From NCBI GenBank assembly GCA_015056085.1, contig SVHA01000001.1, positions 248,001-312,000 of the forward strand: a stretch of DNA of 64,000 nt, read 5' to 3'. Origin of the DNA: Clostridiales bacterium (GTDB taxonomy: Bacteria > Bacillota > Clostridia > Christensenellales > Aristaeellaceae). This document shows, piece after piece, positions 1-64,000 of this stretch. Position 1 is the first letter of the stretch; each line of letters starts with the position of its first letter. The notes beneath the pieces are model-generated. The model searched no databases, was not told where the DNA came from, and was given only the letters and a program-made list of their open reading frames with translations. The position numbers and the translations under genes were made by a program.

Positions 1-528
1 GCCCAGTTTTTCCCCTGCTTCCACCGCCGGGCGGGTCAGGACAATGCGCTCGATTTCCTTGTTCTTCAGCGCCACCACGGCCAGGGCCATGGCCAGATAC
101 GTCTTGCCGGTGCCGGCAGGGCCGATGGCGAAGGTCAGGTCGTGATCCCGGATGGCCTGCACATATTCCTGCTGACCAAGGGTCTTGCAGCGGATCTGCT
201 TGCCCCTGTGGGTGATGGCCACCACCGTGCGCAGGATTTCGTCGATCATATCCACCTTGCCTTCTCTGGCAAGGGCAATGGCATAGCGGATTCTGGTGCG
301 GTCCACTAGTTCATGGCGGGAGATCATCTCCAGCAGCTTGCTGATGACGCTGGAGGCCAGCTGCGTGGCTTCTTCCTCGCCGGAAATAGCCAGTTCACTG
401 CCCCTGAGGGCAATGGTCACGCCGCATTCCTGCTCCAGCAGGGCCACGTGCTGATCGTTCATGCCGAACAGGGACAGATAGGCGTCCATGGAATCCACCG
501 TGAGAGGCATTTTCAAGGTATGGGCCAA
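1..528 (-). CDS. phoH: PhoH family ATPase, C-terminal part outside window
   Basis: PhoH-type cytoplasmic P-loop ATPase, a family tied to RNA metabolism. The first 176 residues are visible: a KH-like N-terminal half, then Walker A GPAGTGKT at residues 136-143 and the following LTRPAVEAGEKLG stretch that is typical of PhoH. The left edge cuts the gene just after this, so Walker B and the arginine finger are not seen. I chose a TTG start at 528 because AGAAGG at 535-540 lies 6 bases ahead; the next in-frame ATG is at 510. It follows yqfD on the same strand after 91 bases, the Bacillus yqfD-phoH order. Family is certain; the exact start is not. Confidence 0.93.
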   Translation of the reverse strand, partial: MAHTLKMPLTVDSMDAYLSLFGMNDQHVALLEQECGVTIALRGSELAISGEEEATQLASSVISKLLEMISRHELVDRTRIRYAIALAREGKVDMIDEILRTVVAITHRGKQIRCKTLGQQEYVQAIRDHDLTFAIGPAGTGKTYLAMALAVVALKNKEIERIVLTRPAVEAGEKLG

Positions 529-619
529 AGGGAACCTTCTTTCTTGCGGAAGCGGTGCCGGATAGGGTACATTCCGCCGTGTGATGCTCGCCGCAGAAGC
601 GGTGCGGCCATGCCGGAGA

Positions 620-1783
620 TCAGGGCTGAACAGGCGCCGTAATGTCGATGATGCGCTCGCCTGTGGCTACAGCCAACAATATCTCAGCATCTATCATACT
701 ATAATCTACCCATTTTGTCAAAAAATCATCGCCATTTTGGCAATTAAATTGAAGTTTTTGCAGGGCTGCGAGGCCGCTTTGGGCTTCCAGTGTCTCTCTT
801 GGCAGCGTCCGGCGCTCGAAATCAGCTTCCAGTCGCGTTTCCCATCGGATGGTGAAGGGGAAAAACAGCCCGCCCAGCGGCTTTTCTGTCACATGAATGT
901 CAGATTGCTCAAAGGTACATTCCGGCGTCTTCCACAGGTCAAAGAGCGGCGTCGTGACAGTATACGTCTCCTGCTGCTGACCAGTGTATATGGTGGTGAT
1001 CTCTGTTGTCGGAGTCATCACTTCGGCTTGTTCCCACACCCGGGCGAAAACCTTGCCCCGGGCGACCACAGGAACATTCTCCCCTGCTGATGACCTCTCC
1101 TCCCCTTTGATAAGCACCTGACCTCCCCGGACAATATCACCCGGCGAAACCATCGGTGTGCCGCTGAGGGTGATCACTCTCGTCACGATGCCGCTGCGGG
1201 AAGCCAGCACATCCCCGCTGGTGATGGCAAAGTCCGACTCCCCTGCCGATGTGCCCTGATGGAACCGCACCTGCAGCGTCATGCCCCGCCAGCCGCATTC
1301 AATCCACGCCACATCAGGATAGCGCCATTCCAACAGGCTGCGAAGGTCGGACAAATCAACCGATTTGCGCCATGCACCCGGTGAGACGCCGCACTGTTCC
1401 AGATACACCCGTGCATCCGCCGCATACACCCCTGCATCCAGCACATTCACCTGCCACACAAATCGTGTGGACAACACCGCCGCTAACAGGAGTGCCACTG
1501 CCATCAGCAGCAGAAACCGCCGCCGGAAGGCTTCTCTGACCCACACAGCAGCGCCCCTTGCGCCATGGAGCGTCAGCCGCCAGCCTCCTTCCTGCACCTT
1601 TTCTGACAGTGCACGGACGTCCCGGCAGCCCACCTCGCCCCGGATGCAGTCTTCCCGGCAGGAGAGGTTTTCAAAGGCAATGCCCGCCCCAGCGGCCCTG
1701 TCCAGCAGTTTTTCAGCCCCCATGCCTCTGACGGTAAAGGCAATGCGGCCCACGGGGCAATCTGCCCCGGACAGCCGCCTCAT
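620..1783 (-). CDS. yqfD: Sporulation protein YqfD
   Basis: Membrane protein of the YqfD family, in Bacillus a mother-cell sporulation protein needed around stage IV. 387 residues, close to family length: a soluble N-terminal region (about 1-85), one hydrophobic segment at about 89-108, then a long region with the WRYPDVAWIE and SGIVTRVITLSGTP stretches found in this family. The start codon overlaps the end of yqfC by 4 bases (ATGA), so the two are translationally coupled; phoH follows. Molecular function is unknown in the family. Confidence 0.92.
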   Translation of the reverse strand: MRRLSGADCPVGRIAFTVRGMGAEKLLDRAAGAGIAFENLSCREDCIRGEVGCRDVRALSEKVQEGGWRLTLHGARGAAVWVREAFRRRFLLLMAVALLLAAVLSTRFVWQVNVLDAGVYAADARVYLEQCGVSPGAWRKSVDLSDLRSLLEWRYPDVAWIECGWRGMTLQVRFHQGTSAGESDFAITSGDVLASRSGIVTRVITLSGTPMVSPGDIVRGGQVLIKGEERSSAGENVPVVARGKVFARVWEQAEVMTPTTEITTIYTGQQQETYTVTTPLFDLWKTPECTFEQSDIHVTEKPLGGLFFPFTIRWETRLEADFERRTLPRETLEAQSGLAALQKLQFNCQNGDDFLTKWVDYSMIDAEILLAVATGERIIDITAPVQP

Positions 1784-2034
1784 GCGGTGTGGGCGTCGCC
1801 GACGGTGACGGTATCGATGCGCCCGATGACCACGGCTTCAGAGGCAGTGTAGCGCTTCAGGCGCATATCGCTGCCCGTCACCTGCACCCGCCCAGCGCCG
1901 GAACGGAACACCACCCTCGTGGGCTGATAGGTGGTCAGGCCCTTGTGCTGTTCAATGAGAAAGCGCTGATCGCCGGTCAAAATAATGCGGGGAATGTCGG
2001 AAATCACTTCGTTGGGAAAAAACGGATGCGCCAT
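1780..2034 (-). CDS. yqfC: Sporulation protein YqfC
   Basis: Small cytoplasmic protein (84 residues) of the YabP/YqfC family. Visible hallmarks are the LTGDQRFLIEQHKGLTTY stretch and the GSDMRLKRYTASEAVVIG ending, which resemble the family's 'VRGEDLRIEYLTEDEIVIRG'-like ending. ATG at 2034 is preceded by AGGAGGG at a good distance. It is the first gene of a yqfC-yqfD-phoH run and diverges from the MreB gene. Its precise role is not known; in Bacillus it is expressed under SigE together with yqfD. Confidence 0.92.
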   Translation of the reverse strand: MAHPFFPNEVISDIPRIILTGDQRFLIEQHKGLTTYQPTRVVFRSGAGRVQVTGSDMRLKRYTASEAVVIGRIDTVTVGDAHTA

Positions 2035-2069
2035 ATTGATATCGCCCTCCTTGTGTCAGACACTGGGAA

Positions 2070-2077
2070 TATGTATG
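2070..2077 (-). promoter_or_regulatory. Possible SigE-type -10 (CATACATA) for yqfC
   Basis: On the minus strand CATACATA fits the SigE -10 consensus (CATACANT) in 7 of 8 places, and would start a transcript about 30 bases before the yqfC start codon. The expected -35 about 14 bases upstream is weak (GCTGATT). Regulation of yqfCD by SigE is known in Bacillus; here it is inference from one box. Confidence 0.35.
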
Positions 2078-2138
2078 CGCCGCAGCGGAAAATCAGCACA
2101 TTACAGCGCCCTTGATGTCACGATTTTGAAAAAAAGGT

Positions 2139-2166
2139 TTGCGTTTCCAGCATTACATGGTATAAT
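2139..2166 (+). promoter_or_regulatory. Extended -10 promoter for the MreB-family gene
   Basis: TTGCGT (2139-2144), 16-base spacer, TATAAT (2161-2166) with TGG directly in front, an extended -10. A short inverted repeat GGTAG/CTACC (2171-2184) sits at the expected transcript start. The messenger leader would be about 40 bases. Confidence 0.75.
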
Positions 2167-2209
2167 AAGCGGTAGAATCCTACCCTCAGGGCAGACAGGA
2201 GTGATGTTT

Positions 2210-3232
2210 ATGGCGCAAGTGAGTGACCTGGGTATTGATCTGGGAACATCCAATGTGCTGATTTATATGAAGGGCAAAGGCATCGTGCTCAACGAGCCGG
2301 CGGTGGTGGCCATCGAGCGGCAATCCAAGCACGTGCTGGCCGTGGGCACCGACGCTTATCGCATGATCGGCCGCACCCCCGGCAATGTGCTGGCAGTCCG
2401 CCCTCTGCGGCAGGGTGCTTCTTCCGACTTTGAGCTGACCAACACCATGCTGCGCTACTTTGTGGGCCATGTCATCGGCAAGCGCTTCTTCGCCCGCCCC
2501 CGTGTGGTGATGAGCGTGCCCACCGGCGTCAACGATGCGGAAAAGCACAATCTGGTGCGCATCATGCTGGACGCCGGCGCCAAGCACACCCATCTGCTGG
2601 AGAGGCCCATCGCTGCTGCCATCGGCGTGGGGCTCCCCTTCCAGGAAGCCTACGGCACCATGATCGTTGACATGAGCGCCGGCGTGACGGACATCGCCGT
2701 TCTGTCCATGGGCGAAGTGGTTTCCGCCAGCTGCGTGGCCATCGGCGGCGATCACTTCGATGACGCCATCATCCGCTATCTTCGCAAGAAGCACAACCTG
2801 CTTATCGGCGAGCGCACCGCGGAACAGATCAAAATCAACGTGGGCAGCGCCGTGCCACCCATCAGCGATGTGGGCACGGACGTCACCGGCCGCAACCTGC
2901 TTTCCGGCCTGCCCAAGACGCAAACCATCATGAAGAGTGAGATTTACGAGGCCCTCAAAGACCCGGTGGCCGACCTGGTGGACGCCATTCAGGCGGTCAT
3001 CGAGCGCACTCCGCCCCAGTTGGCCTCGGATATCTTCGATGAGGGCATCGTCCTCACCGGCGGCGCTGCGGCACTCTCCGGCCTCTCTGAAGCCATCTAC
3101 CGGGCGCTGCGTGTGCCCTGTGGCGTGGCGGATGACCCGCAAAACTGCATCGCCCTGGGCTGCGGCAAGGTGCTGGAAGATCTCTCCCACCACAAGCATC
3201 TGCTCAACGACGGCCACCGGCGCTTCTTCTAA
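2210..3232 (+). CDS. mreB: Rod shape-determining protein, MreB/Mbl family
   Basis: Actin-like protein, 340 residues, that would form membrane-bound filaments guiding side-wall synthesis. The first phosphate loop (DLGTSN, 10-15) and the following KGKGIVLNEPAVVAIE and RTPGN segments match Mbl/MreB closely, and GERTAEQIK is intact. The second phosphate motif, normally GGGTTD, reads SAGVTD at 156-161, and the adenosine motif reads TGGAAA, so nucleotide binding may be altered. Of two nearby ATGs I chose 2210, 8 bases after GGAG; 2204 is too close. It has its own promoter and a terminator at 3264-3292. Likely an MreB paralogue rather than the main one in an mreBCD operon, because mreC/mreD are not adjacent. 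Confidence 0.9.
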   Translation: MAQVSDLGIDLGTSNVLIYMKGKGIVLNEPAVVAIERQSKHVLAVGTDAYRMIGRTPGNVLAVRPLRQGASSDFELTNTMLRYFVGHVIGKRFFARPRVVMSVPTGVNDAEKHNLVRIMLDAGAKHTHLLERPIAAAIGVGLPFQEAYGTMIVDMSAGVTDIAVLSMGEVVSASCVAIGGDHFDDAIIRYLRKKHNLLIGERTAEQIKINVGSAVPPISDVGTDVTGRNLLSGLPKTQTIMKSEIYEALKDPVADLVDAIQAVIERTPPQLASDIFDEGIVLTGGAAALSGLSEAIYRALRVPCGVADDPQNCIALGCGKVLEDLSHHKHLLNDGHRRFF

Positions 3233-3263
3233 AACAGACTCGGTGTTATCAAAACAGACTTCG

Positions 3264-3292
3264 GTCGGTTCCTGCGGGAGCCGGCCTTTTTT
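3264..3292 (+). terminator. Intrinsic terminator after the MreB gene
   Basis: Nine-pair stem GTCGGTTCC/GGAGCCGGC with loop TGCG followed by six T. Confidence 0.85.
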
Positions 3293-3340
3293 CGTGCTGA
3301 TGAACAGACAAAGCGCATACACTCCCCTGAGGTGAATTGC

Positions 3341-3769
3341 ATGAGCGATCTGGAATTGTTTGCCCGGCTGATTCAATGCGAAGCCGGGGGCGAAGGCGAC
3401 AACGGCATGAAGGCCGTGGCAAGCGTGGTAATGAACCGTGTCAGGACGAGAGTGGGCGAATACGGCAGATACAACACCCTGCCGGACGTGATCTATCAGG
3501 CGGGGCAGTTCAACTGTGCCAGAACAACCCTGGGCGGACGGGAAAACCTGCAAAATATCTACAACATGACGCCCCAGCAGATTCACTACGACATTGCCTC
3601 CTGGGCCATCAACGGCAACCGTCTGCCCAATCTGTGGGAGGCGCTGTGGTTTTACAACCCCTACTCCCCCACCTGCGCCAACAACTTCCCGTCGGCAGTG
3701 GGGTATTTTCAAATCCGCATCGGCGATCACTGCTTCTATAATCCAGCGCCATCCTACGCCCAGACGTGA
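3341..3769 (+). CDS. Cell wall hydrolase, SleB/CwlJ type
   Basis: Hydrolase_2 family enzyme (SleB/CwlJ), which cleaves spore cortex peptidoglycan during germination. 142 residues, the length of Bacillus CwlJ. Hallmarks are ELFARLIQCEAGGEGDNGM with the catalytic-site Glu, VVMNRV, and the GQFNCA segment. There is no signal peptide or SH3/peptidoglycan-binding domain, which argues for a CwlJ-like protein made in the mother cell over a secreted SleB. ATG at 3341 is chosen because GAGGTG lies 6 bases ahead. Family is sure, sporulation role is inference from family. Confidence 0.88.
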   Translation: MSDLELFARLIQCEAGGEGDNGMKAVASVVMNRVRTRVGEYGRYNTLPDVIYQAGQFNCARTTLGGRENLQNIYNMTPQQIHYDIASWAINGNRLPNLWEALWFYNPYSPTCANNFPSAVGYFQIRIGDHCFYNPAPSYAQT

Positions 3770-3776
3770 TTCCCCC

Positions 3777-3805
3777 TTGGCGAAATGCCCCTGCTGTGGT
3801 ACAAT
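3777..3805 (+). promoter_or_regulatory. Extended -10 promoter for the ABC-F gene
   Basis: TTGGCG (3777-3782), 17-base spacer, TACAAT (3800-3805) preceded by TGG. It starts just after the end of the hydrolase gene. Confidence 0.72.
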
Positions 3806-3834
3806 GTCGCTGTGAAACAGAAAGGGGCGTCACC

Positions 3835-5634
3835 ATGGCCTGTGCCTATACATTTTCGGATGTAACCATCTTTTACAGCGAAAAAGAACTGATGAACCAC
3901 GTCAATCTGACGATTTCCGACGGAGACCGCATCGGCGTGGTGGGCCGCAACGGCGCCGGGAAATCCACATTTCTGCGCCTTCTGGCCCGGACGGAATCCC
4001 CCGACAACGGAGAAGTCATCGTCCGGCGTGGGCTTTCTGTGGCGTATCTGCCCCAGACGCCCGAACTTCGAAACGAAGATACCATTACCCAGGCGGCGCT
4101 GTCCTATCTGCCGGCCCAGCCCGGCGAGGATCTCTCCGGCGCTGCTTATGAAGCCCAGACCATCCTGACCCAACTTGGTTTTACTGACCTGAATCAGCCG
4201 GTGAAGGAACTCTCCGGCGGTCAGCGGATGCGGGTGGCGTTGGCGGGTGCTCTGTGCCGGGAAAGCGACGTCCTGCTACTGGATGAGCCCACCAACCACA
4301 TCGACCTGGAAATGTCCCAGTGGCTGGAAGACCGGCTGATGCGCTATCGGGGCACGCTGGTGGTGGTCACCCATGACCGCTACCTGCTGGACAGGGCTTT
4401 CAACCGCATTTTCCACGTGGGCGGCGGCAAGGTAGACACCTATCAAACCACCTATTCCGGATATCTGGAAGAGCGTGCCCAGCGGGAGGAAATGGAGGCC
4501 GCCACCCTCCGCAAGAACAAGTCCCTCTATCGCAAGGAACTGGCTTGGATCCGCCGGGGCGCACAGGCACGCTCCACCAAGGCCAAAGGGCGCATTCAGG
4601 CCTTTGAAGCCCTTTCAGACGCCATTGCCGTGAAACCCCAGGAGGAATCCCTCACCATGAAGAGCGTGGCTTCCCGCCTGGGCAGAAAGATCATCTCTTG
4701 GGAAAACCTCTCCTGCGGTATCGGCGGACAGACGCTGGTGGAGGATTTTTCCTACACCCTCCTGCGGGATGACAGGCTGGGCATCATCGGCGGAAACGGC
4801 ACCGGGAAAACCACGCTGCTGCGGACGCTCTGCGGCGAAATTACGCCCATCAGCGGCGTGATTGACGTGGGTGAAACGGTCAAAATCGGGTACTTCTCCC
4901 AGCATTGCCCGCAACTTCCGCCGGATACACGCATCATTGACGCCGTGCGGGATGTAGCCGTCAATGTGTACACCCCGGACGGCAACCTGTCCGCCTCCCA
5001 AATGGCGGAGACATTCCTGTTCCCCTCTCAGATGCAGTATCAGAAGGTGGAATCCCTTTCCGGCGGTGAAATGCGCCGGCTGCATCTGCTGCGGATTCTG
5101 ATGGCGGCGCCCAACGTTCTTTTGCTGGACGAGCCCACCAACGATCTGGACATCGAAACGCTGAACGTGCTGGAGGACTATCTGGAGTCTTTCCAGGGTG
5201 CGGTGATTGCGGTCAGCCACGACAGATACTTCCTTGACCGCATCTGCGGTCACCTTTTCGCCATTGAAAACGGGCGCATGGTGCCCTACATCAGCGGCTA
5301 TCAGGCCTATCTGGACGCCCGGGCTGCGGAGCGGGAGCGCCTTGCGCCGGAGAAATCCACCGCCAGGGAAGCAGCACCCCAGCGCACGAAAACTCCCGGA
5401 AAGATCAAGTTCACCTTCCGGGAGCAGCGGGATTTTGACACCATAGACCACACCATTGCCGATCTGGAAGCGAAACTGGAAACCCTGCAAAGCGAAATCG
5501 ACAGGCACGCCTCTGATTACGCCAAGGTCTCAGAACTGATGGCCCAGCAGGAGCAGACCCAGCAGAAACTGGATGAAGCCATGGAGCGCTGGATGTTCCT
5601 GCAGGAAAAGTGGGAGCAGATTCAGAATCAGTGA
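3835..5634 (+). CDS. ABC-F family ATPase, Uup-like
   Basis: Cytoplasmic tandem ABC ATPase with no membrane domain, the ABC-F architecture; such proteins act on the ribosomal E site. 599 residues. First Walker A GRNGAGKST at 37-45 and signature LSGGQRMR; second Walker A GGNGTGKTT and signature LSGGEMRR; Walker B/switch segments LLLDEPTNHID and LLLDEPTNDLD. The long C-terminal coiled coil (from about residue 530, rich in E, K and Q) is as in Uup/YfmR rather than in antibiotic-resistance ABC-F proteins, whose linker is usually longer. ATG 3835 sits 7 bases after AAAGGGG. The APH-fold kinase follows after 27 bases, so the two may be co-transcribed. Confidence 0.92.
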   Translation: MACAYTFSDVTIFYSEKELMNHVNLTISDGDRIGVVGRNGAGKSTFLRLLARTESPDNGEVIVRRGLSVAYLPQTPELRNEDTITQAALSYLPAQPGEDLSGAAYEAQTILTQLGFTDLNQPVKELSGGQRMRVALAGALCRESDVLLLDEPTNHIDLEMSQWLEDRLMRYRGTLVVVTHDRYLLDRAFNRIFHVGGGKVDTYQTTYSGYLEERAQREEMEAATLRKNKSLYRKELAWIRRGAQARSTKAKGRIQAFEALSDAIAVKPQEESLTMKSVASRLGRKIISWENLSCGIGGQTLVEDFSYTLLRDDRLGIIGGNGTGKTTLLRTLCGEITPISGVIDVGETVKIGYFSQHCPQLPPDTRIIDAVRDVAVNVYTPDGNLSASQMAETFLFPSQMQYQKVESLSGGEMRRLHLLRILMAAPNVLLLDEPTNDLDIETLNVLEDYLESFQGAVIAVSHDRYFLDRICGHLFAIENGRMVPYISGYQAYLDARAAERERLAPEKSTAREAAPQRTKTPGKIKFTFREQRDFDTIDHTIADLEAKLETLQSEIDRHASDYAKVSELMAQQEQTQQKLDEAMERWMFLQEKWEQIQNQ

Positions 5635-5661
5635 GGGTCACGACCACACACGAGGTGAAGA

Positions 5662-6531
5662 ATGATGCAGACGTTCAGGCATCCCGAAAAATGGCGGGAG
5701 ACCATCGATCCCTTTGCGCTCCATTTCCACACCTTTTCCCTCACGGAAGTGCTGGGATATCCCCATGCGGGCAACGATGTGTTTCAGGTCAAAGGTGTGT
5801 TGGGCGGTGCGGAAACCGCTGCCTACATCAAGGTGGCACGGCGAAAGGACGCAGCCATCGAAAACGAAGTGGCGCTCCTTCGCCAGTTGAAGTCGCCCGT
5901 CATTCCCCGCCTTCTGGATTGCGATTTCGGAAAGCATCCCTATTCCGTGACCAGCGAAATGCCCGGAATGCGGCTGTCCCACATTCTTGGGGGAAACGAA
6001 AACATGGATTCCCTTTCCTACATGGAGGAATACGGCGCAGCGCTGGCAAAGATTCACGCAATCAAACCCGACGCTCAGCCTGTCATGGATCGGAAGTTCT
6101 TTCACGTTCCTTCCGATGAAGTGCTGGACAGGCTGAATCTCGGCTTTCTGAAAAAATACTTCGCCAACAGCCCGACGGAGACCTTCACTGTATTCTGTCA
6201 CGGCGATTTCCATTATGCCAATCTTCTGTGGGAGAATCATCACATCAGTGCCATTCTCGACTTTGAACTGGCTGGTTACGGCAACCGGGACTATGACATC
6301 GCCTGGGCGATCATCCGCCGACCCGGACAGCGTTTCATGAAAACCAAAGAGGAACATGATTTGTTCCTGAAGGGATATGCCAGCCAGGGTCCATTCAACG
6401 AAGCAAACATCCGATACTACATGGCACAGATTTATGTGTATTTCATGGACGCCAACGAAGAAGACACGGAATACTGCGAGTTTGTCTGCAGCTGGCTGAC
6501 GGAAAACTGTCGCCATGCCGCACGGGATTGA
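5662..6531 (+). CDS. Aminoglycoside phosphotransferase-fold kinase
   Basis: 289-residue member of the APH/choline kinase fold (APH family). The Brenner motif HGDFHYANLLW and the downstream metal-binding ILDFELAGYGN are both present, so it should phosphorylate a small molecule using ATP or GTP. The substrate cannot be read from the sequence; many clostridial relatives are of unknown specificity, so resistance is not implied. Two ATGs are possible: 5662, and 5665, which is better spaced (7 bases) from GAGGTG. It follows the ABC-F gene and precedes a small P-loop kinase. Confidence 0.8.
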   Translation: MMQTFRHPEKWRETIDPFALHFHTFSLTEVLGYPHAGNDVFQVKGVLGGAETAAYIKVARRKDAAIENEVALLRQLKSPVIPRLLDCDFGKHPYSVTSEMPGMRLSHILGGNENMDSLSYMEEYGAALAKIHAIKPDAQPVMDRKFFHVPSDEVLDRLNLGFLKKYFANSPTETFTVFCHGDFHYANLLWENHHISAILDFELAGYGNRDYDIAWAIIRRPGQRFMKTKEEHDLFLKGYASQGPFNEANIRYYMAQIYVYFMDANEEDTEYCEFVCSWLTENCRHAARD

Positions 6532-6567
6532 TTGCCCCGAATGCCCTTTTACATTCAGGAGGACAGG

Positions 6568-7080
6568 ATGAACAAAGTGCTTGTCATCGGCAACACCGGC
6601 GCCGGGAAAACCACCTTCTCCCAGGCGCTGCATGAAAAAACCAGCCTTCCCCTCAAGCATCTGGACAAACTGTACTGGTGCGGCCAGTGGGAGCACGTCA
6701 GCCGGGAGGAATTCGACGCTGCGCTGGAAAACGAACTGGCACAGCCTGCATGGATCATCGACGGCAACTTCCACAGGACGCTCCCCCGTCGGCTGGAATG
6801 CTGCGACACGGTTTTCTTCTTTGATCTGCCCACCCTTGTGTGCCTGTGGGGCGTCACCAAGCGCATTTTCACCCATTACGGCAAAACGAGGGCGGACATG
6901 GGCGGCAACTGCCCGGAATACTTCGACAGGAACAAGATTTCCCTGTATCGGGCAGCCCTTGGCTTCAACAAAACCCACAGGAGGGAGTATCTTTCCACGC
7001 TGGAAAATACGCAGGGAGTGCAGGTGGTCATCTTCCGCTCCCGGCGAGAGGCACGGAAGTATCTTGATGCCCTTTCCTGA
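6568..7080 (+). CDS. Adenylate kinase-like P-loop kinase (topology-modulation family)
   Basis: 170-residue P-loop protein starting almost directly with Walker A GNTGAGKT, then KHLDKLYW and WIIDGNFHRTL, the pattern of the adenylate-kinase-related proteins often annotated as topology modulation protein FlaR. The real substrate of this family is not established. ATG 6568 is set by AGGAGG 5 bases upstream. Last gene before the two-way terminator at 7098-7125. Confidence 0.82.
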   Translation: MNKVLVIGNTGAGKTTFSQALHEKTSLPLKHLDKLYWCGQWEHVSREEFDAALENELAQPAWIIDGNFHRTLPRRLECCDTVFFFDLPTLVCLWGVTKRIFTHYGKTRADMGGNCPEYFDRNKISLYRAALGFNKTHRREYLSTLENTQGVQVVIFRSRREARKYLDALS

Positions 7081-7097
7081 AAATCAGCACAAAAATG

Positions 7098-7125
7098 GCC
7101 CGGATAGCCGAAATGCTATCCGGGC
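7098..7125. terminator. Bidirectional terminator
   Basis: Eleven-pair stem GCCCGGATAGC/GCTATCCGGGC with a six-base loop between two converging transcripts. On the minus strand it is followed by CATTTTT, so it should serve chiefly the acyl-CoA ligase fusion; the plus side has a weaker T run. Confidence 0.82.
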
Positions 7126-7131
7126 ATTCGT

Positions 7132-9663
7132 TTATGCCGTTTCGATGGCGTTGGCTTCGTGGAGTTTCAGATATTCCACGGCCCATTCACGCATCTTGTA
7201 CTTCTGAATCTTGCCAGCGGCGTTCATGGGGAAGCCGTCCACAAAGGCGACGTAGCGGGGCGTCTTGTGCTTTGCCATGTGGGTCAGCACATATTCCTTC
7301 ATTTCCGCCTCGGTGCTTTCTTCGCCCTCCCGCAGGATGACGCAGGCCATGATTTCCTCACCGTACTGCTTGTCCGGCACGCCGATCACCTGCACGTCCT
7401 TCACCTTGGGGTGGGTGTAGAGAAAGTCCTCGATCTCCTTGGGATAGATATTCTCGCCGCCGCGGATGATCATGTCCTTGATACGTCCGGTGATCTTGTA
7501 ATAGCCGTTTTCATCCCTGCGGGAAAGGTCGCCGGTGTGCAGCCAGCCTTCGCTGTCAATGGCAGCGGCGGTGGCTTCGGGCATCTTATAGTAGCCCTTC
7601 ATGATGTTATAGCCCCTTGCGACAAACTCGCCGTCCACGCCATCGGGCACAGGCTGATTCGTCTCGGGGTCCACAATACGGCATTCCACGCCGAAAATCG
7701 CCTGACCGACAGTGTTCACACGGGCTTCAATGGAATCGGAGGTCTTGGACATGGTGGTGGCGGGACTGGCTTCCGTCTGACCGTAGGTAATGCAGATTTC
7801 ATCCATGTGCATCTTTTGGATGACCTCTTCCATCACCTTGATGGGACAGGGGCTGCCCGCCATGATGCCAGTACGCATATGAGAGAAATCCGTCTTTTCA
7901 AAGTCTTCATGGCCCAGCATGGCGATGAACATGGTAGGCACACCATGGAAGCAGGTGATTTTTTCCTGATTGATACAGGCGAGGCCCCTGCGGGGAGAGA
8001 ACGCCGGGATGGGGCTCATGGTTACGCCGTGGGTCATGGAGGCGGTCATGGCCAGCACCATGCCGAAGCAGTGGAACATGGGCACCTGGATCATCATGCG
8101 GTCCGCAGTGGACAAATCCATGCAGTCGCCGATGGCCTTGCCGTTGTTGACCACGTTGTAGTGGGTCAGCATGACGCCCTTGGGGAAGCCGGTGGTGCCG
8201 GAAGTGTACTGCATATTGCACACGTCATGCTTGCTGATGGCATTGGCACGGCGAGCGACTTCTTCATAAGGCACACGGTCGGCAAAGGAGAGGGCCTGAT
8301 CCCAGGAAAGGCAGCCAGGCTGCTGGCTTTCCACAGTGACGATGCGCCTGAGGAAGGGGAACTTGCGGGTGTGCAGGGGCGCCATGGGATCGTGATCCGC
8401 CAGTTCGGGGCACAGTTCCTTCATGATGCCCACATAGTCGCTGTCTTTATAGCCGTCCACCATCACCAGCGTGTGGGTATCGCTCTGGCGCAGGAGGTAT
8501 TCAGCCTCGTGAATCTTGTAGGCGGTGTTCACCGTCACCAGCACGGCGCCGATTTTCACCGTTGCCCAGAAGGTAATGTACCACGCGGGAACATTGGTGG
8601 CCCAGATCGCCACATGGTCGCCGGGATTGACGCCCATGCCGATCAGCGCCCGGGCGAACTGATCCACATCATCCCGGAACTGGGAGTAGGTGCGGGTGTA
8701 ATCAAGGGTGGTATAGCGGAAGGCATACTGGTCGGGGAATTCCTCCACCATGCGGTCCAGCACCTGGGGGAAAGTCAGGTCGATGAGGTGATTCTTCGGC
8801 CAGACGTACTTGCCCGTCTTGCGGATGTTATCCTGCAGACGGCGGCTTTCCGCCGTGCCGGGCAGGAACTGCTCCATATAGTTGGCAAAGTGGGGGAACA
8901 CGATGCCGGCGCTTTCCAGATCGGGCGCATAGGCGCGCAGCCATTCCAGGCTGATATATCCTTCGTAGTTGATGGAATCCAGCGCACGTACCATCTGGGC
9001 CACAGGCAGATCGCCCTCGCCCATCATGCGATAGCGCACCTTGTCGCCTTCCATCACGGAATCCTTGATATGCACGTGTTTGATGTACATACCCAGATTC
9101 TGCACGGTGGTTTCCGGCTTTTCGTTCATGAACCGATAGGGGTGATGCATATCCCACAGGGCGCCCACGGAATCGGACTTGGTACGGATGAGCAGCTCAT
9201 GCAGGCGAGCGGTATCAGCATAGACGCCGTTGGTTTCCACCAGCAGCGTGACGCCCTTTTCCTCGGCAAAGGGCAGCACTTCCATCAGCGCAAACAGCAC
9301 CTGATCGTCATCCACAGGTCCTTCCACATCGGCGTTGCGGTCGCCCAGCAGGCGGATATACTTCGCCCCCAGGCGGCTGGCGAGGTGAATATACTCGATG
9401 ATCTCCGCCTTGGTTTCGGGCCAGGTTTCGGCGTCCTTCAGCACGCAGCCGGTGGACAGGCAGGGCACTTCCAGGTGCATCCGCTTCAGGGTCTGCACCG
9501 TCTGGTCGATGTACTTGTCGGTGAAGGGCTTGGCGTGAATGGAGAACATCTCGTTACGCAATCCGCGCACTTCAATGCCGCCAAAGCCAAAATCCTTAGC
9601 CATGGCATAAATGTCGGACCATTCAAAATCCGGGCAGCCCAGGGTGGAAAAACTCAGTTTCAT
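7132..9663 (-). CDS. Fusion: xylose isomerase-like TIM barrel + acyl-CoA synthetase
   Basis: 843 residues with two enzymes in one chain. Residues 1 to about 275 form a sugar-phosphate isomerase/epimerase-type TIM barrel (AP endonuclease 2 fold): LLVETNG, ALWDMHHPY, HVHIKDS and YISLEW supply the usual Glu/Asp/His metal ligands. From about 300 on it is an ANL-family AMP-dependent ligase: YTSGTTGFPKG (about 485), HTGDL, GRIKDMIIRGGENIYP and the catalytic Lys in NAAGKIQK (about 816), closest in look to short/medium-chain acyl-CoA synthetases. ATG 9663 follows AGGAGG. It is led by its own promoter and a T-box leader (see 9706-10001), which is unexpected for such an enzyme. Substrates are unknown; an aryl or branched-chain acid is possible. 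Confidence 0.88.
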   Translation of the reverse strand: MKLSFSTLGCPDFEWSDIYAMAKDFGFGGIEVRGLRNEMFSIHAKPFTDKYIDQTVQTLKRMHLEVPCLSTGCVLKDAETWPETKAEIIEYIHLASRLGAKYIRLLGDRNADVEGPVDDDQVLFALMEVLPFAEEKGVTLLVETNGVYADTARLHELLIRTKSDSVGALWDMHHPYRFMNEKPETTVQNLGMYIKHVHIKDSVMEGDKVRYRMMGEGDLPVAQMVRALDSINYEGYISLEWLRAYAPDLESAGIVFPHFANYMEQFLPGTAESRRLQDNIRKTGKYVWPKNHLIDLTFPQVLDRMVEEFPDQYAFRYTTLDYTRTYSQFRDDVDQFARALIGMGVNPGDHVAIWATNVPAWYITFWATVKIGAVLVTVNTAYKIHEAEYLLRQSDTHTLVMVDGYKDSDYVGIMKELCPELADHDPMAPLHTRKFPFLRRIVTVESQQPGCLSWDQALSFADRVPYEEVARRANAISKHDVCNMQYTSGTTGFPKGVMLTHYNVVNNGKAIGDCMDLSTADRMMIQVPMFHCFGMVLAMTASMTHGVTMSPIPAFSPRRGLACINQEKITCFHGVPTMFIAMLGHEDFEKTDFSHMRTGIMAGSPCPIKVMEEVIQKMHMDEICITYGQTEASPATTMSKTSDSIEARVNTVGQAIFGVECRIVDPETNQPVPDGVDGEFVARGYNIMKGYYKMPEATAAAIDSEGWLHTGDLSRRDENGYYKITGRIKDMIIRGGENIYPKEIEDFLYTHPKVKDVQVIGVPDKQYGEEIMACVILREGEESTEAEMKEYVLTHMAKHKTPRYVAFVDGFPMNAAGKIQKYKMREWAVEYLKLHEANAIETA

Positions 9664-9705
9664 GGTATGACCTCCTCTTGTGCCAGTGCGGAAACATCAG
9701 GCAAC

Positions 9706-9756
9706 AAAAAATGCCTCCATCTCCGCAAACCCATATTGCTTGCAAGAGACGAAAGC
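9706..9756 (-). terminator. T-box regulated terminator
   Basis: On the minus strand GCTTTCGTCTC pairs with GAGATGGAGGC (several G-T pairs), extended inward by GCAA/TTTGC after a bulge, and is followed by ATTTTTT. It lies between the T-box core and the ribosome site of the fusion gene. Confidence 0.82.
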
Positions 9757-10001
9757 GACATCGGACAAATCCGTTCTTCTTCCGCGGTACCACTCTTGTT
9801 GACGGCTCATGCCGCCCGCTCCGGCATCCTGAAAAATGCCTCTCCCTCTCACGGTGGAATCCGTCCGGCTTTACCGGGATGCAAGCATCCTTTGAGCCGA
9901 CCGCTCGGAGGCCAGTACCGATGGGTATCCCCGCCTGCTCGCACCACCGCAGGCTCTCTGATGGCGGACACGTCACCGTTTCTCCCCGTCTTGGCGTTTA
10001 T
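9706..10001 (-). promoter_or_regulatory. T-box riboswitch leader before the TIM-barrel/acyl-CoA ligase fusion
   Basis: On the minus strand the T-box core GAGTGGTACCGCGG lies at 9782-9796. Upstream is a stem I distal part typical of T-boxes: an AGAGA bulge followed by GCCTGC, a ten-base loop and GCAGGC, then GAGC after the specifier region. The bulge UGGU would pair with a tRNA ending ACCA, that is discriminator A. The specifier is not certain: TAC (9916-9918, Tyr) and the overlapping ACT (Thr) both lie in the loop; the discriminator rules against Trp. Downstream is the terminator at 9706-9756. Together they form a transcription attenuator reading charged versus uncharged tRNA. Confidence 0.85.
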
Positions 10002-10007
10002 GGGAGT

Positions 10008-10036
10008 ATATTACCATTTCACTTCAATGCTGTCAA
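10008..10036 (-). promoter_or_regulatory. Strong extended -10 promoter for the T-box leader
   Basis: Minus strand TTGACA (10031-10036), 17-base spacer, TAATAT (10008-10013) with TGG in front. It lies 40 bases past the murA stop, so the fusion is transcribed separately from murA. Confidence 0.85.
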
Positions 10037-10076
10037 GGTCGTGATTGTATTTTTCTTGTACGATTTCACAGGTTTT

Positions 10077-11345
10077 TCAGCCTCTGACTTCCTCTTCTGG
10101 CAGGGTGATTTCCTCAACCTGCGCTCCCAGAGACCTGAGCATTGCCGGCAGGTTTTCGTACCCTCTTGCGATGTGCCCATAAGGGTCAGAGAGCAGCGTC
10201 TCCCCTTCCGCCAGCATCCCCGCCAGCATCAGCGCGGCGCCGCCCCGTAGATCGGGTGAAGTCACCGGCGCACCCGCCAGAGGTCTGCCGCCCTCCACCA
10301 GCGCGATTCTGTCCTCGATGCGGATATTCGCTCCCAGGCGGGCCATTTCTCTGGCGTGCATGAAACGGTTCTCAAAGATGGTTTCCAGGAACACGCTCGT
10401 CCCTTTCAGCCCCAGCGACAGCGCCATCAGCGGCGCCTGCAGATCAGTGGGAAAGCCGGGAAAAGCCAGCGTCCTCACATGGACTGGCTCTCTGGCCCTG
10501 CCGGACAGGCGCAGTCCGGCGCTGTCCTCGTGGAGCACAACTCCCGTTTCCGTCAGTTTGTGGAGCATCGCCCTGAGATGTTCCGGCCTGGCACCTCTGA
10601 TGAGCACGCTGCCTTCCGTCATGGCGGAGGCACACAGAATCGTACCCGCTTCGATTCGGTCGGGGATGGGCCGATAGGTGCAGCCGTGGAGTTCCTTCTG
10701 ACCCTCAATGGTGATGGTTCCCGTGCCGCCTCCTGTGATGCGGGCACCCATTTCGTTCAGGCAGGTGCAAAGATCCACGATTTCCGGCTCTTTGGCGGCG
10801 TTCTCGATTCTCGTGGATCCCTTGGCAAGCACCGCCGCCAGCAGAATGTTCTCGGTGGCGCCGACGCTGGGGAAATCAAGATACACGTTCCCGCCGGTCA
10901 GTTCCCCCTGAAGCGTCACAGAGCCCGGCGTGGTGGTGGCCTGGGCGCCCAGCGCCTGCATCCCCCGGATGTGCAGGTCAATGGGTCTTTGGCCGATGGC
11001 GCAGCCGCCCGGCAAGGCCACCCGGGCATACCCGGTACGGGCCAGCAGCGGACCCATCACCAGCACTGACGCCCGCATACGGCTCAATAGCGTTTCAGAA
11101 TGGGGGGACACCGGCTCATCCGACCACAGGGTCAATTCCGGGCCATTCCTGCGGACATTCACGCCACATTCGGAGAGAATCTCCACCAGCGTTTCCACGT
11201 CTTTGAGCACCGGCACCCGCTCGATGGTCATGGGCTCCCTCGTCAACAGAGAGGCGCACATCAGCGGCAGCACGGCATTTTTCGCCGAATGAACCGTCAC
11301 TTCCCCCTGAAGCCGCTCACAGTGGCGGATGCGATAGGTCGCCAT
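10077..11345 (-). CDS. murA: UDP-N-acetylglucosamine 1-carboxyvinyltransferase MurA
   Basis: Cytoplasmic EPT-family enzyme that transfers enolpyruvate from PEP to UDP-GlcNAc, the first committed step of peptidoglycan synthesis. 422 residues, full length. Lys22-Asn23 in SAKNA and the catalytic Cys115 in LPGGCAIGQRP are present at the canonical positions, so fosfomycin sensitivity at the Cys is expected. ATG 11345 is chosen because GGGGG lies 5 bases upstream. No clear terminator separates it from the T-box promoter downstream. A second murA copy elsewhere is possible, as in many Firmicutes. Confidence 0.95.
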   Translation of the reverse strand: MATYRIRHCERLQGEVTVHSAKNAVLPLMCASLLTREPMTIERVPVLKDVETLVEILSECGVNVRRNGPELTLWSDEPVSPHSETLLSRMRASVLVMGPLLARTGYARVALPGGCAIGQRPIDLHIRGMQALGAQATTTPGSVTLQGELTGGNVYLDFPSVGATENILLAAVLAKGSTRIENAAKEPEIVDLCTCLNEMGARITGGGTGTITIEGQKELHGCTYRPIPDRIEAGTILCASAMTEGSVLIRGARPEHLRAMLHKLTETGVVLHEDSAGLRLSGRAREPVHVRTLAFPGFPTDLQAPLMALSLGLKGTSVFLETIFENRFMHAREMARLGANIRIEDRIALVEGGRPLAGAPVTSPDLRGGAALMLAGMLAEGETLLSDPYGHIARGYENLPAMLRSLGAQVEEITLPEEEVRG

Positions 11346-11466
11346 GCCATGCCCCCTTTTTTGATGGGTTTGCCCATGCATTCATGTCCTCATCGTTCCC
11401 CGAAAAGCGAAAGATGATACGCAGGAATTTCAGCATGATTTTTCCCATCAGAACGGTCGCATCTCC

Positions 11467-11495
11467 TTGACTTTTGGCGCATTTTTCTGCATAAT
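11467..11495 (+). promoter_or_regulatory. Promoter for the long leader of the DUF512 operon
   Basis: TTGACT (11467-11472), 17-base spacer, CATAAT (11490-11495). The transcript would begin near 11502, giving a leader of about 335 bases before the DUF512 gene. Between murA and this promoter (11346-11466) I see nothing recognisable. Confidence 0.65.
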
Positions 11496-11588
11496 AAATA
11501 AGATATGATGCGCAAGTATGCTCATATCAGTCTCTCGTAAAAAGTTCGGGCATTCAGTGCAGTAACTCGCCGTCAGCAGACATAAAAT

Positions 11589-11672
11589 CGAAAACTGACG
11601 AGCCCCTTCGGGACGATTATACGGTGCGAAGCCCCCTGTGCGTCAGTTTTCGTGCGATTTCGTAAGAAATCG
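11589..11672 (+). repeat. Two hairpins in the DUF512 leader
   Basis: A perfect 12-base inverted repeat CGAAAACTGACG (11589-11600) / CGTCAGTTTTCG (11641-11652) encloses 40 bases. Directly after it comes CGATTTC-GTAA-GAAATCG (11655-11672), a seven-pair hairpin with a GTAA tetraloop. No known riboswitch core was recognised in it; it may be a structured leader or small RNA. Confidence 0.6.
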
Positions 11673-11679
11673 TTCCCTT

Positions 11680-11763
11680 ACACGGAGGAACGCCCGTCAG
11701 GGCTGCTTGCAGCCCTGACAGTGACGAAGTGCAAAACTCGAAAAGTACCTTCAGCACTTTTCC
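11680..11763 (+). repeat. Palindromic intergenic repeat, copy A
   Basis: A 24-base palindrome (11696-11719, arms GTCAGGGCTGC/GCAGCCCTGAC around TT) is followed by GTGACG-AGTGCAAAACTC and then a small hairpin GAAAAGT/ACTTTTC. The same order, inverted, occurs at 19382-19468, with few mismatches over about 65 bases. No coding function seen. Confidence 0.75.
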
Positions 11764-11836
11764 GAAACGCTGTGATGCCCATGTATGCGCATCTGTAAAT
11801 TGCGGTGGAAATCATCCATCAGAAAGGCGGGATTTG

Positions 11837-13138
11837 ATGCCCAGCGCCATCACCCATGTGCAGCCCGGTTCCATCGCTGACAGGCTCGGTCTCCAGCCCG
11901 GTGATGTGCTGATGGAGATTGCCGGCGAGGAAATCATCGACCAGATTGATTATCAGGCCCTGACGGCTTCCACCAAGTTCGATGTGGTCTATGCCCGCCA
12001 GAATAAAAAGCACACCGTGAAGGTTCGCAAGCAGGACTGGGAGCCTCTGGGCATCACGCTGGATCAGTCCATCGTGTCCAGCCCCCGCCCCTGCAGGAAT
12101 CACTGCATCTTCTGCTTCATCGATCAGATGCCCCCCGGTATGCGAAAGACGCTGTATGTCAAGGATGATGACTGGCGGCTGTCCCTGATGATGGGCAACT
12201 ACATTACCATGACCAACATCGACGATCAGGAGTTTGACCGCATCATCCGCAGGAAGGTCAGCCCGCTGTTTATCTCCGTCCACACCACCAACCCGGATTT
12301 GCGGGTGATGATGCTACGCAACCCCCGGGCGGGCGAAGTGATGGACAAGATGCAGACGCTAAAAGAAAAGGGCATCCGTTTCCACTGTCAGGTGGTGCTG
12401 TGCCCCGGGTGGAATGACGGTGAAGAGTTACTTCGGACGCTGGCAGACCTCAAAACCCTGCGCCCCGCCATTGAATCGGTAGCGCTGGTGCCCATTGGCC
12501 TGACCAAGTACCGGGACAACCTCCCCTACATCAAGCCCTATGACAAGGATATGGCCGCACAATTGCTGGACATGATTCGCCCCATGCAGGAAGCGTATCT
12601 TTCCGAACTGGGCACAAGGTTTGTGTTCCCCTCGGATGAATTCTACTGCCTCTCCGGGTACACGCTGCCCACGGATGAGGAATACGAGGACTATCCGCAG
12701 ATTGAAAACGGCGTGGGGATGCTTCGGATGTTCGAAACAGACCTCCAGTATGCCGTGGAAGACCTGCCTGCACCAGACGGCCCCCGGCAGCACGTCGTCA
12801 TCGCCTGCGGCACGTCCGTAGCGCCGTTCCTGCAGCAGATGGCGGACGAATATGCCCCGGATCACATCACCGTGACAGTGCAGCCCATCATCAACCGCTT
12901 CTTTGGGGAGACGGTCACTGTGTCGGGGCTGATCACCGGCGGCGATCTGGTGGAACAGTTGCAGGGCGTGAAAGCGGATAAAATCTGCATCGTGCGCAGC
13001 ATGATCCGTGCAGAAGGCGACCTTTTCCTGGATGATATGACCATTGACGAAGTGCGTCAGGCACTCCCCGCCACCCTGTGTATTGTGGAAAACACCGGCG
13101 AGGGATTCTGGCGCGCCATTTCCGGACAGGAGGAGTAA
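11837..13138 (+). CDS. DUF512 radical SAM protein with PDZ-like N-terminus
   Basis: 433 residues. Residues 1-65 look like a PDZ-type module (PGSIADRLGLQPGDVLMEI); a CxxxCxxC iron-sulfur motif (C86, C90, C93 in PCRNHCIFCFIDQ) follows, then a radical-SAM-like barrel and the C-terminal DUF512 region with GVGMLRMF. The family (TIGR03279-like) has no established reaction. ATG 11837 follows AAAGGCGG; the open frame extends upstream but into the palindromic repeat, without a ribosome site. It ends 3 bases before der, the common clostridial arrangement, suggesting a link to ribosome assembly. Confidence 0.9.
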   Translation: MPSAITHVQPGSIADRLGLQPGDVLMEIAGEEIIDQIDYQALTASTKFDVVYARQNKKHTVKVRKQDWEPLGITLDQSIVSSPRPCRNHCIFCFIDQMPPGMRKTLYVKDDDWRLSLMMGNYITMTNIDDQEFDRIIRRKVSPLFISVHTTNPDLRVMMLRNPRAGEVMDKMQTLKEKGIRFHCQVVLCPGWNDGEELLRTLADLKTLRPAIESVALVPIGLTKYRDNLPYIKPYDKDMAAQLLDMIRPMQEAYLSELGTRFVFPSDEFYCLSGYTLPTDEEYEDYPQIENGVGMLRMFETDLQYAVEDLPAPDGPRQHVVIACGTSVAPFLQQMADEYAPDHITVTVQPIINRFFGETVTVSGLITGGDLVEQLQGVKADKICIVRSMIRAEGDLFLDDMTIDEVRQALPATLCIVENTGEGFWRAISGQEE

Positions 13139-13141
13139 ACT

Positions 13142-14476
13142 ATGGCAAGACCTCTGGTGGCCATCGTTGGCCGACCCAACGTGGGTAAATCCACCTTTTT
13201 CAATAAAATGGCGGGCAAGCGCATCTCCATTGTGGAGGACACCCCCGGCGTGACCCGTGACCGCATCTATGCGGACGTGGAGTGGCAGAACCGCAAGTTC
13301 ACCCTCATCGACACCGGCGGCATCGACCCCCGCAGCGATGACGTGCTGCTCTCCCAGATGCGGCGTCAGGCGGAAATCGCCATGGACACCGCCGACGTCA
13401 TCTGCTTTTTCGCCGATGGACGTGACGGCCTGACCGACGACGACCGGGAAGTGGCCAACCTCCTGCGCAAGACCCACAAGCCTCTGCTGCTGGTGGTCAA
13501 CAAGGTGGACCACATCAGCCTCAACGATAACATCTATGAGTTCTACGAGCTGGGTCTGGGCGACCCGATGCCCATCAGCGCCGTGAATATGCTGGGTCTG
13601 GGCGACCTGCTGGAAGAAATCTGCAATCGGCTGCCTCCCCAGGATGAAGACGAGCTGGAAGACGACGCCCATGTGCTGCAGCTGGCTGTGGTCGGCCGCC
13701 CCAACGTGGGCAAGTCCTCGCTGGTGAATAAACTGCTGGGTCAGGAGCGCACCATGGTGTCCGACATTGCCGGCACCACCCGTGACGCCATCGACACCCG
13801 CTTCACCTCCCAGAACGGCACGGAGTACAACATCATCGACACCGCCGGCATCCGCCGCAAGCGCGTGGTGGAAGATGAATCCCTGGAGCGCTACAGCGTG
13901 CTGCGCTCCATTGCCGCCATCCGCCGCTGCGATGTGGCCCTTTTGCTGATTGACGCCCAGGACGGCGTCACCGAGCAGGACACCAAGATCGCCGGTCTCA
14001 TCCGGGAGGAAGGCAAGGCCGTCATCGTGGTGGTGAACAAGTGGGACGCCATCGAAAAGGAAACCGGCACCCTGGAAAACTACAAAAAGCAGGTGCTGGA
14101 TGACCTGAAGTTCATGGACTATGCCCCTGTGATGTTCCTCTCCGCCAAGACGGGCCAGCGTGTGCACACGGTGCTGGACATGGTGGATCAGGTGTGGGCG
14201 CAGGCCTCCAAGCGCATCCCCACGGGCGTGCTCAACGATATTCTCAACGACGCCACCGCCGACCTGCAGCCCCCGGCCACCAACGGACGCCGCCTCAAGA
14301 TTTATTACATCACCCAGGGCTCCACCTGCCCGCCCACGTTCATCCTCTTTGTGAACGAAGAAAACCTGATGCACTTCGCCTACGAGCGCTATCTGGAAAA
14401 CTACTTCCGCAAGACCTTTGATTTCACCGGCACCCCGATCCGCTTCATCCTCAGGGAGAAGAAAAAGGAGGCGTAA
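13142..14476 (+). CDS. der: Ribosome biogenesis GTPase Der
   Basis: Double-GTPase EngA/Der, 444 residues, needed for 50S subunit maturation. First G domain: GRPNVGKST at 10-18, DTGG, NKVD; second: GRPNVGKSS, DTAGIRRK, NKWD; then the C-terminal KH-like domain ending in FTGTPIRFILREKKK, all canonical. GGAGGAG precedes ATG 13142, which lies 3 bases past the DUF512 gene. plsY starts 3 bases after its stop. Confidence 0.97.
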   Translation: MARPLVAIVGRPNVGKSTFFNKMAGKRISIVEDTPGVTRDRIYADVEWQNRKFTLIDTGGIDPRSDDVLLSQMRRQAEIAMDTADVICFFADGRDGLTDDDREVANLLRKTHKPLLLVVNKVDHISLNDNIYEFYELGLGDPMPISAVNMLGLGDLLEEICNRLPPQDEDELEDDAHVLQLAVVGRPNVGKSSLVNKLLGQERTMVSDIAGTTRDAIDTRFTSQNGTEYNIIDTAGIRRKRVVEDESLERYSVLRSIAAIRRCDVALLLIDAQDGVTEQDTKIAGLIREEGKAVIVVVNKWDAIEKETGTLENYKKQVLDDLKFMDYAPVMFLSAKTGQRVHTVLDMVDQVWAQASKRIPTGVLNDILNDATADLQPPATNGRRLKIYYITQGSTCPPTFILFVNEENLMHFAYERYLENYFRKTFDFTGTPIRFILREKKKEA

Positions 14477-14479
14477 CCG

Positions 14480-15082
14480 ATGATGTACCTTCCCTATGTG
14501 GCCATTGCCGTCATTGCCTATCTGATGGGCTCCTTTTCCACGGGCCTGCTGGTGGCGAAGATTCATCACGGCCCCAACCTTCGCCAGGTGGGCTCCAAGA
14601 ACACCGGCGCCAGCAACGTGTTGCGCACCATGGGCCTCAAAAGCGGCGCCATCACCTTCCTTGGGGATTTCCTCAAGGCGCTGCTGGCCTGCGTGATCGG
14701 CCTTGTCTGGATGGGTCACAAAGGCGTGCTGGTGGCGGGTCTGTTCGCTGTTATCGGACACAACTGGCCGGTGTACTATGGCTTCAAGGGCGGCAAAGGC
14801 GTAGCCAGCACCTGTGCGGTCATCCTGATGGGATTCTGGTGGCAGGCACTGATTTGCTACGGCGTCACCATTGGCCTCATCGCCAAAACGAAGTACATCT
14901 CCCTTGGCTCCATGACGCTGGCGGGGCTGTATGCGGTGCTGGTGACCATCACTGCCTGGGGCGACTGGATGGCCATCCTCTGGGCATGGTTGCTGGTGGC
15001 ACTGTGTGTGTGGCGCCACAGGGCGAATATTCGCCGCTTGCTGAACGGAACGGAAGCCAAAATCGGCCAGAAGGCCAAATAA
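14480..15082 (+). CDS. plsY: Glycerol-3-phosphate acyltransferase PlsY
   Basis: Integral membrane enzyme that acylates glycerol-3-phosphate at position 1 from acyl-phosphate, starting phospholipid synthesis. 200 residues with the family motifs GSxNTGASNVLR, GHNWPVYYGFKGGKGVA and several hydrophobic segments. AGGAGG lies 8 bases before the first of two adjacent ATGs. The der-plsY pairing is common in Firmicutes. The partner PlsX is not in the window. Confidence 0.95.
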   Translation: MMYLPYVAIAVIAYLMGSFSTGLLVAKIHHGPNLRQVGSKNTGASNVLRTMGLKSGAITFLGDFLKALLACVIGLVWMGHKGVLVAGLFAVIGHNWPVYYGFKGGKGVASTCAVILMGFWWQALICYGVTIGLIAKTKYISLGSMTLAGLYAVLVTITAWGDWMAILWAWLLVALCVWRHRANIRRLLNGTEAKIGQKAK

Positions 15083-15141
15083 ACCACCACATGATCCGTT
15101 ATTGATACTTTCCTGCCCCGCAGGAAGATGGAGGAATCACC

Positions 15142-16947
<1,806 letters not shown>

Positions 16948-16951
16948 TTCC

Positions 16952-17647
16952 ATGCGAAAATTCAGGCCCACACAAAGAGCCAGCGAGATCATCAAAAGAG
17001 GGACGGACGCCAAATCGTCTGTCCCTTTCCCGCAGGGCGCCCTGCATGAGCGCTCCTCTTTCGTGAGCCGTGAATCCGTTATTTCCGCCCTGCAAAAGGA
17101 CGACTCCGCACACCTGACGCCCCCTGAAGTGCGTAGGCGGCACAGCGTGTGCTTCACCGGGCACCGGCAACTGGACCCGCAGGCCTTGCCCCAGATCACC
17201 CTGCGGCTGGACGCCGTGCTGGAAGCGTGCTACTTAAAGGGCTTCCGGGAGTTCCTCTGCGGCGGTGCGCTGGGCTTTGACGTGCTGTGCGGCGAGCGGG
17301 TGCTTCACCTGAAAAACCGCCACAGCGATGTGCGGCTGATTATGGTACTGCCGTGCAGCAGCCAGAGCATTCGCTGGACGGAGGCAGACTGCCAGCGCTA
17401 TGAGCGGCTGATCTATGTGGCAGATGAAACCCGTGTGCTCTCCCCTGCCTATTATTCCGGGTGCATGATGGTGCGCAACCGCCACATGGTGGACCACAGC
17501 GACCTGTGCATCTGCCTGATGGAGAAACTAAAAGGCGGCACGGTATCCACCGTGGCGTATGCCCTGCAAAGCGGGATTCCCGTGCTGAACATCGCCATGG
17601 CGCAAGCCTGTGCCACCTTTGTGAAAAATGCTGCGCCGCCTGTGTGA
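16952..17647 (+). CDS. SLOG-family protein (DUF1273/YpsA-like)
   Basis: 231 residues. After an N-terminal stretch of about 65 residues without recognisable domain, a Rossmann-like SLOG domain begins with VCFTGHRQL and GGALGFDVLCGERVL, the YpsA pattern expected to bind a nucleotide or nucleotide-derived ligand. It starts 4 bases after lepA. Function is unknown; Bacillus YpsA affects cell division. No terminator is obvious between it and the converging DUF1622 gene. Confidence 0.82.
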   Translation: MRKFRPTQRASEIIKRGTDAKSSVPFPQGALHERSSFVSRESVISALQKDDSAHLTPPEVRRRHSVCFTGHRQLDPQALPQITLRLDAVLEACYLKGFREFLCGGALGFDVLCGERVLHLKNRHSDVRLIMVLPCSSQSIRWTEADCQRYERLIYVADETRVLSPAYYSGCMMVRNRHMVDHSDLCICLMEKLKGGTVSTVAYALQSGIPVLNIAMAQACATFVKNAAPPV

Positions 17648-17689
17648 CGGCGCAGTTTGTCCATCTGCCATCTGGTTGATGGAATCGAC

Positions 17690-18085
17690 TTATTTCTTAC
17701 CGAAAAGCCGCTTTTCGGGCCGCTTTTCGACCACGTTGCTGCCGGGCAGATGCCTTTCATCCCGCTTTTCCTCCTCGCTGATTTCCCAGTGCAGAAGCAG
17801 CGTCAGCATCGCTCGCAGCACAATCACGGCGCCGAGGATAGCCAGTTCGTTCCATTCACGGACGATGACGGTACGCAGCACCTCGCCGCCCAGCTTGAAT
17901 TCCAGCGCCAGAGCGATCCCGTGAGCCAGTTCAAGGCGGATATGCTCATCATGCCGGATGTAATTGATAAAAGACTTCACTGCGGTGAACAGCAGCACCA
18001 CGATGCCCGCCAGTTCCACCAGTACAATGCCGATCTCCACGGCATAATGCACGACATTCTCCAAGAATTCCAGTACGGCGTCCAT
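17690..18085 (-). CDS. DUF1622 membrane protein
   Basis: 131 residues with hydrophobic segments at about 15-38 and 80-100. The middle stretch RLELAHGIALALEFKLGGEVLRT followed by EWNELAILGAVIVLR matches the DUF1622 family pattern. Start is backed by AGGAGG. Basic, charged C-terminus. Function unknown; stands alone between the lepA run and hemW. Confidence 0.8.
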   Translation of the reverse strand: MDAVLEFLENVVHYAVEIGIVLVELAGIVVLLFTAVKSFINYIRHDEHIRLELAHGIALALEFKLGGEVLRTVIVREWNELAILGAVIVLRAMLTLLLHWEISEEEKRDERHLPGSNVVEKRPEKRLFGKK

Positions 18086-18105
18086 GTGCGTCCTCCTTAT
18101 CCCGG

Positions 18106-18135
18106 TTGACGGGCTTCTCTATTTGTTGCTATCAT
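18106..18135 (+). promoter_or_regulatory. Promoter for hemW
   Basis: TTGACG (18106-18111), 18-base spacer, TATCAT (18130-18135), about 45 bases ahead of the hemW start. Confidence 0.6.
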
Positions 18136-18179
18136 ATCACACTTTTCGCCATATTTCCACTGATGGAGGTGATTTTCTG

Positions 18180-19370
18180 GTGAAATTTCAGGCAAATGCA
18201 ACATCAAACAGCAATTTACTGCCCATGGAACTGTATATCCATCTCCCCTTTTGCCGCAGCAAGTGCCGGTACTGCGATTTCGCCTCCTGGGCCGGTCAGG
18301 ACGGCCTGATGGCCCCTTATGTGGATGCCCTGCTGAAAGAGGCCGCCGCTGTCCAACAAAAATTGCCGGAAAACGTGGGCATCATCACAGTGTTCATTGG
18401 CGGCGGAACGCCCTCCACCCTGCCCGAGCCGCTGCTCAAGCGGCTGTTGTCCGGTCTGAAGGAAACATTCCCGATCAATGCTGACGCTGAATGGACCACA
18501 GAGGCCAATCCCGGCACGCTGACGCAGGAATGGCTGGACACCGCTGTTTCCTTTGGCGTGAACAGGCTTTCTCTTGGAATGCAGGCGTATCAGCCGGAAA
18601 TGCTGAAAATGCTGGGACGCATCCATGATTTTTCCCAGGTGGAACAGGCTGTATCCATGGCAAGACACAGCGGCATCAGCAACATCAGCCTTGACCTGAT
18701 GTTCGGCCTGCCGGGGCAAACGACTGAAATGTGGCTGGAAACGCTGGAAAAGGCACTGTCCCTGCAGCCGAAGCACCTGTCCTGCTATGGACTGATTCCC
18801 GAAGAAGGCACGCCCATGATGGTCGACCTGACCTCCGGACGGCTGACCCTGCCCGACGAGGAAACCGAGCGTCAGATGTACGACGACACGCTGGGCATCC
18901 TCCAATCACACGGCTTTGAGCAATACGAAATCAGCAATTTTGCTTTGCCGGGATACGCCTGCAGGCATAATCTGGGCTACTGGCGGCAGGTGCCCTATAT
19001 CGGGCTGGGTGCGTCGGCGGCATCCTGTCTGCCGGGAGATGGCTGCGCCTACCTTCGCAGGAGCAATCCGCCATCCATCCGGGAATATATCGAATACGTG
19101 CACAGCGGCTCGCCCAAGCCCGCTGAGGAGAAAATCAGCCACGACGACGCCATGTTTGAGACGCTGATGCTGGGGCTTCGCACTACGAAAGGCGTAAGTG
19201 AAACCGATTTTGCCACCATGCACGGCGTGAGTCTGTCAAATTATCGGGGCGAGACACTCAGCGAAATAGGTGCTGCCGGGCTGATGGAACACATCGACGG
19301 CTGGTGGCGGCTGACCCGCAAGGGCATGGATGTGCAGAATGCCGTGCTGGTGCGGCTGATGGACAAATAA
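18180..19370 (+). CDS. hemW: Radical SAM heme chaperone HemW
   Basis: HemW (formerly 'oxygen-independent coproporphyrinogen III oxidase-like'), 396 residues. CxxxCxxC at C25, C29, C32 binds the radical-SAM cluster; FIGGGTPS, EANPG, GVNRLSLGMQ and DLMFGLPGQT are characteristic. The GTG start at 18180 is chosen because GGAGGTGA lies 7 bases upstream; the ATG at 18225 has no ribosome site. The Cys pattern lacks the extra Cys of true HemN (CxxxCxxCxC), so a heme-binding chaperone role is the better reading. Followed by a strong terminator. Confidence 0.93.
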   Translation: MKFQANATSNSNLLPMELYIHLPFCRSKCRYCDFASWAGQDGLMAPYVDALLKEAAAVQQKLPENVGIITVFIGGGTPSTLPEPLLKRLLSGLKETFPINADAEWTTEANPGTLTQEWLDTAVSFGVNRLSLGMQAYQPEMLKMLGRIHDFSQVEQAVSMARHSGISNISLDLMFGLPGQTTEMWLETLEKALSLQPKHLSCYGLIPEEGTPMMVDLTSGRLTLPDEETERQMYDDTLGILQSHGFEQYEISNFALPGYACRHNLGYWRQVPYIGLGASAASCLPGDGCAYLRRSNPPSIREYIEYVHSGSPKPAEEKISHDDAMFETLMLGLRTTKGVSETDFATMHGVSLSNYRGETLSEIGAAGLMEHIDGWWRLTRKGMDVQNAVLVRLMDK

Positions 19371-19381
19371 CAAGTATTGTC

Positions 19382-19407
19382 AAAAAAGTGGCGTTAGCCA
19401 CTTTTTT
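19382..19407. terminator. Terminator after hemW
   Basis: Eleven-pair stem AAAAAAGTGGC/GCCACTTTTTT with loop GTTA; symmetrical, so it can work in both directions. It is contiguous with the palindromic repeat copy B. Confidence 0.85.
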
Positions 19408-19468
19408 GAGTTTTGCACTCCGTCACCGTCAGGGCTGCAAGCAGCCCTGACGTCCGTGACTCCGTGTT
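19403..19468 (-). repeat. Palindromic intergenic repeat, copy B
   Basis: Inverted copy of the element at 11680-11763. The 24-base palindrome (19428-19451) has the same arms with AA in the centre on this strand; the flanks AGTGCAAAACTC and ACACGGAG are shared. Next to it lies an A/T-rich hairpin, as in copy A. Confidence 0.75.
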
Positions 19469-19504
19469 CAGTCATCTTTTGCGTATTGTTTGACTACTAA
19501 AACA

Positions 19505-19530
19505 CAAAAAAGCGCCGGGATTTCCGGCGC
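19505..19530 (-). terminator. Terminator of the asp23-recG-ppk run
   Basis: Seven-pair stem GCGCCGG/CCGGCGC; on the minus strand followed by TTTTTTG. It lies 27 bases past the ppk1 stop. Confidence 0.85.
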
Positions 19531-19557
19531 ATGGGGATATGGGATCGTTCCGCTGGG

Positions 19558-21618
19558 TTACTTCCGCAGCAGCGCCTGACGATAGGCTTCGTCATACAGC
19601 AGGTTCTGGCTGGACACGGGGTTGTCCGTGCCGGGATAACGGCGGGTGTAGGAGCCATCGGGCTGCTGGTCACGGGCCTGCACGTTGTCCTTCCACATCA
19701 GGTCGAACATGGCGTCAATGCGCTTTTTCAGTTTCGGGGCAAGGATAGGTGTAGCCACCTCCACACGGCGCAGGGTGTTGCGGGTCATCCAGTCGGCGGA
19801 AGAGATGTACATCCGGGCTTCGTCGCCATCGCCGAAGGCATAGATGCGGCTGTGCTCCAGGAAGCGGCCCACAATGCTGATGATGCGGATGTTGTCCGTC
19901 ATGCCGGGCACGCCGCCCCGCAGGCAGCAGATGCCGCGAATGATCATTTCAATCTGCACGCCCGCCTTGGAGGCCTCGATCAGTTTGCGGATCAGCGTCT
20001 TGTCCGTCAGGCTGTTCATCTTCAAACGGATGTGACCCTTTTCGCCCGATTCCGCTTTCCTGATTTCGCCGTCGATGAGGTCGATCAGCTTGTTCTGCAG
20101 GCAGTGGGGCGCCACCAGCAGCGTGGACATATAGTCCACCGTTTCGCCCCGGATGAGGGCTTCAAACACCTGCGCGGCTTCATCAGCGATGTCTTCCCGG
20201 GCGGTCATGTGACTCAAGTCAGTGTAAAGGCGGGAGGTCTTCTCGTTGTAGTTGCCGGTGCCGACCTGCGTCACCCGCTGGATAGTGCCATCGGCCTTCT
20301 GACGGGTAATCAGGCACAGTTTGCTGTGCACCTTCAGCCGCTCAATGCCATAGATGACATGGCAGCCGGCCCGCTCCAGGCGGCGGCTCCATTCGATGTT
20401 GTTCTCTTCGTCAAAACGGGCTTTGAGTTCCACAAGCACGTCCACACGCTTGCCGTTTTCGGCGGCTTCCACCAGTGCTTCCACCACCTTGGAGTCCCTG
20501 GCCAGACGGTAGAGCGTCATGCGGATGGAGGTCACTTCCGGGTCCTGGGCGGCTTCATGCAAAAGCCGCAGGAAGGGCCGGATGGACTGATAAGGATAAT
20601 GCAGCAGCACATCCTTTTCCAGAATCTGATCAAACACAGGGCGCTTGTCGTCAATGTCAGAGGAATTCTGGGGATGACGGGGCGCATAGAACAGTTCGCC
20701 GTGGGAACGCAGCATATCCTCAATCTGGAACAGGAAGGACATATTCAGCGGCGCATCGTACTCAAAGACACGGTTGAGGTCCAGTTTCAGATGCACGCAG
20801 AGCATGGACACGATGTCCGCATCCAGCTGCCGGGACAGTTCCAGGCGCACAGGGCACAGTTTTTGGCGCAGACGACACACTTCCGCCATGTGATCCCGGT
20901 AGTTGAGGTCCTCGTCATAGATGCTGTCGGCGTCGATGTCCGCATTGCGGGTGACACGGGCCAGCGCCTTGGCGGCAATGCGATAGCCGGGGAACAAGAG
21001 CGGCAGGAAGTGCAGGATAAATTCCTCGCACAGGATGTAGCAGCCCTTGCGGTCCGGTACTTCAATCAGCCGGGGGAAGTTTTCCGACTCGCAGGGCACC
21101 ACGCCAATCTTCTTCTTTTCGCCCCTTGTTTCCAGCACTGCGAAGGCATAGATCTGCTTGTTGTTCAGGAAGGGGAAAGACTGCTTCTTGGTGACGACCA
21201 CAGAAGACAGCACCGGCATGAAGTCCTTGCGGAACATCTTTTCCAGCGCCCGCTCCGTTTCCTTGGTGATGCAGCGGAAATTGACCACAGACACACCCTG
21301 TTCTTCCAGCTTTTCCATCAGGCCATGATAGGCAGCGTCACGGCGGCTGCAAAGCTGCCTGATGCGATGAGTGGCAGCGGTGATCTGCTCGCCGGGAGTC
21401 ATGTGGGTCTTGTTTTCCCGGGCTTCCTTGTCCAGCAGCATCTGGTCATGCAAGCTGCCGATGCGCACCATGAAGAATTCATCCAGATTGGACTGGAAAA
21501 TGGACAGGAAGGTCAGCCGCTCGCACAGCGGCACCCGCTCATCCTCGGCTTCTTCCAGCACACGCTCATTGAACCTCAGCCAACTCAGTTCCCGGTTTTC
21601 CAGGCAGGTCGATTCCAT
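19558..21618 (-). CDS. ppk1: Polyphosphate kinase 1
   Basis: Reversible transfer of the gamma-phosphate of ATP onto long-chain polyphosphate. 686 residues, family length. N-terminal ENRELSWLRFNERVLEEA, then the two phospholipase-D-like catalytic domains with the phosphorylated His in KVHSKLCLI and the second in EHSRIYAF, plus GTGNYNEKTS and YISSADWM. ATG 21618 is favoured over 21645 by GGAAG seven bases ahead. It is last in a run with recG, so its transcription may depend on the asp23 promoter. polyP could serve stress or spore physiology. Confidence 0.95.
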   Translation of the reverse strand: MESTCLENRELSWLRFNERVLEEAEDERVPLCERLTFLSIFQSNLDEFFMVRIGSLHDQMLLDKEARENKTHMTPGEQITAATHRIRQLCSRRDAAYHGLMEKLEEQGVSVVNFRCITKETERALEKMFRKDFMPVLSSVVVTKKQSFPFLNNKQIYAFAVLETRGEKKKIGVVPCESENFPRLIEVPDRKGCYILCEEFILHFLPLLFPGYRIAAKALARVTRNADIDADSIYDEDLNYRDHMAEVCRLRQKLCPVRLELSRQLDADIVSMLCVHLKLDLNRVFEYDAPLNMSFLFQIEDMLRSHGELFYAPRHPQNSSDIDDKRPVFDQILEKDVLLHYPYQSIRPFLRLLHEAAQDPEVTSIRMTLYRLARDSKVVEALVEAAENGKRVDVLVELKARFDEENNIEWSRRLERAGCHVIYGIERLKVHSKLCLITRQKADGTIQRVTQVGTGNYNEKTSRLYTDLSHMTAREDIADEAAQVFEALIRGETVDYMSTLLVAPHCLQNKLIDLIDGEIRKAESGEKGHIRLKMNSLTDKTLIRKLIEASKAGVQIEMIIRGICCLRGGVPGMTDNIRIISIVGRFLEHSRIYAFGDGDEARMYISSADWMTRNTLRRVEVATPILAPKLKKRIDAMFDLMWKDNVQARDQQPDGSYTRRYPGTDNPVSSQNLLYDEAYRQALLRK

Positions 21619-21651
21619 CAGGCAACTTCCTTTCATGTTTGACACAGCGGC

Positions 21652-23658
21652 TCAGTTGAGCGCCACCTGTTCCAGTTTTTCCCGATAATGTTTGAGGGCC
21701 TCTTTTTCCACGATTTCCCTCTCGTCAAGGAGAGAAGTATCCTCCCGCAGACGCTTCATGCAGTTGGCGGCCTCTTCCAGCAGACGCACATCGCCGTCCA
21801 GCAGGAAATCCGCCATTATCTCGCCGGACTGCCTCGTGCCCATCAGGTCGCCGGGGCCCCGGATTTCCAGGTCCTTCTGGGCCACAACGAAGCCGTCATT
21901 GGTGGCGGTCAGCGTCCGCAGGCGCTCATTGGGGCTGGACAGCAGGAAGCACCAACTTTCCGCAGCGCCCCGGCCCACACGGCCTCTCAGCTGATGCAGC
22001 TGACTCAGGCCATATCGCTCGGCGTTTTCAATAATCATCACGCTGGCGTTGGGTACGTTCACGCCCACCTCGATCACCGTGGTGGACACCAGCACGTCCG
22101 TTTCGCCTTTTGTGAAGGCGTCCAGCACGGCGGCTTTTTCATCCGCAGGCTGATTGCCCCAGGTCAATCCCACCCGGAGGCCTTTGAGTTCCCCGGATAC
22201 CAGTGCGTCATAGGTAGCCCTGGCGGAACGCACGTCTTCCAGCATTTCGCTGTCTTCCACCAGCGGGCACACAACGTAACCCTGGCGGCCTTTGGCTACC
22301 TCCTGCCGCAGGAAACCATACATATCGCTGCGCTTTTCTTCCGGCACAATGCGGGTCTTCACCGGCGTGCGACCGGGGGGGAGTTCATCCACCACGGATA
22401 CGTCCAGATCGCCGTAGAGAATCAGCGCCAGCGTGCGGGGAATGGGCGTGGCGCTCATCACCAGCACATGGGGCGCCTGCTTGCCGTCAGAGCCCTTGTT
22501 TTGCAATGTGCTGCGCTGATGCACGCCGAAGCGGTGCTGCTCGTCCGTAATCACCAGCCCCAGGCGCTGATACTGCACCTTCTCGCTGATGAGAGCATGG
22601 GTGCCGAAAACGGCGTCGAACTCGCCCATTTCACAAGCCAGATGAGCGGCCCGCTTGTCTTTTGCCTTCATGGAGCCAATCAGCAGCCCGCAGCGGATGC
22701 CCATGGGGGCAAGCAGCGCTTTGGCGGCCTCATAATGCTGCCTTGCCAGGATTTCCGTGGGGGCCATCATGGCGCACTGATAGCCCGCCTCATGGGCCAG
22801 GTAGATAGCACCAAAGGCCAGGGCTGTCTTGCCGCAGCCCACATCGCCCTGAATCAGCCGGCTCATGGCCCGGGGGCGGCGCAGGTCGTCCGCCACTTCG
22901 CCCAGCACCCGCTTTTGCGCCCTGGTAGGCACGAAGGGCATCATATACCAGAATTTTTCCGTCTGATCTTTGGGGATTTCCATGGGGAAGCCGTTTTCCT
23001 GATGACGCCTAAGCAGCGACAGCGCCGCCTGATACATCAGCATCTGCTCAAAAGCCAGACGGCGGCGGGCCAGTTTCAGGTTTTCCAGCGAATCAGGAAA
23101 ATGCGCCTGTCGGATAGCAAAATTGAGTTCGCACAGGGAATGGCGCAAACGCAGGGAATCCGGCAGCGTTTCCGGGCAGCAATCCTCCACCTGCGTCAGG
23201 GCCGAGGCCATCATTTCCCGCATGAGTTTGCCAGGAACGCCTTTAATCGCCCGATACACAGGCTGAATGGACGGCTGCATGACCCGCTGGGGATTGAGCA
23301 TTACCCGGCGGCCGTTTTTTTCTGTCACCCGACCAAAGAGCATGATGCTCTGCCCCACGGGGAGCTGCTGCATCACCCAGGGTTGATTATACCAGGCCAG
23401 GGAAAGTTTGCCGGAATCATCCCGGATGGACGCCGTGACCCTCGTCAGGCCATTGAAGCGGCTGAGTTTGGGCGGGTTGTCCACCACACCCAGCACCAGA
23501 GCCTCCCCCGCATGGCACAGGGCGCAGGGGGTGACCTTCGTTCTGTCCTCATAGCGCAGGGGAAGGCAGTATAACAAATCGCGCAATGAGCATATGCCCA
23601 CTGCGCGAAGTGATTCCAGCCGGGTTGGGCCAACGCCCTTGATGGCGGAAAGTTCCAT
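21652..23658 (-). CDS. recG: ATP-dependent DNA helicase RecG
   Basis: Branch-migrating helicase for stalled forks and Holliday junctions, 668 residues. An N-terminal wedge/OB domain (MELSAIKGVGPTR, then a region with DRTKVTP) is followed by helicase motifs: Walker A GDVGCGKTALA, the DEQH box in ITDEQHRFGV, SATPIPRT, and the C-terminal TTVIEVGVNVPNA and QLRGRVGRG. Starts 4 bases after the DAK2-domain gene, the widespread Firmicute order asp23-DAK2-recG. Confidence 0.97.
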   Translation of the reverse strand: MELSAIKGVGPTRLESLRAVGICSLRDLLYCLPLRYEDRTKVTPCALCHAGEALVLGVVDNPPKLSRFNGLTRVTASIRDDSGKLSLAWYNQPWVMQQLPVGQSIMLFGRVTEKNGRRVMLNPQRVMQPSIQPVYRAIKGVPGKLMREMMASALTQVEDCCPETLPDSLRLRHSLCELNFAIRQAHFPDSLENLKLARRRLAFEQMLMYQAALSLLRRHQENGFPMEIPKDQTEKFWYMMPFVPTRAQKRVLGEVADDLRRPRAMSRLIQGDVGCGKTALAFGAIYLAHEAGYQCAMMAPTEILARQHYEAAKALLAPMGIRCGLLIGSMKAKDKRAAHLACEMGEFDAVFGTHALISEKVQYQRLGLVITDEQHRFGVHQRSTLQNKGSDGKQAPHVLVMSATPIPRTLALILYGDLDVSVVDELPPGRTPVKTRIVPEEKRSDMYGFLRQEVAKGRQGYVVCPLVEDSEMLEDVRSARATYDALVSGELKGLRVGLTWGNQPADEKAAVLDAFTKGETDVLVSTTVIEVGVNVPNASVMIIENAERYGLSQLHQLRGRVGRGAAESWCFLLSSPNERLRTLTATNDGFVVAQKDLEIRGPGDLMGTRQSGEIMADFLLDGDVRLLEEAANCMKRLREDTSLLDEREIVEKEALKHYREKLEQVALN

Positions 23659-23662
23659 GATG

Positions 23663-25318
23663 TTACTCCACAGAAATCAGATAATAGTACAGGGGCTGAC
23701 CGCCGAACATACACTCCACATCGCAGTCGGGATAAGCAGCGGCGATTTCATCAGCCATGGCCTGAGCGTCGGATTCGGTGACGTCAGCGCCGTAATACAC
23801 GGTGATCAGCTCGTCGTCCTCACCCACCACGGCCTTCATCATTTCCATGGCCACGTCGTGGACGCTGTTGCCGGAATAGGCAATCTGGCCGTTGTGCATA
23901 CCGATGATGTCGTCCTTGTGGATCTGCACGCCGTTGTACTCGCTGTCACGCACGGCATAGGTGACGGTGCCGGTGCGCACGTGCTGGGCGGCTTCGTCCA
24001 TGCGGCGGGCATTTTCTTCGGCGCTCACATCCGTCTGGAAAGCCACAGCGGCAGCGATGCCCATGGCCACGTTCTTGGTGGGGATGACAAACACCTGCTT
24101 GTCCGCCAGTTCAGCGGCCTGCTGGGCTGCCAGCACCACGTTGCCGTTGTTGGGGAAGACGAACACGCAGCGGGCGTTGACGGAATTGATGGCACTGAGG
24201 ATGTCATCAATGGAAGGATTCATGGTCTGGCCGCCCTCGACGATGTGATCCACCGCCAGGTCACGGAAGATGCTGGAGAAGCCTTCGCCCAGGGACACGG
24301 CCACCATGCCGAAGTCCTTCTCGGGCTCTAAGGGCTTGGCGGGCGCGGCGGGAGCCTCGGCGGCTTCCTTCTCACGCTTCATTTCCAGCATATTACGGAT
24401 TTCGATACCCACCAGTTCGCCCAATTCGATGCCGTATTCCAGAGCGCTGCCAGGCGTATTGGTATGCACGTGCACCTTGGTCAGGTCCATATCACCGGTG
24501 ACCACAACGCAGTCGCCGATGCGCTTGAGGCGGCGGCGGAAGGAATCCACATCGCCCTCGGTGCAGTCTTCACGGAAGTTCTTGACGGCAAACTCCACGC
24601 AATAAGCATAGCGGATTTCGCCGGACAGGTCGTGAATGTCCTCGAAAGTCTCGCTGGTGTCGCCAGCCATCAGGGCAGCGGGATCTTCGATCTCCTCGCC
24701 ACGCAGGACAGCCGCATAGCCGGTGTAAATCAGCAGCAGGCCGCGTCCGCCGGAGTCCACCACGCCAGCCGCCTTCAGGGCGGGCAGCATTTCGGGGGTG
24801 CGGCGCAGGATTTCCTCACCGCTCTTGAGGATGACGTCAAACAGGCCATCATAATCATCGGGAGCCTTTTCCACCTGCTTGAGGGCGTCCTCAGCCACCA
24901 CACGGGCCACGGTGAGGATGGTGCCTTCCTTGGGCTTCATCACGGCCTTGTATGCCTTGTCAGCGCCTGCCTTGAGGGCCTGGGCAAACTGCACAGGGGT
25001 GATCTTTTCCACACCCTTGAGGGCGCTGGAGAAGCCGCGCAGCAGCTGGGAGGTGATGACGCCGGAGTTGCCGCGGGCGCCCTTGAGCGCACCCTTGGAA
25101 ATGGCAGCGGCGGCCTCGTCAGCCCGCAGGAACTCCTTGCTGTTCACCTCACGGGTGGCAGACTGCATCGTCAGGGACATATTGGTGCCGGTATCACCGT
25201 CAGGCACAGGGAACACGTTGAGGGCGTCCACAGCCTCCCGGTTTTTTTCCAGCAGCGCTGCGCCGGCGACAACCATGTCACGCAACAGCAGGCCATCTAT
25301 GGTCTTATGCTGAATCAA
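23663..25318 (-). CDS. DAK2/DhaL-domain kinase, YloV/FakA-like
   Basis: 551 residues. N-terminal DhaL/DAK2 domain with the Mg-ATP motif NVFPVPDGDTGTNMSLT and GARGNSGVITSQLLRG; central FakA region (HVHTNTPG); C-terminal FakA domain with IPTKNVAMGIAAA. Proteins of this build are the ATP-binding half of bacterial fatty acid kinase, working with a DegV-type FakB that presents the fatty acid. No degV/fakB is in the window. It lies 142 bases after the asp23-type gene and directly before recG. Confidence 0.9.
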   Translation of the reverse strand: MIQHKTIDGLLLRDMVVAGAALLEKNREAVDALNVFPVPDGDTGTNMSLTMQSATREVNSKEFLRADEAAAAISKGALKGARGNSGVITSQLLRGFSSALKGVEKITPVQFAQALKAGADKAYKAVMKPKEGTILTVARVVAEDALKQVEKAPDDYDGLFDVILKSGEEILRRTPEMLPALKAAGVVDSGGRGLLLIYTGYAAVLRGEEIEDPAALMAGDTSETFEDIHDLSGEIRYAYCVEFAVKNFREDCTEGDVDSFRRRLKRIGDCVVVTGDMDLTKVHVHTNTPGSALEYGIELGELVGIEIRNMLEMKREKEAAEAPAAPAKPLEPEKDFGMVAVSLGEGFSSIFRDLAVDHIVEGGQTMNPSIDDILSAINSVNARCVFVFPNNGNVVLAAQQAAELADKQVFVIPTKNVAMGIAAAVAFQTDVSAEENARRMDEAAQHVRTGTVTYAVRDSEYNGVQIHKDDIIGMHNGQIAYSGNSVHDVAMEMMKAVVGEDDELITVYYGADVTESDAQAMADEIAAAYPDCDVECMFGGQPLYYYLISVE

Positions 25319-25460
25319 CTTTCTTCCTCCGTTCAGACAATCCGCCCAAGGGCAGAAAGCGTCTTATTGCCGCCTGAAAAGCAGGGCGGCATCGGCGGTG
25401 TTATTTAGCCTCACCGGCATATCAACACCACCTGCAAATCTCATCTCAGGGCCCCCTGTG

Positions 25461-25811
25461 TCAGATGCGAAGACCTTCCACCGAGATGTTGACCTTGCGC
25501 ACCGTCACGCCGGTCATGCTTTCCAGCTTGTAGCGCACGGTGTCCACAATCGTCTTGCAGACCTCGGAGATGGAAATGCCATATTCGACAATGATGAACA
25601 GATCCACATCCAGCATATCGCCCACAGGACGGATCTGGACGCCACGGGCGAGATTTTCCCGGCCCAGCCATTCCACCAGGCCGTCCTTGGCCCGCTTGGA
25701 AGACATGGCAACAATGCCGTAGCATTCCAGGGCAGCATAGCCCACGACCTTGAGCATCACGTCCTCGCTGATGAAGACCGTACCGATGTCGTTCTTGATT
25801 TTACATTCCAT
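25461..25811 (-). CDS. Asp23/Gls24 family protein (YloU-like)
   Basis: 116-residue Asp23/Gls24 family protein: IFISEDVMLKVVGYAALECYGIVAM, then RPVGDMLDVDLFIIVEYGISI and TVRKVNISVEGLR are characteristic. The family is linked to envelope stress, anchored on the membrane side. First gene of the run asp23-FakA-like-recG-ppk1, with AGGAGG ahead of ATG 25811 and its own promoter. Confidence 0.92.
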   Translation of the reverse strand: MECKIKNDIGTVFISEDVMLKVVGYAALECYGIVAMSSKRAKDGLVEWLGRENLARGVQIRPVGDMLDVDLFIIVEYGISISEVCKTIVDTVRYKLESMTGVTVRKVNISVEGLRI

Positions 25812-25895
25812 GCGTAAGTACCTCCTTTAGGGAGCAATCCCTCCAAAGAACAGTTTGCCCCAAAAGCAAACTTATCCATCATCAGGGTCTCATAT

Positions 25896-25924
25896 AGTAT
25901 ACAGCGTTTTGGCCTGTTTGGCAA
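25896..25924 (-). promoter_or_regulatory. Promoter of the asp23-recG-ppk1 run
   Basis: Minus strand TTGCCA (25919-25924), 17-base spacer, TATACT (25896-25901), about 80 bases before the asp23-type gene. Between this and the T-box promoter (25925-26015) there is nothing else I can name. Confidence 0.65.
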
Positions 25925-26015
25925 GGATTTTTTGCATTCATGAGCAGTTTCTTCCTCTTCTTTGGCTGTTTTTTCTTGTAAGGGCGAAAATTCGGCTGAT
26001 TTTGCCCCGGAATTC

Positions 26016-26044
26016 TTGACAATCTCGCAAAAGTTGCCTATAAT
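26016..26044 (+). promoter_or_regulatory. Consensus promoter for the tyrosine T-box operon
   Basis: Perfect TTGACA (26016-26021), 17-base spacer, perfect TATAAT (26039-26044). Confidence 0.9.
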
Positions 26045-26050
26045 GCACTC

Positions 26051-26362
26051 TGTCAGCTTCATCTGATGCGATGACGGGAAGAGTACGTCCAAAGCGGGTT
26101 TCAAGAGAGTTTCCGTTTCGGTGCGAGGAAACAGCCCCATGGACCGAATTACACCCCTGAGCCATCCGCTGAACCGCTCTGAATGGTCAAATCCATCAGA
26201 CGCTCAGGCGGCATCCGGTGCGCCGGTTACAGCGCAGGGCATATATGCGATGCCCATGAGGGCCGGATGTTTCCGGCTGAACGGAAGTGGTACCGTGGCA
26301 ATTTCAACATGATTTGTCGCCTTCCCCGCAGGATGAATTTATCCTGCAGGGAAGGCTTTTTT
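26051..26362 (+). promoter_or_regulatory. T-box riboswitch, probably tyrosine-specific
   Basis: Stem I begins with GGGAAGAGTACGTCC (AGTA loop-E strand), has the AGAGAG bulge and TTTCC/GGAAA distal hairpin, and the specifier region GAATTACACCCCTGAGC. The codon TAC at 26150-26152, followed by A, reads Tyr. The T-box core AAGTGGTACCGTGG is at 26285-26298 with UGGU for a discriminator A, as in tRNA-Tyr. A strong terminator follows. Having tyrS two genes downstream supports the Tyr reading; TTA (Leu), one base earlier, is the alternative by frame of reading. Confidence 0.9.
26319..26362 (+). terminator. T-box regulated terminator
   Basis: Stem GCCTTCCC/GGGAAGGC continued by CAGGAT/ATCCTG around loop GAATTT, followed by TTTTTT. 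Ribosome site AAGGAGGT of the aminotransferase lies 26 bases downstream. Confidence 0.92.
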
Positions 26363-26399
26363 CATCGGAATGATTGAACAGAGCCACAAGGAGGTATGT

Positions 26400-27584
26400 A
26401 TGAATCTGGATGACATCCGCTATGCCGAGAGGTTTGACGGCATCAGCGGCTCAGCGATCAGGGAGATCTTCAAGCTGATCGCAAAGCCCGGCATGATCTC
26501 TTTTGCCGGGGGCAATCCCGCCCTGTCGGCCCTGCCGGACGACGTGGTGGGCAAAATCGCCGCCGAGGTGATGCAGCAGGACGGCAAGCGCATCCTGCAG
26601 TACGGCGCCACCGAGGGCTATCCGCCCTTTGTGGAGAGCCTCAAGGCCTACGCCAGCGCCCAACTGGACTGCAACATTCCCGCCGTGCTGCCTGTGACCG
26701 GCTCCACTCAGGCGATGGATTTGCTGTGCAAGGCGCTGATCAACCCCGGCGATGTGATTCTGGTGGAAGACCCCACCTTCCTGGGAAATATGCAGTGTAT
26801 GCGCCTGTATCAGGCCAAACTTGTGCCTGTGGAAAGCGACGACAACGGCATCATCCTGGAGAAACTGGAAGAAGCCATCCTCACCCATCACCCCAGGATG
26901 CTCTACACCATTCCCACCTTCCAGAATCCCACCGGCAAGACCCTCGCCGCTGACCGCCGGGAGCCCATCGCCAAATTGGCCGCCAAATACGGCGTGGTGG
27001 TGGCGGAAGACGACCCCTACCGGGATTTGCGGTATGAGGGCACTCCCCTGCCCGCCATCAAGCACTACGATACTGATGGCTGGGTGGTGTTCCTGGGGTC
27101 CTTCAGCAAGATCATCTCCCCCGGTATGCGGGTGGGCTACATGGCGGGCGATCCCCTCATCCTGCGCAAGTGTACCGTGGGCAAGCAGAGCAGCGACCTG
27201 CACACCGGCAACCTGAATCAGGCCATTGTGGATCAGTTCCTGCGGCAGAATCTGCTGCCTGATCACATCGCAGCCATCAGCGCCAGTTACAAAGGGCAAA
27301 TGAACGCCATGCTGGAAGAACTTGCCGCCTTCCCTGCCGGTACTTCCTACACCAAGCCTGAGGGCGGCCTGTTCATCTGGGTCACCCTGCCGGAAGGCAT
27401 AGACGCCAAGGCGCTGCTCAACAAGGCCGTCGAAAAGGGCGTGGCATACGTTCCCGGCACGCATTTCTATGCAGACGGCGGTCACGACAACACCCTGCGG
27501 CTGAACTTCTCCAATTCCACCATCGAGCAAATCCACAAGGGCATGGCCATTCTGAAGGACATCTTCGCTGAAGCCCTTGCCTGA
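26400..27584 (+). CDS. PLP-dependent aminotransferase, probable aromatic type
   Basis: Fold-type I aminotransferase of the AAT-I/LysN-like group, 394 residues. Seen: ISFAGGNPALSALP, GSTQAMDLL, PTFQNPTGKT, VVVAEDDPYRDLRY, and the PLP-binding Lys in GSFSKIISPGMRVGY, then the C-terminal NTLRLNFS Arg for the substrate carboxylate. No GntR DNA-binding domain is fused. As first gene of a tyrosine T-box operon with tyrS it probably makes tyrosine (and phenylalanine) from the 2-oxo acid, but 2-aminoadipate or branched-chain use cannot be excluded. ATG 26400 follows AAGGAGGT. Confidence 0.88.
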   Translation: MNLDDIRYAERFDGISGSAIREIFKLIAKPGMISFAGGNPALSALPDDVVGKIAAEVMQQDGKRILQYGATEGYPPFVESLKAYASAQLDCNIPAVLPVTGSTQAMDLLCKALINPGDVILVEDPTFLGNMQCMRLYQAKLVPVESDDNGIILEKLEEAILTHHPRMLYTIPTFQNPTGKTLAADRREPIAKLAAKYGVVVAEDDPYRDLRYEGTPLPAIKHYDTDGWVVFLGSFSKIISPGMRVGYMAGDPLILRKCTVGKQSSDLHTGNLNQAIVDQFLRQNLLPDHIAAISASYKGQMNAMLEELAAFPAGTSYTKPEGGLFIWVTLPEGIDAKALLNKAVEKGVAYVPGTHFYADGGHDNTLRLNFSNSTIEQIHKGMAILKDIFAEALA

Positions 27585-27626
27585 CACAAAACAAACTACT
27601 CTTCACACCTGAAAGGAGCAACCACC

Positions 27627-28856
27627 ATGCAGCACGTACTTGACACCCTTCGTGAACGCGGATTCCTCGCCCAGATGACCTTCGAAGACGAACTCTACGA
27701 GCAGCTCAAGGAGCCCACCACCTTCTACGTGGGCTTTGACCCCACCGCTGATTCCCTGCACATCGGCCATTACATTCCGATCATGGCCATGGCACATATG
27801 CAGAAGGCCGGCCACAAGCCCATCGCCCTGATGGGCGGCGGCACCGCCATGATCGGCGACCCCTCCGGCAAGACGGATATGCGCAAGATGATGACCGTCG
27901 AGACCATCGACGATAACGTGGCCGCCATCAAGAAGCAGATGAGCCGTTTCCTGGATTTCTCCGAGGGCAAGGCCATCATCGTCAACAACGGCGACTGGCT
28001 GCGCAACCTGAACTTCATCGAGTTCATGCGGGACATCGGCTCCATGTTCTCCGTCAACACCATGCTGCGTGCTGATTGCTACAAGGCCCGCATGGAATCG
28101 GAAAACGGTCTGTCCTTCCTGGAATTCACCTATATGCTCATGCAGAGCTATGACTTCCTGGAGCTGTTCCACCGTTACGGCTGCCGGCTGGAAATGGGCG
28201 GCAACGACCAGTGGAGCAATATGCTGGGCGGTGCTGATCTGGTGCGCCGCAAGGATCACGAGAAGGCCTTCGCCTGCACTTTCCAGCTGCTGCTGACCCA
28301 CGACGGGAAGAAGATGGGCAAGACGGAAAAGGGCGCCCTGTGGCTGGATCCCAACAAGTGCTCTCCCTTTGATTTCTACCAGTACTGGCGCAATGTGGAC
28401 GACAAGGACGTGGAAAAGTGCCTGGGCCTGCTGACCTTCCTGCCCATGGACGAAGTGCGCCGCCTGGGTGCACTGGAAGGCAGCGAAATCAACGAAGCCA
28501 AGAAGGTTCTGGCCTTTGAAGTGACCAAGCTGGTGCACGGCGAAGAGGAAGCGCAGAAGGCCGCAGAGGCCGCTCTGGCCTTGTTTGCCGGCGGCATGAA
28601 TGCCGCCAACGTGCCCACCTTTGAGATTTCCGCCGCTGATCTTGCCAATGACGCCCGTGTGACCACCATGCTGGTGGCTTCCGGCCTGTGCAAGAGCCAG
28701 TCCGACGCCCGCAATCAGATCAAGGCCGGCGCCGTGACCCTGGCAGATGAAAAGGTCACCGACATGATGGCCACCATCGACGCCGCCATGTTCGGCGAAG
28801 AAGGCGTCATGCTGCAGAAGGGCAAGAAGGGCTTCCGCCGTCTGATGCTCAAATGA
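27627..28856 (+). CDS. tyrS: Tyrosyl-tRNA synthetase
   Basis: Class I aminoacyl-tRNA synthetase, 409 residues, charging tRNA-Tyr. HIGH at 45-48, [14 protein letters not shown], QPxD-region [11 protein letters not shown], the KMSKS-equivalent KKMGKT, and a C-terminal S4 RNA-binding domain ([18 protein letters not shown]). Start follows AAAGGAGC. Lies 42 bases past the aminotransferase without a terminator, so it is under the same T-box. Its last four bases overlap the next start (ATGA). Confidence 0.97.
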
Positions 28857-29494
28857 GCACGGCACCGTATAAGACGCTGCGCCTTGAGGCCAGCGACGAA
28901 GTCATCATCAACAAGAGCCGGTTCATCGGCTATGCCTGCCCTTGCGAGACGGAAGAGGAAGCCCTCGCCTTCCTGCAGAAAATCCGCACCCGCCACAAAG
29001 ACGCCACCCACAACTGCTACGCCTATGTCATCGGCAGAAATGCCGGCGTCATGCGCTATTCCGACGACGGCGAGCCCGGCGGAACAGCCGGACTGCCCAT
29101 GATGGAAGTGCTGAAGAATCAAGGTGTGGTCAACTGCTGCGTGGTGGTGACCCGCTACTTCGGCGGCGTGCTGCTGGGCGCCGGCGGATTGGTCAGGGCA
29201 TACACGCAGGGTACGGTCATCGCCCTGAAGGCTGCCCAGGTGGTGCGCATGGAGCCCAGCCAGCGCTATCTTTGCGAGGTGGCCTATCCCCTTTGGGACA
29301 AGGTACAGCACGCCATGCGCTCCCTCCCCCTGCAGTTGGTCTCCAGCGAATTCACCACCGCTGTTTCCTTCACCATCCTCACAAGGGAAAAGGACGCCGA
29401 TTTCATCCTCAACGAACTGACCCGCATCACTGACGGGCGGTTTGAATCCCTGCTGGAAGAAGAATCCTTTCAAGCATGGGATGAGGAAACCTGA
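28853..29494 (+). CDS. YigZ/IMPACT family protein
   Basis: 213 residues of the YigZ (UPF0029) family: [10 protein letters not shown], then [28 protein letters not shown], and [21 protein letters not shown] are the family signature; the C-terminal EF-G-like DUF1949 region follows. Related to eukaryotic IMPACT, with suggested ribosome or nucleic-acid binding, not proven. Translationally coupled to tyrS (ATGA) and followed by a terminator. Confidence 0.9.
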
Positions 29495-29507
29495 ATCATA
29501 CGATTTT

Positions 29508-29534
29508 GCCGCAGGAAGTCTCCTGCGGCTTTTT
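29508..29534 (+). terminator. Terminator of the tyrS operon
   Basis: Nine-pair stem GCCGCAGGA/TCCTGCGGC with loop AGTC and five T. Confidence 0.9.
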
Positions 29535-29604
29535 GATTGTCTAAATGATTCGTGCTTCATTTCCAGTTCATATCAGTCCTGTATATTCATGGCAGGCCCC
29601 TCCA

Positions 29605-29633
29605 TTGAAGAATCGGGCCCGATATGGTATAAT
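29605..29633 (+). promoter_or_regulatory. Extended -10 promoter of the two-component genes
   Basis: TTGAAG (29605-29610), 17-base spacer, TATAAT (29628-29633) with TGG in front. Confidence 0.8.
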
Positions 29634-29700
29634 CAAATCAGGAAAGACGAAACGAAGGACATACAATGCTGAAAATCCCCGCACGAAAGGAGTTTCCGCC

Positions 29701-30378
29701 GTGTTTACTGTGATGGTTGTGGAAGATGATCTTGCCCTCAGGCGCATGATGTGCGCTTTTCTGGGGAAGCACGGGTATACCACCGTGCCTGCCGATGACG
29801 GCGAAAGCGCTCTGGACGCCATTGAGAAAGTGATGCCCGATCTGGTGATCGCCGATGTGATGATGCCCCGCATGGACGGCTGGGAACTGACCCGCATCCT
29901 GCGCCGGATGCATCCCCTGCTGCCCATCATGCTGGTGACGGCCAGGGACACGCTGGAAGACAAGCGCATGGGCTTTTCCCAGGGCGCTGACGACTATCTG
30001 ACCAAGCCCATTGATCTGGACGAACTGCTGCTCCATGTCAAGGCCCTGCTGCGCCGCTCTCAGGCCATGACGAGCCATCAGTTGACCATCGGCGAAACGC
30101 TGCTGGACTACAACGCCCTCACCGCCACCAGAGGCGACACGGTGCTGTCATTGCCCAAGAAGGAATTCTACCTGCTCTTCAAACTCCTCTCAAGCCCGAT
30201 GCAGATTTTCACCCGCAGGCAGTTGATGGATGAAATCTGGGGCATGGACGCCCAGTCGGACGAGCGCACGGTGGACGTACACATCAAGCGCCTGCGGGAA
30301 AAGTGTGAGATCTTCCCGGATTTTGCCATCGTGACCGTGAGAGGACTGGGCTACAAGGCGGAGAAGCGACATGGGTAA
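29701..30378 (+). CDS. OmpR-family response regulator
   Basis: 225 residues: receiver domain with acidic pocket E8/D9 and phospho-acceptor D52 (VIADVMMPRMDG), the K of YLTKPIDL, and a C-terminal winged helix (FTRRQLMDEIW, RTVDVHIKRLREK, VRGLGYKAE). GTG at 29701 is chosen for AAAGGAG eight bases upstream. The following kinase gene overlaps its end by 8 bases. The signal sensed is unknown. Confidence 0.94.
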   Translation: MFTVMVVEDDLALRRMMCAFLGKHGYTTVPADDGESALDAIEKVMPDLVIADVMMPRMDGWELTRILRRMHPLLPIMLVTARDTLEDKRMGFSQGADDYLTKPIDLDELLLHVKALLRRSQAMTSHQLTIGETLLDYNALTATRGDTVLSLPKKEFYLLFKLLSSPMQIFTRRQLMDEIWGMDAQSDERTVDVHIKRLREKCEIFPDFAIVTVRGLGYKAEKRHG

Positions 30379-31702
30379 ACTGCGGAAATTTTTCAAACCG
30401 TATACCTTCCGGGACAGGCTGATGCTGGCGCTGCTGATCGCCTCTGTTTTGGCTGCCATCATCTCGTTAGTTTTCTCCTACAGTTTCAGCCATGCCGATG
30501 TGCGGGACGAACTGATCAAAAACCAGACCGACGCCGCCGGGTATCTGCTGGATTTGTCCCGCAAGACGGATCTCTCGCTGGATGACATGATGACGCTGAC
30601 CCGCAAAGACGGCCTGAGCATCCGGGTGCTGGACGCCCGGAGCCTCAAACTCTCCCCGGATACGCTGGTGAAACTGCAGCGGGGCGCCATCCACACCGTG
30701 CAGCATTATGTGACAGAGTTGCCGGTGACTTATGTGATGGTCGATCAGATGATGCTGCAGATCAGTTCCACCGAGAACGGCAATCTGGTGGTGCTGGCGC
30801 TATTCCGGATTCTGTTTGCCACCATTTCCTTCCTGCTGGTGTTCGCTGCGCTGTCCATTGTTGCGGCACGGCGCATCGCCAAGCCTATCACTGTCATGAC
30901 CCATGCCACCCGTGTGGTGAAAAACGGCAATTTTGACGTACGTCTGCCGGAGAATCTCCCCGGCGAAGTGGGCGAACTGATGTCGTCCTTCAACAGCATG
31001 ACGGAAACGCTGGGGCGCACGTCCTATCTGCAGAAGGACTTCATCAGCAGCGTTTCCCATGAATTCCGCACGCCCATTGCTTCCATCAAGGGATATGCCA
31101 AACTGCTGAAAATACCCGATCTTTCCGAAGAAGAGAGAGAAGAGTACATCGATTACATCAGCAAGGAAGCAGACCGCCTGTCCCGGCTTTCGGAGACGCT
31201 GCTGCGCCTTTCTGCGCTGGAGCAGCAGTCCGGCCCGGCAAACCTGACCACCTTCCGGTTGGACGAGCAGCTCCGCCAGGCCATCGTGCGGCTTGAACCC
31301 GCCTGGAGCAACAAGAACATCAGCTGGCAACTGGAACTGGACGAGATGCTGGTGGAAACAGACGAAGCGCTGCTGATGCACGTTTGGAGCAACATCATCC
31401 ACAACGCCGTGAAGTTTTCCCCCGAGGGCGGAAACATCACCATCCGCCTGACAGGGGAAAACGCCGCCGTGGTGGAAATCACCGACGAAGGCCCCGGCAT
31501 GGATGAAGCCACTGTAAGCCGCATTTTCGACAGATTCTATCAGTCGGACGCCTCCCGCCACAAGGAAGGCGTGGGGCTGGGCCTGTCGCTGGTGAAACGG
31601 ATTCTGGACATTCTGGGCGGCAAGGTGAACGTGAAGACGCAGCCAGGCTGCGGCAGCACCTTCCGGGTGGAAATCCCCCTCCACCCAACGAGAAACATCT
31701 GA
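30371..31702 (+). CDS. HAMP-domain sensor histidine kinase
   Basis: 443 residues. Membrane segments near 18-38 and 140-165 flank a short external domain of about 100 residues; a HAMP linker follows (RRIAKPITVMTHATRVV), then the H box SSVSHEFRTPIASIKGY with the phospho-His, and N, G1 and G2 boxes (IIHNAVKFSPEGG, DEGPGMDEATV, GVGLGLSLVKRIL). Overlaps the response regulator by 8 bases, so they form a coupled pair. The external domain is too small and plain to guess a ligand. Confidence 0.94.
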   Translation: MGKLRKFFKPYTFRDRLMLALLIASVLAAIISLVFSYSFSHADVRDELIKNQTDAAGYLLDLSRKTDLSLDDMMTLTRKDGLSIRVLDARSLKLSPDTLVKLQRGAIHTVQHYVTELPVTYVMVDQMMLQISSTENGNLVVLALFRILFATISFLLVFAALSIVAARRIAKPITVMTHATRVVKNGNFDVRLPENLPGEVGELMSSFNSMTETLGRTSYLQKDFISSVSHEFRTPIASIKGYAKLLKIPDLSEEEREEYIDYISKEADRLSRLSETLLRLSALEQQSGPANLTTFRLDEQLRQAIVRLEPAWSNKNISWQLELDEMLVETDEALLMHVWSNIIHNAVKFSPEGGNITIRLTGENAAVVEITDEGPGMDEATVSRIFDRFYQSDASRHKEGVGLGLSLVKRILDILGGKVNVKTQPGCGSTFRVEIPLHPTRNI

Positions 31703-31721
31703 CAACAAGGAGGCGATGGTG

Positions 31722-32387
31722 ATGGATCCCATCAGAAAAGCCCAGGAAGCCATGGCGGACAGGTTCAAGCGCATGGTGGACGACTTTTTCTCCATTCAGG
31801 TCCGCTATCAGTCCGCCATCCGGGAAGTGGAAACGAAACTGGCCATACTGGACGATGAATACAACACCCGCCACCGGCGCAATCCCATCCACCATATGCA
31901 AAGCCGCATGAAATCCATCCAGTCCATCATGGAGAAACTGGAGCGCAAGCGCTATGACGTGAACATCGATTCCGCTGTCAAAAACCTGATGGACATCGCA
32001 GGTATCCGGGTCATCTGCTCCTATGTGCAGGATGTGTACACCGTGGCCAATCTGCTCACCAAGCAGGATGACATCCGCCTCATCGAGGTGCGGGACTACA
32101 TCCAGCACCCCAAGGCAAACGGCTATCGTTCCCTGCATCTGATCATCGAAGTGCCGGTGTATCTGTCCTCCGGCAAGGTGGATGTGCCGGTGGAGGTGCA
32201 AATCCGCACCATCGCCATGGACTTCTGGGCGTCGCTGGAACACGACCTGCGCTATAAGGCGCCGGAAGTGCCGCAAGACATTTCCGACGAACTGCAGCGT
32301 ATCGCCAACGACATTGCAGCCCTGGACGACAGGATGCAGCGCCTGCACGATCAGGTGGACGCCCTGCCCAGGCCTGACAATTTATAA
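31722..32387 (+). CDS. Small alarmone synthetase (RelA/SpoT domain, YjbM/RelQ-like)
   Basis: 221 residues holding a single RelA/SpoT synthetase domain without HD hydrolase, TGS or ACT domains, so a monofunctional (p)ppGpp synthetase that transfers pyrophosphate from ATP to GDP/GTP. DIAGIRVICSY, HPKANGYRSLHLI and VEVQIRTIAMDFWASLEHDLRYK are diagnostic. ATG 31722 is 8 bases past AGGAGG; 31716 would be too close. It lies 19 bases past the kinase gene, which suggests alarmone synthesis under the same promoter as the two-component pair. Confidence 0.9.
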   Translation: MDPIRKAQEAMADRFKRMVDDFFSIQVRYQSAIREVETKLAILDDEYNTRHRRNPIHHMQSRMKSIQSIMEKLERKRYDVNIDSAVKNLMDIAGIRVICSYVQDVYTVANLLTKQDDIRLIEVRDYIQHPKANGYRSLHLIIEVPVYLSSGKVDVPVEVQIRTIAMDFWASLEHDLRYKAPEVPQDISDELQRIANDIAALDDRMQRLHDQVDALPRPDNL

Positions 32388-32436
32388 GCAGCAACATCAA
32401 CATCAGGCATATTCTTCCCGGCATCGGGGGACCCTG

Positions 32437-32460
32437 TTGCATCATAGGAAAGTGATGCAA
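32437..32460 (+). repeat. Inverted repeat before the YdcZ-like gene
   Basis: TTGCATCA and TGATGCAA separated by eight bases, ending right at the ribosome site GGAGGG. Could be an operator or a hairpin limiting translation. Confidence 0.4.
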
Positions 32461-32472
32461 GGAGGGATCACC

Positions 32473-32904
32473 ATGCTGGGATTTTTGTATGCGCTGATTG
32501 CCGGCGCCGCCATGAGCATTCAGGGCGTGATGAACACAAGGCTGGGCGACCGCATCGGGGTGATGGAGGCTAATGCATGGGTGCAGGGCACGGGGTTTCT
32601 TTTGGCCATGGCGGCGGCGCTGTTCTTCGGGAAAGGATCCATGACCCAGTTCCCCGGTTCGCCCTGGTATGCGTATCTCGGCGGCGTGCTGGCGCCTGTC
32701 ATCACCATCACGGTGATGCTGTCCATCTCCGGGTTGTCGCCCACGGTGGCTATATCCACCATCCTGCTGTCGCAACTGACGGTGGCGGCGCTGATTGACG
32801 CCTTTGGCATCATGGGGGCAGAAAAAACGCCCTTCACCTGGCCGAAAATCATCGGTGTGGTGCTGATGGCGGGCGGCGTAGTGCTGATGAAGTGGAAATC
32901 GTGA
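32473..32904 (+). CDS. DMT-type membrane protein (YdcZ/DUF606 family)
   Basis: 143 residues, four hydrophobic segments: LYALIAGAAMSIQGVMNTRLG at the start, then WYAYLGGVLAPVITI and KIIGVVLMAGGVVLM at the end, the DUF606/YdcZ pattern. The family is grouped with drug/metabolite transporters; half-size members may act as dimers. Substrate unknown. ATG 32473 is preceded by GGAGGG. Confidence 0.85.
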   Translation: MLGFLYALIAGAAMSIQGVMNTRLGDRIGVMEANAWVQGTGFLLAMAAALFFGKGSMTQFPGSPWYAYLGGVLAPVITITVMLSISGLSPTVAISTILLSQLTVAALIDAFGIMGAEKTPFTWPKIIGVVLMAGGVVLMKWKS

Positions 32905-33022
32905 GGATTTCGCCCTCTTTCGGCCTCTTGTGACAAAGGCAGCCAACATCCGAGGAAGGATGCGACAAACCTTCGGGGGAATCCATACAGAGCAACCAAA
33001 CTCACCCTATGGAGGAATCATC

Positions 33023-33379
33023 ATGCTGCAATTCATCAGAGACGGCGAAAGCGTTCTGGTGCGCCTGACAGGCGAACTGGACCACTGCTGCTGCCAGCAG
33101 GTACGCCGGGAACTGGACGCCCTCATCGCCCAACCGGGCGTCAAGACGCTGATTCTTGATTTTTCTGCGCTGCAATTCATGGATTCGTCAGGCATTGGCG
33201 TGATGCTTGGCCGCTACCGGCTCATGCGGGACAAGGGCGGCGCCATGGCCGTCATCCACATGAATCCGCTGGTGACCCGCATTTTCCGCATGGCCGGATT
33301 GGACCGGGTCATCAGGAACATGGACGCATCCCCAAAAGGTCAAAACCGCAAAATGCCACAGGAGGTTCCCTCACGATGA
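33023..33379 (+). CDS. spoIIAA: Anti-sigma F factor antagonist SpoIIAA
   Basis: STAS-domain protein of 118 residues. The phosphorylation site is S55 in LQFMDSSGIGVMLGRY. In sporulation the unphosphorylated form binds SpoIIAB and frees SigF in the forespore. GGAGG precedes ATG 33023. Overlaps spoIIAB by 4 bases. The last 15 residues are basic and polar and look non-conserved. The alternative, RsbV, is less likely given the SpoIIAB-like partner. Confidence 0.9.
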   Translation: MLQFIRDGESVLVRLTGELDHCCCQQVRRELDALIAQPGVKTLILDFSALQFMDSSGIGVMLGRYRLMRDKGGAMAVIHMNPLVTRIFRMAGLDRVIRNMDASPKGQNRKMPQEVPSR

Positions 33380-33852
33380 ACGAATCCATTCTTCAGCAGA
33401 AGCGCAGCGCACCCGCCCTCAGGAACGAAATGGAAACCCACTTTCTCTCCATCCCGGAAAACGAAGCCTTTGCCCGGGTGGTGGTGGCGGCCTTTGCGGT
33501 GCAGCTCTCCCCCACCGTCAGCGAAGTGGCTGACCTGAAGACCGCCGTGTCTGAAGCCGTCACCAACGCCATTGTCCACGGGTATGAGGGCGTCACCGGC
33601 GTGGTGACGCTTCGGTGCCGCAGTGACATTCGGGGCGTCATCACCATCGAAGTGGAGGACAAGGGCTGCGGCATTCCCGATGTGGAAAAGGCCATGGAGC
33701 CCTTTTACACCACACGTCCCGACCAGGAGCGCAGCGGCATGGGATTTTCTGTCATGCAGACCTTCATGGACCAACTGGATGTGACCTCCCTGCCGGGACA
33801 GGGCACGCTGGTGCGGATGAAAAAGCGCATCCGGGGCTGCGTGGAATCCTGA
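33376..33852 (+). CDS. spoIIAB: Anti-sigma F factor SpoIIAB
   Basis: GHKL-fold kinase/anti-sigma factor of 158 residues that holds SigF and phosphorylates SpoIIAA. NEAFARVVVAAFAVQLSP and DLKTAVSEAVTNAIVHGYEG (N box) are SpoIIAB-type; DKGCGIPDVEKAMEP is the G1 box. Start overlaps spoIIAA (ATGA). The usual third gene spoIIAC (sigF) does not follow: 110 non-coding bases lead to the promoter of an unrelated metallo-hydrolase. Confidence 0.92.
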   Translation: MNESILQQKRSAPALRNEMETHFLSIPENEAFARVVVAAFAVQLSPTVSEVADLKTAVSEAVTNAIVHGYEGVTGVVTLRCRSDIRGVITIEVEDKGCGIPDVEKAMEPFYTTRPDQERSGMGFSVMQTFMDQLDVTSLPGQGTLVRMKKRIRGCVES

Positions 33853-33861
33853 TCATATTGT

Positions 33862-33882
33862 TTGATACGATCAACCTTTTTT
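33862..33882 (+). terminator. Weak terminator after spoIIAB
   Basis: TTGAT/ATCAA with loop ACG, then CCTTTTTT. The stem is only five pairs. Confidence 0.4.
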
Positions 33883-33900
33883 GAAGTTCAGGCATTTTTC

Positions 33901-33929
33901 TTGACACAGGAAAATCTGCGCAGTACAAT
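33901..33929 (+). promoter_or_regulatory. Promoter of the beta-CASP hydrolase gene
   Basis: TTGACA (33901-33906), 17-base spacer, TACAAT (33924-33929). Confidence 0.85.
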
Positions 33930-33962
33930 GGAGTCAGAGAGAATTTGATGAGGAGGATGCGC

Positions 33963-35561
33963 ATGAAACTGACTTTTATCGGCGCCAATCATGAAGTGAC
34001 CGGCAGCTGCACGCTGCTGTCCTGGCAGGGGAAATATGCCGTCATCGACTGCGGCATGGAACAGGGCCAGAACGAATACGAGAATGCTCCCCTGCCCGTT
34101 CCGGCCAGTGCGATTTCCTGCGTGTTTCTGACCCACGCCCATATTGATCATACGGGGAATCTGCCGCTGCTTTATCGTCAAGGCTTCAGGGGCAAGGTGT
34201 ACACCACCCGTGCCACCACGAACCTGTGCGCCATCATGCTGGCGGACAGCGCCCACATCCAGATGCAGGACGCTGAATACAAATCCCGCAAGGCGCAAAG
34301 GGCCGGCAAGCCCCCTGTGGAGCCTGCCTATGACATGAATGACGTCCACGAGCTGCTCAAGTGCTTCCGCCCCTGTGATTATGACGAGGATATCTGGGTG
34401 GATGACGGCCTGATGGTGCGCTTCACCGACGCGGGGCACATGATGGGCTCGGCGTCAGTCTCCCTGACGGTACGGGAAGGCGATGCTCAAAAGAAGATCG
34501 TCTTTTCCGGCGATGTGGGCAACCTGCATCAGCCCATCCTGAAGGACCCGGTGCTGGTCAAATCCGCCGATTATCTGGTCATAGAATCCACCTATGGCGA
34601 CAGAAGCCATCAGCGCAGTGAAGTCAATCCCACGCAGTTGCTGGCGGACATCATCCAGCGCACGCTGGACAAGGGCGGCAACGTGGTCATCCCCGCCTTT
34701 GCGGTGGGGCGCACCCAGGAAATGCTGTACATGATCCGGGAAATCAAAATGCGTGGCATGGTGAAGGGTCACGACGGTTTCCCGGTGTATGTGGACAGCC
34801 CGCTGGCGGCCCAGGCTACCGCCGTGTTCCTGCAGTGCGACGCTTCCTGCGTGGATCCGGAGACGCTGGAAATCATGGAGCAGGGCGAAAACCCCATCGC
34901 CTTTGATGGCATGGAAATCACCGTCTCCGCTGATGAATCCAAGGCCCTCAATGCCAACAAGACGCCCAAGGTCATCATTTCCGCATCGGGAATGTGCGAC
35001 GCCGGACGCATCCGCCACCACCTCAAGCATAACCTCTGGCGGGCGGAATCCGCCGTGGTGTTTGTGGGCTACCAGGCCCAGGGCTCCATGGGCAGGATGC
35101 TGCAGGATGGTCGCAAGGAAGTGCGGCTCTTTGGAGAAACGGTGCAGGTGGCCTGCGAAATCCAGACCCTCCCCGGCGTCAGCGGCCATGCGGATCAGGA
35201 AGGCCTGATGCGCTTTGTGGACGGCTTCACCGAGAAAATGCCGCAGCAGATTTTCGTCAACCACGGCGAGCATGAGCCCGCTGAAAACTTCGCTGCTGAT
35301 ATCAGGGAGCGGCATCATGTGAAGGTGGATGTTCCCTACAGCGGCAGCACATACGATCTTGTCACGGGTCAGTGGGAACATCAGGCCTCCGGCGTGCTTA
35401 TTCCCCGCAAAGAGAAGGCTCCGGTACCCTCTGCCTACGACAAATTCGTTGCGACACTTCGCCGCCTGATGGACAGTTGTGAACTGTTCAAGGGCAAGCC
35501 CGACCACGAACTGACACAGCACACGTCGGTGCTGGAAAAGATACTGAAGAGAGTCAAATAA
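33963..35561 (+). CDS. MBL-fold beta-CASP hydrolase, probable ribonuclease
   Basis: 532 residues. Metallo-beta-lactamase motif THAHIDH (H58, H60, D62, H63), FTDAGHMMGSAS with the third His, FSGDVG, then a beta-CASP insert (VIPAFAVGRTQEML) and the C-terminal SGHADQ and VNHGE motifs of the RNA-specificity domain. This is the YSH1/CPSF73-like group, usually RNA-processing enzymes. A C-terminal extension of about 70 residues past VPYSGSTYDL has no clear domain. ATG 33963 is six bases past AGGAGG. Own promoter and terminator, so monocistronic. Confidence 0.9.
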   Translation: MKLTFIGANHEVTGSCTLLSWQGKYAVIDCGMEQGQNEYENAPLPVPASAISCVFLTHAHIDHTGNLPLLYRQGFRGKVYTTRATTNLCAIMLADSAHIQMQDAEYKSRKAQRAGKPPVEPAYDMNDVHELLKCFRPCDYDEDIWVDDGLMVRFTDAGHMMGSASVSLTVREGDAQKKIVFSGDVGNLHQPILKDPVLVKSADYLVIESTYGDRSHQRSEVNPTQLLADIIQRTLDKGGNVVIPAFAVGRTQEMLYMIREIKMRGMVKGHDGFPVYVDSPLAAQATAVFLQCDASCVDPETLEIMEQGENPIAFDGMEITVSADESKALNANKTPKVIISASGMCDAGRIRHHLKHNLWRAESAVVFVGYQAQGSMGRMLQDGRKEVRLFGETVQVACEIQTLPGVSGHADQEGLMRFVDGFTEKMPQQIFVNHGEHEPAENFAADIRERHHVKVDVPYSGSTYDLVTGQWEHQASGVLIPRKEKAPVPSAYDKFVATLRRLMDSCELFKGKPDHELTQHTSVLEKILKRVK

Positions 35562-35580
35562 GCATTTTGGCACAACAAAA

Positions 35581-35601
35581 GGCAGGAGAGCGTCTCCTGC
35601 C
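35581..35601. terminator. Bidirectional terminator
   Basis: Nine-pair stem GGCAGGAGA/TCTCCTGCC with loop GCG between converging genes; TTGTTTT on the plus side and TTTTGTTG on the minus side. Confidence 0.85.
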
Positions 35602-35617
35602 TTGTTTTATACAACGC

Positions 35618-36604
35618 TTATTTCCCCAGACCTGCCAGATAGTCCTTCAGGCTGAGAATCTCCCGGCCGTCGAGGGCTTTGTCTGCCTCAGCATGGAGCA
35701 TAGACTGAAGGATGGCTTCCTCCGCCGCTTCGCCCGCCGCGCGAAAAGGCAAGTCCATGGCGTTTTCCCGGAGGGTGCGAATGGTATCAAAGTCGCCTTC
35801 CCGGGTTTTTGGGGCGGTGGTGAATCCCACAGCGACTTCACCGCTGCCATGTCCGATATAACTGCCCAGTCGTGCCATGCCCACGCTGGTGCGCCGAAGC
35901 ACCCTCTGGAGTTGCCGGGCGGACAGGGGCAAATCCGTGGCGAGAATGAGGATGATGGAGCCCTTGTCGCTGGGGGCAAGGCCTTCCGGCAAACATTCCG
36001 GGCGGAAATCAGCAGAAGCGCCGTAATTGCTCTGCACCAGCACGCCCAGGGTGAAGGTTTCCTCCCCCAGGTGAATCAACCGGGAAGCAGAGCCGATGCC
36101 GCCCTTCATGCCGTAGCACACCGTGCCTCGTCCGGCGCCCACAGCGCCCTGGGCAAAATCAACGCTGGCAGCGTCAATAGCGGCAAACACTTCTTTTTCA
36201 CCCACAGGGCGCTTTTGGATGTCGCTGATGCCGCTGTCGTTGCACTCGCACACCACAGGGTTGATGCTGGTAAGGTGATGTCCGTCCTGTTTGCAGCGGT
36301 CAATCATCCACGAGACCACAGCGTCGTGCACCTTGCCCACGTTGAGGGTGTTGGTGAGGGCGATGGGCGTTTCGATGGCTCCCAGTTCGTCCACCTGCAT
36401 GAGCCCCGTGGTCTTGCCATATCCATTAAAGACCACCGTTGCCGCCGTGACAGGATGCAGCCAGGGATTTTCGCCGTGGGGCAGCACCACCGTGACGCCG
36501 GTGTGGCAGTCGCCTTCATCTACGGTGCAGTGGCCCACCTTCACGCCGGGAACGTCCGTGATGCGGTTTCCGGCGCCCTTGGGCAAGCGACCGATTTGCA
36601 GCAT
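35618..36604 (-). CDS. P1 family peptidase (DmpA/S58 type)
   Basis: 328 residues of the P1/DmpA aminopeptidase family, N-terminal-nucleophile hydrolases that cut themselves. NRITDVPGVKVGHCTVDEG and TGVTVVLPHG open the protein; GAVGAGRGTVCYGMKGGIG is the conserved glycine-rich loop; DKGSIILILATD carries the Ser nucleophile and likely self-cleavage site. Substrate unknown (D-aminopeptidases and beta-aminopeptidases are known in the family). AAGGAGG lies 11 bases ahead of ATG 36604, slightly far. Confidence 0.9.
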   Translation of the reverse strand: MLQIGRLPKGAGNRITDVPGVKVGHCTVDEGDCHTGVTVVLPHGENPWLHPVTAATVVFNGYGKTTGLMQVDELGAIETPIALTNTLNVGKVHDAVVSWMIDRCKQDGHHLTSINPVVCECNDSGISDIQKRPVGEKEVFAAIDAASVDFAQGAVGAGRGTVCYGMKGGIGSASRLIHLGEETFTLGVLVQSNYGASADFRPECLPEGLAPSDKGSIILILATDLPLSARQLQRVLRRTSVGMARLGSYIGHGSGEVAVGFTTAPKTREGDFDTIRTLRENAMDLPFRAAGEAAEEAILQSMLHAEADKALDGREILSLKDYLAGLGK

Positions 36605-36620
36605 AAGCAGGTTTTCCTCC

Positions 36621-36649
36621 TTGATTTTTTCCCATTTTCAGGGTATGAT
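36621..36649 (+). promoter_or_regulatory. Promoter for the gamma-glutamyl hydrolase gene
   Basis: TTGATT (36621-36626), 17-base spacer, TATGAT (36644-36649), giving a leader of about 140 bases. Confidence 0.55.
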
Positions 36650-36794
36650 AGACAGCGTGTACAGGCTGATTTTTTTGCCCGTACCTCCGGGGAAATTTCA
36701 CCCCTTAAGCAGCCATTTTCCTTGGTTATTTACAAGAATTCGACACTGACCGATGCACTTTCCTGCCACGATTCTGCAGAAGGATGATTTACCC

Positions 36795-37532
36795 ATGAAA
36801 AAACCGCTCATTGGCCTGACCTGCTCTGTGAACGAGGATGAATCCCGTCAAAGCGTCAGCCTGAAATTCACCAATGCGATTCTTGCCGCCGGAGCCATCC
36901 CGGTGATGATTCCCATCACGGCGGATGAAGCCGCCCTGTCCCAGTTGCTGGACACCCTCGACGGCGTGATTTTCTCCGGCGGCGGCGACATCGACCCCGC
37001 TCACTTTGGGGAATACCCGCTGTCCCGGTCGGGGGAAATCAGCCCGATGCGGGACGCCCACGAACTGCTGCTGGCCCGCATGGCGCTGGAGAGAGGCAAC
37101 CTGCCGATGATGGGCGTGTGCCGGGGGATGCAAGTGCTTAACGTGGCCCTGGGCGGCACGCTGTATCAGGATCTGGATACGCTGTGGACGCAGCAGCCGG
37201 GCAAATCTCCCCTGCTGTGCCATCGCCAGCGGGCCAGGGGCGAATACGCCTCCCACCCCATTGACGTGGTGCCCGGCACGATGCTTGCTGATGTGTATCC
37301 CAAAGGGACTGTCCAGGTCAACTCTTTCCACCATCAGGCCGTTAAGGAGCCTGGCCAGGGTGTGGTGGTTTCTGCATGGTCGCCGGACGGCGTGGCGGAA
37401 GCCATCGAGCTGCCTTCCCACCCCTGCCTGATGGGTCTGCAGTGGCACCCGGAATCCATGGCCCACAGGGATGAATCCGCCCGGGCGATCTTCTCGTTCT
37501 TTGCGGACAAATGCAGGCGGCAGATGCCCTGA
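36795..37532 (+). CDS. Gamma-glutamyl-gamma-aminobutyrate hydrolase family protein
   Basis: Class I glutamine-amidotransferase-like hydrolase (peptidase C26, PuuD-like), 245 residues. Nucleophile C109 in MMGVCRGMQVLN, oxyanion region FSGGGDIDP, and the His-Glu pair in GLQWHPESM complete the triad. PuuD cleaves gamma-glutamyl-GABA in putrescine breakdown, but no other puu gene is nearby, so the substrate is open. ATG 36795 follows GAAGGATG. Stands alone before the opp operon. Confidence 0.88.
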   Translation: MKKPLIGLTCSVNEDESRQSVSLKFTNAILAAGAIPVMIPITADEAALSQLLDTLDGVIFSGGGDIDPAHFGEYPLSRSGEISPMRDAHELLLARMALERGNLPMMGVCRGMQVLNVALGGTLYQDLDTLWTQQPGKSPLLCHRQRARGEYASHPIDVVPGTMLADVYPKGTVQVNSFHHQAVKEPGQGVVVSAWSPDGVAEAIELPSHPCLMGLQWHPESMAHRDESARAIFSFFADKCRRQMP

Positions 37533-37590
37533 AATTGGTAAAAAGTACAGGATTTATACAACATTTGGGACCGTTCTCCCGCTGTTTGCC

Positions 37591-37620
37591 TTGACAGGTT
37601 TCTTCATTTAATGGTATGCT
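37591..37620 (+). promoter_or_regulatory. Promoter of the opp operon
   Basis: TTGACA (37591-37596), 18-base spacer, TATGCT (37615-37620) with TGG in front. Leader of about 105 bases. Confidence 0.7.
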
Positions 37621-37730
37621 GGAAATGTATTTCCAGAGAGTGCAAACACGCACCAAAATCAGCGCCCTGTGGAGAGGTGAATTTCACATCCCGCAGGCGA
37701 GGAAATCAATCACTATGAGGAGGTTTCATT

Positions 37731-39641
37731 ATGAGCAAGCAGAAGTCCCACCGTAACAGGAAGAACGCCAGCAAGCTCCCCATCATCATCGTTGCGGTGG
37801 TGCTGGTGGTGCTGATTGCTGCCGGCATCGTGATCTTCACCCAGCAGGGCGACGATACCGCCAAGGACGACCGGAAGATCTACACCGCCCTGTACGGCAG
37901 TGAAGTGTCTACGCTGAATTATCTGACCACTTCCAACACCTGGGACCAGACCGTGGGCGCCAACGTCATCGACACCCTGGTGGAGTATGACAGCCTGGGC
38001 AACATGGTGCCCGGTCTGGCGGAAACCTGGACCACCAGCGAGGATGGTCTGAAGTGGACCTTCAAGCTCCGTCAGGGCCAGAAGTGGTACGATTACACCG
38101 GCAAGGAAATTGCCGAAGTGACCGCCAACGACTTCGTGTCCGCACTGGAATATGTGCTCAATCCTGTCAATGAGTCCAACGTGGCCTATGTGGTGGTCAA
38201 CGCTGCCAACGTGCTCAACGCCAAGGCTTACAACAACGGTGAAATCACCGACTTCACCCAGGTGGGCGTCAAGGCACTGGATGACTACACGGTGGAATAC
38301 ACCCTGTCTGTCCCCACTCCCTACTTCGCATCCTGCCTGACCTACGGCTGCTTCATGCCCGCCTACGGCCCCCAGCTGCAGGCTGAAGGCACTGCCTTTG
38401 GTACGGCTGTGGACAAGATGTACTACTGCGGCGCTTTCATCATGACCGAGTATGAGCCCCAGGTGAAGCACACCTACATCAAGAACGTCAACAACTGGGA
38501 CGCTGCCAACGTGCATCTGGACGGCATCAGCCGCATCTACAACGCTGAAAGCGAAACGCTGGCGCCTCAGATGGCCCTGCGCGGCGAGGTTGATTCCGCC
38601 GGCCTGAGCAATGACATCATTGATGACTGGAAGCTCAATCACCCCGAGATCATCACCCGTGACCGTGCCATCCCCGATTACAGCTACTTCTACTGCTTCA
38701 ACTTCGACCCCAAGTTTGACGCCGAGTACGAGCCCGACAACTGGCTCAAGGCCGTTAACAATGCCAACTTCCGTCACTCCATCATGAGCGCCTTTGACCG
38801 CACCTACGCCATGCGCGCTCTGGAGCCCGATGATCCCCAGTCCCTGCTGCAGAACACCGTGACCCCCTCCGCCTTCACCTCTGTGAACGGCGTGGACTTC
38901 ACGGCGCTGGAGCCCTTCAATGGCATCGAAGAGAACTTCTTCAACACCGAAAAGGCGCTTGAGTACAAGGAAGCCGCCATGGCTGAACTGAAAGAACAGG
39001 GCGTTACCTTCCCCGTTAAGGTGCTGGTGACTTATAAGTCCGGCGACACCGACTGGGAGAACGAGTCCATCCTGCTCAAGCAGCAGTTGGAAGGCGTTCT
39101 GGGCACCGATTACATCGAGTGCATCCTCTACGCCGGCCCCTCTGAGTCCTTCCTCAACGCTACCCGCCGTGCCGGCAACTACGCTTTCATGCGCACCAAC
39201 TGGGGCGCCGACTACATCGATCCCTATACCTGGGCTGATCCCTTTGCCATCACCAAGGATAAGGATACCGGTGCCATCGTGGGCAACAGCTACAACAAGA
39301 TGGACCTGATGCTGGACAGCGATTACACCCAGACCAAGGAGATCCTCACCGCCTACTATGCTCAGGTGGAAGAGGCCAAGGCAATCACTTCTGATATGCT
39401 GGACCGCTACAACAAGTTCGCTGAAGCGGAAGCCATGCTGGTCAACAACGCCATGCTGGTGCCTTACAACATCTCCGCCGCCGGCTACCAGGTGACCAAG
39501 CTCAACATCTTCGAAGGCCCCTATGCTCCCTTCGGCATGAGCAACCTGCGCTTCAAGTATCAGACCCTCCACGATGACTTCCTGACCACGGAAGAATACA
39601 ACAAGGCCTTTGAGGCCTGGCGTGAGGGCATCGCAAAGTAA
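37731..39641 (+). CDS. oppA: Oligopeptide ABC transporter substrate-binding protein
   Basis: 636-residue family 5 solute-binding protein (SBP_bac_5): TLNYLTTSNTWDQTVGANV, GLAETWTTSEDGLKWTFKLR and NDFVSALEYVLNP are typical. A very basic N-terminus (1-15) and one hydrophobic segment (16-37) come first; there is no lipobox and no Cys in the first 50 residues, so it seems anchored by an uncleaved helix and not by lipid. AGGAGG precedes ATG. First of five opp genes, separated from oppB by 241 bases with two strong hairpins, which would favour surplus OppA. Confidence 0.93.
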   Translation: MSKQKSHRNRKNASKLPIIIVAVVLVVLIAAGIVIFTQQGDDTAKDDRKIYTALYGSEVSTLNYLTTSNTWDQTVGANVIDTLVEYDSLGNMVPGLAETWTTSEDGLKWTFKLRQGQKWYDYTGKEIAEVTANDFVSALEYVLNPVNESNVAYVVVNAANVLNAKAYNNGEITDFTQVGVKALDDYTVEYTLSVPTPYFASCLTYGCFMPAYGPQLQAEGTAFGTAVDKMYYCGAFIMTEYEPQVKHTYIKNVNNWDAANVHLDGISRIYNAESETLAPQMALRGEVDSAGLSNDIIDDWKLNHPEIITRDRAIPDYSYFYCFNFDPKFDAEYEPDNWLKAVNNANFRHSIMSAFDRTYAMRALEPDDPQSLLQNTVTPSAFTSVNGVDFTALEPFNGIEENFFNTEKALEYKEAAMAELKEQGVTFPVKVLVTYKSGDTDWENESILLKQQLEGVLGTDYIECILYAGPSESFLNATRRAGNYAFMRTNWGADYIDPYTWADPFAITKDKDTGAIVGNSYNKMDLMLDSDYTQTKEILTAYYAQVEEAKAITSDMLDRYNKFAEAEAMLVNNAMLVPYNISAAGYQVTKLNIFEGPYAPFGMSNLRFKYQTLHDDFLTTEEYNKAFEAWREGIAK

Positions 39642-39666
39642 AACCTGCGAACACCATCAAACATAC

Positions 39667-39718
39667 GGGGGAAACCCAGTCTGCCTTCGGGGAGACCGGG
39701 TTTCTCCCTTGCGTTGTT
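39667..39718 (+). terminator. Leaky terminator/attenuator between oppA and oppB
   Basis: GGGGGAAACCC pairs with GGGTTTCTCCC and, inside, GTCT with AGAC; a T-rich run (TTGCGTTGTTTTT) follows. Since oppB needs read-through from the oppA promoter, it probably stops only part of the transcripts. Confidence 0.7.
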
Positions 39719-39734
39719 TTTCAAACACACCGTG

Positions 39735-39786
39735 TCTCCTGATTTTTCCTGACTGCCGGAGGGCTCCGGGAGGAAAAATCAGGAGA
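39735..39786 (+). repeat. Long hairpin between oppA and oppB
   Basis: A perfect 15-pair stem TCTCCTGATTTTTCC (39735-39749) / GGAAAAATCAGGAGA (39772-39786) with an inner CCGGA/TCCGG hairpin. No T run follows, so it is more likely an RNA stabiliser or processing site than a terminator. Confidence 0.7.
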
Positions 39787-39882
39787 GACAGGGCACATTT
39801 TGCCCCGATCCCGTCTATCGCCACGCCGGACTTATTCTCCCCTCCCGGATGGCGGAAATCTTGACAAGAGAGGAAGAATTCT

Positions 39883-40827
39883 ATGGCAGCATACCTGGGC
39901 AAGCGCTTTCTGCGCTCGTTTCTGACGCTGTTCATTATCCTGAGCATTGTGTTTATCCTCGTTAGGCAGATGCCCATCGAGGGTTATTTCCCCAACATTG
40001 AAAAGATGACCGAGGAGCAGATTCAGAACGGCATCGAGCAAATGGGCCTGGATCAGCCCATGCCGGTGCAGCTGTTCAACTTCTTCAAGAATCTCATCAC
40101 CAAGGGAGACCTGGGCACCTCCCGCATTTATCGCAACAATGTGCCTGTGACGGAAATCCTCGCACCCAAGATTCCCGTGTCCATCAAACTGGGCAGCCTG
40201 TCCCTGCTGGTGTCGCTACTCTTTGGCCTGCCCATGGGTACGCTCATGGCCAAGTACAAGGGCAAGTTCTTCGACCATCTTGGCACAGGTTTCATCGTGC
40301 TGATCAACGCCGTGCCCGCAGCGGTGTATTATCTGTTCATCCAGCTCTACGGCACGGAACTCTTCGGCATCTCCCTTTTGTTTGACCCGGACAAATGGAC
40401 CTCCTGGATTCTGCCGGTGCTGTCCATGTCCCTGGGCAACACGGCATATTATGCCATGTGGCTCAGGCGTTACATGGTGGACGAAAGCCAGAAGGATTAC
40501 GTCATGCTGGCCCGAATCAAAGGTGCGGACGAAAACCGCATCATGTTCCGCCATGTGTTCCGCAACTCCTTTGTGCCCCTGGCCCAGTATATCCCCACGT
40601 CCTTCCTCAACACCGTCATCGGCTCCATTTACATTGAGTCCCTGTACTCCATTCCCGGCATGGGCGGTCTGCTGGTGGATGTCATCAAGAAGCAGGACAA
40701 CGCCATGATTCAGGGCATCGTGCTGCTGTTTGCCTGCGTGGGCGTCATTGGCCTTTTGCTGGGCGACATCATGATGGTTATCCTTGACCCCCGCATCAAC
40801 TTCTCCAAGAAGGGTGGTGACCGTTAA
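39883..40827 (+). CDS. oppB: Oligopeptide ABC transporter permease OppB
   Basis: 314-residue inner permease with six membrane segments. KRFLRSFLTLFIILSIVFIL starts the first, and the EAA loop YVMLARIKGADENRIMFRHVFRNSFVPL contacts the ATPases; the ending IDPRINFSKKGG-like DPRINF is typical for OppB. Much shorter than streptococcal AmiC (about 500), so an ordinary OppB. Stop and the next start overlap (TAATG). Confidence 0.93.
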   Translation: MAAYLGKRFLRSFLTLFIILSIVFILVRQMPIEGYFPNIEKMTEEQIQNGIEQMGLDQPMPVQLFNFFKNLITKGDLGTSRIYRNNVPVTEILAPKIPVSIKLGSLSLLVSLLFGLPMGTLMAKYKGKFFDHLGTGFIVLINAVPAAVYYLFIQLYGTELFGISLLFDPDKWTSWILPVLSMSLGNTAYYAMWLRRYMVDESQKDYVMLARIKGADENRIMFRHVFRNSFVPLAQYIPTSFLNTVIGSIYIESLYSIPGMGGLLVDVIKKQDNAMIQGIVLLFACVGVIGLLLGDIMMVILDPRINFSKKGGDR

Positions 40828-41828
40828 TGGGTCTGATCAAGCACCCCAACCTGGAGCAGTTGGAAGCCTCCTGCACCGAAGCGCTGAAGAACAACCTCTC
40901 AAATGAGGAACTGTTTGCCTTCTCCGAGTTTGACCAGGAGGAAGTGGAGCGCACCGGCGTGAGCAACTACTCCTACTGGCGGTCCACGCTCCGTGCCTTC
41001 ACCCGCAATAAGCTGGCCATGTTCCTGCTGGCCCTCACGGCGCTGATTGTCATCTTCACCTTCATCCAGCCCTATCTGCCCAATCAGTTTGACCCCATCC
41101 TCGCCAGCAACGACGCAAACGGTCTGCCGCTGAAGAATCAGCCGCCGGATTCCGTGCATTGGCTGGGCACCAATGATATCGGTCAGGATCTGTGGGCTCG
41201 CCTGTGGAGCGGCACGCGCACGTCCCTTTTCATCGGCATTGCTGTTGCCTGTATTGAAGCCGCTGTGGGCATTCTGATGGGCGTGATGTGGGGCTACCTG
41301 CGCAAGCTGGACTTCCTGTTCACGGAGATTTACAATGTGCTGGACAACATTCCCAGCACCATCACGCTGATCCTGATTTCCTTCATCCTCAAGCCCGGAA
41401 TAGGCACCATCATCTTTGCTATGTCCCTGACAGGCTGGATTGGCATGGCGCGCTTTGTCCGCAATCAGGTGCTCATCATCCGTGACCGGGACTACAACGT
41501 GGCCTCCCGGTGCCTGGGCACCAGCACCTGGCGCATCATCATGAAGAATCTGCTGCCCTATCTGGTGTCTGTCATCATGCTGCGCATGGCTCTGTCCATC
41601 CCCGCCGCCATCGGCAGTGAAGTGTTCATCACCTATATTGGTCTGGGTCTTCCTGCGACCATTCCCAGCCTGGGCAATCTGATCAACGTCGGTCGTAAGC
41701 TTATCCCGAACCCTGGTCTTCTTTATCAGCTCATCTATCCCACGATCGTGCTGAGCATCGTGACTGTTTCCTTCTACATCATCGGTAACGCGTTCTCTGA
41801 CGCTGCCGACCCCAAGAATCACCTGTAA
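40827..41828 (+). CDS. oppC: Oligopeptide ABC transporter permease OppC
   Basis: 333 residues. A cytoplasmic N-terminus of about 65 residues, then STLRAFTRNKLAMFLLALTA as first membrane segment, the loop HWLGTNDIGQDLWARLWSGTRTSL of OppC proteins, and the EAA loop VASRCLGTSTWRIIMKNLLP. Partner of OppB in the channel. The OppD gene follows after 21 bases. Confidence 0.93.
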   Translation: MGLIKHPNLEQLEASCTEALKNNLSNEELFAFSEFDQEEVERTGVSNYSYWRSTLRAFTRNKLAMFLLALTALIVIFTFIQPYLPNQFDPILASNDANGLPLKNQPPDSVHWLGTNDIGQDLWARLWSGTRTSLFIGIAVACIEAAVGILMGVMWGYLRKLDFLFTEIYNVLDNIPSTITLILISFILKPGIGTIIFAMSLTGWIGMARFVRNQVLIIRDRDYNVASRCLGTSTWRIIMKNLLPYLVSVIMLRMALSIPAAIGSEVFITYIGLGLPATIPSLGNLINVGRKLIPNPGLLYQLIYPTIVLSIVTVSFYIIGNAFSDAADPKNHL

Positions 41829-41849
41829 GGACGGAAAGGAGAAATGACT

Positions 41850-42947
41850 ATGCAAAAGCCGATTCTTTCCGTCACTGACCTGCACGTCCACTTTTCCCTG
41901 CGGGGCCGCAGCCTTCATGCGCTGCGAGGCGTATCGCTGGACGTGTATCAGGGCGAATCTCTTGCCATTGTGGGCGAATCCGGCTCTGGCAAATCGGTGC
42001 TGAACAAGAACTTCATGGGTCTGCTGGACATAAACGGCCGCATCTCCGAAGGTGTGATCAAGTATTACACCGAAGATGACTATTTCTTCGATTCCCCCTA
42101 TGCGGGCGAAGACGAAAACGGTCACTATGTGGATCTGGCGAAGTTTTCCTGCAACAATGACTGGCTTGACATCCGGGGCAGCGAAATCTGCATGATTCCC
42201 CAGGACCCGCTCACCAGCCTCAATCCCCTCAAGCGCATTGGCGCCCAGATCGGCGAAGCGCTGTATCTCCACAGGGGCCTCAAGGGCAAGGAGCAGGAAG
42301 CGGAAGTGCTGCGTCTGCTGGAGGACGTGCGCATCGACAATCCTGAAAAGCGGATGCGGCAGTATCCCCACGAGTTGTCCGGCGGTATGCGCCAGCGTGT
42401 GGTGATTGCCATCGCCATGGCCTGCAACCCCAAGATTCTCATCTGCGACGAGCCCACCACGGCGCTGGATGTGACCATTCAGGCCCAGGTGCTGGCCCTG
42501 CTGCATGAACTGAAAAGCAAGTACGGCCTGACCATCATTTTCATCACCCATGACCTGGGCGTTGTGGCTAACATCGCCGAGCGTGTGGCGGTGATGTATG
42601 CCGGCGACATTGTGGAACTGGGTCTGGTGGACGAAATCTTCTACGATCCCCGCCATCCCTACACCTGGGCGCTGCTGTCTTCCCTGCCCCAGCTGGGCCA
42701 GCGCGGCAGCGAACTCTACGCCATTCAGGGCACGCCGCCCAACCTGTTCAAGGACATTCAGGGCGACGCCTTTGCCGCCCGCAACCCCCATGCGCTGAAC
42801 ATTGACCACATCGAGCAGCCGCCCTATTTCGAGGCCTCCCCCACCCACAAGGCCAGAACCTGGCTGATGGACGAGCGGGCCCCGAAGGTGGAGCCGCCTG
42901 AAGTCATCAGCAAACTGAAAACGCTGGGAGGTGAAGGCCATGAGTGA
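41850..42947 (+). CDS. oppD: Oligopeptide ABC transporter ATPase OppD (AmiE-like)
   Basis: 365 residues. Walker A GESGSGKS, signature [12 protein letters not shown], Walker [14 protein letters not shown]. An insertion between Walker A and the Q-loop ([12 protein letters not shown] and following) and the C-terminal [18 protein letters not shown] are as in AmiE. The four Cys that bind a 4Fe-4S cluster in many OppD/DppD proteins (CPFxxRC type) are absent. ATG 41850 is 8 bases past AAAGGAG; 41844 is too close. Confidence 0.93.
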
Positions 42948-43854
42948 GAACAAGGACGTCATCCTGTCCGTCAAGGACCTTCACGTTTCCTTCGGCAAGG
43001 GCCGGCAGAAGTTCGAAGCCGTCCGGGGCGTGTCCTTCGATGTGTTCCGTGGCGAGACCTTCGGCATCGTGGGCGAATCCGGCTCCGGCAAGACCACCAT
43101 CGGCCGTGCCATTATCCGGGTATACCCCACTTCCGGCGGCTCCATTGTCTATGACGGCAAGGAAATCACCGGCAAAATCAGCAAGGAACTGGACCGGGAG
43201 ATCATCAACAAGATTCAGATGATTTTCCAGGACCCCATGGCCAGCCTAAACGAGCGTGCCAAGATTGCTTATATCGTGTCCGAGGGACTGCAGGGCCGTG
43301 GCCTTTCCAAAGAGGAAATCCAGCAGCGTGTGGACGCCGCCCTGCAGGCGGTGGGTCTGCTGCCGGAATTCGCCAGCCGCTTCCCCCATGAATTCTCCGG
43401 CGGTCAGCGCCAGCGCATCGGCATCGCCCGGGCACTGGTGATGAATCCCGAATTCATCATTGCTGACGAGCCCATTTCTGCCCTGGACGTGTCCATCCGT
43501 GCCCAGGTGCTCAACCTGATGAGCAAGTTGCAGAAGGAGCGTGGGCTGACATATCTGTTCATCAGCCATGACCTGAGCGTGATGCGCTTCATCTGCGACC
43601 GCATTGCCGTGGTGCACAAGGGGCAAATCGTGGAAATGGCGGACACGGAGCAACTGTTCCGCCGTCCTCTGCACCCCTACACCAGGGCGCTGCTGTCGGC
43701 CATTCCCCAGCCCAGCCCGGACCTGGAAAAGAACAAGGTGCTGGAAATCTACGACCCGGAATGCCACCACTACGAGGACGATCCGCCCGTGTGGACGGAA
43801 GTGGAGCCCGGTCACTACCTGCTGGCCAACCAGGAAGAACTGGCGGCCCTCTGA
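42940..43854 (+). CDS. oppF: Oligopeptide ABC transporter ATPase OppF
   Basis: 304 residues. Walker [11 protein letters not shown]-loop [17 protein letters not shown], signature [12 protein letters not shown], Walker [14 protein letters not shown], and the AmiF/OppF ending [10 protein letters not shown]. Second ATPase of the heterodimer with OppD, whose end it overlaps by 8 bases; GGAGGTG lies ahead of ATG 42940. Followed by a terminator. Confidence 0.94.
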
Positions 43855-43863
43855 ATCAAATAA

Positions 43864-43904
43864 AAAGAGAGGCACATTTCCCGATAAAGGAGATGTGCCT
43901 CTTT
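43864..43904. terminator. Bidirectional terminator between opp and the DUF6440 gene
   Basis: AGAGGCACAT pairs with ATGTGCCTCT around a 15-base loop; T run on the plus side (CTCTTTC) and CTCTTTTTATT on the minus side. Confidence 0.82.
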
Positions 43905-43931
43905 CATTGCGTATTGGGAGAAGATTCGCTG

Positions 43932-44132
43932 TCAATCCATGGTCCAGCGGTATTCCCCTTCCTTCACAGGGGTGACAACGGGCTTGCCCTCTGCATCCAG
44001 CAGGGGCGTCAGACCGCCGCCGTAACCAGCGCTGCGCCAAAGATAGTTGACACCGGTGGCTTTGTCTACCCAGATTTCCAGCGTACCCATGCTTTGACTG
44101 TACACCTTCAAAAACCGTTTCTCCTTGGCCAT
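43932..44132 (-). CDS. DUF6440 family protein
   Basis: 66 residues, soluble. VDKATGVNYLWRSAGYGGGLTP followed by LLDAEGKPVV is the DUF6440 pattern, a small family of unknown function in Firmicutes. Lies 30 bases past the CapA-like gene on the same strand and may be its cotranscribed last gene. Confidence 0.75.
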   Translation of the reverse strand: MAKEKRFLKVYSQSMGTLEIWVDKATGVNYLWRSAGYGGGLTPLLDAEGKPVVTPVKEGEYRWTMD

Positions 44133-44162
44133 GATGTTCCCTGCCTTTCTGATATGGATATG

Positions 44163-45533
44163 TTAACGCACCTGCAGCGGAGAGCCTTCCAAGCGCTTTT
44201 TGATGTTGCCGTAGGCCTTTTCCATGTAGCCGATCTGGTCGTCATCCATGCCGAAGGGCGGCTCCTGATCGCTGGCCACGGCCCGATAGTAGTACTTGCC
44301 GTCGGCCTTGTAGCGCCAGATGTAAGTGGGCGTATAGGCCACCTTGTTGAAATTAACGCCGCCGGTGCTGTCACAGGTAACCGTCACCTGCAGCAGCATG
44401 GAGGCCACGTTGCCGTCCTTGCGGGATTCGTTCATCAGGCTGCCCAGTGAGTAAGCGCACAGCGTCTGCTGCAGCTTGCCATCGGGCGTGGTGCCATTGA
44501 GCCACACAGCCTCCTGAGTGACCAGCGTACCAGTGCCCACAATGAGATGCACGCCCATATCAGCCATCTTCTGGGCCAGCTGCTGCTGAGCTTTCGTCAC
44601 AGCCGTGGTGCCTTCTTTACCCCAGTGCATGGAGGCGATGATAAACCGTGCGCCCTGCTGGCGGGCAAATTCGATATCACTGCGGATGCGGTCTTCCTCC
44701 GCCATGGGAACGGCGTAGGTTGCGCCGGATTTTTTCAATTCGGAATTGCTTGTCTTGGACAAATCCTCCGTGTAGTGCATAAGCGCCACCTTGATGCCGT
44801 CCAGGTCGAACATCCTGATATTGGCGGCGTCCTGCTCATCCACATAGGCGCCAACAGTGGTCAGACCCGCCTGACGGGCGGCATGCACGGTCTCTGTGAG
44901 GCCTTCCTGGCCCTTGTCATAAATCTGGTCAAAACCCAGGCCCACCACATCGATATTGGCCTGAGAGAGGGCTTCCATCACGTCCCTGGGGGCGTTGAGG
45001 TTGGATACTTTCACATCCGCAAGGGTGAGGTTTTCCAGCGTCACCATGGTCAGGTCGCCGGTGAACTCGTCCTTGATGAGAGAGAGCATCTCGGAAAAAT
45101 CATATTTCTTGGAATCGCTGTAATATCCGGACTGGCGCACGGCCTCGTCCATATTCACCGAACCGCCGATGGTCAGGGTGAAGGTGCCCGAGGGGATCGG
45201 CGTAGCGGTGGGCGCCTGGGTGGGAGCCTGCGTGGGCGGCACCGTCATCATAGGCGTCACCTGGGGCTGCTGGGGGACAACGGTGGCTTCCACCGGCTGG
45301 GGCTGGGCTGTCTGTCCCTGATAAATGGGGATATCGCTCAGCGTCAGTTGGGGCAGATACTCCCCTGCCATATCCAGCACGGAGAACACATTCTCCACAT
45401 TCATGGAAATATGCGCCGTATCGCCCATCAGCGGCGTCAGCACCCGAACCATGCCCACAAGCACCACAACGGTCAGCACCAGCGCCAGCACTGTGCCCAG
45501 CGAGACGCCACGGAATCGCCTGTTGCGCTTCAT
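44163..45533 (-). CDS. CapA-like protein with altered active site
   Basis: 456 residues. A basic N-terminus and membrane anchor (11-33), a Pro/Thr/Gln-rich linker (about 72-115), then a CapA-type domain (poly-gamma-glutamate capsule family, metallophosphoesterase fold) that would lie outside the cell. Compared with the usual motifs, GD becomes GS (124-125), the N-N-H segment becomes GFDQIYDKG (200-208), and the H-x-H segment becomes GTGTLV (333-338); TLEN and MHWGKEG (302-308) are kept. A catalytic role is therefore doubtful; a binding role at the wall is possible. It follows a 42-residue membrane protein by 28 bases. Confidence 0.82.
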   Translation of the reverse strand: MKRNRRFRGVSLGTVLALVLTVVVLVGMVRVLTPLMGDTAHISMNVENVFSVLDMAGEYLPQLTLSDIPIYQGQTAQPQPVEATVVPQQPQVTPMMTVPPTQAPTQAPTATPIPSGTFTLTIGGSVNMDEAVRQSGYYSDSKKYDFSEMLSLIKDEFTGDLTMVTLENLTLADVKVSNLNAPRDVMEALSQANIDVVGLGFDQIYDKGQEGLTETVHAARQAGLTTVGAYVDEQDAANIRMFDLDGIKVALMHYTEDLSKTSNSELKKSGATYAVPMAEEDRIRSDIEFARQQGARFIIASMHWGKEGTTAVTKAQQQLAQKMADMGVHLIVGTGTLVTQEAVWLNGTTPDGKLQQTLCAYSLGSLMNESRKDGNVASMLLQVTVTCDSTGGVNFNKVAYTPTYIWRYKADGKYYYRAVASDQEPPFGMDDDQIGYMEKAYGNIKKRLEGSPLQVR

Positions 45534-45561
45534 GGCAAGTCGCCTCCTGCGTCACAATTCA

Positions 45562-45690
45562 TCAGTACACCTGGGACATCAGCGCGGCGATCAGCACGGA
45601 GCCGACCATGACAACTGCCACGGCGCAGCACACGATGCGCACCATCAGCTTGCGTCGTTCATCCCTGTTCATCTTCCTGCGGGTAGCCAT
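45562..45690 (-). CDS. Small single-pass membrane protein (42 residues)
   Basis: MATRRKMNRDERRKL, very basic, then one hydrophobic segment (about 17-38). AAGGAGGG lies ahead of the ATG at 45690. It sits between the CNNM/CBS gene (34 bases) and the CapA-like gene (28 bases). I do not recognise the family. Real by its ribosome site and spacing. Confidence 0.65.
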   Translation of the reverse strand: MATRRKMNRDERRKLMVRIVCCAVAVVMVGSVLIAALMSQVY

Positions 45691-45724
45691 AACGATTCCC
45701 TCCTTGGGTCGATTTGTTGAATTT

Positions 45725-46990
45725 TTACGCCTGCACGGATTCTTCCACTGCCTCATTGCGGCGGACGCGAATCTGCGTGACACGGCGCTTCTCCATGCGG
45801 GTCACCATGCCGGAAAGTTCGTCCGTGGCGAAGGCTGCCCCCACCGTGGGGATGCTGCCCATCACTTCAGCCGCCCAACCGCCGGCGGTATCGGCATTGT
45901 ACACGTCTTCCACGCCCAGCTGCTCCAGCAGTTCGGAAAGCTGCATACTGCCGTCCACCAGATAGGAGCCGTCATCCATGGCGATACATTCCTCAGCGGA
46001 GACTTCGTCATGCTCGTCGTAGATTTCGCCCACCAGTTCTTCCAGCACGTCCTCCATGGTGACGATGCCTTCCATACCGCCGAATTCGTCCAGCACGATG
46101 GCCATGTGGGTCTTTTCCTGCTGGAAGAGTTTGAGCATCTTGGTCAATTGCAGCGTAGCAGGAGCCCACACCGGGGGCTTCATGATTTGGGTGATGTCAG
46201 TCACGCCGTCATGGGCACAGCGGTAGAAATCCTTCTCATGAAGGACGCCCACCACATGATCAAGGTCCTCATGATACACAGGCAGGCGGGAATAGCCGCT
46301 TTCACGGAAAACATCAGCGGCTTCCGCCATGGTGGCAATATCCTCCAGGCCGGTGACGTCCACACGGGGGGTGAGGATGCTCAAAACATCCTTGTCATCG
46401 TTGAATTCAATGGCGGAGCGGATGAGATCACCCTCGTGCTCGTCCATGTCGCCTTCATGCTCGGCGGCGTCCACCATGGTCATCAGTTCCTCTTCAATGC
46501 GGCTTTCTTCTTCCTGGGCCTTGAAGAGGCGGCTGAGCACCTTTTTCCACTGCACAAACAGCGCATTGACAGGCGTGAGCAATGTACGCAGGAGTTTCAG
46601 CACCGGCGCAAAGGCTATAGCCAGCCGCTCGGGAGATTCCTTGGCGATGGCCTTGGGGGACACTTCGCCGAAGATCAGAATCAGCACGGTCATCACAACG
46701 GTGGACACCGTAGGGCCGTACTTCCCTGCAAGTTGGGTGAAGAACACCGTGGCCAGCGCCGTACCGGCGATATTGACGATATTGTTGCCCACCAGAATGG
46801 TGGTGATCAGACGGTCGTAGTCCTCCGCCAGATCAAGGGCAATACCGGCCCGCTTGTTGCCGGATTGCTGCAAGGTGCGAAGACGCACCTTGTTGGCAGA
46901 GGTGTAAGCAGTTTCAGAGGAGGAGAAAAAGGCAGACAGAGCGACGCACAAAAAGAGCGCGCCCAGGGTGAGCCACATTTCAGGCGACAT
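45725..46990 (-). CDS. CNNM/HlyC-family protein with CBS domains
   Basis: 421 residues: an N-terminal CNNM membrane domain (SAFFSSSETAYTSANKVRLR and NNIVNIAGTALATV), two CBS domains (LTPRVDVTGLEDIATM; MAIVLDEFGGMEGIVTMEDVLEELVGEI), and a C-terminal CorC/HlyC domain. Members transport or sense Mg2+/Co2+; 'hemolysin' is a historical name. The assigned ATG has no ribosome site at a good distance (AAAGGA is 14 bases away) but lies 6 bases past the stop of a small leader frame (46997-47080). Confidence 0.92.
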   Translation of the reverse strand: MSPEMWLTLGALFLCVALSAFFSSSETAYTSANKVRLRTLQQSGNKRAGIALDLAEDYDRLITTILVGNNIVNIAGTALATVFFTQLAGKYGPTVSTVVMTVLILIFGEVSPKAIAKESPERLAIAFAPVLKLLRTLLTPVNALFVQWKKVLSRLFKAQEEESRIEEELMTMVDAAEHEGDMDEHEGDLIRSAIEFNDDKDVLSILTPRVDVTGLEDIATMAEAADVFRESGYSRLPVYHEDLDHVVGVLHEKDFYRCAHDGVTDITQIMKPPVWAPATLQLTKMLKLFQQEKTHMAIVLDEFGGMEGIVTMEDVLEELVGEIYDEHDEVSAEECIAMDDGSYLVDGSMQLSELLEQLGVEDVYNADTAGGWAAEVMGSIPTVGAAFATDELSGMVTRMEKRRVTQIRVRRNEAVEESVQA

Positions 46991-46996
46991 GGAAAA

Positions 46997-47080
46997 TCAA
47001 GCATTCCTTTCTTTGGTCGGGGCCTGCAAAGGCGACATGACGGCCTGTGCAGGCAGCGTACTCAAGGGAGGCTGATCCAC
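46997..47080 (-). CDS. Possible 27-codon leader peptide
   Basis: GTG at 47080 with AAGGAGTG 11 bases upstream; in frame with and ending 6 bases before the CNNM/CBS gene. The product is Pro/Ala-rich with no known homologue that I can name. It may couple translation to the downstream gene, or be chance. Confidence 0.35.
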   Translation of the reverse strand: MDQPPLSTLPAQAVMSPLQAPTKERNA

Positions 47081-47123
47081 GAAGCCATCACTCCTTCCTC
47101 TGCAATCTTCATGGATAACAAAT

Positions 47124-47152
47124 ATTATACCACGCATCCTGAGAAAATGCAA
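47124..47152 (-). promoter_or_regulatory. Extended -10 promoter of the CNNM/CapA run
   Basis: Minus strand TTGCAT (47147-47152), 17-base spacer, TATAAT (47124-47129) with TGG in front. Leader of about 127 bases to the CNNM gene. Confidence 0.8.
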
Positions 47153-47235
47153 ATATTCCGTCGGGTTTGCGGGTTGATTGATGGCGAATTTTTGATTATT
47201 CTGCCACTATATTGCGTATTTTGCCATCGCTATTG

Positions 47236-47259
47236 AAAAAGAGCGGCACAAGGCCGCTC
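47236..47259 (-). terminator. Terminator after tex
   Basis: Stem GAGCGGC/GCCGCTC followed on the minus strand by TTTTTC. Confidence 0.85.
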
Positions 47260-47266
47260 CTCGCAA

Positions 47267-49411
47267 TCAATTCTGTTGCACAGGCTTTCTCATTGTCAGG
47301 CTGATGCGGCCCTTCTTCTTGTCCACATCCAGCACCCAAGCGGTGATCACATCGCCCACGCGCACCACGTCGCTGGGATGCTGCACCCGGCGGTTGCCCA
47401 TCTGGCTGATGTGCACCAGACCGTCCTGATGCACGCCGATATCCACAAAGGCGCCGAAATCCACCACGTTGCGCACCGTGCCCTTGATTTCCATACCGGG
47501 CACAAGGTCGTCCATGGTCATCACGTCGGAGCGCAGAAGAGGCGGCGGCAGTTCGTCACGGGGATCACGCCCAGGCTTGGACAGTTCTGCCACGATGTCC
47601 CGAAGGGTCGGCTCGCCTACCCCGATTTTATCAGCAACAGCGGCATACCCGGCTTCTTCCACTGCCAGACGCAGCGCACCCGTAGAGGCCTTCGCCGGCG
47701 TGAGGGAGAACATCCTCAACAGTTCCTTGGCGGCAGTGTAGGATTCCGGGTGAACGCCGGTGTTTTCGATGAGTTCCTTGCCGCCAGGAATGCGCAGGAA
47801 GCCGGCGCACTGCTCAAAGGCCTTGGGGCCCAGTTTGGGCACCTTTTTCAGTTGGGCACGGCTGGTGAAAGCGCCGTTTTCTTCACGATAAGCGACGATA
47901 TTCTTTGCCACGGAGGCATTGATACCGGCCACATGACGAAGCAGGGACGGGCTGGCGGTGTTGACGTCCACGCCCACGCTATTGACGCAGTCTTCCACCA
48001 CACCAGAAAGGGCTTCGTCCAGTTCGCTTTCTTTCAGGTCGTGCTGATACTGCCCCACGCCGATGGACTTGGGGTCGATTTTGACCAGTTCCGCCAGCGG
48101 ATCCTGCAGGCGGCGGGCAATGGACACCGCCGAGCGCAGGCTGACGTCGAACTGGGGGAATTCCTCGGCAGCGAGTTTGGACGCCGAATACACCGAAGCG
48201 CCCGCCTCGCTGACCACCATGTAATTGACCTGCTGGTCGATTTCCTTCAGCAGTGCCGCAAAGAACTGCTCCGTTTCCCGGCCAGCCGTACCGTTTCCAA
48301 TCGCCACGATGGACACTCCGTGACGCGCAATCAGCCGCTTCAAGGTATCCTTTGCCTGCTGAATTCTGCCGTGCATGGGCAGCGGGAAAATCACGCCCGT
48401 TTCCAGCACACGACCGGTTTCATCCACCACAGCCACCTTGCAGCCGGTGCGGATGCCAGGGTCCAGACCCATGGCCACCTTGCCCTTGACGGGAGGAGCC
48501 ATCAGCAGGGGCTTCAAATTCAGCGCAAACACACGGATGGCCGCTGTTTGGGCCCTGTCGGTGATTTCGTTGCGCATTTCCGTATCCAGGGAGGGCGCAA
48601 TCAGCCTCATCCAGGCGTCCTCGCAGGCATGGAGGACGATTTCGGCGCTGGGCGTTTCCCGGACGGAGACATACATGGTGCGGAGAATGGACAGTGCCGC
48701 AGCATCCGGCACCTTGACTTCCACCTTCAGTTTGCCTTCCTTTTCGCCCCGGTTGATGGCCAGCACCCGATGGCCGGGAATAAGTTTGAGAAACTCGGCG
48801 TGGTCATAATACAGGCGATAAACGCTGTCCTCATCCACTGCCGCCCGGGAGACAATCTGTCCTTCCCGGCGATAGAGGGCTTTGAGTTTCGTACGCACAG
48901 AGGCGTCATCGCTGACGATTTCAGCGATGATGTCCATGGCACCCTGCAGGGCGTCCTCGGCAGAATCCACGCCCTTTTCAGCGCTGATGTACTGGCTGGC
49001 TTCGTTTGAAGGGTCCTTTCCAGGAAGCTGGAGCATCAGCCACTGGGCCAGGGGCTCCAGGCCCTTTTCCCGGGCGATCATGGCCCTGGTGCGCCGCTTG
49101 GGGCGATAGGGACGATAAATGTCCTCCAGTTGCGCCATGGTGGCGGCCCGATCGATCTCCTGCTGCAGTTCTTCCGTCCAGACTTCCAGTTTTTTCAGGG
49201 AATCAGAGATTTCCTCCCGGCGCTGCTGCAGATTTCGCAACTGAGTCAGGCGTTGGGCGATATCACGCAGTTTCTGGTCATCCAGAGAGCCGTGCTGCTC
49301 CTTGCGGTAGCGGGCGATAAAAGGCAAAGTCGCCCCTTCATCCAGCAGGCGAATGATTGCCTCTGCCTGCCAGGGAGCAATGCCGAATTCGGCACAAAGA
49401 ATCGAAATCAT
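47267..49411 (-). CDS. tex: Tex-family RNA-binding transcription accessory protein
   Basis: 714 residues. N-terminal Tex domain (TLPFIARYRKEQHGSLDD), YqgF/RuvC-like domain (MGLDPGIRTGCKVAVVDETG), two helix-hairpin-helix units (VDVNTASPSLLRHVAGI), and a C-terminal S1 domain (VDFGAFVDIGVHQDGLVHISQM). Family length is about 720. Nucleic-acid binding is expected; Tex affects transcription and, in streptococci, competence-related or toxin expression. GGAGG 4 bases before ATG; 15 bases past the flavoprotein gene. Confidence 0.95.
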   Translation of the reverse strand: MISILCAEFGIAPWQAEAIIRLLDEGATLPFIARYRKEQHGSLDDQKLRDIAQRLTQLRNLQQRREEISDSLKKLEVWTEELQQEIDRAATMAQLEDIYRPYRPKRRTRAMIAREKGLEPLAQWLMLQLPGKDPSNEASQYISAEKGVDSAEDALQGAMDIIAEIVSDDASVRTKLKALYRREGQIVSRAAVDEDSVYRLYYDHAEFLKLIPGHRVLAINRGEKEGKLKVEVKVPDAAALSILRTMYVSVRETPSAEIVLHACEDAWMRLIAPSLDTEMRNEITDRAQTAAIRVFALNLKPLLMAPPVKGKVAMGLDPGIRTGCKVAVVDETGRVLETGVIFPLPMHGRIQQAKDTLKRLIARHGVSIVAIGNGTAGRETEQFFAALLKEIDQQVNYMVVSEAGASVYSASKLAAEEFPQFDVSLRSAVSIARRLQDPLAELVKIDPKSIGVGQYQHDLKESELDEALSGVVEDCVNSVGVDVNTASPSLLRHVAGINASVAKNIVAYREENGAFTSRAQLKKVPKLGPKAFEQCAGFLRIPGGKELIENTGVHPESYTAAKELLRMFSLTPAKASTGALRLAVEEAGYAAVADKIGVGEPTLRDIVAELSKPGRDPRDELPPPLLRSDVMTMDDLVPGMEIKGTVRNVVDFGAFVDIGVHQDGLVHISQMGNRRVQHPSDVVRVGDVITAWVLDVDKKKGRISLTMRKPVQQN

Positions 49412-49426
49412 GTTTCCTCCAAAAGA

Positions 49427-50653
49427 TTATTCTGCCAGCCAGGGCGCTTTGCGGCCATGAAGACCGGCGAGGATGCCGCTGCCAAAGGCGAACATCAGGT
49501 TGAATCCGCCGCAGTCGCCGTCAACGTCCAGCACTTCTCCGGCGGCATGGAGATTATCGCAAATGCGGGACATCATATTGGTGGGATCAAACTCTTCACA
49601 ATCTGCGCCGCCGCCGCTGACCTGGGCATTCTCAAAGCCTTTGACGCCCTGAATCATCAGGGAAAAATCGGAAAGCACGGCTGCCAGCGCCTTTACATGG
49701 CGGAGGGTCAATGCGCTGATGGGTTTGTGGAGCATCTCGTCCAGCCCAGCCATGCGGAAGACGGATTGCGTCAGTCGGGTCACGCACAGGCCCGTCAGGA
49801 GGGTTTCACAGGGCTTATCGCCCCAAAGGGAAATGCGGCGGTGAATTTCGTTTTCGGCTTCGCCAGCATCACGAAAGCCCATGCCTTCCAGCAGGGACAG
49901 ATGGAGTTTGCTCCCCTTGAGGGCATACCGGGCGCACTGCATCACGCACACGCCGCTGACGCCATAATCGGCAAACAGCGCCTCGCCGGATTCCTCATGG
50001 ACGTTTTGCTCATTCCTGGTCACCCATACCCGGCAGCGCACTCGAATGCCGCTCAGGCCCCGGATGGGCGCCGTGTCCGTGACAATCTGCGTCAGGCAGG
50101 GAAAGGGCTGCCGGATGGTGTGCCCCAACGAAGCCAAAATGGGCCACAGGGAGCCGTTGGAGCCCAGTTTGGGCTGGGCGCAGCCGCCGCCAGTGACAAT
50201 CAGCCGCTCGGCATTCCAGCGCTGGTGACCCGCAAACACAGCGTATCCCGCTCGGGTCTTTTCCACACGATCAACGGTTACGCTGGTCACAACGGACACA
50301 CACAGGGCGTCCATCATCATGCGCAGGGCGTCCAGCACAGAAGAAGCCTGTCCGCTGACGGGATACACCCGTCCGCCGTCCTCCGTGCGCATTCTCAAGC
50401 CCAGATGGTGCCAGAAGGCCGTCTGTTCCCGGACGCCGCAATGAGCCAGCACCCGCCGGGCAAAGGCCTCTCCGCCGGGATATTTGAGGGGCGAGACGTT
50501 CATCAGGTTGCATCGGCCGTTGCCGGTGGCCAGAATCTTCTTGCCCACCCGGTCCATGCGTTCCAGCACTGTGACCTCATCTCCCACGGAAGCCGCAGCA
50601 ATCGCCGCCGCCATTCCGGCAGCACCGCCGCCAATCACCAGCACCTTCGCCAT
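49427..50653 (-). CDS. HI0933/YhiN-family flavoprotein
   Basis: 408 residues. MAKVLVIGGGAAGMAAAIAAA is the FAD-binding Rossmann fold, and KKILATGNGRCNLMN is the HI0933 signature; SGGGADCEEFDPTNMMSRI and DGDCGGFNLMFAFGSG close it. The reaction is not established for the family. ATG 50653 follows AAGGAGAGG; the frame runs further upstream but without any conserved sequence. First gene with tex. Confidence 0.9.
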   Translation of the reverse strand: MAKVLVIGGGAAGMAAAIAAASVGDEVTVLERMDRVGKKILATGNGRCNLMNVSPLKYPGGEAFARRVLAHCGVREQTAFWHHLGLRMRTEDGGRVYPVSGQASSVLDALRMMMDALCVSVVTSVTVDRVEKTRAGYAVFAGHQRWNAERLIVTGGGCAQPKLGSNGSLWPILASLGHTIRQPFPCLTQIVTDTAPIRGLSGIRVRCRVWVTRNEQNVHEESGEALFADYGVSGVCVMQCARYALKGSKLHLSLLEGMGFRDAGEAENEIHRRISLWGDKPCETLLTGLCVTRLTQSVFRMAGLDEMLHKPISALTLRHVKALAAVLSDFSLMIQGVKGFENAQVSGGGADCEEFDPTNMMSRICDNLHAAGEVLDVDGDCGGFNLMFAFGSGILAGLHGRKAPWLAE

Positions 50654-50689
50654 GGTATCGCCTCTCCTTCCATGCATATCAGCCCTCTG

Positions 50690-50718
50690 ATTATACCTTT
50701 TTTTCGGGAAAAGTGCAA
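50690..50718 (-). promoter_or_regulatory. Promoter of the flavoprotein-tex pair
   Basis: Minus strand TTGCAC (50713-50718), 17-base spacer, TATAAT (50690-50695). Confidence 0.75.
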
Positions 50719-50773
50719 TGCTTTCCAGCATCATCCGGCGCTTTTCGCCATAGCCTATGGGAGAGGTGATCGT

Positions 50774-51250
50774 ATGAACAAACTCACGCCCCACGATTGG
50801 AAGAGCCTTGCCGTGTTTGAGGGGATCACCCTTGGCAGCGGCGGACTGGTAGCCTTTCTCACCCGCAAGTCCATGGCCTTTTATGATACGGTTGCACGTC
50901 CCTCTTTTGCACCTCCGGGGTGGCTGTTCCCTGTGGCGTGGACGGTGCTTTACGCCGCCATGGCCTTTGCCGCATGGATGATCTGGCGGGAGCGACCCGC
51001 AAACATAAAGGCTCTTCTGACGCTCTACTTCCTGCAATTGCTGGTCAACTGCCTGTGGCCGGTGGTGTTTTTCACGCTGGAAGCGCTGGGACTGGCCTTC
51101 GTGTGGCTGATTCTCCTCTGGGCGCTGGTGCTGGCAACGATGATCGGCTTTTTCCGCACGAAAAAAGCAGCCGGGTGGCTGCTTGTGCCCTATCAGGCAT
51201 GGCTTACTTTTGCGGCGGTTTTGAACTTCACTGTGGCGAAGATGAACTGA
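50774..51250 (+). CDS. TspO/MBR family protein
   Basis: 158-residue membrane protein with five hydrophobic segments. WxxPSFAPPGWLFPVAWTVLYAAMAFAAW and LYFLQLLVNCLWPVVFF are TspO hallmarks (tryptophan-rich ligand pocket). TspO binds porphyrins and related ligands. GAGAGGTGAT precedes ATG 50774. Its 3' end overlaps the methyltransferase gene on the other strand by 23 bases. Confidence 0.92.
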   Translation: MNKLTPHDWKSLAVFEGITLGSGGLVAFLTRKSMAFYDTVARPSFAPPGWLFPVAWTVLYAAMAFAAWMIWRERPANIKALLTLYFLQLLVNCLWPVVFFTLEALGLAFVWLILLWALVLATMIGFFRTKKAAGWLLVPYQAWLTFAAVLNFTVAKMN

Positions 51251-51980
51251 CGCTGCCGGAATAAATCTGTTCCAGTTCCGGCGTCAGGCTGCCGTCCTTT
51301 TCGTAGATGATCAGCGGCGGCATGGGGTGCAGCATGGGCTTGGCGTCCTTCATGGCCTCAATGAGAACGAGGTTGGCAGGCTTGTCTGCTGCGGGATAAA
51401 TCAGCCGGAAACGCTTGGGGGCCAAATGGGCTTTTTCCAGCTCCTGCATGGCTTCCAGCATCCGGGGCGCCGGATAAATCATGTGGAAGCGGCCCTTGCC
51501 CTTTAGCAGCCGGTACGCCATGCGATACCACCCGGAGAGCCCTTCCGGCGGCTGATGCCTGGCGGTGGACAGGGTGTCTGACGGATTGAGCAGCGTGGTG
51601 CCGGGCACGCCGTAGGGCGGATTGCACACGATGGCGTCCACGCTGCAGGGGGAAAGGACGTCAAGCGTCTGTTCCACCTGGCACAGATGCACATGAATCT
51701 GGTCATCCACGCCATTGATCAGCATGGTGCGTCTTGCCATGCCGGCCATATCGGGCTGAATTTCAAAAGCATCGAAGCGTTTGCCTTTTTGGCGACCCAA
51801 CAGCAAAAGGGGCAGAATGCCTGTGCCGGTGCCGAAATCCGCCACGGCGTCGCCTGATTCAATGCGGGCGAAATCCGCCAGCAGCACGGCGTCCATGCCA
51901 AAGCGGAAGCCCTGCTCCTTTTGGAGAATTTTCATCCCCGCCAGTTGCAGGTCGTCCAGCCTTTCGCCGGGCCCCCTCAG
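51228..51980 (-). CDS. tRNA1(Val) A37 N6-methyltransferase-like (YabB/TrmN6)
   Basis: 250 residues if begun at CTG 51980. GERLDDLQLAGMKILQKEQGF is conserved in YabB-like proteins and must be included, but the first ATG (51935) comes only after it. The CTG overlaps the stop of the SpoIID gene (CTGA), so reinitiation is likely. SAM-binding DFGTGTGILPLLLL and catalytic NPPY (VCNPPYGVPG) are present. The protein should methylate an adenine in tRNA. Start codon is the only doubtful point. Confidence 0.85.
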   Translation of the reverse strand: MRGPGERLDDLQLAGMKILQKEQGFRFGMDAVLLADFARIESGDAVADFGTGTGILPLLLLGRQKGKRFDAFEIQPDMAGMARRTMLINGVDDQIHVHLCQVEQTLDVLSPCSVDAIVCNPPYGVPGTTLLNPSDTLSTARHQPPEGLSGWYRMAYRLLKGKGRFHMIYPAPRMLEAMQELEKAHLAPKRFRLIYPAADKPANLVLIEAMKDAKPMLHPMPPLIIYEKDGSLTPELEQIYSGSVSSSSPQ

Positions 51981-54900
51981 TAACTGAGTTTCAGGTCCAG
52001 ATACCGGGTCATGCAATAGCCTTCCATCCCTTCCCAGGAAATTTCGCACCAGGTGTCGCCGATGCGCTTCACCGTCACAGTAGCGCCGCAGGGCACGCTG
52101 CCCACGGCAGGGGCAGCGGCATCGCACCAGCTGCGGATGTTCAGCGTGGGCTGAGCCAACACCATGCCCTTCCAGCCGGAGAGGGAAATCAGCGTGGGGT
52201 CATACACGGCGGCATAATTCCCCATTGCCTGCTGGGGCTGGCTGTCGGAGATCTGATCCGCCAGATAGGTGGAGAGCACATAGCCGGTGCCATAGGTGCA
52301 GGTGATGTACGACCACTGCCCGGACACGGAATTCACCGTCACCTGGGTGCCTCTGGGCAGATTGGCCACGATGGCGGAGGTGGTATCCGGCTGCTGGCGG
52401 AGATTGAGACCGCTCACAGAGGTATTGACGTACTTTTTCGTCGTCGTCTGGGTCTGCGTGGGTTTTGTGGTGGTGACATACCGGGAAAGAACGTAGCCTT
52501 CCACATTGTTCCAGCGCACATAGGTCCAGTCGCCGGAGGTGCCGGTGATGGTCACCTGGGTGCCAGGCGCCAGGGTGTTGACGAACATACCGCTGGCAGA
52601 GGGCGTCTGGCGCACATTGGCGCCGCCGGTGATGGTGGTGACGATCCAGCCCGTCTGGGAGGTTTGGGTGCCCTGTGTGCCGGAATTGCCGGGGAGATCA
52701 AGATACCGCTTCATCACATAGCCGGTCAGGCCGTTGTAGCGGACCTTGTACCACAGGTCATGCAGTTCCAGCAGTTCCACCTTCTGGCCCGCAGGAATGA
52801 CCGCCAGCACACGGGCCGCAGAGGACGCTGTTTCCCGCAGGTTGAGGCCGGAAGAGGCGGAGACGGTGGCATAAGAGGCGGCTTCAGGGAACTTCAGGTA
52901 CGCCGTGGCGACATACCCCTTGAAGGACTGCCAGGAGATCTGCGTCCAGGTGTCGCCCCGCTTGAGGACATTCACCGTGGTGCCCTTGGGGATAGCGGCC
53001 AGCACGGGAGCAGAATAATCAGCGCCCGCACGGAGGTTGAGGTTGCCCGCAGACACGTTGATGACGGCGGTTTCGCCGGAAGGTGCGGGGGTGTCGGGCT
53101 TCGTTTGGGTTTCCAGCGTCAGATATTCCGACTTGGCATAGCCGATGAACTGGTCATACTTGACCTTCGACCAGCCCGTGGCGTCCCAGGCGATGACGCC
53201 CACCCGGGCGCCCTTGGGGAGCATGGTCACGATGGCACTGCCTGTTTGCGGGCCGCTGCGCAGGTTGAGGCTGCTGGAAGCGGTGGTGACAAAGGCGTAA
53301 GCAGTGACCGTGTCGCTACTTTGGGGGAAAGAGAGGTACTGGGTCATCACATAGCCGCTGACGCCGCCGTAGCGCACGGCGCTCCACTCGCCTCCCCTGC
53401 TGGTGACCACCACACGCTCGCCCCGGGGCAGCACAGCCACCACGGCAGAGGATGTGGAGGGCGACTGACGGAGATTCAGCGCCGAAGAGACCGTCTTGAC
53501 CACAGCTTCCACTTCGCCGGCACTCAGTTCCGGCTGGGAAGGCGTTGTGTCCGTTTCAGGCGGCAGGGTGCTTTCGCCGCCAAAGGACAGGAAGCTGGTC
53601 ATGATATAGCCATTGTACCCCTGCCAGGAAACCTGACACCAGCTGCCGTCGTTGGTCAGCACCTGCACCGTTTGTCCGTGAGCCACGGTGGTCAGCAGTG
53701 CGCCGGTGGTGGACGCCGTTTTTCGCAGGTTGACGCTGCCGGAGCCGGAGGGAATCTGCACCGTGGCGACGCTGGCACTGGAGGAAATGTTCCCCGGCCA
53801 TTCGTAGCACATCCGCAGGAAATCCGTGGAGGCATAGCCCTTCTGACCGCCATACTGCACATGGGCCCAGGAGCCGGACACATCAAACACGCACAGCACA
53901 GCACCCTTGGGCATGGAGGAAATCACAGGCGCAGAAAGAGATGCCGTCTTACGCAGATTCAGCGAGCCGGAGGATGCCACTTCCGCCCATTTGGTGATGT
54001 TGGTGGCGGCGTGGCTGCTCTGCTGAGGCACCTGCCCGGACAGCCTCACGCTGGAGGTGGGCACATAGCCGATGACGCCGCCCAGCTGGACCTTCGTCCA
54101 GGCGCTGTCCTGGGAAAGGGCGGTCATGATGCCGCCGTTAGACACAGCCGTAAGGATTTTGCCCTGCACATCGGGCGTATAGCGGATGGGCAGCACATCG
54201 GACGTGCCCACCAGTTTCACGGTGGCGGTGACGCCGCCGGAGGGTGTGATGTCCGCCGGGTTTTCCACGCTGGTGATGGTATCAGACCCCTGCTGGGAAA
54301 GAATCGTCTGGGTGAAGGTGCACTGCACCCGCTGGCAGTTTTCGTAATAGAAGCCGAGAATCTGATCGTAGGTATAGCCCAGAGCGCCCATCTGCATGGC
54401 GCCCCGCTGGCTCATGCCCACGCCGTGACCGAAACGCCTTGCCTGCAGGACGAATCCGCCGGAAGTGGTGGAAACGGACCACAGTTCGTTTTTCAGAGTG
54501 TTGATGGACATCCCCAGCAGTTTTTCAACTTCGTCAAAGATGCTCAGCGTCACCGTCAGGCGCACTTCGCCCACTGTGGTGGACACACTCAGGTCGAAAT
54601 CCAGCAGCGTATAGACACGGCTGGGAGACTTATACATGGGTGTGTGAGGGGTGATGGCGTTGATGCGGGTGATTTGGGCGCCGTAGGTGTTATAGCCGTT
54701 GGCGGAAAGAACCGCCATCGCCCGCTGATTCAGCAGCGTCTGCAGGGATGCATTCTGGCCGTAGGCGTCAAAATCGGAATACACCGTCACCTTCCGCAGC
54801 ACGGAGGCGCTGTTCATCTTGTCAAAGGGGTCATCCTTGACGGTGAGGTAGTCGTACCCCAGGGTGCCCCAGGCATTGAGGGCGGATTCCGTCTGGCCGC

Positions 54901-55654
54901 CGTTGGAGGCGGTGTAGAAGGTGTTGGTGAGGTGGCCGCTGTTCATCAGCACGATGCCCTTAGTAGCATTGACGGCGGCGGTGCAGTTGGCGGTGGAATC
55001 AGAATTGCCGTAATACACCTGATCGTTGGTGGTATCCACGACGTCGTAGATATATCCGCTGCGGGATTCCATCTTGTTCAGCGTATAGGTGCGGGCAGCC
55101 ACTGCCTGCGCCTTGAGGGCTTCCATGGCGGAAGAATTGCCCATTTCGTAAGGCAGAACGCCGTAGAGGTAGGACTCCATATACACATGGGCCACGGGAT
55201 AGAGGCGATAGCCGCCGGAAGCCCACTGGGCAGTCAGAATCAGGTCGCCGGGATAGAGGTTGCCCGGTTTTTTCGCCTGGGCGATTTTGAAGCCGGACAC
55301 GCTGCTGCCCGCATGGCGGCGCAGGGAGACTTCCCGGCCCATGGAATAGGCAGCGCCGTCCAGATACATGGTCACCTGCCCGGAGGACGACTGAAACACG
55401 AAACTCACCGTTTCATTGGAGGCGGTGAATTTTTGATTGCCGGAAATGGTATAGGCGCCGTGCAGGGAAACGTCCAGCCGGGACACCGTGCCCAGCGAAG
55501 ACAGCATCACCCGCACCATGCCGTTCTTCGCCTCGGTGCTGTACACCATGGGGGCAGAGGCGACATTCACGGAATCTGCAAATGCATTCAGGGGCAGCGC
55601 CAAAACGGCCAGCATCACAGCTGTCAGGAGGCTCATTGCCTTGCGGATGTTCAC
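51977..55654 (-). CDS. Large secreted SpoIID/LytB-domain protein with about ten SH3b repeats
   Basis: 1225 residues. Signal peptide 1-26 (MNIRKAMSLLTAVMLAVLA..., cut after AFA). A SpoIID domain follows, with YLYGVLPYEMGNSSAMEALKAQ containing the catalytic Glu, and ending in RRFGHGVGMSQRGAMQMGA; in SpoIID this domain cuts peptidoglycan glycan strands. From about 470 on there are nine SH3b repeats with the LNLR ... GYV/GYA pattern plus a tenth, divergent one in front, separated by short Ser/Thr/Pro linkers. Normal SpoIID is about 340 residues and membrane-bound, so this is a wall-binding form, perhaps vegetative. GTG 55654 is chosen for AAAGGGG and the signal peptide. Confidence 0.92.
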   Translation of the reverse strand: MNIRKAMSLLTAVMLAVLALPLNAFADSVNVASAPMVYSTEAKNGMVRVMLSSLGTVSRLDVSLHGAYTISGNQKFTASNETVSFVFQSSSGQVTMYLDGAAYSMGREVSLRRHAGSSVSGFKIAQAKKPGNLYPGDLILTAQWASGGYRLYPVAHVYMESYLYGVLPYEMGNSSAMEALKAQAVAARTYTLNKMESRSGYIYDVVDTTNDQVYYGNSDSTANCTAAVNATKGIVLMNSGHLTNTFYTASNGGQTESALNAWGTLGYDYLTVKDDPFDKMNSASVLRKVTVYSDFDAYGQNASLQTLLNQRAMAVLSANGYNTYGAQITRINAITPHTPMYKSPSRVYTLLDFDLSVSTTVGEVRLTVTLSIFDEVEKLLGMSINTLKNELWSVSTTSGGFVLQARRFGHGVGMSQRGAMQMGALGYTYDQILGFYYENCQRVQCTFTQTILSQQGSDTITSVENPADITPSGGVTATVKLVGTSDVLPIRYTPDVQGKILTAVSNGGIMTALSQDSAWTKVQLGGVIGYVPTSSVRLSGQVPQQSSHAATNITKWAEVASSGSLNLRKTASLSAPVISSMPKGAVLCVFDVSGSWAHVQYGGQKGYASTDFLRMCYEWPGNISSSASVATVQIPSGSGSVNLRKTASTTGALLTTVAHGQTVQVLTNDGSWCQVSWQGYNGYIMTSFLSFGGESTLPPETDTTPSQPELSAGEVEAVVKTVSSALNLRQSPSTSSAVVAVLPRGERVVVTSRGGEWSAVRYGGVSGYVMTQYLSFPQSSDTVTAYAFVTTASSSLNLRSGPQTGSAIVTMLPKGARVGVIAWDATGWSKVKYDQFIGYAKSEYLTLETQTKPDTPAPSGETAVINVSAGNLNLRAGADYSAPVLAAIPKGTTVNVLKRGDTWTQISWQSFKGYVATAYLKFPEAASYATVSASSGLNLRETASSAARVLAVIPAGQKVELLELHDLWYKVRYNGLTGYVMKRYLDLPGNSGTQGTQTSQTGWIVTTITGGANVRQTPSASGMFVNTLAPGTQVTITGTSGDWTYVRWNNVEGYVLSRYVTTTKPTQTQTTTKKYVNTSVSGLNLRQQPDTTSAIVANLPRGTQVTVNSVSGQWSYITCTYGTGYVLSTYLADQISDSQPQQAMGNYAAVYDPTLISLSGWKGMVLAQPTLNIRSWCDAAAPAVGSVPCGATVTVKRIGDTWCEISWEGMEGYCMTRYLDLKLSY

Positions 55655-55738
55655 CTGCGCCACGCCCCTTTCGCTCAAAATCGTCATTCCCGGATGTTTG
55701 ACACCATTGTATCATATTTTCCGCCATTCTTCTACCCT

Positions 55739-55762
55739 TTTCCCGCTGGTAATTGCGGGAAA
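55739..55762 (+). repeat. Inverted repeat upstream of the SpoIID gene
   Basis: TTTCCCGC and GCGGGAAA around eight bases, between the SpoIID gene and the orphan membrane gene. Could be an operator or terminator remnant. Confidence 0.4.
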
Positions 55763-55873
55763 TGAAAAAAGCCCGCCATGATGGCGCATGGGGAAACTTG
55801 TGCTTTTGCGGGGAAGTGTGGTAGGATGTTCAGCGAAAAATCGTCTTCATTTACACATAAGGAGCAATCACCG

Positions 55874-56203
55874 ATGGAACTTGTTCTTGAGATTCTACCG
55901 TGGACATGGTTTCTGGGTTGTATTATCACCTGGAGAATCGGCAAATACATTTTGGTGGAAGGCATGGGGATTCGCTCGGCAGAATTTATCATGTTGATTC
56001 TTTACACCACAAGCATTGTTTTGTCCCTTGTATTTCCCACCTGGGGCAATCATGTAGTAACGGCAGTTCTTTGCCTGTGGCTTGTTGTCCAGTTCTTCTG
56101 TCATTGGTATTATACGCTATTCGGCGCAACGGAACAGAAAATCAAAGGATACAAAGGGGTTGATTGTCTGCGAGTGATTGCAACTCCCTGTATGGAGTTC
56201 TAA
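55874..56203 (+). CDS. Hypothetical membrane protein (109 residues)
   Basis: AAGGAG precedes ATG 55874. At least three hydrophobic segments (WTWFLGCIITWRI; EFIMLILYTTSIVLSLVF; NHVVTAVLCLWLVVQFFCHWYY) and an end with LRVIATPCMEF. No family recognised. Visibly richer in A/T than the genes around it, which may point to recent arrival. Lies between two genes on the other strand. Confidence 0.6.
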   Translation: MELVLEILPWTWFLGCIITWRIGKYILVEGMGIRSAEFIMLILYTTSIVLSLVFPTWGNHVVTAVLCLWLVVQFFCHWYYTLFGATEQKIKGYKGVDCLRVIATPCMEF

Positions 56204-56248
56204 GGAATGGCACACCACTTTTCTTTCTTAAACTTTGTATTTAAAAAG

Positions 56249-56274
56249 GCGCCCGATTCCGAAGAATCGGGCGC
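56249..56274. terminator. Terminator between ppdK and the orphan gene
   Basis: Eleven-pair stem GCGCCCGATTC/GAATCGGGCGC with loop CGAA; on the minus strand followed by CTTTTTAAA and on the plus strand by GTGTTGTTTTTT. Confidence 0.88.
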
Positions 56275-56300
56275 GTGTTGTTTTTTGGGGTTGTCCGGGA

Positions 56301-58925
56301 TTAGCCCTTGATAGCAGCCTGAGCAGCGGCCAGACGAGCGATCGGCACACGGAAGGGAGAGCAGGACACATAGTCCAGACCGATCTTGTGGCAGAACTCG
56401 ACGGAAACGGGGTCGCCGCCGTGCTCGCCGCAGATGCCGTAGTGCAGCTTCTTGCCGGTCTCCTTGGACTTGGTGATGGCCATCTCCATCAGCTTGCCAA
56501 CGCCATTCTGGTCCAGCTTGGCGAAGGGATCGTTCTCGTAGATCTTGGCTTCGTAGTAGGCGTTGAGGAACTTGCCAGCATCGTCACGGGAGAAGCCGAA
56601 GGTCATCTGAGTCAGGTCGTTGGTGCCGAAGCAGAAGAATTCAGCCTCGGAAGCCACTTCGTCAGCGGTCAGGCAGGCACGGGGGATCTCGATCATGGTG
56701 CCCACTTCATACTTGAGTTCAACGCCAGCTTCGGCGATGACAGCATCAGCGGTAGCCACGACGACAGACTTCACGTACTTGAGTTCCTTCACGTCGCCAA
56801 CCAGGGGGATCATGATCTCGGGAACGATGTTCCATTCGGGATGACGGCCCTTCACAGCCAGAGCGGCCTTAACGACGGCACGGGTCTGCATAGCGGCGAT
56901 TTCGGGATAGGTGACGGCCAGACGGCAGCCACGGTGACCCATCATGGGGTTGAACTCATGCAGGGAAGCGATGATGTCCTTGATCTGCTGGACGGTCTTG
57001 CCCTGAGTGGCAGCCAGAGCGGCGATGTCTTCCTCAGTGGTGGGCACGAACTCGTGCAGCGGGGGATCCAGGAAGCGGATGCAAACGGGATGCTCTTCCA
57101 TGGCCTCGTACAGACCTTCGAAGTCAGCCTGCTGCATGGGCTCGATCTTGGCCAGAGCAGCCTCGCGCTCTTCAACGGTGTCGGAGCAGATCATCTCACG
57201 GAAGGAACCGATACGGCCTTCTTCGAAGAACATATGCTCGGTACGGCACAGGCCGATGCCTTCAGCGCCCAGCTGACGGGCCTTGATGGCGTCACGGGGA
57301 GAGTCAGCGTTGGTGCGGACCTTCAGGGTGCGATACTGATCAGCCCAAGCCATGATGCGGCCGAATTCGCCAGCGATCTCGGCTTCCTTGGTGGGGATCA
57401 GGCCGGCGTAGATGTTGCCGGTGGAGCCGTCCAGGGACAGCTCGTCGCCCTCGTGGAAGGTCTGGCCGGACAGGGTGAACACCTTGTTCTCCTCGTCCAT
57501 GTTGATCTCGGTGCAGCCGGACACGCAGCAGGTACCCATGCCACGGGCCACAACGGCAGCGTGAGAGGTCATGCCGCCACGCACGGTCAGGATGCCCTGA
57601 GCAGCCATCATGCCCTCGATGTCTTCGGGAGAGGTCTCCAGACGGACCAGGACGACCTTCTCGCCACGGGCAGCCCATTCCTTGGCGTCTTCAGCGGTGA
57701 AGACGATCTTGCCGGCAGCGGCGCCGGGGGAAGCGGGCAGAGCCTTGCCAATGGGGGTGGAGGCCTTCAGGGCCTTGGGGTCGAACTGGGGATGCAGCAG
57801 GGTGTCCAGGTTACGGGGCTCGATCATGGACACAGCCTTCTTCTCGTCGATCATGCCTTCGTCCACCAGGTCGCAGGCGATCTTCAGAGCGGCGGGAGCG
57901 GTACGCTTGCCGTTACGGGTCTGCAGCATGTAGAGCTTGCCGTTTTCCACGGTGAACTCCATGTCCTGCATGTCACGGTAGTGGTTCTCCAGAATCTTGC
58001 AGACTTCCTGGAACTGCTCGAAAGCAGCCGGGAACTTGCTGGCCATCTCGGAGATGGGCATGGGAGTACGCACGCCAGCCACGACGTCTTCGCCCTGAGC
58101 GTTGGTCAGGAACTCGCCCATCAGGCCGCGCTTGCCGGTGGCAGGATCGCGGGTGAAGGCAACGCCGGTGCCGCAATCTTCGCCCATGTTGCCGAAGGCC
58201 ATGGACTGCACGTTAACGGCAGTGCCCCAGGAATAGGGGATGTCGTTCTCACGACGGTAGATGTTGGCGCGGGGGTTGTCCCAGGAGCGGAACACGGCCT
58301 TCACGGCGCCCATGAGCTGTTCCTTGGGATCGGAGGGGAAGTCCTCACCGATCTTGGACTTGTACTCAGCCTTGAACTGGGCAGCCAGTTCCTTGAGGTC
58401 GTCAGCGGTCAGTTCAACGTCCTGAGTGACGCCCTTGGCTTCCTTCATTTCGTCGATCAGCTGCTCGAAGTACTTCTTGCCGACTTCCATAACGACGTCG
58501 GAGTACATCTGGATGAAACGACGATAGCAGTCGTAAGCCCAGCGGGGGTTGCCGGACTTGGCAGCCAGAACCTCAACGACTTCCTCGTTCAGGCCCAGGT
58601 TCAGGATGGTATCCATCATGCCGGGCATGGAAGCACGGGCACCGGAACGCACGGAAACCAGCAGGGGGTTTTCCTTGTCACCGAACTTCTTGCCGGTGAT
58701 GCCTTCCAGCTTCTCGACGTTCTGCATGATCTCAGCCTGGATGTCGGCGTTGATCTGACGGCCGTCCTCATAGTACTGAGTGCAGGCTTCGGTAGAAATG
58801 GTAAAGCCCTGGGGAACGGGCAGGCCGATGTTGGTCATCTCAGCCAGGTTAGCGCCCTTGCCGCCCAGCAGCTCGCGCATGGTGCCGTTGCCCTCGGTGA
58901 AAAGGTAGACAAACTTCTTCGCCAT
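56301..58925 (-). CDS. ppdK: Pyruvate, phosphate dikinase
   Basis: 874 residues, family length. Interconverts pyruvate + ATP + Pi and PEP + AMP + PPi, giving a PPi-linked glycolysis/gluconeogenesis step in anaerobes. N-terminal ATP-grasp (GGKGANLAEMTNIGLPVPQGF), central swivelling domain with the phosphorylated His in RGGMTSHAAVVARGMG, C-terminal PEP/pyruvate barrel with FCFGTNDLTQMTFG and the Cys in CGEHGGDPVS. ATG 58925 follows GGAGG. Own promoter and terminator. Confidence 0.97.
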   Translation of the reverse strand: MAKKFVYLFTEGNGTMRELLGGKGANLAEMTNIGLPVPQGFTISTEACTQYYEDGRQINADIQAEIMQNVEKLEGITGKKFGDKENPLLVSVRSGARASMPGMMDTILNLGLNEEVVEVLAAKSGNPRWAYDCYRRFIQMYSDVVMEVGKKYFEQLIDEMKEAKGVTQDVELTADDLKELAAQFKAEYKSKIGEDFPSDPKEQLMGAVKAVFRSWDNPRANIYRRENDIPYSWGTAVNVQSMAFGNMGEDCGTGVAFTRDPATGKRGLMGEFLTNAQGEDVVAGVRTPMPISEMASKFPAAFEQFQEVCKILENHYRDMQDMEFTVENGKLYMLQTRNGKRTAPAALKIACDLVDEGMIDEKKAVSMIEPRNLDTLLHPQFDPKALKASTPIGKALPASPGAAAGKIVFTAEDAKEWAARGEKVVLVRLETSPEDIEGMMAAQGILTVRGGMTSHAAVVARGMGTCCVSGCTEINMDEENKVFTLSGQTFHEGDELSLDGSTGNIYAGLIPTKEAEIAGEFGRIMAWADQYRTLKVRTNADSPRDAIKARQLGAEGIGLCRTEHMFFEEGRIGSFREMICSDTVEEREAALAKIEPMQQADFEGLYEAMEEHPVCIRFLDPPLHEFVPTTEEDIAALAATQGKTVQQIKDIIASLHEFNPMMGHRGCRLAVTYPEIAAMQTRAVVKAALAVKGRHPEWNIVPEIMIPLVGDVKELKYVKSVVVATADAVIAEAGVELKYEVGTMIEIPRACLTADEVASEAEFFCFGTNDLTQMTFGFSRDDAGKFLNAYYEAKIYENDPFAKLDQNGVGKLMEMAITKSKETGKKLHYGICGEHGGDPVSVEFCHKIGLDYVSCSPFRVPIARLAAAQAAIKG

Positions 58926-59015
58926 GGGAATCTCCTCCTCAATGTATCTTGGGCAGAATTGCCCAGCAGATCTTGCCTTGGCTCATGCCAGACAATGCCT
59001 CTGCATATCAGATAG

Positions 59016-59044
59016 ATTATACACTGTCTTTGGTATTTTTTCAA
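59016..59044 (-). promoter_or_regulatory. Promoter of ppdK
   Basis: Minus strand TTGAAA (59039-59044), 17-base spacer, TATAAT (59016-59021); about 90 bases of leader. From 59045 to 59172 I see nothing else. Confidence 0.82.
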
Positions 59045-59172
59045 GGGGTGAAAGGCTGTTACAGGCATATTATTCCTGATATTTTTGGCGCTATTCCCAC
59101 TTTTTCAACTCCCCTGCCCTGCATTTTGAGGGATTGCTGATACCAGGCGGATTGATACTGCATTTCGCCACG

Positions 59173-59201
59173 AAAAAATCCCCACCGCTCAAGCGATGGG
59201 G
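59173..59201 (-). terminator. Terminator of the rnf operon
   Basis: CCCCATCGC/GCGGTGGGG with loop TTGA, one mismatch, then ATTTTTTC on the minus strand; 17 bases past the rnfB stop. Confidence 0.85.
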
Positions 59202-59217
59202 ACAGGATTCATGTTGA

Positions 59218-60381
59218 TTACGCCTCGGTCTTGGCTTCTTCCGCCTTGGCGGCAGCTTCACGGGCCGCCTTGGCTTCCAGCGCAGCCTTGATCTTTGCTT
59301 CCTGCTCGGGAGTGCGGGCAGGCTTGGCAGGCGCAGGCTGAGCGGTGGTCACAGCATCGGGGGTAGTACCCACCTTGGCATAACGGTCACGGGTATGCTC
59401 ACGGATCTTCAGGGTGATGCACTTCTTGGGGCACTTTTCCACGCACAGACCGCAGCCGGTGCAGGCAGTGGTGACTTCATGAACCTGCTTGAGGGTGCCG
59501 GCGATGGCCTCGAAGGGGCAGTTGCGTTTGCACATGGTGCAACCCACGCAGCTGGCGGGATCGATCTCGGCGATCTTGCGGTTGTCCCAGTCAGCCCAGA
59601 TGGCGTTGGTGGGGCAAGCCTCGGCGCACATCATGCAGCCGCGGCACTTGGCCATATCGATCACAGGCAGGTTGTTCACCATGGTAATGGCGCCGAACTT
59701 GCAGGCGTTGTAGCAGCGCTCGCAGCCGATGCAGCCGATTCGGCAGTTGTCGCTGACCAGGTGGCCTTCCTCAGCCGCACGGCACAGGAGCTTCACAGGG
59801 TCGGTGACAGGCATCAGGTCCAGCACGCCCTTGGGGCAGGCTTCCACGCACTTGCCGCAGGCCACGCACTTGTCTTCATCCACCACGGCGATGCCCTTGT
59901 TGGCGTCAATGTGGATGGCGTCGAAGGCGCAGGCCTTCACGCAGGTGCCAAGGCCGAGGCAGGCATACTTGCAGGCACGGTTGCCGTCGTTGACGGTGGA
60001 AGCAGCCACGCAATCCTGAATGCCGGTGTAATCAAACTTGGGCTTGCACTTCTCCACATCGCCCTGGCAGATGACCCGGGCGACCTTGCGGGAAGAAGCG
60101 TCAGGCTTTTCCACGCCCATGATGTCAGAGATGGCATTGACAGCGTCAGCGCTGCAAACAGGGCAGGCATTCACAGGGGCCTTACCCGCAGCGATGGCAT
60201 CAGCACAGCCGTCGCAGCCGGGATAGCCGCAACCGCCGCAGTTGGCGCCGGGCAGGGCTTCACGCACAGCATCACGCTTGGGGTTGGAAGGCACAGCGAA
60301 CACCTTGGAGGTGAAGGTCAGCACGAGACCGAAGAGAATGCCCATGCCGCCCAGAACCAGCGCAGCAATGATGATTTCCAT
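59218..60381 (-). CDS. rnfB: Rnf complex subunit RnfB
   Basis: 387 residues. One N-terminal membrane segment (about 3-25), the [17 protein letters not shown] cluster region, and six further ferredoxin-type CxxCxxC motifs (for example [36 protein letters not shown]). RnfB takes electrons from ferredoxin. The C-terminal about 45 residues are Ala/Lys/Glu-rich and low in complexity. Last gene of the operon, followed by a terminator. Confidence 0.95.
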
Positions 60382-60396
60382 ACTTCCGTTCCTCCC

Positions 60397-60972
60397 TTAA
60401 ATCAGTCCGCCGAAGCCGGCAAAGGCGATGGCCATCAGGCCGGCAGTGATCAGCGCACCAGGGAAGCCTTCCATCCACTTGGGCATATTGGAGATAGCCA
60501 GACGCTCACGGATGCAAGCGAACAGCACCATCGCCAGGGTGAAGCCCAGGGCGGCGCAGCAGCCGTTGAAGGCACTCTGCAGCAGGGTGTAGCCGCTATC
60601 GGAGTTCAGGATGGCCACGCCCAACACGGCGCAGTTGGTGGTGATCAGAGGCAGATACACGCCCAGAGCCTGATACAGGGAAGCGGACAGCTTCTTCAGC
60701 GCCATTTCCACAATCTGCACCAGCACCGCAATCACCAGAATGAAAGCGATGGTGCGCATATACATCAGGTCAAAGGGCACCAGCAGGAAATGTTCCACCA
60801 CCCAGGCGATGATGGAGGCCATGGTCATCACGAAGGTAACGGCCAGACCCATGCCCAGGGCGGTATCGAACTTCTTGGACACGCCCAGGAAGGGACAGAT
60901 GCCCAGGAACTTGTTCATGACAAAGTTGTTGACCAGCAGGGACCCAATCAGAATCGTCAGATAGATGTTCAT
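60397..60972 (-). CDS. rnfA: Rnf complex subunit RnfA
   Basis: 191-residue integral membrane subunit: [20 protein letters not shown] holds the conserved Cys, and [19 protein letters not shown] the second one, which together with RnfE bind a 2Fe-2S cluster inside the membrane. Start overlaps the rnfE stop by 4 bases. Confidence 0.95.
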
Positions 60973-61607
60973 GCCTGGCCCTCCTTTGCACTCGCTTTGC
61001 GGGCCACCATATTCTTGATGGCGTTGACGGCAATCAGCAGCAGACCCAGGGTGACAAAGCCGCCGGGCACCTGGAGCATGATCGCCATGGGCTCATAGGT
61101 TTCGGGCATCACCTGGAAACCAAAGACGGTGCCAGCGCCCAGCAGCTCACGGATGGAGGCCAGGATGGTCAGGGCGCCGGTGAAGCCAAGGCCCATACCG
61201 ATGCCGTCAGCCAGGGCCAGAACGGGGGTGTTCTTGAAGGCGAAGGCTTCCGCACGGGCGAAGATGATGCAGTTGACCACGATCAGGGAGATGTACATAC
61301 CCAGGGTGTTGTAAAGGTCCGGGAGATAGGCCTTCATCAGCATTTCAACCATCGTAACGAAGGAAGCGATGATGACGATGAAGGCGGGGATGCGCACCTT
61401 TTCGGGAATGATCTTGCGCAGGAGGGAAATGAAGACGTTGGAGCACACCAGCACAGCGGTGGTGGCCAGGCCCATGCCGATGCCGTTGGAGGCAGCGGTG
61501 GTGATGGCCAGCGTGGGGCACATACCCAGCATCAGGGTGAAGATGGGATTCTCGGGAATCAGGCCGTTGAACAGCACCGAGAAGAAGCCCTTGTTGTTCT
61601 TAGCCAT
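60969..61607 (-). CDS. rnfE: Rnf complex subunit RnfE
   Basis: 212 residues, membrane subunit related to Rnf[20 protein letters not shown] and [19 protein letters not shown] carry the two Cys. The start lies inside the end of rnfD (8-base overlap, CATGGCTAA), with GAGGTG ahead, so no rnfG lies between D and E. Confidence 0.95.
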
Positions 61608-62541
61608 GCTTCTTCACCTCCCCGAAAGACTTCACAGGCGTAAACTTGTTGATCAGAGGCGTTGCCACGTTCATGAACAGGATGGCGAAGGAGCAGCCTT
61701 CGGGATAGTTGGCAAAGGCGCGGATGACAAAGAGGATCAGGCCGCAGCCAACGCCCATGATGATCCTGCCCAGATGGGTGGTGGGGCTGGTGACGTAGTC
61801 CGTCGCCATGAAGAAGGCGCCCAGCATAAGGCCACCGGCAAACACCTGGTACAGCGCCACTTCGGCGCCATCCTTGAGCAGATAGCACACAAACACAGTA
61901 GCGATGAAGGTGACGGGAATGCGCCAGTCGATGATGTTGCGGACAATCAGATACACGCCGCCCAGAATGATGGCCAGCTTGCAGGTTTCGCCCAGCACGC
62001 CGCCCACATTGCCCAGCAGCAGGTCGGCAAACTGAATGTCGCCCACCACGCCGGTATTCAGCGTGGCCAGGGGGGTGGCGGTGGAAACGGCGTCCACATG
62101 AAAGACGGTAGCCGGATAGCTGCCCATGATGCCGGACCAGGAGATGAACAGAATGGCACGGGCTGTCAGAGCGGGATTCATGAAGTTGCTGCCCAGACCG
62201 CCGAAGACCTGCTTGACCAGAATGATCGCCAGCAGGGAGCCCAGCACAGCCGTCCACACGGGGGCGTTGGCGGGCAGGTTATAGGCCAGGAGCAGGCCGG
62301 TGACGGCGGCGCTCCAGTCGCCGATGGTGACCTTCTGCTTGGTCACCTTCTGCCAGGCGTATTCAGCCACCACGGCGGTAATCACCGCTGCGGCGATAAG
62401 AATGGCGGCCTGTGCGCCATAGAGGATGACGCCGGCGATGCCAGCGGGCACCAGTGCCAGGAAAACCTCCATCATGATCCGCTGCGTGGACATCCTGTCC
62501 CGCAGATGGGGAGAGGAGGTCACGGCAAAATTCTTCTGCAT
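61600..62541 (-). CDS. rnfD: Rnf complex subunit RnfD
   Basis: 313 residues, about ten hydrophobic segments. HVDAVSTATPL (149-158) carries the Thr (probably T156) on which FMN is attached in this family; NFMNPALTARAILF and FMATDYVTSPTT are conserved. Starts 14 bases after rnfC. Directly coupled to rnfE. Confidence 0.95.
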   Translation of the reverse strand: MQKNFAVTSSPHLRDRMSTQRIMMEVFLALVPAGIAGVILYGAQAAILIAAAVITAVVAEYAWQKVTKQKVTIGDWSAAVTGLLLAYNLPANAPVWTAVLGSLLAIILVKQVFGGLGSNFMNPALTARAILFISWSGIMGSYPATVFHVDAVSTATPLATLNTGVVGDIQFADLLLGNVGGVLGETCKLAIILGGVYLIVRNIIDWRIPVTFIATVFVCYLLKDGAEVALYQVFAGGLMLGAFFMATDYVTSPTTHLGRIIMGVGCGLILFVIRAFANYPEGCSFAILFMNVATPLINKFTPVKSFGEVKKHG

Positions 62542-62555
62542 AATTCGTATCCTCC

Positions 62556-63914
62556 TTACTTCTGCGCTTCTTCAGCGGCCTTTTTGGCGGCAGCCTGCTT
62601 CTTGCGGGTGGTGATGACCTTCTTGGCCTGGCGGAAGGATTGGGTCAGGCTGCGCTTGGCGGGGCACACAAAGGTGCAGGCGCCGCATTCCATGCAGTTC
62701 ATCACGCCGTTTGCTTCCGCTTCGTCATACAGGTTCTTGCGGGTCAGGGCATCCAGCTTGGCGGGAGCCAGCTGCATGGGGCACGCCTGCAGGCAGCGGC
62801 CGCAGCGGATGCAGGGGGATTCCGCAGGCTCCTTGGCTTCCTTGCCAAGGGCCAGGATGCCGGAACAACCCTTGGTCACGGGGATGTCGGTGCGGCAGAT
62901 GGCAGCGCCCATCATGGGACCGCCATAGATCAACTTCTTCGCGCCGTCCTTCATGCCGCCGCAGGCATCCAGCAGATTTTCCACCGTGCAGCCGATGCGC
63001 ACCATGAAGTTGCCGGGGTTGTTCACCAGACCACCCACGGTGGTCACGCGGCGGGTAAGGGGCTTGCCGGCGCAGACGGCTTCCTCGATGGCGTAAGCGG
63101 TACCCACGTTCATCACCACGCAGCCCACTTCCAGGGGCAGGGCGCCGTTGGGCACCCGGCGGCGGGTCAGCGCATAGATGAGCTGCTTTTCACCGCCCTG
63201 GGGATAACGCACCGGCAGCGCCTTGACGGTAATGCCGGCAAACTGGCTGGCAGCAGCCGTCAGGGCCTCGATGGCGTCGGGCTTGTTGTTTTCAATGCCG
63301 ATGATGGCTTCCTTGACGTCCAGGGTCTGCATAGCCAGACGGATGCCGGTGATGACCTCGTCAGCGTGTTCCACCATCAGGCGATGATCAGCGGTCAGAT
63401 AGGGCTCACACTCCGCGCCGTTAACGATGAGTTTTTCAACAGTCTTGCCCGCAGGAGGCGTCAGCTTGACCACCGTGGGGAAGGTGGCGCCGCCCAGGCC
63501 CACGATGCCGGCTTCACGGATGATCTGACGCAGCTGATCAGGCGTGAGGGTAAAGGGATCTGCCGCAGGGGTCAAATCCACCCACGTATCCTGAAAATCG
63601 TTGTCGATGATGACAGCGTCGGCAGAAGTGCCATTCGGCATCATGCAGCGCTGCACATCCACCACCACACCGGAGACGGATGCGTGCACGGGCGCAGACA
63701 CAAAGCCGCCTGCTTCACCGATTTTCTGGCCGACCTTCACATGGTCGCCCTTGGACACCAGCGCCTTGCAGGGCGCACCAATGTGTTGCTGCAGCGGAAT
63801 CACCACGCGGGGCGGTGCGGGCAGTTCCACAATGGCATTTGCGCCATTGACAGCCTTGCCGCCTTCGCCTTCATGAGGATGGATGCCGCCGGGAAAAAGA
63901 CGAGCTCCAAACAC
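62556..63914 (-). CDS. rnfC: Rnf complex subunit RnfC
   Basis: 452 residues. NAD(H)/FMN-binding part with GGATFPTVVKL and ECEPYLTADHRLM, the GGPMMGAAI segment, and two 4Fe-4S motifs CIRCGRCLQACP and CMECGACTFVCP. C-terminus Lys/Ala-rich. It exchanges electrons with NAD+. GTG 63914 is chosen: GGAAGGGGG lies about ten bases upstream and FGARLFPGGIHPHEGE follows at once; a TTG at 63935 would put the start inside that ribosome site. First gene of the operon. Confidence 0.94.
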   Translation of the reverse strand: MFGARLFPGGIHPHEGEGGKAVNGANAIVELPAPPRVVIPLQQHIGAPCKALVSKGDHVKVGQKIGEAGGFVSAPVHASVSGVVVDVQRCMMPNGTSADAVIIDNDFQDTWVDLTPAADPFTLTPDQLRQIIREAGIVGLGGATFPTVVKLTPPAGKTVEKLIVNGAECEPYLTADHRLMVEHADEVITGIRLAMQTLDVKEAIIGIENNKPDAIEALTAAASQFAGITVKALPVRYPQGGEKQLIYALTRRRVPNGALPLEVGCVVMNVGTAYAIEEAVCAGKPLTRRVTTVGGLVNNPGNFMVRIGCTVENLLDACGGMKDGAKKLIYGGPMMGAAICRTDIPVTKGCSGILALGKEAKEPAESPCIRCGRCLQACPMQLAPAKLDALTRKNLYDEAEANGVMNCMECGACTFVCPAKRSLTQSFRQAKKVITTRKKQAAAKKAAEEAQK

Positions 63915-63950
63915 GGACAGAAGTCCCCCTTCCAATGATCCGGGGCAAAA

Positions 63951-63967
63951 TGCCCCGATAGATTGAC
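63951..63967 (-). other. Small hairpin in the rnfC leader
   Basis: CGGGGCA/TGCCCCG with a three-base loop, between the probable -10 and the ribosome site of rnfC. No T run, so not a terminator. Confidence 0.5.
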
Positions 63968-63985
63968 AGAGTCTTACAGATATAC

Positions 63986-63991
63986 ATTATA
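63986..63991 (-). promoter_or_regulatory. Probable -10 box of the rnf operon
   Basis: TATAAT on the minus strand, about 70 bases before the rnfC start. The matching -35 would lie beyond the right edge. Confidence 0.6.
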
Positions 63992-64000
63992 GCACACTTG

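Follow-up and report, generated by a model that had tools for sequence, protein, structure and literature searches.

In the window (the whole stretch of DNA analyzed here, 64,000 nucleotides of contig SVHA01000001.1 from a Clostridiales bacterium), the leader ahead of a gene that fuses a TIM barrel to an acyl-CoA ligase was confirmed to be a real T-box, part of a complete transcription unit (9705-10036, minus strand). Its specifier reads as leucine. We judge it likely that this leucine-specific, transcription-terminating T-box induces an isovaleryl-CoA synthetase, which would serve the reductive carboxylation of isovalerate to leucine. The arrangement is an ordinary, known kind of RNA switch on an unexpected, new kind of target. 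An initial annotation of this DNA had proposed an acid-activating ligase linked to amino acid supply; we accept this proposal, with leucine as the amino acid.

Architecture and specifier of the T-box leader

The features of the leader, of the gene that it precedes, and of the second T-box in the window are as follows (window positions).

10008..10036, minus strand: sigma-70-type promoter TTGACA-17-TAATAT with TG before the -10 element
9742..10001, minus strand: T-box leader, RF00230, from a covariance model match
9937..9959, minus strand: apical part of stem I, with the AGAGAG bulge (9959-9954) and the GGTG distal-loop motif
9913..9915, minus strand: specifier codon CUG (leucine), from the rule reading and orthologue leaders
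9742..9798, minus strand: antiterminator, with the T-box core GTGGTACCGCG at 9793-9783
9705..9756, minus strand: intrinsic terminator, hairpin 9756-9713 plus U tract 9712-9705, exclusive with the antiterminator
9671..9678, minus strand: Shine-Dalgarno sequence upstream of the ATG at 9663
7132..9663, minus strand: TIM-barrel/acyl-CoA ligase fusion, 843 aa, proposed isovaleryl-CoA synthetase
8854..9663, minus strand: xylose-isomerase-like TIM barrel, PF01261, residues 1-270
7210..8757, minus strand: AMP-forming acyl-CoA ligase domains, PF00501/PF13193, residues 303-818
26062..26327, plus strand: second T-box, specifier UAC (tyrosine), RF00230, 74.6 bits
26370-27584, plus strand: PLP aminotransferase, MocR-related, behind the tyrosine T-box
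27627-28856, plus strand: tyrS, after the PLP aminotransferase

A search of a 551-base stretch with RF00230 matched 9742-10001 of the minus strand over the full length of the model (model positions 1-219; 78.4 bits, E 2.4e-17), and the search of the whole window gave the same leader 72.7 bits (E 8.2e-14). A default Rfam scan at gathering returned no RF00230 match for the window leader because its score falls short of the gathering threshold, 93. Of the 13 T-boxes in the window's genome, 11 score below that threshold, this leader among them, and the targets of the other ten are synthetase or transport genes. The initial annotation had described a T-box with stem I features, a consensus promoter, a core, and a terminator, placed just before the ribosome site of the gene; all of these elements were recovered at the positions given above, and the RF00230 search that it had suggested did yield a match, though one below the gathering score.

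The terminator hairpin 9756-9713 has a folding energy of -24.7 kcal/mol (z -3.6), with none of 200 shuffles equaling it, and is not among the calls of a simple consensus terminator scan. The antiterminator alone folded no better than shuffles (z -0.9, 32/200), and the single-sequence fold of the whole leader was not significant (z -1.3). The arm 9756-9742 is common to both folds, being the 3' side of the antiterminator and the 5' arm of the terminator. An alignment of ten close leaders, 8 of them from genomes of the window's genus and the other two from L066 and L068, shows the terminator stem's core conserved in 10/10; at 16 of 78 predicted pairs both bases change in at least one sequence.

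The specifier was read as the codon ending six bases before the GAGC that closes stem I, and this rule gave CUG, leucine, for the window leader. The initial annotation had named TAC, which overlaps CTG by one base, and this part of its account did not stand. ACTGG is identical in all ten close leaders; the first base of TAC is not, the triplet being CAC in the relative L020. All 36 GTDB orthologue leaders with a core have CTC (29) or CTG (7) at the same distance from the closing motif; a blind script accounted for 26 CTC and 4 CTG of these readings and anchored the other 6 wrongly, and the anchor of L088 is doubtful. Since the codon's neighbors on both sides vary across these leaders, no other frame is common to them. 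A specifier for one amino acid is thus conserved in 10/10 close leaders and 36/36 GTDB loci with a core, and it points to leucine because CTG or the synonymous CTC is kept while TAC is not. TAC, ACT, and TGG were discarded as specifiers, only CTN being kept once the CTC leaders were compared. Other codons called by a cruder script in leaders such as L094, L106, L121, and L134 were due to wrong anchoring and were resolved by eye and by the reading against the closing motif.

The rule was checked on 11 other T-boxes of the window's genome with a known target. The blind script read 6 of them: Met (metG), Tyr (aminotransferase-tyrS), Phe (pheS), and Leu (leuS), these four matching their targets, then Asp (hisS) and CGC (valS). 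The valS leader has GTC two bases upstream of the CGC, and Asp ahead of hisS is presumably what a hisS-aspS operon would show. At the remaining five (TrpX-like transporter, trpS, serS, proS, and thrS) the expected codon was present by eye, in readings that were not blind because the target gene was known beforehand. A search confined to long tRNAs found tRNA-Leu with CAG (two copies) and GAG anticodons, among others, in the window's genome.

The second T-box, which the initial annotation had called a better-supported tyrosine T-box, is real and carries UAC, but at 74.6 bits it is not clearly better supported than the leader described here; the PLP aminotransferase behind it may make tyrosine. 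Elsewhere in the window, a weak AsrC RNA match (15159-15228, minus strand; 28 bits against a cut-off of 111) lies antisense to the start of a LepA-like gene, as judged by eye, and is probably conserved coding sequence rather than RNA.

Distribution of the leader, the fusion gene, and the pathway genes

The fusion is present in 23 of 60 related genomes, truncated at contig ends in G003 and G021, and its upstream side was readable in 22 genomes. Among the matches listed, a T-box lies directly ahead of the fusion in 8 of the 22 readable genomes, and a T-box is followed by a LeuA-like gene and then the fusion in 10 of the 22; the specifiers of these 18 genomes, among the same matches, are CTG (8) and CTC (10). 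A pattern search found no T-box ahead of the fusion in G022, G045, G050, and G057. Within the genus of the window, 10 of 18 genomes have the fusion and 8 are without it; all 10 fusions have a T-box, 8 directly ahead and 2 before an intervening LeuA-like gene, among the matches listed. Among 80 GTDB orthologues, a T-box core within 520 nt upstream was found in 36 and not in 44; L064, L065, and L067 of this set are apparently the same genomes as G006, G012, and G014 of the related set. Relatives of the fusion in Ruminococcus flavefaciens are about 70% identical. A pattern search detected no T-box core ahead of the fusion in any of the four records of that name, which are among the 44, and for the fusion of this species L111 and L128 gave no Rfam T-box match at gathering, a threshold that the window's own T-box also misses. 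The cultured carriers Ruminococcus flavefaciens 007c and Neglectibacter sp. X58 each have the fusion and no T-box core. The comparison of orthologue leaders proposed in the initial annotation has two sides: the specifier is conserved and the leader is kept in all fusions of the genus, but the 44 GTDB orthologues show no core. The leader-fusion circuit is common, not universal.

Three further leaders or flanking regions stood out. The fusion leader of L142 has a stem I with a Leu (CTC) specifier, and a ligase leader of L170 (G006:C51) has one with an Ile (ATC) specifier, in each case by eye and without a recognizable antiterminator core; read in this way, the two appear to be decaying or altered T-boxes. 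In L103, an azaaromatic (yjdF) riboswitch lies at 14760-14905, near the fusion orthologue.

The ligase domain of the fusion matched best to a general fatty-acid CoA ligase among the NCBIfam models, with a score below the cut-off of that model. Against NF047394 (MbcS) the fusion scored 166 bits, with a cut-off of 850, and it is therefore not MbcS. No close characterized relative of the ligase was found. In the TIM barrel, the metal-type residues E143, D171, H174, and E240 are invariant in 80 aligned sequences (79 of the 80 loci plus the window), and because they are kept throughout, the barrel may be an active enzyme. Upstream of the fusion, on its own strand, lies murA; an assignment as AroA, tied to aromatic synthesis, was considered and dropped. 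A 961-aa open frame (7159-10044, plus strand) runs antisense to the fusion gene and the leader and is probably a shadow of GC-rich codon use.

The window's genome (94.8% complete) lacks the canonical valine/leucine route. It gave no IlvC and no IlvD match, and its only protein of the aconitase family (LeuC superfamily) is an aconitate hydratase; two LeuA_dimer proteins remain, one of them with its RDGEQ motif intact. VorB is present (572 bits, cut-off 399), with matches to the Vor beta and gamma subunits below their cut-offs, and a branched-chain aminotransferase is over the cut-off with PRK13357 and ilvE_II. Across the 60 genomes, VorB passed the cut-off in 22 of the 23 that hold the fusion and in 14 of the 37 others (P value of 6e-6, with shared ancestry ignored); in an additional set of 50 fusion genomes, drawn from the 80 GTDB loci, it did so in 48. 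G026 has the fusion and the T-box and no VorB over the cut-off. IlvC was found in 3 of 23 fusion genomes (G006, G012, and G026) versus 19 of 37 others (P value of 0.003, shared ancestry again ignored), an avoidance that weakens to a P value of 0.09 among genomes at least 90% complete. A PF00920 (IlvD family) match was present in 9/23 fusion genomes versus 23/37 others, likewise with shared ancestry ignored.

Parallel ligases, proposed route to leucine, and rival readings

In L044-L047 and L051, a Leu T-box with the LeuA-like gene and the fusion shares a single stretch with Ile and Val T-boxes, ligases, and Vor genes. The stretch of L049 has Leu and Val T-boxes, and L048 has the same cluster without T-boxes. 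Specifiers in these clusters are CTC for Leu, ATC for Ile, and GTA or GTC for Val. Full family scans covered L045 and individual proteins from L047, L048, and L049, and the cluster members in other stretches were recognized by their first residues or by VorB matches. In the scans, the branched-chain aminotransferase and VorB were over the cut-off and MbcS was below it. The ligases of these clusters have HTH and cupin domains and match best to the MbcS model; the MbcS-like ligases score 433-488 with it, against a cut-off of 850. Ligases joined to an XRE-type helix-turn-helix and a cupin under Ile/Val T-boxes were seen at 10165-12432 and 12788-15073 of L045 and in L046 and L047; they look like an enzyme joined to an apparent regulator.

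The 25 MbcS-like ligase open reading frames divide into 10 behind an Ile (ATC) T-box, 7 behind a Val one (GTA or GTC), and 8 for which no T-box was readable. Several candidate codons are present per ligase leader in this reading, and of the 17 codons ten were picked by script, four were first candidates, and three (L045 12788, L122, and L169) were read by eye. The Ile and Val labels cluster on the ligase tree (8 changes versus a shuffled mean of 13.1, 0/200), and neither group forms a single clade. The fusion is approximately 29 to 30% identical to the MbcS-like group. Ile/Val T-boxes were also considered for the MbcS-like genes of the window's genome itself and were rejected, no core being found for its two ligases. 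In the clade nearest the window, a fusion adjoining Vor is rare (L074 and L079 among 80 loci).

Also in the window's genome, L156 (G000:C23, 3010-8705, minus strand) has a Tyr T-box ahead of genes for a CoA ligase, a sodium/solute-symporter-like protein, IorA, and what by eye is probably IorB; IorA is over the cut-off and the symporter-like protein is below the cut-offs. L160 and L161 resemble this layout. To judge from the IorA of this cluster, the L156 ligase probably takes an aromatic acid, and L156 is a possible aromatic counterpart of the leucine finding.

The LeuA-derived protein lies before the fusion at 5543-6913 of L045 and likewise in L046-L050 and L056, under a Leu T-box except in L048. 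All 7 copies aligned lack RDGEQ and HxH, which we take to be motifs of LeuA, and keep the LeuA_dimer domain. With these motifs lost the protein is unlikely to be a synthase, and their loss together with retention of the leucine-binding domain suggests a leucine sensor.

The sequences themselves contain the T-box with its specifier and target gene, a Vor and an aminotransferase that co-occur with them, and, in this genome or its relatives, matching Ile, Val, and Tyr T-boxes ahead of other ligases. In the proposed mechanism, when leucine is scarce the anticodon of uncharged tRNA-Leu (CAG) would pair with the stem I specifier, CUG, and the CCA end of the tRNA would pair with the antiterminator, so that the terminator would be blocked and the fusion gene transcribed. 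Its product would convert isovalerate, a branched gut acid, to isovaleryl-CoA. The 2-oxoacid:ferredoxin oxidoreductase Vor would then reductively carboxylate isovaleryl-CoA to 4-methyl-2-oxopentanoate, from which a branched-chain aminotransferase would form leucine. Read-through that depends on the tRNA, isovalerate as the substrate, and the direction of flux are what we infer. In S. aureus, 2-methylbutyrate and isobutyrate are substrates of MbcS and isovalerate is a poor one (passage in PMC10026030), which would leave isovalerate for another ligase. The Ile/Val/Tyr pattern would require a separate isovalerate ligase under leucine control.

A leucine T-box could also govern a different product, with the TIM barrel acting on another acid or a sugar-like compound and the ligase activating the result in an undescribed leucine route. 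We consider this rather unlikely. The four invariant residues of the barrel in 80 sequences, a fusion ligase with no close characterized relative, and the LeuA-derived protein that separates the fusion from its Leu T-box in 10 of the 18 T-box-bearing related genomes (among the matches listed) all speak for it, and a barrel with invariant metal-type residues would be superfluous for plain activation of isovalerate. However, the co-occurrence of Vor and the parallel Ile/Val/Tyr ligases fit simple activation of a decarboxylated acid, and a LeuA-like protein that has lost RDGEQ and HxH in 7 copies is an unlikely synthase.

A T-box switches on when its amino acid is lacking. Induction would thus have the wrong sign for an enzyme of leucine breakdown, which is disfavored for this reason. 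Supply of iso-branched membrane lipids has a precedent in S. aureus, in which such acyl-CoA ligases feed branched-chain fatty acid synthesis (passage in PMC10026030), but lipid supply gives no reason for a separate tRNA signal per amino acid, and ligase types differ between the Ile, Val, Leu, and Tyr specifiers. That the enzyme serves lipids or breakdown, with the T-box as a leftover or an indirect signal, is in our judgment improbable. Activation of an aromatic acid under a tyrosine (UAC) specifier is scarcely credible. It draws on the overlap of TAC with CTG in the window and on the Tyr T-box, ligase, and IorA found elsewhere in the genome, yet it is already contradicted by the orthologue leaders, in which TAC is CAC (L020) or is missing at that place (CTC leaders), and the IorA-linked ligase is not the fusion but another protein, which shares 31% identity with it in the matched part and has a Tyr T-box of its own.

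Activation of isovalerate under leucine control, the reading that we prefer, may belong to a larger set. In this set tRNA-Leu, -Ile, -Val, and -Tyr would each induce the ligase of their own acid (isovalerate, 2-methylbutyrate, isobutyrate, and 4-hydroxyphenylacetate, each one carboxylation below the amino acid), with Vor or Ior working reductively; the fusion would be the isovaleryl-CoA synthetase that the rumen pathway of 1962 calls for, and the LeuA-derived protein beside it in many relatives would be a dead enzyme that senses leucine. We think the chances slightly favor this broader account. The fusion is a candidate for the first enzyme with which rumen microbes would rebuild leucine from a fermentation waste product. 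If the account is true, each T-box specifier would be an internal tag for the amino acid that its ligase serves, and in many uncultured gut Clostridia a generic annotation as acyl-CoA synthetase could give way to a specific substrate assignment open to testing.

Comparison with known systems

Leucine-class T-boxes include that of the B. subtilis ilv-leu operon, with a CUC triplet (work cited in PMC2494555), and that of Geobacter leuA, with tRNA-Leu(GAG) (passage in PMC2700814). The leader described here resembles known Leu T-boxes (RF00230) in its stem I, specifier loop, AGAGAG and GGUG motifs, core-bearing antiterminator, exclusive terminator, and leucine codon. It differs from them in using CUG as the specifier, both in the window and in the closest relatives, and in having as its target an acyl-CoA ligase fusion, not a synthetase, a transporter, or an Ilv/Leu enzyme. 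A literature search of incomplete coverage found no report linking T-boxes to acyl-CoA ligases or 2-oxoacid oxidoreductases, and no gene for the ligase of the isovalerate-to-leucine conversion. In the main text of two T-box/regulon surveys, there is no mention of CoA, acyl, or ferredoxin (PMC2494555) or of CoA ligase, acyl-CoA, or ferredoxin (PMC3766115).

For ruminococci, branched volatile fatty acids act as growth factors, and in 1962 isovalerate was reported to be incorporated into leucine (Allison and co-workers, 1962 and 1966, cited in PMC7356843). The predicted reactions and the habitat agree with the isovalerate carboxylation pathway of 1962; VorB and a branched-chain aminotransferase are present in the window's genome, and relatives of the fusion occur in Ruminococcus flavefaciens. 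Unlike the old studies, which dealt with isovalerate incorporation and in the passages cited name no gene for the activating step, the present work proposes both a gene and its regulator. As recently as 2020, work on Prevotella bryantii called the step from branched acid to amino acid unproven and assumed an unspecific acetyl-CoA synthetase for activation (passage in PMC7709123).

The fusion is predicted to be, like S. aureus MbcS, a short branched acyl-CoA synthetase, and the Ile/Val T-box ligase that was scanned scores best with the MbcS model, below its cut-off. Unlike MbcS, for which isovalerate is a poor substrate (passage in PMC10026030), the fusion of the window has a TIM barrel, which stands in place of an HTH-cupin part. 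The system also shares components with Vor/Ior systems: VorB and IorA are over their cut-offs in the window's genome, and Vor lies in the same cluster in some relatives. Vor and Ior are usually described as acid-forming enzymes of amino acid fermentation; in contrast to that usual role, the reductive direction is predicted here.
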